Positions 1 to 35,941 of a stretch of DNA of 35,941 nucleotides are shown piece by piece. This DNA is from an uncultured Bacilli bacterium (lineage in GTDB: Bacteria > Bacillota_I > Bacilli_A > RF39 > UBA660). The position numbers and the translations under genes were made by a program. The notes below the pieces were generated by a model, which ran no database searches, was not told where the DNA came from, and saw only the letters and a program-made list of their open reading frames with translations. Position 1 is the first letter of the stretch, and every line of letters begins with the position of its first letter. Where the stretch lies: NCBI GenBank assembly GCA_944363705.1, contig CALVUY010000007.1, forward strand, positions 1 to 35,941. Reading direction: 5' to 3'.

Positions 1-91
1 TTTATCTCTACAATTCTTACTTTTTTATTCAGATTAATTACAAAAACTGACAAAAAAGTTTACAAAGGAAAAAATACAAGGTAATAATTCC

Positions 92-121
92 TTGACAAAG
101 ACAATCACTACCTATTATAAT
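92..121 (+). promoter_or_regulatory. Sigma-A promoter of rpmH
   Basis: A perfect TTGACA at 92-97 and a perfect TATAAT at 116-121 are separated by 18 bp. It is the only promoter in the window where both hexamers match the consensus fully, which fits strong expression of ribosomal protein L34. The -35 overlaps an in-frame TTG at 92 that could otherwise be mistaken for an upstream start of rpmH. Confidence 0.85.
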
Positions 122-151
122 AATGTAGATTTCAAGTCTGGAGGTGTTATA

Positions 152-280
152 ATGAAAAGAACATATCAACCAAACCAAAGAAGAAGAGCAAAGAAGCATG
201 GATTCTTCGCACGTAAAGCAAGTGCTGGTAATATTTTAAATAGTCGTCGTAAGAAGGGACGCAAAGAATTAGTAAAATAA
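152..280 (+). CDS. rpmH: 50S ribosomal protein L34
   Basis: L34 is a small, very basic protein of the large ribosomal subunit. The 42-residue product starts [12 protein letters not shown] and ends in the basic KKGRKEL tail typical of the family (usually about 44 residues). I start at ATG 152 because a GGAGG Shine-Dalgarno lies at 140-144 and because the in-frame upstream extension would begin inside the -35 box of the promoter. A short hairpin follows before rnpA, so the two genes are probably co-transcribed with partial attenuation. This is the classical dnaA-oriC-proximal rpmH-rnpA-yidC-jag order. Confidence 0.97.
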
Positions 281-284
281 AATT

Positions 285-307
285 CACTGTTTTTGCAGTG
301 TTTTTTT
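285..307 (+). terminator. Weak intrinsic terminator/attenuator between rpmH and rnpA
   Basis: CACTG (285-289) pairs with CAGTG (296-300) around a 6-nt loop, followed by seven T (301-307). The 5-bp stem is short, so partial readthrough into rnpA is expected. That would give more L34 than RNase P protein. Confidence 0.6.
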
Positions 308-326
308 AACTTTAGGACGTGATTAA

Positions 327-653
327 ATGAACAAGAAGTACATAGTAAAAGAAAGTAGAGTCTTTGATGAAGTAATAGAAACAGGTAAAAAGGTTAAAAA
401 CTATAACTTCGTTATCTTTTATAAAGAAAAGAAAGATTCTCCTACTAAATACGGAATAACCGTTCCAAAGAAAGTAGGGAAGGCTCACATTAGAAATATG
501 TTAAAAAGAAAAGTTAGAGCAATTATAAGAAACTATAACAAAAACTATGAAAAAAACTATAATTGTATTATAATAATAAGAAATAGCTGTCTAAATCTCT
601 CTTATCAAGAACTATCTAGCAGCTTACAATATTTATTAGATAAAATTAAGTAA
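327..653 (+). CDS. rnpA: Ribonuclease P protein component
   Basis: This is the protein cofactor of RNase P, which assists the catalytic RNA in cleaving 5' leaders from precursor tRNAs. The 108-residue length fits the family (about 110-120). The signature RNR region is visible as R56-N57-M-L-K60-R61-K-V-R64 within KVGKAHIRNMLKRKVRAIIR. The protein is strongly basic. ATG 327 follows an AGGACGTG-like ribosome site at 314-321. It lies 11 bp upstream of yidC and follows rpmH, as in most Bacillota. The RNA subunit gene (rnpB) is not in this window. Confidence 0.95.
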   Translation: MNKKYIVKESRVFDEVIETGKKVKNYNFVIFYKEKKDSPTKYGITVPKKVGKAHIRNMLKRKVRAIIRNYNKNYEKNYNCIIIIRNSCLNLSYQELSSSLQYLLDKIK

Positions 654-663
654 GGAGCATTAT

Positions 664-1593
664 ATGAAGAAAAGAAAAATAAAATCAAAAATTATCATTG
701 TAGTAATGTTGTTATTCCTAGCAACAGGATGTACAACAACTTTAGTAAATAAAGATAACGAAGCAGTTCAAAATCCTGAAACAGGTCAATCATTAACAGA
801 AAATATTCTATGTCAACCAGAAAATAAACAAACTAGAAAGTTATATGAAGAAAATGGTGTTAAATTAAAAGACTTACCAAAATGTTCAGAATTCACACCA
901 GGTTCAACTGAATATGATGGTCTATGGACAGGAATATTTGTTAAACCACTAGCATTTATAATCTTAACATTAGGTAAGTATATAGGAAGTTTTGCACTTA
1001 GTATAATAATCATTACTATCATAATAAGATTAATACTATTCCCATTTACAAGAAAAATGGCTGTTCAAAGTGAAATGATGAAAAAAGCTTCCCCAGAACT
1101 AGCTAGAATACAAAAGAAATATGAAGGTAAAACAGATCAAGATTCTATGTTAAGACAAAATCAAGAGATGATGATGGTCTATAAAAAATATAATTTTAAT
1201 CCCCTAACAAGTTGTTTAATTTCCTTTATTCAGCTACCTCTATTACTAGCATTCTTAGAAGCAATAAATAGGGTACCAGCAATATTTGAAGAAAACTTTT
1301 TAGGAATACAGTTAGGAACAACCCCACTAGTAGGATTTGGAACAGAAACATTCTATATGTATATAATCCTTCTAATTATAATTGGTGGTTCAACAGTCTT
1401 TATGTTTAAAACAACAAGTAACCAAGCAAGTGATCCATCTATGAAGATGATGCCTATTATGATGAGTGCAATCATTATCATAACAGCATTCTTTATGCCA
1501 TCCGCTTTAGGAATATATTGGTCAGTAGGTAATATCTTCGCTATAGTTCAAAATATTGTAGTACAAAGGGGGATGGAAAAACATGGTAAATAA
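664..1593 (+). CDS. yidC: Membrane protein insertase YidC/SpoIIIJ, lipoprotein form
   Basis: This insertase places membrane proteins into the cytoplasmic membrane, alone or with SecYEG. The 309-residue protein begins with a lipoprotein signal (basic start, hydrophobic core, LATGC with Cys23), as in Gram-positive YidC1/SpoIIIJ. A short extracytoplasmic segment follows, then about five hydrophobic helices. Arg122 in IIRLILFPFTRKM matches the conserved Arg of the hydrophilic groove that binds substrate. Its start is preceded by TAAGGAG. Its 3' end overlaps jag by 11 bp, indicating translational coupling. Whether a second paralogue exists elsewhere cannot be told from the window. Confidence 0.95.
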   Translation: MKKRKIKSKIIIVVMLLFLATGCTTTLVNKDNEAVQNPETGQSLTENILCQPENKQTRKLYEENGVKLKDLPKCSEFTPGSTEYDGLWTGIFVKPLAFIILTLGKYIGSFALSIIIITIIIRLILFPFTRKMAVQSEMMKKASPELARIQKKYEGKTDQDSMLRQNQEMMMVYKKYNFNPLTSCLISFIQLPLLLAFLEAINRVPAIFEENFLGIQLGTTPLVGFGTETFYMYIILLIIIGGSTVFMFKTTSNQASDPSMKMMPIMMSAIIIITAFFMPSALGIYWSVGNIFAIVQNIVVQRGMEKHGK

Positions 1594-2191
1594 ACATAAT
1601 TACACTGGAAAAACATATGAAGAAGCAGTTAATAAAGCCAAAATTGATTTGCAGGAATTAGAAGAAAACTTAATAATAAATACCAAAGAAGAGAAGAAAA
1701 CACTTCTTTCTAAAAAAGTAGAGATAGAAGTAATAGAAAAAAGAGAAGTAAAAGACTATCTAAAGAAATTAATAAAAAGCTTATTAAAAGACATGGGCTT
1801 TGATGTAGAAATAGAAATAACAGTTAATAATGATACCCCAACATATCGTCTATATTCTACTAATGATGCCTTACTAATAGGAAAAGATGGTAAGAACTTA
1901 AAAGCTTTAACAACAGTAGTAAATGCTATTTTAACTAAAGAAATAAATACTAACTATCGTTTCTTAATAGATGTTAGTGATTATAAAGAAAAAAATGATA
2001 GAAGAATAGAGAGACTTGCCAAGAAGTTAGCAAGAGAAGTAAAGATGACCAAAGTAGAAGTAAAAATGGATTCTATGAACTCCTATCAAAGAAGACTTGT
2101 TCATAACATATTAAATAATAATAAATATGTATATACCGAAAGTGTAGGAGAAGAACCTAATCGCTGTGTTGTTATAAAACCTCGCGACTAG
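1583..2191 (+). CDS. khpB: RNA-binding protein Jag/KhpB (EloR)
   Basis: Jag/KhpB is a cytoplasmic RNA-binding protein that, with KhpA, affects cell elongation in Gram-positive cocci. The 202-residue protein shows the three expected parts. There is an N-terminal Jag_N module (about 1-50), a KH domain with the GxxG loop G100-K-D-G103, and a C-terminal R3H domain with the RxxxH signature R170-H174. It overlaps the end of yidC, the usual arrangement. Its stop codon lies inside the stem of a strong terminator, so the transcription unit ends exactly with the gene. Confidence 0.93.
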   Translation: MVNKHNYTGKTYEEAVNKAKIDLQELEENLIINTKEEKKTLLSKKVEIEVIEKREVKDYLKKLIKSLLKDMGFDVEIEITVNNDTPTYRLYSTNDALLIGKDGKNLKALTTVVNAILTKEINTNYRFLIDVSDYKEKNDRRIERLAKKLAREVKMTKVEVKMDSMNSYQRRLVHNILNNNKYVYTESVGEEPNRCVVIKPRD

Positions 2192-2202
2192 GTTCTTTTT
2201 TT
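2151..2202 (+). terminator. Intrinsic terminator overlapping the end of khpB
   Basis: AAGAACCTAATCGC (2151-2164) pairs with GCGACTAGGTTCTT (2184-2197) with a single A-C mismatch, followed by a T-run to 2202. The stop codon TAG (2189-2191) lies within the 3' arm, so part of the coding sequence serves as terminator stem. Confidence 0.8.
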
Positions 2203-2242
2203 GTAAAAAAGTGACTAATTTATAAAACTTTCCTTATTTACC

Positions 2243-2271
2243 TTTACAGTATCACAAAATATCAATATAAT
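2243..2271 (+). promoter_or_regulatory. Promoter of the 2305/mnmE operon
   Basis: TTTACA at 2243-2248 and TATAAT at 2266-2271 are spaced 17 bp apart. The start codon of the first gene lies 34 bp beyond, with AAGGAAGG as ribosome site. The operon probably runs on through mnmE, 4401, mnmG, rsmG and 7289. Confidence 0.75.
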
Positions 2272-2304
2272 AATAAAACTGAAAAAAGGAAAGGAAGGTG
2301 TTAT

Positions 2305-3036
2305 ATGCAAGAAATAGTTGCAGATACAATAAATGATTTAGAATTTTTAAAGTTACAATTAACTACTGAAATAGATGGGATAAAAATAAATATAGGTGAT
2401 TTACGTATTTATCCAAAGGTACAAAACTATATAAGTTTAGTAAAGAAAAGAGAGAACTTAAAGCAAAATAATATCTATAAGGACCCTTTAAAAGCAGAAC
2501 TTAAAGACAAAATAGATACTTTAATAGATACTTATGTAGAAGTAAAACAATATATAGAAAGTATAAAAGCTTTAAAAGATTATGAAGAAGATTTAACAAA
2601 TTTAGATAATTTAATTTCTATAGATGGAGTTATTTATAATAAAGTAAAAGATGATAAGATTTATTATTCAGCTAAGGAGGTCTTAAAACATTTAATGGCT
2701 TTAAAAGAAAGAGCAGGTTTGCCATTAATTCTTACCATTGAAGAGTTAAATAGATATATAGATGCTGTAAGAAAATCTTTACAAGATAATACTCATTATG
2801 AAGATGATAAAGTAATAGATGAAATATTAAGTTTTAAAGTATATCAAAATCCTAAAAATTATGATATAAAGAATGTAAGAGAACTACCATCTATAGATTT
2901 AGAATATCTATATGAAAAAGATAATTTAACAGAAAGAGAAAAGGAAGCTTTCTTTGGAAATGAGGCTCATAAAGCTTTAGGCATATCTAAAGAACAAGCT
3001 AAAGTAAAAAGAATAGGAGCAAAGAAAAATGTCTGA
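2305..3036 (+). CDS. Unrecognised helical protein upstream of mnmE
   Basis: I do not recognise this 243-residue protein. It has no signal peptide or membrane segment, is rich in Lys, Asp, Glu, Leu and Ile, and looks largely alpha-helical, with likely coiled-coil stretches around residues 45-100. There are no Cys or paired His motifs to suggest a metal site. It has a clear ATG with AAGGAAGG at 2290-2297 and its own promoter, and its last codons overlap the start of mnmE by 8 bp. Codon usage looks like that of its neighbours, so it is probably a resident gene translated with mnmE. The position between jag and mnmE is normally empty in B. subtilis-like genomes. Confidence 0.8.
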   Translation: MQEIVADTINDLEFLKLQLTTEIDGIKINIGDLRIYPKVQNYISLVKKRENLKQNNIYKDPLKAELKDKIDTLIDTYVEVKQYIESIKALKDYEEDLTNLDNLISIDGVIYNKVKDDKIYYSAKEVLKHLMALKERAGLPLILTIEELNRYIDAVRKSLQDNTHYEDDKVIDEILSFKVYQNPKNYDIKNVRELPSIDLEYLYEKDNLTEREKEAFFGNEAHKALGISKEQAKVKRIGAKKNV

Positions 3037-4384
3037 TACAATAGTAGCGATTTCAACAAAATTAGGAGTAGGAGCTATATCCATTGTAAGAGTAAGTGGT
3101 AAAGATGCTATATCTTTAGTAAATAAAGTCTTTAGAGGAAAAGATTTAACTAAAGTAGAATCTCATACCATAAACTATGGTTTTATTAATAATGGAAAAG
3201 AAGATATAGATGAAGTATTAGTAACAGTTATGAGGTCTCCTAAAACCTTTACAAGAGAAGATGTTGTTGAAATAAATTGTCATGGAGGAATCGCTACAAC
3301 TCTTAGTATCTTTGAACTTTTAATAGAAAAAGGAGCAAGGAAAGCAGAAAGAGGGGAGTTTACTAAAAGAGCCTTTCTTAATGGTAGAATAGATTTAACC
3401 CAAGCTGAATCAGTAATGGATTTAATAGATAGTAAGACTGATAATAGTAGAAAGTTAGCACTATCATCACTAGAAGGTTCGCTAAAAAAATATATCAATA
3501 GTTTTAGAGATAAATTAAAACATGTTATTGCAAACATTGAAGTAAATATAGACTATCCTGAGTACTATGATATAGAAGAAGTTACTAAGAAAGAATTAAA
3601 AGAAGTAATAACTGACCTTGAAAAAGATTTACAAAACTTAGTAAAAAAGTCAGAAGAAAGACAAATTATCAAAAATGGTATTAAGACTATTATTATAGGT
3701 AGACCTAATGTAGGAAAGAGTAGTATATTAAATAGATTTCTAAAAGAAGATAAAGCTATTGTTACTGATATTGAAGGAACAACAAGAGATATTGTAGAAG
3801 GAAGTATTATCTTTGATGGTATAGAATTATCTTTAATAGATACAGCAGGTATAAGAGATACCGATAACTTAGCAGAAAAAATAGGAGTAGAGAAGAGTTT
3901 ATCTTTAATTGATAATGCTAACCTTATTATAGTAGTACTAAACTCTAGTGAAGAGTTAAATGATAATGATAAGTTCATCTTAGATAAAGTAAAAGATAAA
4001 AATCCAATTATAGTTTTAAATAAGAATGATTTACCTAAAAAAATTGATACAGATAAGTTAGACTTTAAACATATTGTAAGTACTAATACTAATACCCTAG
4101 ATGGAATAGAACCATTAAAGGAAGAAATAAAGAGTATGTTTAAACTATCAGAAATAAAAGAAGATGATTACACTTATCTTGCTAATGAAAGACAATTAAC
4201 TCTTGCTAAAAAAGCCCTTAAGAGTTTAGAAGATGCTAAAGTTAGTTTAGAATCTGATGAACCTGTTGATATAATTGAAATAGACTTAAAAGAAGTATTT
4301 GATATCTTAGGTTCAATCACTGGAGAAAGTTATAGTGATGAACTATTAGATGAGTTATTTGCAAACTTCTGTGTAGGAAAATAA
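3029..4384 (+). CDS. mnmE: tRNA modification GTPase MnmE
   Basis: MnmE works with MnmG to install the (carboxymethyl)aminomethyl group at uridine 34 of several tRNAs, using GTP, a folate and FAD. The 451-residue protein has the N-terminal folate-binding TrmE domain, a helical middle and an inserted G domain. G1 GRPNVGKSS is at about 224-232, TTRDI is the switch, DTAGIRDT is at about 271, and G4 NKND is at about 331. It ends in FCVGK, the C-terminal Cys motif needed for activity (usually FCIGK). It overlaps the upstream gene by 8 bp. Its partner mnmG is two genes downstream. Confidence 0.97.
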   Translation: MSDTIVAISTKLGVGAISIVRVSGKDAISLVNKVFRGKDLTKVESHTINYGFINNGKEDIDEVLVTVMRSPKTFTREDVVEINCHGGIATTLSIFELLIEKGARKAERGEFTKRAFLNGRIDLTQAESVMDLIDSKTDNSRKLALSSLEGSLKKYINSFRDKLKHVIANIEVNIDYPEYYDIEEVTKKELKEVITDLEKDLQNLVKKSEERQIIKNGIKTIIIGRPNVGKSSILNRFLKEDKAIVTDIEGTTRDIVEGSIIFDGIELSLIDTAGIRDTDNLAEKIGVEKSLSLIDNANLIIVVLNSSEELNDNDKFILDKVKDKNPIIVLNKNDLPKKIDTDKLDFKHIVSTNTNTLDGIEPLKEEIKSMFKLSEIKEDDYTYLANERQLTLAKKALKSLEDAKVSLESDEPVDIIEIDLKEVFDILGSITGESYSDELLDELFANFCVGK

Positions 4385-4400
4385 GAAAGGAATGATAGAA

Positions 4401-4772
4401 ATGAACGAAAAAATTACTAAGAAAAATTCAATTTTATTTAATCAATTATGGATAAACAAAGCAATAGAAGATGGCAATAGTTTTGTTCTAATATATAATA
4501 AATCAGATGATAGAAGTATCGGTGAAATAATAGAAGAAAGATATTTAGAAGAAGATTTAGAGCCTAAAAGTAAGAAAGTAACTGAACATAATTCAATCCT
4601 ATTTCAAAAAGAGTGGATGTCAAAATTTAGAGAAGAAAACTTGGCTATACCAAATAGAAGATTGTCAACTAAACATAGCTTGGGTCAAACATTATCTTTT
4701 ATATACAGCCAAAAACAATTTAGAGAAAAAATAAAGGAAAGACAAAAAGAAAAAGTACTAGAATTAAAATAG
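4401..4772 (+). CDS. Unrecognised small protein with an internal repeat, between mnmE and mnmG
   Basis: No known family is recognised. I choose ATG 4401 because the AAAGGA at 4386-4391 is 9 nt upstream, whereas the in-frame ATG at 4392 is too close to it. The 123-residue product is soluble and charged. It contains two copies of K-[IV]-T-x-x-N-S-I-L-F-x-x-x-W-[IM]-x-K, at residues 4-20 and 59-75, which suggests an ancient duplication of a unit of roughly 55 residues. It ends in a basic helix (QFREKIKERQKEKV). Sitting between the two subunits of one tRNA-modifying enzyme and in the same transcription unit, it is co-expressed with them, but that alone does not give it a function. Confidence 0.8.
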   Translation: MNEKITKKNSILFNQLWINKAIEDGNSFVLIYNKSDDRSIGEIIEERYLEEDLEPKSKKVTEHNSILFQKEWMSKFREENLAIPNRRLSTKHSLGQTLSFIYSQKQFREKIKERQKEKVLELK

Positions 4773-4788
4773 AAAGACGTGATGTTAG

Positions 4789-6645
4789 ATGAATTATGAA
4801 GTAATTGTTGTAGGAGGAGGACATGCTGGTATAGAAGCATGTTTATCATGCGCAAGGCTTAAGCACAAGACTCTTTTAGTAACAGGAAACATTGATAATA
4901 TTGCCGATATGCCCTGTAATCCCTCAATTGGAGGACCTGCTAAAGGAATAGTTGTAAGAGAAATAGATGCCTTAGGTGGCGAAATGGCTAAAAATACTGA
5001 TAAGAGTTCTTTACAAATGAAAATGTTAAATACTAAAAAAGGTCCTGCCGTTCGTGCTTTACGTGCTCAAGCAGATAAAGTTATCTATAAAGAAGAAATG
5101 TTAAAGACTCTAAATAGTCAAGACAACTTAGATATTAAAGAAGGACTAGTAAAAGAACTTATTATAAAAGATAATAAAGCTAGTGGAGTAGTATTAGAAA
5201 GTGGCGAGGAAATATCTTCAAAAGCCGTTATTTTAACAACAGGAACTTATTTAAAAGGAACAATATTAGTAGGTGATAAGAAAACTAGAGGTGGTCCTCA
5301 TGGTGAAAAAGCTAGTAATTATTTAAGTCCTTTCTTAAAGAGGCTAGGCTTTAATATTTTAAGACTAAAAACAGGAACTCCTCCTCGTATTGAAAAAGCA
5401 AGTGTTGACTTCTCTAAAATGCAAGAAGAACTTGGTAGTAGTGAAGATATAACTTTCTCATATGATAACACTACCGCTCTTGCCTATAAGTACAGGCTAC
5501 CTTGTTATTTAATCTACACTAACGATTTAACTCATAAAATAATCAAAGAACATCTTAATGAATCTAGTATGTATGGAGGCTATGTTGAAGGAGTAGGACC
5601 AAGATACTGTCCATCTATTGAAGATAAAGTAGTTAGATTTAGTGATAAAGAACGTCATCAATTATTTTTAGAACCTGAAAGTATTTATTATGATGACCTT
5701 TATTTACAAGGCTTTTCAACAAGTATGCCTCACTATGTCCAAGAACAAATGGTTCATAGTCTATCTGGTTTAGAAAATGCTAAGATACTAAAATATGCTT
5801 ATGCTATAGAGTATGATGCAATTGATTCAAGACAAATAAAACCAACTCTTGAGACAAAATTAATTGAAAATCTTTATACAGCAGGACAAATAAATGGAAC
5901 AAGTGGTTATGAAGAAGCAGCAGGACAAGGTTTAATCGCTGGAATTAATGCTTCTCTAAAACTAGAAGAAAAAGCTCCATTAATCTTAAAAAGAAATGAA
6001 TCTTACATTGGGGTTTTAATAGATGACTTAGTAACAAAAGGAGTAAAAGACCCATATCGTCTTTTAACATCACGTGCTGAATATCGTCTTCTTTTAAGAG
6101 ATGATAATGCCGATTTAAGATTAAGAGAGTATGGTCATAAAATAGGACTAGTAAAAGATGATATTTATAATAATTTCTTACAAAAGAAAAAAGATATAGA
6201 AGAATTAACTAATACTTTAAAAGAAACAAAAATTACATCCAAGAAAGAAATAAATGATATCTTAATAAAATTAAATACATCTCCTCTAAAAGATAGTATT
6301 ACATTATATGATTTATTAAAAAGACCTGAACTATCTATTGAAGATTTAACTAACTTTAAAGAATTAAATTATTCTAAAGAAGTATTAAAAGAAGTAGAAA
6401 TAAATGTAAAATACGAAGGCTATATTAAAAAATCTATGGAAGAAGCAAAAAAAATGTTAGAACTAGAAGATAAAATAATACCAGAAGATATTAACTATCA
6501 AGATATTCCTAATATTGCTAGTGAAGCGAAAGAAAAACTAGAAAATATTAAACCTATAACATTAGGACAAGCAAGCAGAATTAGTGGTGTTAATCCTTCA
6601 GATATCGCTATTATTTCCGTATATTTAAAGAAAAGGGGAATCTAA
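4789..6645 (+). CDS. mnmG: tRNA uridine-34 5-carboxymethylaminomethyl modification enzyme MnmG
   Basis: This is the FAD-dependent partner of MnmE in wobble-uridine modification. The 618-residue length fits the family. The dinucleotide-binding GGGHAG is at residues 9-14, and PCNPSIGGPAKG (about 42-53) carries a conserved cysteine. The late GTSGYEEAAGQGLIAGINA motif and the helical C-terminal tRNA/MnmE-binding domain are also clear. The start is ATG 4789; an upstream ATG at 4782 is out of frame. It abuts rsmG without a gap. Confidence 0.97.
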   Translation: MNYEVIVVGGGHAGIEACLSCARLKHKTLLVTGNIDNIADMPCNPSIGGPAKGIVVREIDALGGEMAKNTDKSSLQMKMLNTKKGPAVRALRAQADKVIYKEEMLKTLNSQDNLDIKEGLVKELIIKDNKASGVVLESGEEISSKAVILTTGTYLKGTILVGDKKTRGGPHGEKASNYLSPFLKRLGFNILRLKTGTPPRIEKASVDFSKMQEELGSSEDITFSYDNTTALAYKYRLPCYLIYTNDLTHKIIKEHLNESSMYGGYVEGVGPRYCPSIEDKVVRFSDKERHQLFLEPESIYYDDLYLQGFSTSMPHYVQEQMVHSLSGLENAKILKYAYAIEYDAIDSRQIKPTLETKLIENLYTAGQINGTSGYEEAAGQGLIAGINASLKLEEKAPLILKRNESYIGVLIDDLVTKGVKDPYRLLTSRAEYRLLLRDDNADLRLREYGHKIGLVKDDIYNNFLQKKKDIEELTNTLKETKITSKKEINDILIKLNTSPLKDSITLYDLLKRPELSIEDLTNFKELNYSKEVLKEVEINVKYEGYIKKSMEEAKKMLELEDKIIPEDINYQDIPNIASEAKEKLENIKPITLGQASRISGVNPSDIAIISVYLKKRGI

Positions 6646-7296
6646 ATGACTATTGAAGAATTTATAAAAGAAGTAGAAGCTTTAGGATTAAATGTAACAG
6701 AAGAACAACTAGAACAACTAGATATTATTTATAATACCTTAGTAGAAACTAATAAAACAATGAATTTAACAAGAATAACAGAAAAAGAAGATGTTTATCT
6801 AAAACATTTCTATGATAGTCTAACTCTAGCCAAAGTATATGACTTATCTAAAGTTAATACTCTTTGTGATATTGGAACAGGAGCAGGTTTCCCAGGACTT
6901 GTCTTAAAAATATTCTATCCTAATTTAGAAATAACTTTAGTGGATTCTCTTTTAAAAAGAGTAAAATATCTTAACAATCTAATAGATAAATTACAATTAA
7001 CTGGTATAAAAGCTTATCACAATCGTGCAGAAGATTTAATTAGGGATGGTAAAAAATTTGATATCGTAACAGCAAGAGCTGTAGCAAGTTTACCTAAATT
7101 ACTTTTATGGACTATGCCTTTAGTAAATAAAAATGGTAGTTTTCTTGCTATGAAAGGTAAAGTAGAAGAAGAACTAAAACAAGCTGAAAAAATAATATTA
7201 AAAAATAATTATTGTTTGGCCAACAAATTTAGTTTTATTTTACCAAAAGAAAACAGTGATAGAATAATTTTGGAGTTCAAATATAAAGATGAATAA
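6646..7296 (+). CDS. rsmG: 16S rRNA (guanine-527-N7)-methyltransferase RsmG
   Basis: RsmG methylates G527 in the 530 loop of 16S rRNA using S-adenosylmethionine. The 216-residue protein shows the Rossmann motif I LCDIGTGAGFPG at about 74-85, and the RsmG features KHFYDSL and TARAVASL. ATG 6646 follows the TAA of mnmG directly, with AAAGGGGA upstream. The mnmG-rsmG pair followed by noc is conserved from B. subtilis, although here one extra gene (7289-8233) lies between. Confidence 0.96.
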   Translation: MTIEEFIKEVEALGLNVTEEQLEQLDIIYNTLVETNKTMNLTRITEKEDVYLKHFYDSLTLAKVYDLSKVNTLCDIGTGAGFPGLVLKIFYPNLEITLVDSLLKRVKYLNNLIDKLQLTGIKAYHNRAEDLIRDGKKFDIVTARAVASLPKLLLWTMPLVNKNGSFLAMKGKVEEELKQAEKIILKNNYCLANKFSFILPKENSDRIILEFKYKDE

Positions 7297-8233
7297 CAAT
7301 AATTTTAAGATTATTAAAAAGAAAATAGAATTAAATAATTTAGATGAATATAATCCTAAGAAACTAAAGCAATCAGAAAACATTTTAAAAGAAACAATTT
7401 CAAATACTTTAATTAATGATTTTTCTTTTTTAATAAAACTCAATCAAATATCTTTAAACAAAGATATGAGTTTAGAAGAAGCATATAACAGTTATAATGG
7501 AGAAATTCCAACTATTGATTGTATAGGTATTTCTAAAATATTAAAAAAAAAGCTAAAGAAAATAAATATAAATACTTATTTCATAACTTGTAAAGCCTCT
7601 GGATTTTCTACAAAATATGGTGATAGTTTAATTAAAGAAGCACATACTTTTTTAATATATCCTTGTAAAAAAAAAGATAAATTATTATTTATTGTTTATG
7701 ATGCTGGTTTTAGAGTAAATAAACCTATAGTATTTTATGATAAAACTTCATCAAAAGAGTATAAATATCTTACTGGTAAAGTAAAGATAAGTTATGATAA
7801 TAATATATATAGTATAAAAACTAATGTCAGAATGAAAAGAAATTTTAGTATTATTAAAGATAGTATAAATTGGCATTTTAATCCTTATGAAGAAACAATT
7901 AATATAGATTCTTTTGCTAAAAATATTTATAAAGTGAAATTCTCTTATAAAATAATGTATTATAGCAATGCTAAAAATAAGAGATTTTGTTTGGGATTAA
8001 ATATAGTAACTAAAAAGCTAGACTTATACACCTATAAACATCATGAAGAATATTTCCTAAATGATTTATTTAATCTGTCAAAAGAAGAAATATTAAACAA
8101 ATTACATTTTTTAAAAACAGATAATAAACTTACTAATAAAGATATAGAAGATTTACTAAAAATTTTAAAAATATATGCATATGCAAGAGATATTCCTATA
8201 TTAAATTCAAAAATAGAACAGGAATTTAAATAA
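7289..8233 (+). CDS. Unknown protein with a possible Cys-His-Asp triad (NAT/transglutaminase-like)
   Basis: I cannot place this 314-residue protein in a named family. Three sites resemble the catalytic core of arylamine N-acetyltransferases and transglutaminase-fold enzymes. They are Cys78 in PTIDCIGIS at a predicted helix start, His119 in EAHTFLIY, and Asp138 in FIVYDAGF, the last being close to the DVGFG motif of NATs. Spacing (41 and 19 residues) is close to that of NATs. The remainder is AT-rich, Lys/Asn/Tyr-rich and has no signal peptide or membrane helix. It overlaps rsmG by 8 bp with only a weak TGGAG at 7271-7275, so it is translated by coupling. The fold and activity are inference. 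Confidence 0.75.
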   Translation: MNNNNFKIIKKKIELNNLDEYNPKKLKQSENILKETISNTLINDFSFLIKLNQISLNKDMSLEEAYNSYNGEIPTIDCIGISKILKKKLKKININTYFITCKASGFSTKYGDSLIKEAHTFLIYPCKKKDKLLFIVYDAGFRVNKPIVFYDKTSSKEYKYLTGKVKISYDNNIYSIKTNVRMKRNFSIIKDSINWHFNPYEETINIDSFAKNIYKVKFSYKIMYYSNAKNKRFCLGLNIVTKKLDLYTYKHHEEYFLNDLFNLSKEEILNKLHFLKTDNKLTNKDIEDLLKILKIYAYARDIPILNSKIEQEFK

Positions 8234-8259
8234 ATAATGTAGCACTAAAAAAAAAATCA

Positions 8260-8268
8260 TGTTATACT
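8260..8268 (+). promoter_or_regulatory. Extended -10 promoter of noc
   Basis: TGT followed by TATACT (8263-8268) forms an extended -10. No good -35 is visible 17 bp upstream. The noc start codon is 38 bp downstream, behind AGAGGGG. Confidence 0.6.
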
Positions 8269-8306
8269 GTTATTAGTAGAATATTAAAGATAAAGAGGGG
8301 ATTAAT

Positions 8307-9731
8307 ATGGATAATAAAGATAATGAAGTTGTATATTTACATTTAGATGATATAATTCCAAATAGATTTCAACCTAGACAAGTATTTGATGAGAAAGCTT
8401 TAAAAGAACTAGCTGTCTCTATTAAAGAACATGGTGTAATCCAACCAATTATTGTTAGAAATATTGGTAATAAATACGAAATAATAGCAGGAGAACGTCG
8501 TTACAAAGCATCAGCTATGGCAGGACTTACTACAATACCTGCAATTGTTCGTAATTTAGATGATAAAGAAAGTAGTAAAGTAGCACTTCTTGAAAACTTA
8601 CAACGTAAAAACCTAAATCCAATTGAAGAAGCTAAAACATATCAAAAGATTCTTGAAATAGATCAAATGACTCAAGAAGAACTTGCAAAAACAATGGGTA
8701 AGAGCCAAAGTGCCGTTGCAAATAAACTACGTCTATTAGCTTTAACAGATGAAGTTCAAGATGCTCTATTAAAAGATGAAATTTCAGAACGTCATGCTAG
8801 AACTCTATTGAATGCTAAAGATGCTGAAACTCAAAAACAACTATTAAAAGAAGTTATAGATAAAAAAATGACAGTAAGAGAATTAGAAGAAAAAATAAAT
8901 CCTAAAGAAGAAATAACAAAGAGTGATATTGAAAATCTTTTAAATCCATCTCCTGTTAGTGCTTCTATTCCACAAACAGATACTTTAAATATTTCAACTT
9001 CTCAAGCTTCATCATTAAATAATCCTCAAGATGATTTTAATAGAAGTGTAGGAATTGACTATTCAACACCACCTAAATTTATAGATTATGATGTTCCAAA
9101 CATAAATGATAACTTAGAAAGTACTGCTAACAAATCTATTGATATAAATGCAATTAAAGATAATGCTCAGGATATTAATGTTGAAAGACCAACAACCGAT
9201 GTCAATGAATTTCTTAAAGTAGCACCTAAAGAAGAGAAAAAAGAAGAAACATCTAGTAATTTTAAATTTTTCTCACCACTTGAAGAGGAAACTAAGGAAG
9301 AACCTCCAAAACAGGAAATGACTTCAATGTTTGACGCACCAGCACCTACAAATGCTCCATTCGTTAATGATAATCCATTTAATTTAGGAGCAGAAACTAA
9401 AGATATAAAAGATTCTACAAGTACATCTATGGATACATTATTAGCAGGAGTAAATGCAAATAGTCAAAAAGAAGAACAAAATTCTATTCCACAAGTAGAT
9501 ACTTTTAATAATCCATTTGCACATAATCCAATATTTCAATCAGATATAAAAAATAATGAAGAAAAAGAAGAGATGAAACCTAAATATACATTAAATGAAT
9601 CTATAAATTTGGTAAGAGAAATTCTTAAGAAAATAGAAGACTCTGGTTTTAAAGTAGATAGTGAAGAAATGGACCTTGTTAATAACTATCAGATAACTAT
9701 AAAAATTTCTAAAACAAATAACGAAGGATAA
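8307..9731 (+). CDS. noc: ParB-family nucleoid occlusion protein Noc with a long disordered tail
   Basis: Noc is a CTP-dependent DNA-binding protein that keeps division away from the nucleoid. The family core is clear: IIPNRFQPR (16-24), the CTP-binding AGERRY box (61-66), ENLQR (96-100), and a helix-turn-helix (about 121-144) with GKSQSAVANKLRLL followed by ISERHARTL, all closer to Noc than to ParB/Spo0J. Position after rsmG and before parA agrees. Two features are odd. The product has 474 residues against about 283 in B. subtilis, because residues ~205-420 form an acidic, Ser/Asn/Pro-rich linker with NPF repeats. The N-terminus (MDNKDNEVVYLHLDD) also lacks the amphipathic membrane-binding helix of B. 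subtilis Noc. The last ~55 residues look folded and may be the dimerisation domain. Confidence 0.92.
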   Translation: MDNKDNEVVYLHLDDIIPNRFQPRQVFDEKALKELAVSIKEHGVIQPIIVRNIGNKYEIIAGERRYKASAMAGLTTIPAIVRNLDDKESSKVALLENLQRKNLNPIEEAKTYQKILEIDQMTQEELAKTMGKSQSAVANKLRLLALTDEVQDALLKDEISERHARTLLNAKDAETQKQLLKEVIDKKMTVRELEEKINPKEEITKSDIENLLNPSPVSASIPQTDTLNISTSQASSLNNPQDDFNRSVGIDYSTPPKFIDYDVPNINDNLESTANKSIDINAIKDNAQDINVERPTTDVNEFLKVAPKEEKKEETSSNFKFFSPLEEETKEEPPKQEMTSMFDAPAPTNAPFVNDNPFNLGAETKDIKDSTSTSMDTLLAGVNANSQKEEQNSIPQVDTFNNPFAHNPIFQSDIKNNEEKEEMKPKYTLNESINLVREILKKIEDSGFKVDSEEMDLVNNYQITIKISKTNNEG

Positions 9732-9755
9732 AAGTAGAGTAAAATCTACTTTTTT
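9730..9755 (+). terminator. Intrinsic terminator of noc
   Basis: AAAAGTAGA (9730-9738) pairs with TCTACTTTT (9745-9753) around a 6-nt loop, followed by T's to 9755. It separates noc from the parA-parB unit. Confidence 0.75.
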
Positions 9756-9786
9756 AGATAAATTTCTTTTCATAATAACATATTTT

Positions 9787-9795
9787 TGATACAAT
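9787..9795 (+). promoter_or_regulatory. Extended -10 promoter of parA-parB
   Basis: TGA plus TACAAT (9790-9795) with a weak TTTTCA (9767-9772) 17 bp upstream. The parA start is 33 bp downstream. Confidence 0.55.
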
Positions 9796-9827
9796 AAATA
9801 AGACAAATAAGAGAAGAGAGTGATAAA

Positions 9828-10616
9828 ATGGCAAAGGTAATTTCTTTAGTTAATCAAAAAGGTGGAGTAGGAAAGACAACAACAAGTATTAACCTTTCTG
9901 CCTCATTAGCATTCCTTGGTAAAAAAGTATTATTAATAGACTTAGACCCTCAAGGTAATACCACAACAGGAGTAGGTATAAACAAAGGAGATATTGATTT
10001 AAGTATATATGATGTTCTAACAAATAAATGTAGTACCAAAGATGCCATGATTAAAACTAAATATAAAAAATTATATGTATTACCTGCAACAATAAACTTA
10101 GCAGGACTTGATATTGAACTATTAGAAAAAAGTCAGAGTGAACCTGGTTTTGCAAAAGGAGCACAACTTAAATATCATTTAAAAGAACTAGAAGACGAAA
10201 ACTTTGATTTTATAATAATAGATTGTCCTCCATCATTAGGATTAATTACAACTAATGCTCTAACTGCAAGTGATTCAGTTATTATTCCAGTACAGTGTGA
10301 GTTCTTTGCTCTAGAAGGAATAATGCAACTATTAAACACAATAAGACTTGCTCAAAAACAATTAAATCCTAATCTAGATATAGAAGGAGTCCTACTTACA
10401 ATGCTAGATTCAAGAACAAACCTTGGTTTTGAAGTTGTAGATGATATTAGAAAATTTTTCAAAGAAAAAGTATATAATACTATTATACCAAGATTAATTA
10501 GATTAACAGAAGCTCCTTCTCATGGAGAACCTATAATAGTATATGATCCTAAAAGTAAAGGCTCAGAAGCTTATCTAAACTTAGCAAAGGAAGTGATTGA
10601 TAGAAATGGAAAATAA
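9828..10616 (+). CDS. parA: Chromosome-partitioning ATPase ParA/Soj
   Basis: ParA is a Walker-type ATPase that binds nucleoid DNA and is regulated by ParB; in Bacilli it also affects DnaA. The 262-residue protein has the deviant Walker A motif KGGVGKTT at 11-18 with the signature first lysine, LIDLDPQGNTTTG just after, and the DCPPSLG Walker B-like motif near residue 130. ATG 9828 follows GAGAAGAGAG. Its last codons overlap the start of parB by 11 bp, so the two are translationally coupled. Confidence 0.96.
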   Translation: MAKVISLVNQKGGVGKTTTSINLSASLAFLGKKVLLIDLDPQGNTTTGVGINKGDIDLSIYDVLTNKCSTKDAMIKTKYKKLYVLPATINLAGLDIELLEKSQSEPGFAKGAQLKYHLKELEDENFDFIIIDCPPSLGLITTNALTASDSVIIPVQCEFFALEGIMQLLNTIRLAQKQLNPNLDIEGVLLTMLDSRTNLGFEVVDDIRKFFKEKVYNTIIPRLIRLTEAPSHGEPIIVYDPKSKGSEAYLNLAKEVIDRNGK

Positions 10617-11493
10617 AAGGCGTGCTTTAGGAAAAGGTCTTGAGGAATTATTCAATAGTGAACAATTAAACATTTCTGATGTAGAAGAAAAGATAATTAA
10701 TAATACACCAAAAGATCAAATAGTAAATCTAAATCTAGATGAATTAAGAAGTAACCCATATCAACCTCGTAAAAACTTTGATGAAGAAAGCTTAAATGAA
10801 CTAGCTTCTTCTATTAAAGAACATGGTGTTTTTCAACCTATAATTGCTAAAAAAAGTATTAAAGGTTATGAAATAATAGCAGGAGAACGTCGTGTTAAAG
10901 CCTCAAGACTAGCAGGTTTAACTACAATACCTGCCATCATTAAAGACTTTACAGATGAAGAAATGATGGAAATCGCTCTTCTTGAAAACTTACAAAGAGA
11001 AAACTTAAGTGCTATGGAAGAAGCAGAGGCCTATAATGCTTTAAAGACTAGACTAAATTTAACTCAAGAAGAACTTGCTAAAAAAGTAGGTAAATCAAGA
11101 AGTCATATTACTAATATGCTAGGACTATTAACCTTACCTAATGAAATAAAAGATGAAGTAGTAAAAGGTGAATTAAGTATGGGACATGCTAGAGTCCTAA
11201 GTAAATTAGAAGATAAAGAACAAGCGATAAGTCTAGCAGAAAAAACAATAAATGAAAATCTAAGTGTTAGAAGGTTAGAAGAGTTAACTAATTCTAAAGA
11301 AGAATATCATCGTAAAAAAGAAATAACTCCTCATAAACCAAAATCTAAAGATAATGAGTACTCTTACTTAGAAAGTGATTTATGTGAAAAATTAGGTACA
11401 AAAGTAAAAATAAGAAACAATAAATTAGAAATAAGCTTTACAAATGCTAATGACCTAACAAGAATACTAGAAATTATGCATTTAGATAAATAA
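10606..11493 (+). CDS. parB: Chromosome-partitioning protein ParB/Spo0J
   Basis: ParB is a CTPase clamp that loads at parS sites and recruits SMC. I prefer ATG 10606, which has AAGGAAG 12 nt upstream, over an in-frame TTG at 10597 that is only 3 nt from it; the product then begins MENKRRALGKGLEELF, the standard ParB start that binds ParA. Of 295 residues, NPYQPRKNF (50-58) and AGERRVKA (92-99) form the CTP-binding region, and TQEELAKKVGKSRSHITN is the helix-turn-helix. A C-terminal dimerisation domain follows. It is shorter than the neighbouring noc. I saw no parS palindrome in the window by eye. Confidence 0.95.
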   Translation: MENKRRALGKGLEELFNSEQLNISDVEEKIINNTPKDQIVNLNLDELRSNPYQPRKNFDEESLNELASSIKEHGVFQPIIAKKSIKGYEIIAGERRVKASRLAGLTTIPAIIKDFTDEEMMEIALLENLQRENLSAMEEAEAYNALKTRLNLTQEELAKKVGKSRSHITNMLGLLTLPNEIKDEVVKGELSMGHARVLSKLEDKEQAISLAEKTINENLSVRRLEELTNSKEEYHRKKEITPHKPKSKDNEYSYLESDLCEKLGTKVKIRNNKLEISFTNANDLTRILEIMHLDK

Positions 11494-11507
11494 AGGAGGT
11501 AATCCCC

Positions 11508-12314
11508 TTGAAAGAATTTTTTGCTTCAGAGATATTTATATATATAGTAAGGCCAATTATATACATAGCCCTTGCTTATATATTTTATAAAGTAGTAATA
11601 ATTTTTATTAATAGAGCTCTAAACAATAAACATTTAAAAAATAAAAATAAAAAGCGTGTAAATACAACGTTAAGTATAATAAATAACTGTCTAAAATATA
11701 TTGTAATATTTTTAATAACATTAGTAGTTTTAAACAGCTATGGTATTGATGTAAGTAGTATTTTAGCAGGTGTAGGAATCATGGCTGCTGTTCTTACTCT
11801 AGCATTCCAAGATTTAGCCAAGGACTTTATCGCTGGTATTTCAATCGTTATGGAAGATCAATTTGAAATTGGAGATAATGTTATGATTAATGGTTTTCGT
11901 GGCGATGTCATAGAAATGGGATTAAAAACTACAAGAATAAGAGATTATAAAGGTGCTGTGCAAATAATTGCTAACCATATGATAACAGAAGTCACTAATT
12001 ACAGTTTAAATCCATCTCTAGCTGAAGTTACTATTCAAGTTGATTCTGATAACGATTTAGATAAAGTAGAGAATATTATCAAAAAAACTATGGAACAAAT
12101 TGATAAGACCTATGATTTTCTCAAAGGAAAAACAGAATTATGGGGAGTTGAGATGGTTGATCAAAACTCTGTAACATATAAAGTAGTAGTTAAAACTAAA
12201 TCAGGTAAAGATTTTGATATTCAAAGAAATATGCGAAGGGATTTACAAGCTGCTTTAACTACAGCAGGTATTAAGATGCCACAAACACATATGGAGGTTC
12301 GTAATGGAAAATAA
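11508..12314 (+). CDS. Small-conductance mechanosensitive channel, MscS family (YkuT-like)
   Basis: Homoheptameric MscS-type channels open under membrane tension and release solutes on hypo-osmotic shock. The protein starts with TTG 11508, seven bases after a perfect AAAGGAGGT (11492-11500). Of 268 residues, about 10-32 and 60-80 form two membrane helices. The pore helix follows, with SSILAGVGIMAAVLTLAFQD (about 85-104). The cytoplasmic beta domain signature is visible in FEIGDNVMINGFRGDVIEMGLKTTRI, with an alpha/beta C-terminus. It is in the same operon as parA-parB and precedes the DUF951 gene, overlapping it by 11 bp. Confidence 0.93.
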   Translation: MKEFFASEIFIYIVRPIIYIALAYIFYKVVIIFINRALNNKHLKNKNKKRVNTTLSIINNCLKYIVIFLITLVVLNSYGIDVSSILAGVGIMAAVLTLAFQDLAKDFIAGISIVMEDQFEIGDNVMINGFRGDVIEMGLKTTRIRDYKGAVQIIANHMITEVTNYSLNPSLAEVTIQVDSDNDLDKVENIIKKTMEQIDKTYDFLKGKTELWGVEMVDQNSVTYKVVVKTKSGKDFDIQRNMRRDLQAALTTAGIKMPQTHMEVRNGK

Positions 12315-12507
12315 AACTTACAAATTAGGAGATAAACTAGTATTAAAAAAGGGACATCCATGTGGTACTAATGATTGGGAAGTAGTAAAACTTGGCGCTG
12401 ATATCAAACTAAAATGTACAGGCTGTGGTAGATTAGTATTTATTCCAAGAATAGAACTAAATAAAAAAATCAAGAAAATAATAGAAAAGGAGAGTCAAGA
12501 TGCATAA
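12304..12507 (+). CDS. DUF951 family protein (YyzM-like), likely zinc ribbon
   Basis: This small conserved Bacillota protein has no established function that I know of. Its 67 residues contain the family pattern GHPCG...WE...GADIKLKCTGCGRLV. His18, Cys20, Cys38 and Cys41 could bind a metal; metal binding is inferred, not shown. GGAGG at 12293-12297 precedes ATG 12304. In B. subtilis the homologue yyzM also lies near parB and ychF, so the position supports the call. It overlaps the channel gene upstream and the transporter gene downstream. Confidence 0.9.
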   Translation: MENKTYKLGDKLVLKKGHPCGTNDWEVVKLGADIKLKCTGCGRLVFIPRIELNKKIKKIIEKESQDA

Positions 12508-14104
12508 TAGAAGAAAATTAAAACTAAAAAAATTCTATCTTCATCCTATTACAGTTTACTTACTTCTTACTTTCCTTGTATTAATATTAAGTGCTATTCT
12601 ATCAGCTTTTCAAATGCAAGCGACTTATAATACAATAAGTCCTACAACTAATGAATTAGAAAGTACTTTAGTTACAGTAGAAAACTTATTTAACTTTGAT
12701 GGTATGAAATATATATTTAGTAATGCTATGACTAATTTCTTATCTTTTGCACCTCTAGGTATGTTATTATTAACACTATTTGGTCTTAGTATTGCAAAAT
12801 CTACAGGATTCTTAGATACCCTATGTAAAAGAGTATTAATTAAGATAGATAAGAAAATATTAACCTTTATTGTTATATTTTTAGCAACTATCTCATCATT
12901 AATAAATGATGTAGGTTATGTTATTCTAATACCAGTATCTGCTATGTTATTTTTACTTAATAATAGAAATCCTCATCTAGGTATCATTGCTGCTTTTGCA
13001 GGAGTAAGTTTTGGTTATGGAGTATCAATCTTCGTAGGAAGTATGGAAGTAAATCTAATACCAGATACGACAACAGCAGCTCGTCTTATAGATGCATCAG
13101 CTCATATCAGTTTAACATCAAATCTATTTATCATCATCGCTTTTTCAATTATCTTATCACTAGTTGGAACTATTATTATTGAAAAGATAATCGCTCCACG
13201 TCTTGGTAAATATAAAGAAAAAGAAGAACTATCAAAGACAGAAGAATTAGTAATAGTTGATGAAGTAGATGCTAAAGAATTAGAACAACAAAAGATAGAA
13301 AAAGAAAGACGTGAAAAAAGAGGTCTTAAAGCTGCTATCATAACAGGAATAGTAGTTGTCATATTATTTATATATTCTATAATACCAGACTTACCATATT
13401 CAGGAATGTTACTTGATATGGAAGAAGATACTTACTTAGGTCAATTATTTGGTACAAACTCATATTTCCAAGATGGCTTTACTTACATGATGGCTTTACT
13501 TTTAACCCTTGTTGGTATTGCCTATGGAATAGGTGCTAAAAGTATTAAAAATGATAAAGATATAATTAATGGTTGTAAAGAAACATTCGCTCCTATGGGA
13601 GAAATATTAATGCTTATCTTTGTAGTAGCACAGTTTACATCAGTATTTAGAGAAACAAACATAGGAACAGTAATTGCATCTTGGTGTGCTAATGCTATAG
13701 GTAATATAGGATTTACGGGATTACCTTTAATAATCTTTGCTATTATAATGATAGGACTAGCTAATCTCTTTGTGCCAACACCAAGTGCTAAATGGCAAAT
13801 ATTCGCTCCAGTTATGGTTCCTGCCTTTATGCAATCAAACCTATCTGCTCCATTCGCTCAATTTATATTAAGAGCAGGTACTTCAATAACAGCAGGTATA
13901 ACACCATTACTAGCATGTTTTGCTATCTACATAGGATACTTAAATATCTATAATCAAGATAAATCTAAACCAATAACAATCCATAAGAGTATAGGATACG
14001 TTCTTCCATATTTTGGAATAATCGCTATAACTTGGATATTATTAGTAATAGGTTGGTACTTAATAGGTCTACCATTAGGACCTGGAGTATATGCAACAAT
14101 TTAA
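12500..14104 (+). CDS. AbgT family transporter
   Basis: AbgT-family carriers (AbgT, MtrF, YdaH) move p-aminobenzoyl-glutamate or export sulfonamides or related p-aminobenzoate compounds; the substrate here is unknown. The 534-residue protein has about eleven hydrophobic segments, with the family's hairpin-like regions. Typical motifs are seen in the central AAFAGVSFGYGVSIFVGS and the C-terminal PTPSAKWQIFAPVMVPAF and AGTSITAGITPLLACFAIY. A charged cytoplasmic loop (about residues 235-275) contains KEKEELSK-like helices. ATG 12500 follows AAAGGAG at 12486-12492 and overlaps the DUF951 gene by 8 bp. It is a non-canonical member of the parB-ychF interval. Confidence 0.88.
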   Translation: MHNRRKLKLKKFYLHPITVYLLLTFLVLILSAILSAFQMQATYNTISPTTNELESTLVTVENLFNFDGMKYIFSNAMTNFLSFAPLGMLLLTLFGLSIAKSTGFLDTLCKRVLIKIDKKILTFIVIFLATISSLINDVGYVILIPVSAMLFLLNNRNPHLGIIAAFAGVSFGYGVSIFVGSMEVNLIPDTTTAARLIDASAHISLTSNLFIIIAFSIILSLVGTIIIEKIIAPRLGKYKEKEELSKTEELVIVDEVDAKELEQQKIEKERREKRGLKAAIITGIVVVILFIYSIIPDLPYSGMLLDMEEDTYLGQLFGTNSYFQDGFTYMMALLLTLVGIAYGIGAKSIKNDKDIINGCKETFAPMGEILMLIFVVAQFTSVFRETNIGTVIASWCANAIGNIGFTGLPLIIFAIIMIGLANLFVPTPSAKWQIFAPVMVPAFMQSNLSAPFAQFILRAGTSITAGITPLLACFAIYIGYLNIYNQDKSKPITIHKSIGYVLPYFGIIAITWILLVIGWYLIGLPLGPGVYATI

Positions 14105-14124
14105 ATACCGCAAGGTATTTTTTT
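14103..14124 (+). terminator. Intrinsic terminator after the AbgT gene
   Basis: AAATACC (14103-14109) and GGTATTT (14114-14120) close a GCAA tetraloop, followed by further T's. The stop codon TAA (14102-14104) partly overlaps the stem. The T-rich tail runs into the ychF promoter. Confidence 0.8.
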
Positions 14125-14145
14125 CTTTTAAAAGATATAAAACAA

Positions 14146-14154
14146 TGCTATAAT
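14146..14154 (+). promoter_or_regulatory. Extended -10 promoter of ychF
   Basis: TGC plus TATAAT (14149-14154). The -35 is only TTTTAA (14126-14131), at the end of the preceding terminator. ychF starts 27 bp downstream. Confidence 0.65.
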
Positions 14155-14180
14155 ATGGAAGTAAGAAAAGAGGTAATATT

Positions 14181-15280
14181 ATGAGTTTAAAAGCAGGAAT
14201 TATAGGACTACCTAATGTAGGTAAAAGTACATTATTTAATGCCTTAACCAAAACCCACATTTTAGCAGAAAACTATCCCTTCGCAACAATTGATCCAAAT
14301 GTTGGAATAGTAAATGTTAAAGATGAGAGAATTGATAAACTATCTAGTATGTATAATCCTAAAAGAACCATCTATACAAGTTATGAATTTATTGATATAG
14401 CAGGACTTGTAAAAGGAGCAAGTAAAGGAGAAGGACTAGGTAATAAATTTTTATCACATATAAGAGAAGTAGATGCCATTTGTGAAGTAGTAAGATGCTT
14501 TGATAATGGTAATATCATCCATGTTGATGGTAATATAGACCCTATAAGAGATATAGAAACAATTAACTTAGAACTTGCTCTAGCAGACTTAGAAACAGTA
14601 ACTAATAGAATAAATAGAATTAGTAAGAAAGCTAGAATGAGTAAAGATAAAGATGAACTTTTAGAGTATGAAACACTAGAAAAGTTAAGAAAGGCTCTAG
14701 AAGAAAATATTCCAATAAGATTACTTGACTTAACAAAAGAAGAGAAGTGTATTATCAAAAGTTTTAATCTTTTAACAGAAAAACCATTGATTTACCTTGC
14801 AAATGTTAATGAAAATGATTTAGGTACAAACAATGATTACGTTAAAAAAGTTAAAGAATATGCTAGTAAAGAAAATGCTAAAGTAATAGAAATATGTGCT
14901 AAAGTAGAAGAAGAGTTAAGTGAATTAGATGATGTTGATGCTAAAGAGATGTTAGAAGCTCTAGGACTTGAAAAAAGTGGGTTAGACTCTCTAATATCAA
15001 CAACATATGATTTATTAGGACTTGCAACATATTTTACAGTAGGACCTGATGAAGTAAGAGCATGGACCTTTAAAAAAGGGAATGAACGCCAAAAGCTGTG
15101 CCGGTATCATCCATACAGACTTTGAAAAAAGGCTTTATTAAAGCAGAAGTTATTTCCTATGAAGACTTAATAGAGTGTGGTAGTGAATTAAAAGCAAGAG
15201 AAGCTGGTAAAGCAAGACTTGAAGGAAAAGATTATCTAATGCAAGATGGAGATATCTGTCACTTTAGATTTAATGTATAG
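14181..15280 (+). pseudogene. ychF: Ribosome-associated ATPase YchF/OLA1, apparently double-frameshifted in the TGS domain
   Basis: YchF is a ribosome-associated P-loop ATPase of the Obg group. The frame from ATG 14181 gives G1 GLPNVGKS (9-16), the DIAGLVKGA switch and the ATP-type NVNE motif. Homology runs intact to FKKG near 15079, then the frame leaves the family sequence and stops at 15125. From ATG 15082 a second frame continues the family ([15 protein letters not shown]), and from about 15127 a third frame gives [19 protein letters not shown] and ends [11 protein letters not shown] at 15280. Removing one G from GGG (15078-15080) and one A from the run at 15125-15130 restores one ORF of 365 residues, the usual length. 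So either two real insertions have truncated the protein or both are sequence errors. A copy of the same 3' part lies at 17372-17880 with the same two insertions. Confidence 0.88.
14771..15280 (+). repeat. Direct repeat, copy 1 (3' end of ychF)
   Basis: These bases recur at 17372-17880, displaced by 2600-2602 bp. By hand count, the first ~180 bp (14771-14950) differ at about 16 positions, including two one-base gaps. The last 330 bp (14951-15280) differ at only 4, and 14951-15202 is identical. This abrupt change in identity suggests gene conversion or a recent recombination junction. Confidence 0.92.
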
Positions 15281-15335
15281 ACAACAATTATTAAAAGTTG
15301 TACAATAAAAATCAAAAATTAAAAAGGTGATTTAG

Positions 15336-17337
15336 ATGTATTTAACAAACCAATTATTTAGTGCCATAGAAACAATAAGTACCAAAAGAAATGAAATTAT
15401 CAAAAATGGTACAATAGTACCAAATTATAAAGTATATGAAAAGAAAAATGATGAAAATATAATATTTACATGTTTTGATATATGTTCTAAACAAATTACA
15501 ACAAATAATATAATTATAAATCAATTTAAGTATGAAGGTGAATTATTTTTTAAAATAAATGAAAAAACAAATGAGATAACTATATCAAAATTACCATGTG
15601 TTACTTTAGGTAAAGAAAAAATACCAGTTTTAACAAGTGACATTGCTACCATTATAATAGAACAAACGAAAAAAATTATAGATCCAAAAGATATAATAAT
15701 AAAATCTATAAATTCAAATCACTTCTTTGCTATAGATAATAACACAGAAAAAATCATTCCCCAAATAGATAAAAAAGAAATTTATATTTTAATAAAAAAG
15801 ATAATATCAAAAATAAAAGAAGAAGTGGAGTATATAAAGAAAGAAGTATTAAAAGAAAAACAAAAAAATGACAGAATAGATAAGATGAAGGAAAGGATAT
15901 TTTTGAAAAGGAAAGATGTATATGGCTTAAATTCAGATAATTATGATAATTATCAAGACTTTTTAAACGATTTAAAACAAAAAATTCTAAAGTATAGTAA
16001 TAAAACTAAAGAAACAATAGAAAGGCATATTAATTTGTCTAAAAAAAAATATATCAAATTATTGGAAGATGCTGGTATTAAAGATCCTTTAAGACACTTA
16101 AAAGACGATTTAGATGATACAAAAAAAGATAGTATAATTAGTATTATTTTAAAATATAGTAATCTTATAAGCCCTCAAGTAGAAACAAAGGAAGAATATA
16201 ATCCATATAGTGGTAAATATGAATGGAATACTATATATTATTATCTTGAAGACAATTACGATTATTGTTGTTTTATGCAAAAATTAATAATAAAAGAACA
16301 AAAATTAGATAAATATAAATACGAAATTAAAAATGAAAATTATTTTTATAAAAATCAAGATCCATATTCTAAAGAATTAAGACAAGGAATTAATTTGGTT
16401 CAACAAATATACAGTTTAGAAAAAAAACTAGATTATTATAATAAAATATTAGAAAATCCTCAGAAAATAGTTCTTCATTTCCAAAAAAATAGTGATTTGA
16501 TAGGAAATATATATCAATTTCCGTATTTTATAAAATATGGTAAAGATATATATTTTGAAACTTCAAAATACGAAAAAAACAACAGAAGCTTACTATATAA
16601 TCTTTTTATGATAAAACCAGGTGTAAAAAAAAATAAACTTTGACTATATTCCTCAATTTACAACAGAGTATGGGAAAGAATTCGCTAAAAAAAAATCTGA
16701 ACAATTAAAAGTACGTAAGGAAATAGCAGAAGGAAAACAAGATTTTTTATTATGTGGAAGATTGATAACAATGATTCCAAATTCAATTGCATATACTGAG
16801 TTAGAAAAAATTGTTGATTGGTCTATTGAAAAATCATATCATATTAATTTTATTTGTGAATCGCTAGATTTACAAGCAAAAGTAAAAAGAATAATTGTCT
16901 TAAAAGAATTAGATGCTTTTAAAAATAATAAAGCATATTTACAAGGCAATTGCTTTGTAAATGTTGACCCTGATTATTACAGATCATATTTTATAGATAC
17001 AAAAAAGAATAAAAATCTATGGCATCAGTATGATTATTCTTCAGATTATAAGTATAGAAGAAAAAATAAAGAAAGTTTAAGTGTTCTAATATACTACCAT
17101 CTAGCTAAAAATTATAATGAAAAATTAAATAATTTTGATTATAAGAAAGTAGAAGAAGAGTTATTAGGAAGTTATTCTTCTGTAGATTTTGTGGAAATAC
17201 AAAAAAATTATCCGGAATATCTTTCTTTTTACCAAGAATGTAATTGGGATAACCACTGGCTACAAGATGACTGGAAGTTAATATACAATAGGATATCTGA
17301 AGAAAATGAGTCAAAACAGAAAGTTTACCATTTATGA
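15336..17337 (+). pseudogene. Large unknown AT-rich gene interrupted at an A9 tract
   Basis: The family is not recognised. A good ribosome site (AAAGGTGA, 15323-15330) precedes ATG 15336. The first frame (435 codons) stops at 16641-16643. A second frame is open from 16627 to 17337 with no stop and no independent ribosome site until 16762. The only place where both frames are open together is the run of nine A at 16625-16633. With eight A the two join into one 666-residue protein (VKKINFDYIPQF at the junction). Residues ~140-190 form a Lys/Glu-rich coiled coil; no membrane segment or signal peptide is seen. It ends KQKVYHL, similar to the KQRIFHI end of the gene at 17924. Composition is more AT-rich than the housekeeping neighbours. 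It could be phase-variable, rescued by slippage, or a decaying acquired gene. Confidence 0.8.
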
Positions 17338-17371
17338 GATTAATCGCCTAACAAAAGAAAAATAATTAATT

Positions 17372-17880
17372 TTTTAACAGATAAACATTGATTTATCTAG
17401 GAAATATTAATGAAAACGATTTAGGTACAAACAATGATTACGTTAAAAAGTAAAAGAATATGCTAGTAAAGAAAATGCTAAAGTAATAGAAATATGTGCT
17501 AAAGTAGAAGAAGAGTTAAGTGAGTTAGATGATGTAGATGAAAAATAAATGTTAGAAGCTCTAGGACTTGAAAAAAGTGGGTTAGACTCTCTAATATCAA
17601 CAACATATGATTTATTAGGACTTGCAACATATTTTACAGTAGGACCTGATGAAGTAAGAGCATGGACCTTTAAAAAAGGGAATGAACGCCAAAAGCTGTG
17701 CCGGTATCATCCATACAGACTTTGAAAAAAGGCTTTATTAAAGCAGAAGTTATTTCCTATGAAGACTTAATAGAGTGTGGTAGTGAATTAAAAGCAAGAG
17801 AAACTGGTAAAGCAAGACTTGAAGGAAAAGATTATCTAATGCAAGATGGAGATATCTGTCATTTTAGATTTAATGTGTAA
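17372..17880 (+). pseudogene. Duplicated 3' fragment of ychF (direct repeat, copy 2)
   Basis: This fragment corresponds to roughly the last 170 codons of ychF and has no start, GTPase domain or promoter. Its first part has decayed: a base is lost in each of two homopolymer regions (near 17384 and 17446) and an in-frame TAA stands at 17546-17548 where copy 1 encodes an intact frame. The last 330 bp remain almost identical to copy 1, including the same two insertions (GGG at 17678-17680 and the A-run at 17725-17730). The final stretch from GTG 17698 is open and encodes the last ~50 TGS-domain residues with one substitution (A to T in REAGKARL). It sits between two unrelated cargo genes. Confidence 0.9.
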
Positions 17881-17923
17881 GAAAAATATATGATTTTTAA
17901 AATAAAGGAGTTGAATAAAATAT

Positions 17924-18508
17924 ATGGATATAGTAAGAATACTCTTAAAACATCAATTAGAAAATAATAAAGGTGCTAGTTTTGTAATAATACCAACTGG
18001 CAACAAGTTAATAACTCCAAATGATTATTTAAATTGGATTAATTATGTTCCTAGTCACTTCAGTATTGATGAAATATTAAATAAGAATGCTGGCGAATTA
18101 AGTGAAGAAGAAATAAAAATACTTAGTTTTTTACAAAAAGAAAACCAAGTAAAGCCATATTTTAAAAACTTTGTTTCTAGTGAAGAAAAAACAACATCTT
18201 CTTCAGCTTTAGTAGTATATGATTATATGAAGTCTATAAGTATTAATAAATATGCTGATATAAAATTAACTAAAGAAGAAAGAGAAGAATGTATAAATAT
18301 AGTTAATAAAATAGATAGTGATGATATTGAAACAAGTATTGAAATTTTCTCATCTACTGCTTCAAAGGGTAAAGATTATTATATTATCTATCTTTTAAAA
18401 AGAAGACTTTATTCTATAAGAATGTCTAGAAGTGATAAAGAATTAAATGCACAATTACAATCTAATTTAGGAATGGAATATAGAAAACAACGCATTTTCC
18501 ATATTTAA
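17924..18508 (+). CDS. Unknown protein downstream of the ychF repeat
   Basis: I do not recognise this 194-residue protein. It is soluble, with no signal or membrane helix, rich in Ser, Ile, Lys and Glu, and probably mostly helical after a short N-terminal mixed region (FVIIPTGNKLITPNDYLNWI). AAAGGAG at 17904-17910 stands 13 bases before ATG 17924, a somewhat long spacing. It begins 44 bp after the second ychF tail, just as the gene at 15336 begins 56 bp after the first, and the two proteins end in similar peptides (KQRIFHI and KQKVYHL). It lies between ychF and rpsF, which are normally adjacent, so it belongs to the inserted material. Confidence 0.75.
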   Translation: MDIVRILLKHQLENNKGASFVIIPTGNKLITPNDYLNWINYVPSHFSIDEILNKNAGELSEEEIKILSFLQKENQVKPYFKNFVSSEEKTTSSSALVVYDYMKSISINKYADIKLTKEEREECINIVNKIDSDDIETSIEIFSSTASKGKDYYIIYLLKRRLYSIRMSRSDKELNAQLQSNLGMEYRKQRIFHI

Positions 18509-18531
18509 TAGTCAAATTAGAAACAAAAATG

Positions 18532-18558
18532 AAAGAAAAAGATAGACTTTTCTTTTTT
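18532..18558 (+). terminator. Possible A/U-rich terminator before rpsF
   Basis: AAAG-AAAAG (18532-18541, one bulged A) can pair with CTTTTCTTT (18547-18555), followed by TTT. The stem is mostly A-T, so this is weaker than other terminators here. It overlaps the -35 of the rpsF promoter. Confidence 0.4.
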
Positions 18559-18571
18559 CTTTTGCTATAAT
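18543..18571 (+). promoter_or_regulatory. Promoter of rpsF-ssb-rpsR
   Basis: TAGACT (18543-18548), a 17-bp spacer, and TGC TATAAT (-10 at 18566-18571). Transcription would begin near 18578, giving a leader of about 60 nt. Confidence 0.75.
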
Positions 18572-18577
18572 ACTAGC

Positions 18578-18637
18578 GAGTATTTAAAATGCTCCTTACC
18601 TAGAAATAGGTCTTATGTCCAGAAGGAGGTGTGTTTA
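18578..18637 (+). promoter_or_regulatory. Structured rpsF leader that can sequester the ribosome site
   Basis: CTCCTT (18592-18597) is fully complementary to AAGGAG (18623-18628), the Shine-Dalgarno of rpsF. Between them ACCTA-GAAA-TAGGT (18598-18611) forms a 5-bp hairpin with a GNRA tetraloop, leaving an 11-nt bulge. A competing upstream hairpin, GAGTA (18579-18583) with TGCTC (18590-18594), would take part of the anti-Shine-Dalgarno. The S6:S18 complex is known to bind a leader structure of its own mRNA in many bacteria. I do not see the CCG bulge reported for that motif, so the link is inference. Confidence 0.5.
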
Positions 18638-18925
18638 ATGACAAATTATGAAATCATGTTTATCGTTAAACCAGATTTAGAAGAAGCTGCTATTAAAAAA
18701 GAAGCAGAAAATCTAAAGAAAGTTTTAACTGATAGAAAATGTAAGATTAATGAAGAAAAAGCAATGGGACAAAAAGAATTAGCTTATGAAATGAACAAAT
18801 ATAAAAATGGTTATTATTTCTTATATGTTGTAGAAGCAACTCATGAAGCAATTTCTGAATTTGACCGTCTAGCTCGTCTAAATGAAAATATTTTACGTCA
18901 TTTAGTTATTAGAGTAGACGATTAA
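18638..18925 (+). CDS. rpsF: 30S ribosomal protein S6
   Basis: S6 binds S18 in the platform of the small subunit. The 95-residue product starts [16 protein letters not shown], the standard family beginning, and contains [20 protein letters not shown] and HLVIRVDD at the end. I choose ATG 18638, 7 bases after AAGGAGGT (18623-18630); an in-frame GTG at 18629 lies inside that site. It heads the rpsF-ssb-rpsR unit. Confidence 0.96.
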
Positions 18926-18939
18926 GAAAAGAGGTATTT

Positions 18940-19449
18940 ATGAATAAAGTATTTTTAATAGGTCGCTTAACTCGTGATCCTGAACTTCGTTATACAGGTA
19001 ACAATACAGCAGTAGCAAGTTTTACTATTGCCGTTAATAGAACTTATACTAACCAAGCAGGTGAGAGAGAAGCAGACTTTATACCAGTTGTTGTATGGCG
19101 TAGACAAGCTGAAAGTGTTAAAAACTATCTATCACAAGGTAGTCAAGTAGCAGTAGAAGGACGTATTCAAGTACGTAACTATGATGACCAAAACGGACAA
19201 CGTCGTTATGTTACTGAAGTAATCGCTGATAGTGTTGAATTTATTGGTTCAAAAAGAGATAATCAATCATCAGGAACTAGCAATTATAACAATCAATCAG
19301 CACCTGCTCAATCTAACCAACCAGCAGAGCCAACTCCATATGACTTTAAAGATGAACCATCATCAAATAATGGAACAGATATCTCAAGTAATCCATTCGC
19401 CGATTTTGGGGCAAGTATTGAAATTGATGATAGTGAATTACCATTTTAA
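18940..19449 (+). CDS. ssb: Single-stranded DNA-binding protein
   Basis: SSB coats single-stranded DNA during replication and repair and recruits partners through its C-terminal tip. The 169-residue protein has the OB fold at about 1-105 ([49 protein letters not shown]), followed by a flexible Asn/Gln/Ser/Pro linker. It ends in DDSELPF, the acidic tip with terminal Pro-Phe. It lies between rpsF and rpsR as in Bacilli, 14 bp after rpsF. Confidence 0.97.
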
Positions 19450-19468
19450 AAGAAGGGAGGAATAGTCT

Positions 19469-19705
19469 ATGGCTAAAGACTTTAAAGAACATAAAGAATT
19501 TGGACGTCGTAAAAAGAAAGTATGTATAATGTGTACTGGAAAAGACGTTAACTATAAAGATGTAGATACATTAAAAAGATTTATAAACGATAGAGGTAAA
19601 ATAGTTCCTCGTCGTGTAACAGGAACTTGTGCTCGTCATCAAAGACATATAGCAAGAGAAATTAAAAGAGCAAGAGCTATTGGTCTATTACCATTTACAA
19701 AGTAA
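19469..19705 (+). CDS. rpsR: 30S ribosomal protein S18, zinc-binding form
   Basis: S18 pairs with S6. Its 78 residues contain the family core [15 protein letters not shown] and [21 protein letters not shown]. Cys19, Cys22, Cys54 and His57 give a CxxC...CxxH set that could bind zinc, the Cys-plus form of S18. GAAGGGAGG (19452-19460) precedes ATG 19469. The gene ends in a terminator whose stem includes the stop codon. Confidence 0.96.
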
Positions 19706-19729
19706 ATAGAAATAACTATTTACTTTTTT
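19699..19729 (+). terminator. Intrinsic terminator of rpsF-ssb-rpsR
   Basis: AAAGTAAATAG (19699-19709) pairs with CTATTTACTTT (19716-19726) around a 6-nt loop, followed by T's. The stop codon TAA (19703-19705) is in the 5' arm. Confidence 0.8.
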
Positions 19730-19739
19730 CATTACAAGT

Positions 19740-19768
19740 TTTACTTATCACTTAAAATAGTATATAAT
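19740..19768 (+). promoter_or_regulatory. Promoter of the DHH phosphoesterase-rplI-dnaB operon
   Basis: TTTACT (19740-19745) and TATAAT (19763-19768) with a 17-bp spacer. There is no TG extension here. Confidence 0.7.
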
Positions 19769-19795
19769 ATTAACAAGGGATAAAAGGAGGATCTA

Positions 19796-20788
19796 ATGAA
19801 ATTAATAGAAAGAAAAAAAGAACTAAGAAAAAAAATAAAATCTGCTAAAACAGTTTTTATCATGGCACATAAAGATTTAGATTTAGATGCCTTAGGTAGT
19901 TCCATAGGTCTTTATATTATCTTAGAAAAACTAAATAAAAATTGTTTTCTAATTATTAATGATACAAAACATGAATCAGGTGTATCTAAAGTATTTAAAG
20001 AACTAGAAGGATGTTTAAATATAATTAAAGATAATGAAATAGAAGATAATCTTTATATAAGAAGTAAGAAAAACTTACTAGTAATACTAGATACAAATAA
20101 AGAAGAATTAGTCCAATCAAGTGATGCAATTAATTACTTTGATAAAGAAAACATAGTAATACTAGACCATCATGAATTAGGAGAAACATCAATAGAAGCT
20201 AATCTTAGAATAATAGATAATGACATATCAAGCACTTGCGAAATGATTACTAATTTAATAGAGACTTATAAAATGGAACTAGACCCTTATTATGCAACTC
20301 TTTTATTATCAGGAATAGTTCTAGATACTAATAACTTTACTTTAAAGACAAACTCTGAAACATACTATGCCGCATACTATCTAGCAAGTATGGGAGCAAG
20401 TACTAAGAAAGTTCAGTATCTTTTAAAACAAGATTTAAAAGAGTATATAGAAAGACAAAAAGTAATAACTAATGTCGATGTCATAAATGATAGAATCGCT
20501 ATCGCTAAAGGTAGTCCTTATACAGTATATCGTAAAGAAGAAATAGCAAAAATCGCTGACACTCTTTTATTCTTTAACGATATAGAAGCATCATTTGTTA
20601 TCGCCAAAACTACTTCTAAAACAATTTCTGTTAGTGGTAGAAGTCTAGGTAACTATGATATTTCTAAAATGCTTACTCCATTAGGTGGAGGAGGTAACAA
20701 AACAGTAGGAGCCGCTAGAATTAGTGATAGTACTATTAGTAAAGTTGAAACAAAACTAAAACAAATCTTAAAAAAAGAGGAGGAATAG
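19796..20788 (+). CDS. DHH/DHHA1 phosphoesterase, short soluble GdpP-like protein
   Basis: The slot between rpsR and rplI is that of gdpP (yybT), the membrane c-di-AMP phosphodiesterase of about 650 residues. Here only 330 residues are encoded, covering just the catalytic half. Metal-ligand motifs are [13 protein letters not shown] (His25, Asp27, Asp29), LDTN (Asp99) and LDHHE (124-128), with a DHHA1 domain ending in [11 protein letters not shown] from about 297. The two membrane helices, PAS-like and degenerate GGDEF domains are absent. AAAAGGAGG (19782-19790) and a promoter directly upstream make this start firm, so it is not a truncated reading. Substrate may be c-di-AMP, pApA or short oligonucleotides. 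His at the usual GGGGH position is replaced by Asn. Confidence 0.88.
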
Positions 20789-20789
20789 T

Positions 20790-21230
20790 ATGGAAGTAAT
20801 CTTTATAAAAGATTTAAAAGGACAAGGTAAAAAGGGTGAGATAAAACAAGTAAAAGATGGTTATGCTGAAAATTTCTTAATAAAAAAAGGCTATGCTATT
20901 AAATCTACTAAAAGTTCCCTAGAAAAATTAGAAGATGAGAACAAAGCTAAAGCTAAAGAAGAAGAGAAAGCTAAAAAAGAAGCTTTAAGTATAAAAGAAA
21001 AACTAGAAAAAGTAACCTTAACTTTTAAAGTTAAAACAGGAGATAATGATAAAGTATTTGGAAGTATTAGTGTTAAACAAATAAAAGAAGCCTTAAAAGA
21101 AAAAGGCTATGACTTTGATAAAAGTATGATTAAACTAACAAGTTCTCCTTCATCTTTAGGCTTTCATAATATTGAAGTAGAACTATATAAAAATATAACT
21201 GCCAAAGTGAAAATACATTTAGTTAAGTAG
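20790..21230 (+). CDS. rplI: 50S ribosomal protein L9
   Basis: L9 is an elongated protein at the base of the L1 stalk. The 146-residue product starts [33 protein letters not shown]-like, the conserved N-terminal rRNA-binding domain (quoted here in part), then a long Lys/Glu/Ala helix (about 45-80) and the C-terminal domain with [15 protein letters not shown]. Its ribosome site is inside the end of the preceding gene (GGAGGAATAGT). Order gdpP-like, rplI, dnaB is as in B. subtilis. Confidence 0.96.
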
Positions 21231-21239
21231 GTGATGATT

Positions 21240-22586
21240 ATGGCTTTAAAACAAGCCCCACAAAATTTAGAAGCAGAAAAAAGTGTCTTAGGTGCATGTT
21301 TCTTATCAAATAATGCTTTATTAATGGCAATTGAAACTTTAGATGAAACAGACTTCTATGATGCTAGAAATGCTAAAATATTTACAGCATTAAAAAAATT
21401 AGTAGAAGAAAAAACTCCAGTAGATTTAACTACTTTAACTACTACTTTAACTAAATTAGACTATTTAAATGATGTAGGAGGAGTTACCTACTTAACAGAA
21501 ATAACAACCTTTGTTCCAACGGCAAGTAATATAGAATACTATATAAAAGAAGTAGAGAATACATCACTTCTTAGAAGATTAATAGAAACAGCAGAATCTA
21601 TTGCATCTACAGGTTATAACAGTGAAGAAAGTATTGGTGACATCTTAGACGATGCCGAACGTAAAATATTAACAATCGCTAAAAATAGAAAAGCTAGTGA
21701 GTTTAAGTCAATCCAAAAAGTTTTAGAAAAAACAGAAGAAGACTTACAAAAACTAGCAGAAACTAAAGGAGAAATAACAGGTATTCCTACAGGGTGGTAT
21801 GATATTGATAAAGTAACAGCAGGACTCCATGAAAATGAGCTTATAATCCTTGCCGCTCGTCCTGGTATGGGTAAAACTGCTTTCGCTTTAAACCTTGCAA
21901 CCTATATTACAACTCACACTGATAAAACAGTAGCCGTATTCAACCTTGAAATGGGTGCCGAGCAATTAGCAAGCCGTATTATCTCATCTCTAGGTCAAAT
22001 AGAAGGTTATAAACTTAGAACAGGTAAAATGCTAAATAATGACTGGAAAAGATTTGACCAAGCAGTTAGTCAGTTAAGTAATGCCAAACTATATATAGAT
22101 GATACACCAGGTATAACAATAGGAGAAATCCGTGCAAAATGTAGAAGATTATCATCATCTTCTGATGGCCTAGACCTAGTAATAATCGACTACCTGCAAT
22201 TGATATCTGGTGGTAAAAACTATGGTGCAAATCGTCAACAAGAAGTAGCAGATATCTCTCGTAGTCTAAAAACCCTAGCGATGGAATTACACATTCCTGT
22301 AATTGCCTTAGCTCAACTTTCTCGTAGTGTTGAAGGAAGAGAAGATAAAAGGCCAATGTTATCAGACTTAAGAGAATCAGGTTCAATAGAGCAAGATGCT
22401 GACCTTGTTGGATTTCTTTATCGTGATGATTACTACAATAAAGAAGCTAAAAATGATGCAACTAGTATCAGTGAATTTATCATCGCTAAGCATCGTAGTG
22501 GACCACAAGCGACAATACAATTACTATTTAAAAAAGATACTTCAACATTCTTAAATATGAGTAAAAATGAAATAGAGGAGGAATAA
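21240..22586 (+). CDS. dnaB: Replicative DNA helicase DnaB (DnaC of B. subtilis)
   Basis: This is the hexameric 5'-3' helicase at the replication fork. I start at ATG 21240 (MALKQAPQNLEAEKSVLG) because AGGTGAT (21228-21234) fits as its ribosome site; earlier in-frame starts fall within that site. Of 448 residues, the N-terminal helical domain covers about 1-110. The RecA-like domain has Walker A ARPGMGKTA at about 205-213, FNLEMGAEQLASR, the VIIDYLQLISG Walker B region and QLSRSVEGR. It ends just before the M23 peptidase, whose ribosome site is in the last dnaB codons. Confidence 0.97.
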   Translation: MALKQAPQNLEAEKSVLGACFLSNNALLMAIETLDETDFYDARNAKIFTALKKLVEEKTPVDLTTLTTTLTKLDYLNDVGGVTYLTEITTFVPTASNIEYYIKEVENTSLLRRLIETAESIASTGYNSEESIGDILDDAERKILTIAKNRKASEFKSIQKVLEKTEEDLQKLAETKGEITGIPTGWYDIDKVTAGLHENELIILAARPGMGKTAFALNLATYITTHTDKTVAVFNLEMGAEQLASRIISSLGQIEGYKLRTGKMLNNDWKRFDQAVSQLSNAKLYIDDTPGITIGEIRAKCRRLSSSSDGLDLVIIDYLQLISGGKNYGANRQQEVADISRSLKTLAMELHIPVIALAQLSRSVEGREDKRPMLSDLRESGSIEQDADLVGFLYRDDYYNKEAKNDATSISEFIIAKHRSGPQATIQLLFKKDTSTFLNMSKNEIEEE

Positions 22587-22587
22587 G

Positions 22588-24105
22588 ATGAATATAAAAA
22601 CTATAATTACTATAGTAATTGCCTTAATGGTAAGTTTAATTATAATGTTTTTAGTTCCAAAAGAAGAAACATTAACTCCTAAAAATGTATACAGAGTCTA
22701 TTTAGCAGGTAAATCAGTAGGATTAATTAGTGATAAAGATTCACTTGATGAATATATAGATAAGGAACAACAAACCTTAAAAGATAAATATAATGCCGAT
22801 AAAGTATATGCACCTGAGGATTTAGAAGTGGTAAAAGATGTAACTTATAATGAAGATATTTCTACAACTAAAGAAATATATAACAAGATTAAAGACATAG
22901 AGCCATTTACTATTAAAGGTTATGAAATAACTATAGAAGGTATTGATACTACTAATGAAGAAGGAGAAACCGTAGAAGGGAAAGACCAAACTATCTATGT
23001 CCTTGATAAAGAAGTCTTTGAAGAAGCAATGGATAAAACAATAAGATCATTTGTAGATAGTGATAGTTATGATAAATATCTTAATAATGAACAAAAAGAA
23101 ATAGAAAGTGGCGATACAGGAACGATTATTGAAAATATCTATATAGAAAATAAAGTAACAGTTAAAGAAACAAATATTCCATCAGATAAAACTATCTATG
23201 AAAATGTAGATGATTTAAGTAAATACCTACTATTTGGAACTCTTGATGAACAACAAAAATATACTGTTCAAGCAGGAGATACAATTAGTGATGTCGCTTT
23301 CAATAACAAATTATCTAACGAAGAATTTTTAATTGCAAATCCTGAGTTTACTGATGCTAATAACCTTTTATATGAAGGACAAAATGTTACTATTAGTATC
23401 ATTAAACCACAATTTAGATTAGTAGAAATAGATCATCAAGTAACAACACAAGATATACCTTATGAAACAGAAACAAGATATGATAATAGTAAATATACTA
23501 ACTATGAAGAAACAATTCAAGAAGGAGTAGTAGGCTCACAATTAGTAACATCAAAAGTAGAGAAAGTTAATGGTCAAGTAGAGAATGCCGTTATTGATAA
23601 TACAGCTACTAAAGTATTAAAAGAGCCAATTAAAAGAATTATTGTTAAAGGTACCAAACAAGCTGGAGGTAGTGGTGGTGTAAACAGTGGTCTAAGTAGT
23701 AATAGTAAAGTTGAAGGATACTGGTTATGGCCTACAAGAACACCATACTATATAAGTAGTCCATATAGTTATCGTTGGGGAACGCTTCATGATGGTATGG
23801 ATATTGCAGGAGCAGGATATGGTTCACCTATTTATGCATCTAATAATGGTATCGTAGTAGCATCTTCTTATAAATGGGATAATGGACAATATATAGTTAT
23901 TAATCACAATAACGGTTATTATACAATCTATGCCCACCTTGCAGAACGTTATGTTAGTGTAGGTCAAGAAGTATCACAAGGCGATACAATAGGTTCTATG
24001 GGTCAATCAGGCTTTGCCACAGGAGTTCATCTTCACTTTGGATTATGGAGAGGTTTTCCATATAGTCGTGGTTCATCTTCTATGAATCCAATGAGTTTAT
24101 TCTAA
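22588..24105 (+). CDS. Membrane-anchored M23 peptidase with LysM and G5 domains
   Basis: This is a probable cell-wall endopeptidase acting outside the membrane. The 505-residue protein has one N-terminal hydrophobic helix (about 5-22), an extracytoplasmic region, a LysM domain beginning YTVQAGDTISDVAF (about 225-275), a G5 domain (about 280-355) and a Gly/Ser linker. The LytM/M23 domain has zinc ligands in HDGMD (His401, Asp405) and HLHFG (His481, His483). The architecture matches SpoIIQ/LytM-like and other cell-wall hydrolases of Bacillota. GAGGAGG (22575-22581) precedes ATG 22588. It occupies the place where B. subtilis has purA, walRK and yycHI before walJ. Confidence 0.92.
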   Translation: MNIKTIITIVIALMVSLIIMFLVPKEETLTPKNVYRVYLAGKSVGLISDKDSLDEYIDKEQQTLKDKYNADKVYAPEDLEVVKDVTYNEDISTTKEIYNKIKDIEPFTIKGYEITIEGIDTTNEEGETVEGKDQTIYVLDKEVFEEAMDKTIRSFVDSDSYDKYLNNEQKEIESGDTGTIIENIYIENKVTVKETNIPSDKTIYENVDDLSKYLLFGTLDEQQKYTVQAGDTISDVAFNNKLSNEEFLIANPEFTDANNLLYEGQNVTISIIKPQFRLVEIDHQVTTQDIPYETETRYDNSKYTNYEETIQEGVVGSQLVTSKVEKVNGQVENAVIDNTATKVLKEPIKRIIVKGTKQAGGSGGVNSGLSSNSKVEGYWLWPTRTPYYISSPYSYRWGTLHDGMDIAGAGYGSPIYASNNGIVVASSYKWDNGQYIVINHNNGYYTIYAHLAERYVSVGQEVSQGDTIGSMGQSGFATGVHLHFGLWRGFPYSRGSSSMNPMSLF

Positions 24106-24887
24106 TGAAAATAAAAGTACTAGCGAGTGGATCTAAAGGAAACTGTTCATTAATTGAAACAAAATCTACTCGCTTTCTTATTGATATAGGAATTCCCTAT
24201 CAGAGATTAAAAAAAGAATTAGAGAAGATGAATTTAACTACAGATGACATAGATGCCTTATTTTTAACCCATGCTCATAATGACCATACAAGTGGCCTTA
24301 AAGTACTATTAAAACGTACAAACTTTAAGATTTATACTAATAAAGATATTATAAAAGAATTAACAGTAGATATTGATAATGATAGAGTAGAACTTTATAA
24401 TCCTTTAATACATTTAAATAATACCGAAATAAATGTATTTAAAACAAGCCATGATGCGAAAGGCTCAGTTGGCTTTCTAATAACTGAAGATAATAACTCT
24501 CTAGTATATATAACAGATACAGGTTATTTAAATCGTAAGTATTTCCCATTACTTGAGAATAAAAATATCTATTATATAGAAAGTAATCATGATGAGAAAA
24601 TGTTAATGGATGGACCATATCCCTATTATTTAAAACAAAGAATAATAAGCGATGAAGGCCATTTATCTAATGATACTACTGCTAAATATCTAAAGAAATT
24701 AGTAGGAGATAATACTAAATACATAATACTCGCTCACCTTAGTGAACACAATAACAAAGAAGAAATCGCTTACAATACCTCAAGAGAAACTTTAAAAGAT
24801 AGAAGTGATATAAAAATAGTAGTCGCTAAACAAAGTGAAGCCCTAGAAGAAATAGAGGTGTATAATGAAGTTAATATGTGTAGGTAA
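24105..24887 (+). CDS. walJ: Metallo-beta-lactamase-fold hydrolase WalJ/YycJ
   Basis: WalJ (YycJ, VicX) is a metal-dependent hydrolase usually encoded in the WalRK operon and linked to cell division and genome stability; a 5' exonuclease activity has been described for the family. The 260-residue protein begins MKIKVLASGSKGNCSLIE and carries THAHNDHTSG with metal ligands His56, His58, Asp60 and His61, plus ESNHDEKML and a late ILAHLSEHNN. Its ATG overlaps the stop of the peptidase gene by one base (TAATG). It overlaps rlmH by 23 bp. Confidence 0.93.
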   Translation: MKIKVLASGSKGNCSLIETKSTRFLIDIGIPYQRLKKELEKMNLTTDDIDALFLTHAHNDHTSGLKVLLKRTNFKIYTNKDIIKELTVDIDNDRVELYNPLIHLNNTEINVFKTSHDAKGSVGFLITEDNNSLVYITDTGYLNRKYFPLLENKNIYYIESNHDEKMLMDGPYPYYLKQRIISDEGHLSNDTTAKYLKKLVGDNTKYIILAHLSEHNNKEEIAYNTSRETLKDRSDIKIVVAKQSEALEEIEVYNEVNMCR

Positions 24888-25317
24888 GATAAAAGAAAAA
24901 TATTTAAATGATGCGATAGATGAATATAAAAAGAGACTATCTAAATATACAAAATTAGACATAGTAGAACTACCTGATAGTAGTTACAATGAAATAGATA
25001 AAGTGAAAAAAGAGGAAGGGAAACTCATTTTAAAGCACTTAAAAGAAACTGATAATGTAATCATTCTTGACATTAATGGACAAGAACTATCATCAGTAGA
25101 ACTTACTAATAAATTATGTAGATTAGAATCAGTCAATAGTAATATAACCTTTATAATAGGAGGAAGTTATGGCTTAAGTGAGGAAGTAAAAAAACGTGCT
25201 AACTTTAGTTTATCTTTTTCTAAACTAACTTTTCCTCATCAATTATTTAGAGTAATGTTATTAGAGCAAATATATAGAACTTATAAAATAAGAAATAATG
25301 AAAATTATCATAAGTAG
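24865..25317 (+). CDS. rlmH: 23S rRNA (pseudouridine-1915-N3)-methyltransferase RlmH
   Basis: This SPOUT-family enzyme methylates pseudouridine 1915 in helix 69 of 23S rRNA. The 150-residue length is slightly shorter than the usual ~159. Its features are MKLICVGKIKEKYL at the start, ILDINGQELSS, FIIGGSYGLSEEV (the knot SAM-binding loop) and the C-terminal YKIRNNENYHK, equivalent to the usual IxxGEPYHK end. TAGAGGTG (24853-24860) precedes ATG 24865 inside walJ. Confidence 0.96.
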   Translation: MKLICVGKIKEKYLNDAIDEYKKRLSKYTKLDIVELPDSSYNEIDKVKKEEGKLILKHLKETDNVIILDINGQELSSVELTNKLCRLESVNSNITFIIGGSYGLSEEVKKRANFSLSFSKLTFPHQLFRVMLLEQIYRTYKIRNNENYHK

Positions 25318-25326
25318 GAGATTAAT

Positions 25327-25989
25327 ATGATTGGAAATGATTGGGATATTTATTTAAAAGAAGAATATAATAAAGATTATTTTAAAAAACTAATAGATTT
25401 TGTTAATAAAGAATATAAAGAAAAGACTATTTATCCACCTAAAAATGAGATATTTAATGCCTTAAGACATACTTCATATAAAGATGTTAAAGTAGTAATA
25501 CTAGGACAAGATCCATACCATGGAGAACATCAAGCTGAAGGACTATCTTTTTCAGTTAAAAATGGTATTAGAAAACCACCTTCACTACAAAATATTTTTA
25601 AAGAGTTAAATGATGATTTAGGAATACCTTTTCCTGAAACAAGTAGTCTTATTCCCTGGGCAGATCAAGGAGTATTACTTCTTAATGCCGTATTAACAGT
25701 AGAAGCGAATATGGCAGCCTCTCATAAAGATAAAGGCTGGGAAATATTTACTGATAAGATAATAGAACTATTAGATAAAAAAGAGGAGCCTATAGTCTTT
25801 ATCCTTTGGGGAAGCTTTGCAAGAAACAAAAAGAAGTTAATAACTAACAAAAATCATTATATTGTAGAGTCAGCACATCCTTCACCACTTTCAGCTTACA
25901 ATGGATTCTTTGGAAGTAAACCATTTTCTAAAACAAATAACTTTCTAATATCTAAAGGACTAAAACCAATAGATTGGAAAATAGATTAA
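25327..25989 (+). CDS. ung: Uracil-DNA glycosylase, family 1
   Basis: Ung removes uracil from DNA to begin base excision repair. The 220-residue protein has the water-activating loop GQDPYHGE (60-67, catalytic Asp62), KPPSLQNIFKE as the proline-rich loop, LLLNAVLTVE for uracil binding and HPSPLSAYNGFFG (His at about 184) as the leucine-intercalation loop. TAGGAG stands 6 bases before ATG 25327. In B. subtilis ung is also close to gerQ, which lies 727 bp further on the opposite strand. Confidence 0.97.
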   Translation: MIGNDWDIYLKEEYNKDYFKKLIDFVNKEYKEKTIYPPKNEIFNALRHTSYKDVKVVILGQDPYHGEHQAEGLSFSVKNGIRKPPSLQNIFKELNDDLGIPFPETSSLIPWADQGVLLLNAVLTVEANMAASHKDKGWEIFTDKIIELLDKKEEPIVFILWGSFARNKKKLITNKNHYIVESAHPSPLSAYNGFFGSKPFSKTNNFLISKGLKPIDWKID

Positions 25990-26017
25990 CTAGTACTAAC
26001 CATACTAGTTTTTATTT
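25988..26017 (+). terminator. Intrinsic terminator after ung
   Basis: AACTAGTA (25988-25995) and TACTAGTT (26003-26010) form an 8-bp stem with a 7-nt loop, then TTTATTT. The ung stop codon touches the stem. Between here and 26083 I see no other signal. Confidence 0.75.
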
Positions 26018-26082
26018 GTGGTAAAAATGGAAATAAATGGAAAAATATAAATATTTATGACACGACTAAAACAAATTATTAT

Positions 26083-26108
26083 AAAAAAAGAGACATACTT
26101 TTATGTCT
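26083..26108 (-). terminator. Intrinsic terminator of the LemA-like gene (minus strand)
   Basis: On the minus strand AGACATA (26108-26102) pairs with TATGTCT (26097-26091) around AAAG, followed by C and seven T (26089-26083). It is 28 bp beyond the stop codon at 26136. Confidence 0.8.
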
Positions 26109-26135
26109 ACATTTTCTTACATTTAAACAATTATT

Positions 26136-26666
26136 TTAGTGCTTTAATATTTCAAAAGGTTCTCTTTTCTCTATTTTATAAGTTTCTATATCTTGATAAT
26201 GAGAAAAAGTCTTAATTAAATTAGTAGGAAACTTATGAGAAAGATAAATTATTTCTTCCCCATTATCATTATAATATTTTAAAGCAGCTCTTAAGTCATT
26301 TTCGTTTTCATTTAATTTATCAACTAAAGAATCTAACTTTTTAAAATCTAACTTATCTTCATAATCATCTATTAACTTTAAAATTTCACTAGTCATATTC
26401 ATTAACTCTTGATATAACTCATGATGATTAATTCTTTTTGATTTTAATTTAATAACTTCAGGAATATCTTTTATTTTAGCTTCTTCCAAAATAGGAACTA
26501 TTTTTAGTAGTATTTCTTCTTTCTTTTGCAATAAGATATCTAAATTATTATCTGCTTCCTTTACCTTTATATATAAAAAGTTATATCTATTTTTATAAAC
26601 TAAAACCATAATTACACAAATTAAAATAATTAATACAATAATTCCCCCAATAATAGCATAAATCAT
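26136..26666 (-). CDS. LemA-family membrane protein, divergent
   Basis: LemA proteins have one N-terminal membrane helix and a long cytoplasmic or external helical bundle; their function is unclear. I choose ATG at 26666 (176 residues), because AAGGATG is well spaced to it and overlaps an earlier in-frame GTG at 26675. Residues 2-25 are strongly hydrophobic. The helical part shows IKVKEADNNLDILLQKKEEIL at the place of the family's first helix, and late NENENDLRAALKYYND and SHKFPTNLIKTF, which correspond to the LemA YN...FP.NLIA pattern. It has its own promoter directly after gerQ and its own terminator. Confidence 0.75.
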   Translation of the reverse strand: MIYAIIGGIIVLIILICVIMVLVYKNRYNFLYIKVKEADNNLDILLQKKEEILLKIVPILEEAKIKDIPEVIKLKSKRINHHELYQELMNMTSEILKLIDDYEDKLDFKKLDSLVDKLNENENDLRAALKYYNDNGEEIIYLSHKFPTNLIKTFSHYQDIETYKIEKREPFEILKH

Positions 26667-26687
26667 TAGTATCACATCCTTAATAGT

Positions 26688-26716
26688 ATTATAGCAAAGA
26701 AAAAGAGAAGAGTAAA
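26688..26716 (-). promoter_or_regulatory. Promoter of the LemA-like gene (minus strand)
   Basis: Reading the minus strand, TTTACT (26716-26711), a 17-bp spacer and TGC TATAAT (-10 at 26693-26688). The -35 directly follows the gerQ stop codon. Confidence 0.75.
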
Positions 26717-27070
26717 TTATCTTAAAGTAATATCTTCTCTGAACTCTACATAATTAAGGTAAACTGTCCAAAGTAAGAAAATACGGTTCTCACTATCTTT
26801 AACAACAGCATAGTCTCTACCTGCACCTATAATAGTACCTGTAAATACTCTATCACGCCATTCTAGGGAATCAGAATATGACATATAAAAACTAGCTTCT
26901 TTTCCTACATTTAATTCTAAAATATTCTCTGCATAATCCATATCACCACTAATTGGAACAGTATCATTGTTATTAGGAATATTATTCATATTAGGAGTAT
27001 AATCATAATCAAAGTTTTGATAAGGGGGGTCAGTACTTTGATTAGGATAAGTTTCATAATTATTATTCAT
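26717..27070 (-). CDS. gerQ: GerQ-like spore coat protein
   Basis: GerQ is a coat or inner-coat protein that B. subtilis spores need for CwlJ localisation and that Tgl crosslinks. The 117-residue product (ATG 27070, GAGAGG about 8 bases upstream) has an Asn/Pro/Tyr-rich N-terminal half. It is followed by the family core: YAENILELNVGKEASFYMSY, then EWRDRVFTGTIIGAGRDYAVV and FLLWTVYLNYVEFREDI (each segment has a direct counterpart in B. subtilis GerQ). No lysine occurs before the core, although in B. subtilis N-terminal lysines are the crosslinking sites. The organism therefore probably sporulates or descends from spore formers. Confidence 0.88.
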   Translation of the reverse strand: MNNNYETYPNQSTDPPYQNFDYDYTPNMNNIPNNNDTVPISGDMDYAENILELNVGKEASFYMSYSDSLEWRDRVFTGTIIGAGRDYAVVKDSENRIFLLWTVYLNYVEFREDITLR

Positions 27071-27117
27071 CAAATCATCCTCTCAAAGTAATTATATTAA
27101 TAAAATTTTAAATTATA

Positions 27118-29085
27118 CTAATTACTACTAGTATTTCCACTTATCTCATCAAAAACAGGATCATCAGCACTAGGTTCTGTTCCTTTAACATAGTATTCAA
27201 TTATTTTCTTCTCATCACTATCAACAGCAGGCTTCCCCGTAATTGGATTAACCAAAACTCCTACCACATTTTCAGGTTGACTATACCAAGCATCATCTTT
27301 ATCTTTCATATAGTTTTCCATTGTATTGAGCCAAATATTCTGAGCATATTTATATTCACTAGATTTCAAGTCCCTACTATCATCATAACCACACCATACT
27401 GCAGTTACTATATCTTTATTATAGCCAATATACCAGTTATCAGTATTAGTAGTACCACTTTTTAAAGAATATTTATGAGTCATTCTACTAGCAAGATTAA
27501 CTGCAGTAGGATAGTTATAATCAATAAAATTAGCATCATATGTTGCAGTTAACAAATTATTTAAAATAAAAGTTAAACTAGAGTTAAGTATAAGTTCTTT
27601 CTCTTCATCCGCTTCATATAAAACATTACCTTCTTTATCAACAACTTTAGTAATAAAGTGTGGTGTTACTTTATATCCTTCATTTGCAAAAGCAGAATAA
27701 GCCCCAGCCATCTCTAACATACCTATTTCACTAGTACCAAGAGCAAGAGAAGGCACCTCATCAAGTTTAGAAGTAATACCAAGTCTCTTAGACATATCAA
27801 CAAGAGTATCTTCTCCTAAAAACATATGAGTTTTAACAGCATAAATATTTTCAGAATAAGCGATAGCAGTGGCCATAGAAATAGGCTTATTTCCATAAGT
27901 ACCATTATAGTTCTGTGGTGAATAAGTTTGGTCATTATTAAAAGTAAAAGTAGTCTCTTCACTAGTAAAAGTAGTAGAAGCCGTAAATCCATTTTCTAAA
28001 GCAGCATAATAAAGAAAAGCTTTCATCGTTGAACCTACCTGCCTTTTAGCATTAACAGCCCTATTAAATTCCGATTTACTATAGTCTTTACCACCAACTA
28101 ATGCGATAACTCTCCCATTATTAGGATCAACCATTACACTAGCAGTCTCTAAATCACTATCAGGCATTGTATTTTTAACAGTTTCTTCTAACTCCTTTTG
28201 AGCATCCATATCAAGACTAGTATAGACTTTAAGACCACCAGTTTCTAGAAATGATTCAGGTATTTCTTTAAGACTTTTTAACTCTTCAATAACAGCATCT
28301 TGATAATACATAACACTCTCAAGCTCGTCTTCTTCTTCCTCACCAATAAATTTTAATTCTTCATCAAGAGCCTTATTATATTCCGCTTCACTAATAACAC
28401 CATCATCATACATATTCTTAAGAATCATCTGTTGCCTCTGTGTCGCTTTCTCTAAATTAACAAAAGGAGAATAATTGCTAGGAGACTTAGGAATACCAGT
28501 AAGCATAGCAGCTTCTGCTAAAGTTAAATCTTTAGCACTCTTCCCAAAGTAATATTTACTAGCAGTCTCTATTCCATATTTACCATGACCATAATTAATA
28601 GTATTTAAATAACCTTCAAGTATCTCATTTTTACTATAATGAGACTCTATCTCTATTGTATACCACATCTCATCCCATTTCCTTTTCCAAGTCTTATCAA
28701 AATCTAAAAACAAATTCTTAGCATACTGTTGCGTAATCGTACTTGCTCCTTGACTAGTAGTACCGCTAGTTATATTAACAGCCATTGCTTTTAATATTCT
28801 AAGATAATCAAAGCCAATATGTTTATAAAAGTTTCTATCTTCAGTATTTATTGTCGCTTCTATCAAGTATGGAGAAATATCATCAAGACTAATCCATTCT
28901 CTAGAACCACTTCCTTGAAAGAATACTTCATTATTACTATCAAAAAGCATAAAACTATTAGCATTCTTTATCTCAATCTTAGGACTTAATTTAGCATAAG
29001 TATAAACACAGACATTACCCACAATAAAAAGTCCAATAAGAATTATAAACATTTTCAAACACTTCTTTAAAACTTTCATAAACAT
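27118..29085 (-). CDS. Class A penicillin-binding protein (bifunctional transglycosylase/transpeptidase)
   Basis: This protein polymerises glycan strands and crosslinks peptidoglycan outside the membrane. The 655-residue protein has an N-terminal membrane helix (about 12-32). The GT51 transglycosylase has catalytic Glu82 in NTEDRNFYKHIGFD, SQGASTITQQYAKN at about 111-124 and EILEGYLNTINYG. The transpeptidase has S352-T-M-K355, SEN (411-413) and KSGTT (542-546). The C-terminal tail after ~620 is short and acidic, without PASTA or fibronectin domains. AAAGGA stands 6 bases before ATG 29085. It is divergent from ywiB-argS and 47 bp upstream of gerQ. Confidence 0.94.
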   Translation of the reverse strand: MFMKVLKKCLKMFIILIGLFIVGNVCVYTYAKLSPKIEIKNANSFMLFDSNNEVFFQGSGSREWISLDDISPYLIEATINTEDRNFYKHIGFDYLRILKAMAVNITSGTTSQGASTITQQYAKNLFLDFDKTWKRKWDEMWYTIEIESHYSKNEILEGYLNTINYGHGKYGIETASKYYFGKSAKDLTLAEAAMLTGIPKSPSNYSPFVNLEKATQRQQMILKNMYDDGVISEAEYNKALDEELKFIGEEEEDELESVMYYQDAVIEELKSLKEIPESFLETGGLKVYTSLDMDAQKELEETVKNTMPDSDLETASVMVDPNNGRVIALVGGKDYSKSEFNRAVNAKRQVGSTMKAFLYYAALENGFTASTTFTSEETTFTFNNDQTYSPQNYNGTYGNKPISMATAIAYSENIYAVKTHMFLGEDTLVDMSKRLGITSKLDEVPSLALGTSEIGMLEMAGAYSAFANEGYKVTPHFITKVVDKEGNVLYEADEEKELILNSSLTFILNNLLTATYDANFIDYNYPTAVNLASRMTHKYSLKSGTTNTDNWYIGYNKDIVTAVWCGYDDSRDLKSSEYKYAQNIWLNTMENYMKDKDDAWYSQPENVVGVLVNPITGKPAVDSDEKKIIEYYVKGTEPSADDPVFDEISGNTSSN

Positions 29086-29140
29086 ATCAAATCCTTTCTT
29101 TATATATCATGTCCAAAAAATTATCATTCAAACAAATAAG

Positions 29141-29169
29141 TTGTAACTTTAATAGTTTTTTGTTATAAT
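29141..29169 (+). promoter_or_regulatory. Promoter of ywiB-argS
   Basis: TTGTAA (29141-29146), a 17-bp spacer, and TGT TATAAT (-10 at 29164-29169). The leader is only ~18 nt, so there is no room for a T-box before ywiB. Confidence 0.75.
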
Positions 29170-29193
29170 CTAAGCAGAAAAAGGAGAATCTCT

Positions 29194-29556
29194 ATGAAAG
29201 ACGTATTTATAAAATCAAAAATAAAAAATAAAGACGAAGAATTACCTTTTGAAGGCAAAGGAACTCTAGACAATGAAAAAAACTTAATCCAGTATCAAGA
29301 TGACAAAGCACTTCTAACTATCTTTCTTGATGATAATATTATGCTAAGAGAAACAGAAGATACTATTTTAAGTTATAAATTTGTGGAAAACGAAAAAACT
29401 AATTTTGAAGTATTTCTAAAAGATTTGAAACAAACAGGTTTTGTTCCTATGAAAACATTTAAGATAAATAAAGATAGAGAATCTTTTGAAGTGATATATG
29501 AAATTGAAGGCAATGACTTTAAACATGAGTTTAAGGTAGAATGGAGGATACTATGA
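29194..29556 (+). CDS. DUF1934 / YwiB family protein
   Basis: YwiB-type proteins are small beta-barrel (calycin-like) cytoplasmic proteins of unknown function, often encoded just before argS. The 120 residues show a regular beta pattern, with FEGKGTLDNEKNLIQYQDD, a middle LSYKFVENEKTNFEVFL and a C-terminal FKHEFKVEWRIL. AAAAGGAGA precedes ATG 29194. Its TGA overlaps the argS start in the sequence ATGA, so the two are coupled. The assignment rests on position and pattern. Confidence 0.8.
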   Translation: MKDVFIKSKIKNKDEELPFEGKGTLDNEKNLIQYQDDKALLTIFLDDNIMLRETEDTILSYKFVENEKTNFEVFLKDLKQTGFVPMKTFKINKDRESFEVIYEIEGNDFKHEFKVEWRIL

Positions 29557-31295
29557 ATTTTTTAAATACTGTAGAAAAAGATATATTAAATAAATTTAAG
29601 GAAAATAATATTCCACTTGATGAAGTAAAACTACTAACAAGTAGTAAAAAAGAGTTAGGAGACTATCAAATAAATGATGCCATGAAGCTTGCTAAAATCC
29701 TCCATAAATCACCAAGAGATATCGCAGAAGAGCTAGTTAAATGCCTAGAAGAAACAGAATATTTTAAAGATATTAATATAGCAGGAGCAGGTTTTATTAA
29801 CTTAAGTTTTAAGGATGAGTTATTAACAGAATATGTGGAAAAAGTTTTTAAGAGTTCCACAAAAGATGTGGAAAAACTTGATAGTGATAGAATCATCATT
29901 GACTACGGTGGTGCGAATATCGCTAAAACTCTTCATGTAGGACATCTAAGAAGTGCAAATATTGGTGAAGCTTTAAAAAGACTTGCAAGACATCTTGGCA
30001 AAGAAGTAATCGCTGATGTTCACTTTGGAGACATTGGTCGTCAATCCGGAATGGTAATCTATGAACTAAAAGAAAGATATCCTAATCTTAACTATTTTAG
30101 TGGAAAAGAAGAAACTACTTGGGATGAATTACCTATAACAGGAGAAGATTTAGAAGAAATCTATCCTACTGCAAGTATAAAAGCTAAAGAAAATGAAGAG
30201 ATAATGGAAAAGGTTAGAGAAATAACTGCCGAGTTAGAATCAGGTAAAAATAAAGGATATGTCGCTCTTTGGAATAAAATAAAAGAAATATCTACAAAAG
30301 ATATAAAGAGTATTTATAAAGAATTAAATACAGACTTTGATTTGTGGGAAGGAGAAAGTGATGCTTTTCCTTATATAAAAGAAACTATTGATACAATGGA
30401 AAAATCTGGTTATTTAATAGAAAGTGAAGGAGCGAAAATAGTTGAAGTAATAGAAGATGATGATAAAGCACCTATGCCACCACTTGTAGTTATTAAAAGT
30501 AATGGAGCAACTCTTTATGCCACAAGGGAACTTGCAACCATCACATCTCGTATGAAAAGATTTAATCCTAAAGAAATATGGTATATAGTAGATATGCGTC
30601 AAGGATTATACTTTGAACAAGTATTTAGAGCATCATATAAAACAGGACTTGTCTCTAAAGATACAGTTTTAGAGTATTATGGCTTTGGAACAATGAACGG
30701 AACTGATGGTAAACCATTTAAAACAAGAGATGGTAATGCTGCAACTCTAAAAAGCCTAATTCAAAGTGTCAAAGAAGAAATACTTACTCATATGAATAAA
30801 GATATGGATAATAAAGAAGAAATCGCTGAAAAAATAACTATCGCAGCGATTAAATATGCTGACTTTTTACCTAATAGAACAACAGATTATATCTTTGAGC
30901 CTAGTAAATTTATTGATGTAGAAGGAAAAACAGGACCATATATTTTATATAATACTATTAGAATGAAATCTATTTTAAAGAAAGCAGAAGAGCAAGGTTT
31001 AAACTATAGTAATTACTATAACGAACCAACAGGAACAGAAAAAGAGATAATCCTTCTATTAATGGAGAAAAATAGTATTTTACATAAAGCTTATAATAAT
31101 AAAGACTTAAGTCCTATCGCCGATTACCTTTATAATTTAACTAGTCTTTATAGTAGATTTTATGAAAAACATCATATCTTAACCGAAAGTGATGAAAAGA
31201 TAAGAGAAAGTTGGCTTGCCCTAACCAAATTAGTAAAAGAAACTAATGAAGAACTACTTAATATCCTTGCTATTGATGTACCAGAGAAGATGTAA
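29553..31295 (+). CDS. argS: Arginyl-tRNA synthetase
   Basis: ArgRS charges tRNA-Arg and is a class I synthetase. I start at ATG 29553, because GGAGG (29543-29547) is its ribosome site; the in-frame ATG at 29541 lies at that site. The 580-residue protein has an N-terminal Add-1 domain, GANIAKTLHVGHLRSANIGE with the HIGH-type H128-V-G-H131, the VDMRQGLYFEQVF region, and PFKTRDGNAATL in the KMSKS position. The DALR anticodon domain ends LLNILAIDVPEKM, as in the family. Confidence 0.96.
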   Translation: MNFLNTVEKDILNKFKENNIPLDEVKLLTSSKKELGDYQINDAMKLAKILHKSPRDIAEELVKCLEETEYFKDINIAGAGFINLSFKDELLTEYVEKVFKSSTKDVEKLDSDRIIIDYGGANIAKTLHVGHLRSANIGEALKRLARHLGKEVIADVHFGDIGRQSGMVIYELKERYPNLNYFSGKEETTWDELPITGEDLEEIYPTASIKAKENEEIMEKVREITAELESGKNKGYVALWNKIKEISTKDIKSIYKELNTDFDLWEGESDAFPYIKETIDTMEKSGYLIESEGAKIVEVIEDDDKAPMPPLVVIKSNGATLYATRELATITSRMKRFNPKEIWYIVDMRQGLYFEQVFRASYKTGLVSKDTVLEYYGFGTMNGTDGKPFKTRDGNAATLKSLIQSVKEEILTHMNKDMDNKEEIAEKITIAAIKYADFLPNRTTDYIFEPSKFIDVEGKTGPYILYNTIRMKSILKKAEEQGLNYSNYYNEPTGTEKEIILLLMEKNSILHKAYNNKDLSPIADYLYNLTSLYSRFYEKHHILTESDEKIRESWLALTKLVKETNEELLNILAIDVPEKM

Positions 31296-31315
31296 GATAT
31301 AAGGAGTTAGTATTT

Positions 31316-31813
31316 ATGTTATCAGCAAAATTGAAAAATGGAATAAAAATAATTTTAAAAACCATATTACATATATTAATATTTAGCATAGTTAGTTTCA
31401 TAATATTTAATCTATCTTTTATTAATACAAAAAGAGTAGGTGCAAGTTCAGGATCTTTGTTTAGTACAAGATTTTATGAAGTTAATATCTTAATATTTAT
31501 AATATTTATAGCTATTTTTATATTGTTATATACATTTTTTTGGCAAGAGTATCTAAAGAAAGATTTAAAACAATGTAAAGAAAATCATTGGAGTTTTGTA
31601 ATCTTCTTTATTATTATATTTGGTATTTTTATTATAATTGAATTTATAATATTACTATTCACATTGGGGTTAGAAATAAATTGGGGAATAGTCTCAAATT
31701 TCCCAGTTAATGGAGTCTATTTAATTGTTTTTGTTTATCAACTGCTTTTTCCTATATTTGATATAATACGCGATAAATTAAAGCAAAGGAAAAATAAAAA
31801 AGAAGCATTGTAG
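31316..31813 (+). CDS. Unknown four-helix membrane protein
   Basis: No family is recognised. The 165-residue product has four hydrophobic segments, at about 12-34, 52-75, 89-115 and 128-150, with a Lys-rich C-terminal tail (RDKLKQRKNKKEAL). The N-terminal sequence AKLKNGIKIILKTILHIL is repeated in degraded form downstream (31827-31886). AAGGAG (about 31300-31305) precedes ATG 31316. It follows argS in the same direction without a terminator. Confidence 0.75.
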   Translation: MLSAKLKNGIKIILKTILHILIFSIVSFIIFNLSFINTKRVGASSGSLFSTRFYEVNILIFIIFIAIFILLYTFFWQEYLKKDLKQCKENHWSFVIFFIIIFGIFIIIEFIILLFTLGLEINWGIVSNFPVNGVYLIVFVYQLLFPIFDIIRDKLKQRKNKKEAL

Positions 31814-31826
31814 TCTAATATCATTC

Positions 31827-31886
31827 AAAACTAAAAGTAGGATAAAAGTTATATTAAAAACTATTTTGTATATGTTAGCATATTAA
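31827..31886 (+). pseudogene. Decayed partial copy of the 5' end of the upstream membrane-protein gene
   Basis: Reading from 31827 gives KTKSRIKVILKTILYMLAY and then a stop. Against KLKNGIKIILKTILHILIF of the gene at 31316, most residues match. There is no start codon or ribosome site, and the rest of the copy is gone. The remaining 31887-32042 contain only the rpoE promoter and leader. Confidence 0.65.
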
Positions 31887-31947
31887 TAATTGAAATGGCG
31901 GAATCAAATAAAATGTAAAAAAAAATATAAATATATAAAAAAGGGTA

Positions 31948-31975
31948 TTGTCTTTTATAAAAAACATGCTATAAT
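31948..31975 (+). promoter_or_regulatory. Promoter of rpoE
   Basis: TTGTCT (31948-31953), a 16-bp spacer, and TGC TATAAT (-10 at 31970-31975). Confidence 0.75.
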
Positions 31976-32042
31976 TTTATCTGATTTAATACACAAATAA
32001 AAAATTATTACATATAATGTCTTAGCTATAGGAGGAATTTTT

Positions 32043-32492
32043 ATGAAGTTAGCTAAAATGAAAAAAGAAGATTTAGAATTATTATCGTATAAGGATATAA
32101 CATATTATATATTAGAAGAAGAAGGAAAAATGAATACTGCTGATCTTTTTAAAAGAGTAGTAACATTACTAGAACTTCCTAATAAAACTTTTGAAGAGAA
32201 AATAGGTGACTATTATACACTTCTTACAACTGATAAAAGATTCATTCTTTTAGAAGATGGTAACTGGGACTTAAGAAGTCGTCATACATCTGATAAAATA
32301 GTTAAAGTAACAGATGATGAGGACGAAGAAGAAGAGGATGAAGAAATTAAAGAAGATACAATCTTACCAGATGAATCTGAAGAAGATAACTATGACTCTG
32401 GTGATACAGATGACGATGATGACTATGATGATGCTAATGAAGATTTAAAAGATTTAGTTGTAGTTGATGAAGATGAATTAGAAGAGAGTTAA
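32043..32492 (+). CDS. rpoE: RNA polymerase delta subunit
   Basis: Delta is a Bacillota-specific RNA polymerase subunit that increases recycling and affects promoter selectivity by iNTP level. The 149-residue protein has the winged-helix HARE-HTH domain (about 1-85, with YKDITYYILEEEGKMNTADL and FILLEDGNWDLRSR) and an almost entirely acidic, disordered C-terminal half (Asp/Glu runs from about 97). Length is a little below the usual ~170. AGGAGG at 32032-32036 precedes ATG 32043. Confidence 0.94.
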   Translation: MKLAKMKKEDLELLSYKDITYYILEEEGKMNTADLFKRVVTLLELPNKTFEEKIGDYYTLLTTDKRFILLEDGNWDLRSRHTSDKIVKVTDDEDEEEEDEEIKEDTILPDESEEDNYDSGDTDDDDDYDDANEDLKDLVVVDEDELEES

Positions 32493-32519
32493 GATATTGC
32501 ATTATTTGTAATATCTTTT
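32491..32519 (+). terminator. Intrinsic terminator of rpoE
   Basis: AAGATATTGCA (32491-32501) pairs with TGTAATATCTT (32507-32517, one G-U pair) around a 5-nt loop, followed by T's. It starts at the last stop base of rpoE. Confidence 0.75.
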
Positions 32520-32535
32520 CATATGTATAAAAACA

Positions 32536-32565
32536 TTGATATTTCTATTATACTTATGCTATAAT
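32536..32565 (+). promoter_or_regulatory. Promoter of prfA-prmC
   Basis: TTGATA (32536-32541), an 18-bp spacer, and TGC TATAAT (-10 at 32560-32565). Confidence 0.75.
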
Positions 32566-32593
32566 TACAAAGAAAAAGAAAGGACTGGTTATA

Positions 32594-33655
32594 ATGATAG
32601 AACGTCTTGAAGCTACAGAAAAGAAATATATGGACTTACAAAAAGAACTAATGAGTGAAGAAGTCCTAAAAGATATTAATAAAACAAGAGAATTATCAAA
32701 AGAAATGTCTGAACTAGAAGAAGTTGTAACAGTTTATCGTGAATATAAAAAGGTTATTGAAGCTATTCCTGAAACTAAAGAAATGTTAAAAGATGATGAA
32801 TTAAAAGATATCGCTAAAGAAGAGTTAAAAGATTTAGAAGAAAAGAAAGAAAAGTTAGAACATGACTTAGAGATACTTTTAATACCAAAAGACCCTAATG
32901 ATAATAAAAACGTTATTGTGGAAATAAGAGGAGCAGCTGGAGGAGATGAAGCTAATATCTTTGCAGGTGACCTTTATAGAATGTATTCTAAATATGCTGA
33001 CAAAGTAGGATTTAAAACAGAGTTAATCAATGCTGAAGAAGGAACTGCAGGAGGATTTAGTCAAGTAGAATTTATGGTTAAAGGAAGTGGAGCCTATTCT
33101 AAACTTAAATATGAAAGTGGTTCTCACAGAGTTCAAAGAATACCTGTAACAGAAAGTAATGGTAGAATTCAAACATCAACTGCAACAGTACTTGTAATGC
33201 CAGAAGCAGAAGATGTTAATATCGAAATAAATCCATCTGACCTTAGAATAGATATCTATCGTTCATCTGGTTGTGGAGGACAAGGAGTAAATACAACAGA
33301 TAGTGCTGTTCGTATTACCCATTTACCAACTAATACTGTTGTTACTTGTCAAAATGAAAGAAGTCAAATCCAAAATAAAGAACAAGCTATGAAAGTATTA
33401 AAAGCAAGACTTTATGAACAAGAATTAAGAAGACAAGAAGAAGAACTGGGTGAGTCTCGTCGTAATAAAATAGGAACAGGAGATAGAGCAGAAAAAATAA
33501 GAACTTATAACTATCCTCAAAATAGAGTAACAGACCATAGAATTGGTTTTACTACTAATAACTTAGATAGAGTTATGAATGGAGATTTAGAAGAGATAAT
33601 AGATGCTTTAATTATGGAAGACCAAAGAAGAAAATTAGCAGGAGAAGAAGAATGA
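32594..33655 (+). CDS. prfA: Peptide chain release factor 1
   Basis: RF1 recognises UAA and UAG and triggers peptide release. The 353-residue protein has the coiled N-terminal domain (about 1-95) and domain 2 with the tripeptide codon-reading loop near residue 185. [20 protein letters not shown] contains the catalytic GGQ at 228-230. GAAAGGA precedes ATG 32594. It overlaps prmC by 4 bp (ATGA); PrmC is the enzyme that methylates the Gln of GGQ, so substrate and modifier are coupled. Confidence 0.97.
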
Positions 33656-34479
33656 CAGTTGAAGAGTTAATTGTCTATGGTAAAAAATATACAAGTAGTA
33701 CTCATGCTAAAATGTTACTTGCTACATTCCTAGAAGTTAACCCCCTAGAACTATTAACTATACTAGATAAAGTAGTAGATGATAGTATTATTAATCTTTA
33801 TAAAGAATCATTAAAAGCCTTAAGTGAAAATAGACCTATTCAATATGTAATAGGTCATGTTAATTTCTATGGATTAAAGTTTAAAGTTAATGAAAATGTT
33901 CTAATACCACGATTTGAGACAGAAGAGTTAGTTGAAAATATAAAAAACTATCTTGAAAATAAAAATATAACTAATCCTAAAATATTAGATTTAGGTTGTG
34001 GCAGTGGTGTTATAGGTCTAACTTTAAAACACTTCTTTAAAGATGCTGATGTTACTTTAGTTGATATAAGTGATGAAGCCTTAGAAGTAGCAAGAGATAA
34101 TGCTAAAAGTCTATGTTTAAATGTCAATTTTATAAAAAGTGATTGGTTTAAAAATATCCCTTTAGATAAGTATGATGTTATAGTCTCAAATCCCCCATAC
34201 ATTAAAACTAATGAAGAAATAGAAGAGATAGTAAGAGATAATGAACCTCATCTAGCTTTATATGGTGGAAAAGATGGCTTAGACTGTTATAGAAATATTT
34301 TAAAAGATATTAATAACTATTTAAAAGATAACTATCTAATTGCCTTTGAAATAGGTTATCTTGAAGGAGAAGAATTAAAGCTATTAGTAGAAAATACTAT
34401 TCCTAATAGTAAAGTAATTATTAAAAAAGATTTAAGTAATAAAGATAGAATGCTTTTTGTCGAAAAAAATATTGATTAA
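33652..34479 (+). CDS. prmC: Release factor glutamine methyltransferase PrmC
   Basis: PrmC methylates the GGQ glutamine of release factors using S-adenosylmethionine. The 275-residue protein has an N-terminal helical domain, the [19 protein letters not shown] substrate-binding region and motif [13 protein letters not shown]. Its signature motif is NPPY, at 180-183. The ATG overlaps the prfA stop. After it a long hairpin precedes spoIIR. Confidence 0.96.
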
Positions 34480-34485
34480 AAAATT

Positions 34486-34528
34486 AAAATATCACTCATT
34501 AATTAAGTGTAGAAAGGGTGATATTTTT
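34486..34528 (+). promoter_or_regulatory. Long hairpin over the spoIIR ribosome site (terminator and/or translational lock)
   Basis: AAAATATCAC (34486-34495) pairs perfectly with GTGATATTTT (34518-34527). The 22-nt loop and 3' arm include AAAGGGTGAT (34513-34522), the ribosome site of spoIIR. T's follow, so it could also end prmC transcripts. A shorter alternative hairpin, CACT (34493-34496) with AGTG (34506-34509), would break the long stem and free the site. Confidence 0.6.
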
Positions 34529-34530
34529 AT

Positions 34531-35058
34531 ATGAAAAAATATTTAATCTTAGCAAGTTTAATCTTAGTATTTATACCTAATTTAAATAAAGAAAGTGATG
34601 AAATAATTATTCCTGATGAAGCAATTAGATTTAGAGTAGTAGCAGAGTCTAATACTAAAGAAGACCAAGAAACTAAAACAATAGTAAAAGAAGCTTTAGA
34701 AGAAGATTTAGATACACTTTTAAAGGATAGTACTTCAATTGATGAAACAAGGTCTATTTTAAAAGAAAATCAAAATCATTTTGAATCTCTAGTAGAAAGA
34801 ACACTTTTAACAAATAAGATAAATACAACATATAAAGTTAATTTTGGAATTAATTACTTCCCAGAAAAAAACTATAAAGGAGTTATCTACGAAGAAGGTT
34901 ATTATGAATCTTTGGTTGTAACCCTTGGAAGTGGTAACGGTGAAAATTGGTGGTGTGTTTTATTTCCTCCTCTATGTTTAATGGAAGGCGAAGAAACTAA
35001 TACTGATGAAGTTGAATATAAATCATTTGTAAAAGAAATGATAGATAAATACCTATAA
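34531..35058 (+). CDS. spoIIR: Stage II sporulation protein R
   Basis: SpoIIR is the forespore signal secreted into the intermembrane space to activate the SpoIIGA protease and thereby sigma-E. The 175-residue protein has a short N-terminal signal-like helix (about 3-17) and the conserved IRFRVVAESNTKEDQ. The family hallmark NWWCVLFPPLC is at about 140-150. Its position after prfA-prmC and before mntP matches B. subtilis. Its presence is good evidence for a sporulation programme or recent loss of one. Its ribosome site is inside a hairpin. Confidence 0.93.
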   Translation: MKKYLILASLILVFIPNLNKESDEIIIPDEAIRFRVVAESNTKEDQETKTIVKEALEEDLDTLLKDSTSIDETRSILKENQNHFESLVERTLLTNKINTTYKVNFGINYFPEKNYKGVIYEEGYYESLVVTLGSGNGENWWCVLFPPLCLMEGEETNTDEVEYKSFVKEMIDKYL

Positions 35059-35066
35059 TAAATATC

Positions 35067-35094
35067 TACCTATACGAATAAAATTTGATAGGTG
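35067..35094 (+). promoter_or_regulatory. Short hairpin covering the mntP ribosome site
   Basis: TACCTAT (35067-35073) pairs with ATAGGTG (35088-35094; one U-G pair) around a 14-nt loop. The 3' arm contains AGGTGA, the probable ribosome site. A second TACCTATA at 35050-35057, in the last spoIIR codons, could pair with the same arm. No manganese (yybP-ykoY) riboswitch is visible. Confidence 0.4.
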
Positions 35095-35100
35095 ATTACT

Positions 35101-35637
35101 TTGAATATTTTAGAGTTAATAATATTGGCGATAGGTCTAAGCATGGATGCCTTTTCTTTATCTATCGTTTATGGTACTTTAAATCTATCAAATAAAATTA
35201 AAAACTTTTTAAGTATAACAGTAGGAATATTTCATTTCATAATGCCACTATTAGGAAGTATATTGGGACTATTTATTGTAAATCATATAATAAGTAATCC
35301 AGATATTTTAGTAGGAATAATATTTACTGTTCTAAGTATCGAAATGTTACTTAATATAAAAGAACTAGATGAAGAGAAAAAAGATTTTAAAAGTCTAGCG
35401 AATGCTTTTATCTTTGGTTTTAGTGTTAGTATAGATAGTTTTTCAGTAGGAATAGCTTTAGGCACTCATAATGAAAATATTATTTTAGCAGTAACACTAT
35501 TTGCCATAACAAGTTTTATCTTTACCCTTGTAGGACTTAATATAGGTAAATTTTTAACTTTAAAATTTGGTAAAATTGCCAATATTATAGGAAGCATTTT
35601 ATTATTAGTCTTAGCACTTACCTATTTCTTCGAATAA
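35101..35637 (+). CDS. mntP: Putative manganese efflux pump MntP
   Basis: MntP-type proteins (formerly DUF204) export Mn(II). I prefer TTG 35101, with AGGTGA at 35090-35095 as ribosome site; an in-frame GTG at 35092 overlaps that site. The 178-residue protein has six membrane helices in two related halves. Each half carries an intramembrane acidic residue: Asp16 in GLSMDAFSLSI and the Asp in SVSIDSFSVGIALG. It follows spoIIR as in B. subtilis. Confidence 0.9.
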   Translation: MNILELIILAIGLSMDAFSLSIVYGTLNLSNKIKNFLSITVGIFHFIMPLLGSILGLFIVNHIISNPDILVGIIFTVLSIEMLLNIKELDEEKKDFKSLANAFIFGFSVSIDSFSVGIALGTHNENIILAVTLFAITSFIFTLVGLNIGKFLTLKFGKIANIIGSILLLVLALTYFFE

Positions 35638-35677
35638 AAAGTAATTTTTTGTAAAAACTATAATTGGGTGAAGTTTT

Positions 35678-35788
35678 ATGAGTATAAAAAGATTAATCAG
35701 TGATGAAGAGATGGAAGAGATTATCAAAAAAGAAATACTTCCATTAAGATTTCATACTGTAAACCCACTTGTAAAAGAAGTTAAATAA
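35678..35788 (+). CDS. Small 36-residue ORF
   Basis: The reading frame from ATG 35678 gives MSIKRLISDEEMEEIIKKEI and then 16 more residues ending LVKEVK. GGGTGAAG (35665-35672) precedes the start by 5 bases. TATAAT at 35659-35664 is the only promoter-like element and lies so close that a transcript from it would be nearly leaderless; readthrough from mntP is more likely. The stop codon lies in the loop of a terminator, as expected for a real gene end. Product unknown; acidic and basic residues alternate in a helix-like pattern. Confidence 0.5.
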   Translation: MSIKRLISDEEMEEIIKKEILPLRFHTVNPLVKEVK

Positions 35789-35801
35789 CACTTCTTTTTT
35801 T
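35773..35801 (+). terminator. Intrinsic terminator after the 36-codon ORF
   Basis: AAAAGAAGT (35773-35781) pairs with ACTTCTTTT (35790-35798) around an 8-nt loop, followed by more T's to 35801. Confidence 0.75.
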
Positions 35802-35941
35802 AATGTTCAAAACAAAAGTGTGATAAATTAGGTCGAAATACCTGCAAAAGTGTGATTTTTATATTAATATAATAAATAGTAAGCAATTGAAAGGAAGGAA
35901 CATCTTTCTTTTTCTTTTGACAAACACTAGATACTTGCTTT
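35802..35941 (+). other. Non-coding end of window with a short direct repeat and a -35 box
   Basis: AAAAGTGTGAT occurs twice, at about 35813 and 35844, flanking a small AGGT/ACCT hairpin. A perfect TTGACA at 35917-35922 would place its -10 at about 35940, just outside the window, so a further gene probably begins to the right. I see no coding sequence here. Confidence 0.35.

Follow-up and report, generated by a model that had tools for sequence, protein, structure and literature searches.

A nine-adenine tract and a prfB-type CTT TGA C heptamer at the frame break of an accessory cargo gene in an uncultured Bacilli bacterium

The split cargo gene and its place between ychF and rpsF

The window, by which we mean the whole stretch of 35,941 nucleotides analyzed (contig CALVUY010000007.1, from the genome denoted G000), carries between ychF and rpsF an accessory gene, here called the cargo gene, that is split into two long reading frames at a run of nine A. 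The features on which the analysis turns are as follows.

14181-15125, + strand: ychF, cut to 314 aa, its 3' end frameshifted by two single-base insertions compared with relatives
15336-16643, + strand: first frame of the cargo gene, 435 aa plus stop, comprising an N-terminal beta domain and a long helical region
16041-16049, + strand: second A9 of the cargo gene, in frame
16625-16633, + strand: A9 tract at the site of the frame break; the homologous site in the intact gene of G033 is A8
16633-17337, + strand: second frame of the cargo gene, 234 aa plus stop, comprising a C-terminal alpha/beta domain
16638-16644, + strand: CTT TGA C, the heptamer that the genome's own prfB has at its +1 frameshift
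16687-16695, + strand: third A9 of the cargo gene, in frame of the second half
17358-17880, + strand: second copy of the ychF 3' end, a remnant downstream of the cargo gene

The second frame is +1 relative to the first and is closed upstream by a stop where the tract begins, and the first frame, read through A9, ends on the TGA at 16641-16643. The tract lies at codon 430 of 666, that is, 65% into the gene. When tract length is varied by script, the gene is open at A8 and A11 (666 and 667 aa), and A7, A9, A10 and A12 all lead to a stop after 432-436 aa, the A10 version ending at 433 aa on a TAA that follows immediately. Open reading frames and script together confirm the arithmetic of an earlier note on this DNA, according to which the two long frames split at A9, the second intact for over 200 codons, would become a single 666-residue protein at A8. 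The same note had the two frames meeting only in the nine A. Their junction does lie at the tract, but the restriction falls away: the overlap extends through 16640, and thus CTT (16638-16640) and TGA C (16641-16644) belong to the junction as well.

The first frame is homologous over its full length to the intact genes at L003/L087 (G033, about 68%) and in G041, G054, G079, G252, G365 and G211, and the second half, which holds the most conserved residues of the cargo family (20 invariant columns), is 73% identical to that of G033. Homologues are scarce, occurring in 5 of 148 and 7 of 386 genomes with the window's own genome counted in. A profile built on the alignment found nine loci in genome contigs, a scan of genome contigs with the first half alone gave no match, and relatives of the cargo gene were not found in viral contigs, phages and plasmids. 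For the protein family, no significant match to any described family or fold came out of the Pfam, PHROGs, PADLOC and PDB searches: the best Pfam and PHROGs hits are weak (E 0.037 and 0.006, respectively), PADLOC and PDB sequence searches with the cargo protein gave no match, and Foldseek, run with the whole protein and with the C-terminal domain, returned no E below 0.001, with VIA-align giving Z up to 6.5, mostly on the helical region. A weak PADLOC match (E 0.001) belongs to a neighboring ORF. Modeled with AlphaFold (mean pLDDT 68), the intact protein of G033 has a beta domain at its N terminus, then a long helical region (about 148-376), and an alpha/beta domain at its C terminus, and the tract position falls in a poorly predicted linker (374-460); the C-terminal part modeled alone reaches a pTM of 0.75. 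The predicted 435-aa product is without the C-terminal domain, in which the invariant N, DP, YY, H, D and R residues sit.

The insertions in ychF lie at GGG 15078-15080 and A6 15125-15130 and are missing from relatives comparable in sequence. Both are shared by the two ychF copies, which are identical over 254 nt (14949-15202), the corresponding sites of copy 2 being 17678-17680 and 17725-17730. It is likely that a redundant ychF copy decayed and that gene conversion or assembly collapse then carried its state onto the first. In G033, a member of the same genus, the cargo gene also follows ychF, is intact and 69% identical, and stands, as in the window, between ychF and a partial second ychF 3' end (ychF, cargo gene, ychF remnant, rpsF). 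In G027, ychF is directly followed by a 194-aa gene and then by rpsF, the encoded protein being identical to that of the 17924-18508 gene of the window; in the window itself (14181-18660) both the cargo gene and the 194-aa gene are stacked between ychF and rpsF. Other members of the genus have different single genes in this slot (L096, L003, L009-L024), and with contents that differ by species the ychF-rpsF gap is an exchange hot spot. The inserted stretch shows no recombinase. The arrangement is one that would result from a single crossover with DNA in which a ychF 3' fragment lay beside the cargo gene.

Direction and age of the frame break

Intact homologues have an open frame across the tract point, as seen in G033 (665 codons), G041 (726), G054 and G252 (913), G079 (803), G365 (704), G211 (977) and the rabbit-gut loci L088, L089 and L091 (730-743). 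The homologous tract site in G033 is A8 (GGAGTAAAAAAAATAAATTTTGAC), and outside this sister gene the tract is broken up in the remaining homologues. With intact relatives open at this point and A8 in G033, the A9 is, on sequence comparison, a derived +1 change in a 666-residue protein family. The view of the earlier note that one protein is split at the tract is thereby borne out, and, where it proposed a comparison of strains, the comparison with a sister species of the same genus finds an A8 and an intact gene. At L095 (6181-8230) a cargo homologue is disrupted by a 44-base deletion, its frame being otherwise open; this second broken copy indicates that the cargo gene is lost now and then.

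Comparison of G000 with G033 gives a dN/dS of 0.35 for the first half of the cargo gene (bootstrap 0.26-0.49) and of 0.21 for the second half (0.13-0.32), with 0.055 for the 5' part of ychF. The second half is free of stops over its 234 codons, and of its 24 positions that are invariant in seven outgroups none has changed in G000, which under neutrality limits the time since the break to at most about 15% of the branch. A similar limit is set by the stop-free frame (P<0.05 beyond d 0.06). G000-specific replacements number 19 against 10 in the second half and 19 against 27 in the first (Fisher P 0.058), a slight excess in the second half that hints at early relaxation. This excess is the only mark of pseudogene decay that we find, next to a dN/dS of purifying selection, an open frame and fully retained invariant residues. 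Long-standing decay, against which the earlier note had argued from the intact downstream frame, is ruled out by the substitution pattern and the missing stops. Relaxed downstream substitution, named in that note as an observation that would speak against its interpretation, is not what dN/dS indicates, and only the slight lineage-specific excess points in this direction. A second half without decay means either that the break is recent or that the second half is still made, in other words that the break is leaky.

Long A/T runs in the genome and in the cargo gene

Runs of at least nine A are not rare in the window by composition, with 7 seen and about 9 expected. Coding DNA was compared with synonymous shuffles in 347 kb of G000 outside the window, the genome stretches sampled being 400 kb of G000 plus the window and 400 kb of G018, of the same genus. 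In the G000 coding sample, A/T runs of at least nine are seen once versus 63 expected, and the ratio to shuffles falls from 0.57 at seven or more to 0.15 at eight and 0.02 at nine. G018 has a similar deficit (across both samples, ratios of 0.15-0.21 at length 8 and 0.02-0.04 at length 9), and non-coding DNA of G000 holds about 50 times more such runs per kb. A coding deficit of this kind is taken as a sign of harm through slippage in transcription, replication or both (Baranov et al., PMC1088944). The earlier assumption that an A9 is slippage-prone is supported by this avoidance, which, for coding runs of at least eight, suggests that such runs are costly in the genus.

The presence of three A9 in the 2 kb of the cargo gene has, at the genome rate, a probability of about 3e-8, and the run counts of the gene equal the synonymous-shuffle expectation from its own codons. 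With coding runs of at least nine nearly absent, yet three in this one gene, a slippage mutation is a natural cause of the break. A further accessory gene, at 7289-8233 and shared by 4 of 60 related genomes, is intact and carries a pair of in-frame A9. The long runs in these two genes fit recent arrival or weak selection; genes of this kind can be expected to acquire slippage mutations, and accessory genes that break the run avoidance may more generally mark either condition. Elsewhere in G000, a 268-aa ORF (L047 3757-4560, contig C11) has an A9 at about its third codon, and the start of a gene is the classic site of homopolymer phase variation. Other A-run frame breaks in the sample, collected by a mechanical scan, are candidates, several of which recur in G018 and look like gene junctions.

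The junction heptamer, competing explanations and known systems

The prfB gene of G000 reads GGAGG TCA CTT TGA C at G000:C9 (L045) 16585, with a 3-nt spacer between GGAGG and the heptamer; frame 0 provides a short open leader, and the +1 frame runs for 350 codons. Within 436 kb there are just two places where CTTTGAC links an open 0 frame with an open +1 frame, prfB and the cargo gene; in the G018 sample prfB alone has such a junction, and when one-base insertions were simulated at the A-runs of sampled ORFs, none of the 3854 placed its first stop in CTTTGAC. As at a prfB-type site, the cargo gene has CTT in frame before TGA and C after the stop, and a +1 shift at this point would enter the second frame at GAC TAT ATT, giving a full-length chain with three altered residues (KKINFD to KKNKLD). 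In many bacteria prfB combines a CTTT slippery sequence and a weak TGAC stop with a Shine-Dalgarno-like element 3 nt upstream (PMC12421855), CUUU being by far the best shift site (PMC5009743, PMC12421855), whereas CUUUGA without stimulator is only weakly shift-prone (PMC6321510). The sequence upstream of the cargo CTT (GTGTAAAAAAAAATAAA) has no Shine-Dalgarno-like element at 3 nt, the nearest AGG ending 16 nt before CTT, and RNA structure near the site does not go beyond that of shuffles (z 0.75), so that no RNA stimulator is seen. The site is not conserved among homologues, the intact relatives being without the break, and the heptamer derives from the native codons AAC TTT GAC, where G033 has TTTTGAC in an intact frame. 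Found post hoc and made from native codons, it could be a chance match, and with no Shine-Dalgarno-like element and CUUUGA alone weakly shift-prone we do not call it a programmed site; it is a plausible leak site for +1 ribosomal shifting. A ribosomal -1 shift on the A run was rejected as being in the wrong direction, the second frame being +1.

We put the chance at somewhat better than even that the break is a recent +1 slippage frameshift (A8 to A9) in an accessory gene, reversible and with some translational leak. The cargo gene, sporadic in its distribution, was probably acquired horizontally, and replication slippage from A8 to A9 would have caused the break. The main product in the sequenced population would then be the 435-residue protein without C-terminal domain; slippage at the DNA level could bring the tract back to an open length, and a minority of ribosomes may shift +1 at CUU UGA C, just past the tract, to give full-length protein. 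We infer the slippage cause and the products, as well as any benefit of the off state. In favor of this course of events stand the A8 of G033 and the open frames of the other intact homologues, the selection on the second half with its unchanged invariant residues and missing stops, the avoidance of long coding runs, the scarcity of the heptamer junction in the genome and in the simulated insertions, and the rarity and occasional loss of the family (7 of 386 genomes; L095 broken). Against it count that the A9 length is the consensus of one MAG, that the two single-base insertions in ychF, 1.5 kb upstream, could mean a local assembly or strain-mixture problem, that replacements are in slight excess in the second half, and that the heptamer is post hoc and without a stimulatory Shine-Dalgarno sequence.

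Functional +1 ribosomal frameshifting, in which the A9 allele is kept and the CUU UGA C shift yields truncated and full-length products in a ratio set by release factor 2, is in our view unlikely. The heptamer is that of prfB exactly, in the right frame and direction, and has the scarcity described above; TGA is a minority stop in G000 (35 of 400 ORFs), the second half is under selection, and the tract lies in the low-confidence segment between helical region and C-terminal domain. The site would, however, have to work without the upstream element and without significant RNA structure, and the heptamer is missing from relatives. In its strongest form, namely that a second cellular gene besides prfB uses CUU UGA C, a poly-A slippage indel having been captured as a recoded gene whose ratio of short to full-length product follows release factor 2 without internal Shine-Dalgarno sequence, the proposal is a long shot.

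Assembly or consensus error, with A8 and an intact gene in the real strain, is in our estimate rather improbable. The window comes from a fragmented MAG (112 contigs, 5% contamination), and ychF just upstream has its two +1 insertions in both repeat copies; these are, however, more readily accounted for by decay of one repeat copy and its conversion or collapse onto the other, and the cargo tract lies in single-copy sequence. Moreover, at other places in the window the in-frame A9 runs are intact, and a survey flagged a single frame break, away from an A-run, versus 123 full-length matched genes.

The on/off switch put forward in the earlier note, that is, replication slippage toggling A8 (on) and A9 (off) as selected bet-hedging, fares poorly, and we give it only a small probability. 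Both lengths occur in nature (A8 in G033, A9 in G000), and with such runs avoided elsewhere it is unusual for a single gene to keep three A9. However, beyond the one A8 sister gene the tract is neither conserved nor over-represented in the family, and it lies well inside the gene instead of at the 5' end or in a promoter, the former being where homopolymer tracts tend to be found (PMC2831843); the agreement of run numbers with the shuffles does not point to tracts having been selected, and neither of the other two A9 breaks the frame.

RNA polymerase slippage that repairs the frame in a fraction of the mRNA, after the manner of tssM or endosymbiont genes, is very unlikely to be the explanation: A9 reaches a length at which slippage occurs in many bacteria, coding avoidance at lengths 8-9, as in this genome, is the signature of slippery runs (PMC1088944) and the second half is under selection, but one extra A leads to TAA at once and not to the long frame, one A fewer or two more being needed, A runs in transcripts gain bases far more often than they lose them (PMC5574713), and run avoidance may equally reflect replication slippage. 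Polymerase rescue as the earlier note envisaged it is possible, but its dominant slip stops immediately, and, requiring the disfavored -1 or +2, it should be weaker here than in tssM1. The better candidate for rescue is +1 ribosomal shifting at CTT TGA C, which the earlier reader overlooked.

On the reading we prefer, a recent and reversible slippage frameshift with some leak, the break is mostly an ordinary slippage inactivation of an accessory gene, to which the frameshift heptamer adds interest. The cargo gene provides a natural, directly testable case of possible indel survival, in which a slippage mutation is followed by the cell's own frameshift heptamer within a few codons. A real leak would mean that genes other than prfB, too, can have their frameshift mutations buffered by RF2-type recoding.

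Four known systems bear comparison. With homopolymer phase variation of the swrA and inlA type, the cargo gene shares a poly-A run whose length sets the frame; its tract, in contrast, is neither 5' nor conserved, and the A9 is known from one MAG consensus. Citrobacter rodentium tssM1 has an A11 run in which added A's bring the frame back, at about 20% (PMC4256274). Both tssM1 and Thermus dnaX resemble the cargo gene in having an A run with a stop within a few codons in one frame, so that long and short products are possible; whereas extra A's rescue tssM1, at the cargo A9 a +1 slip leads to a stop, and -1 or +2 is needed. The poly-A frameshift genes of Blochmannia and Buchnera are likewise found in AT-rich genomes, with one indel in a poly-A tract and no accelerated evolution downstream. 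Long coding tracts are many there, and core genes are among those affected, whereas G000 has hardly any such tracts and the affected gene is an accessory one. Compared with prfB, where the shift occurs near codon 26, the cargo site comes late in the gene, is without the internal Shine-Dalgarno-like sequence 3 nt upstream, and was made by an indel in one lineage and not conserved; it shares with prfB the CTT slippery codon, the TGA followed by C, the +1 direction and a downstream frame that is open only after the shift.
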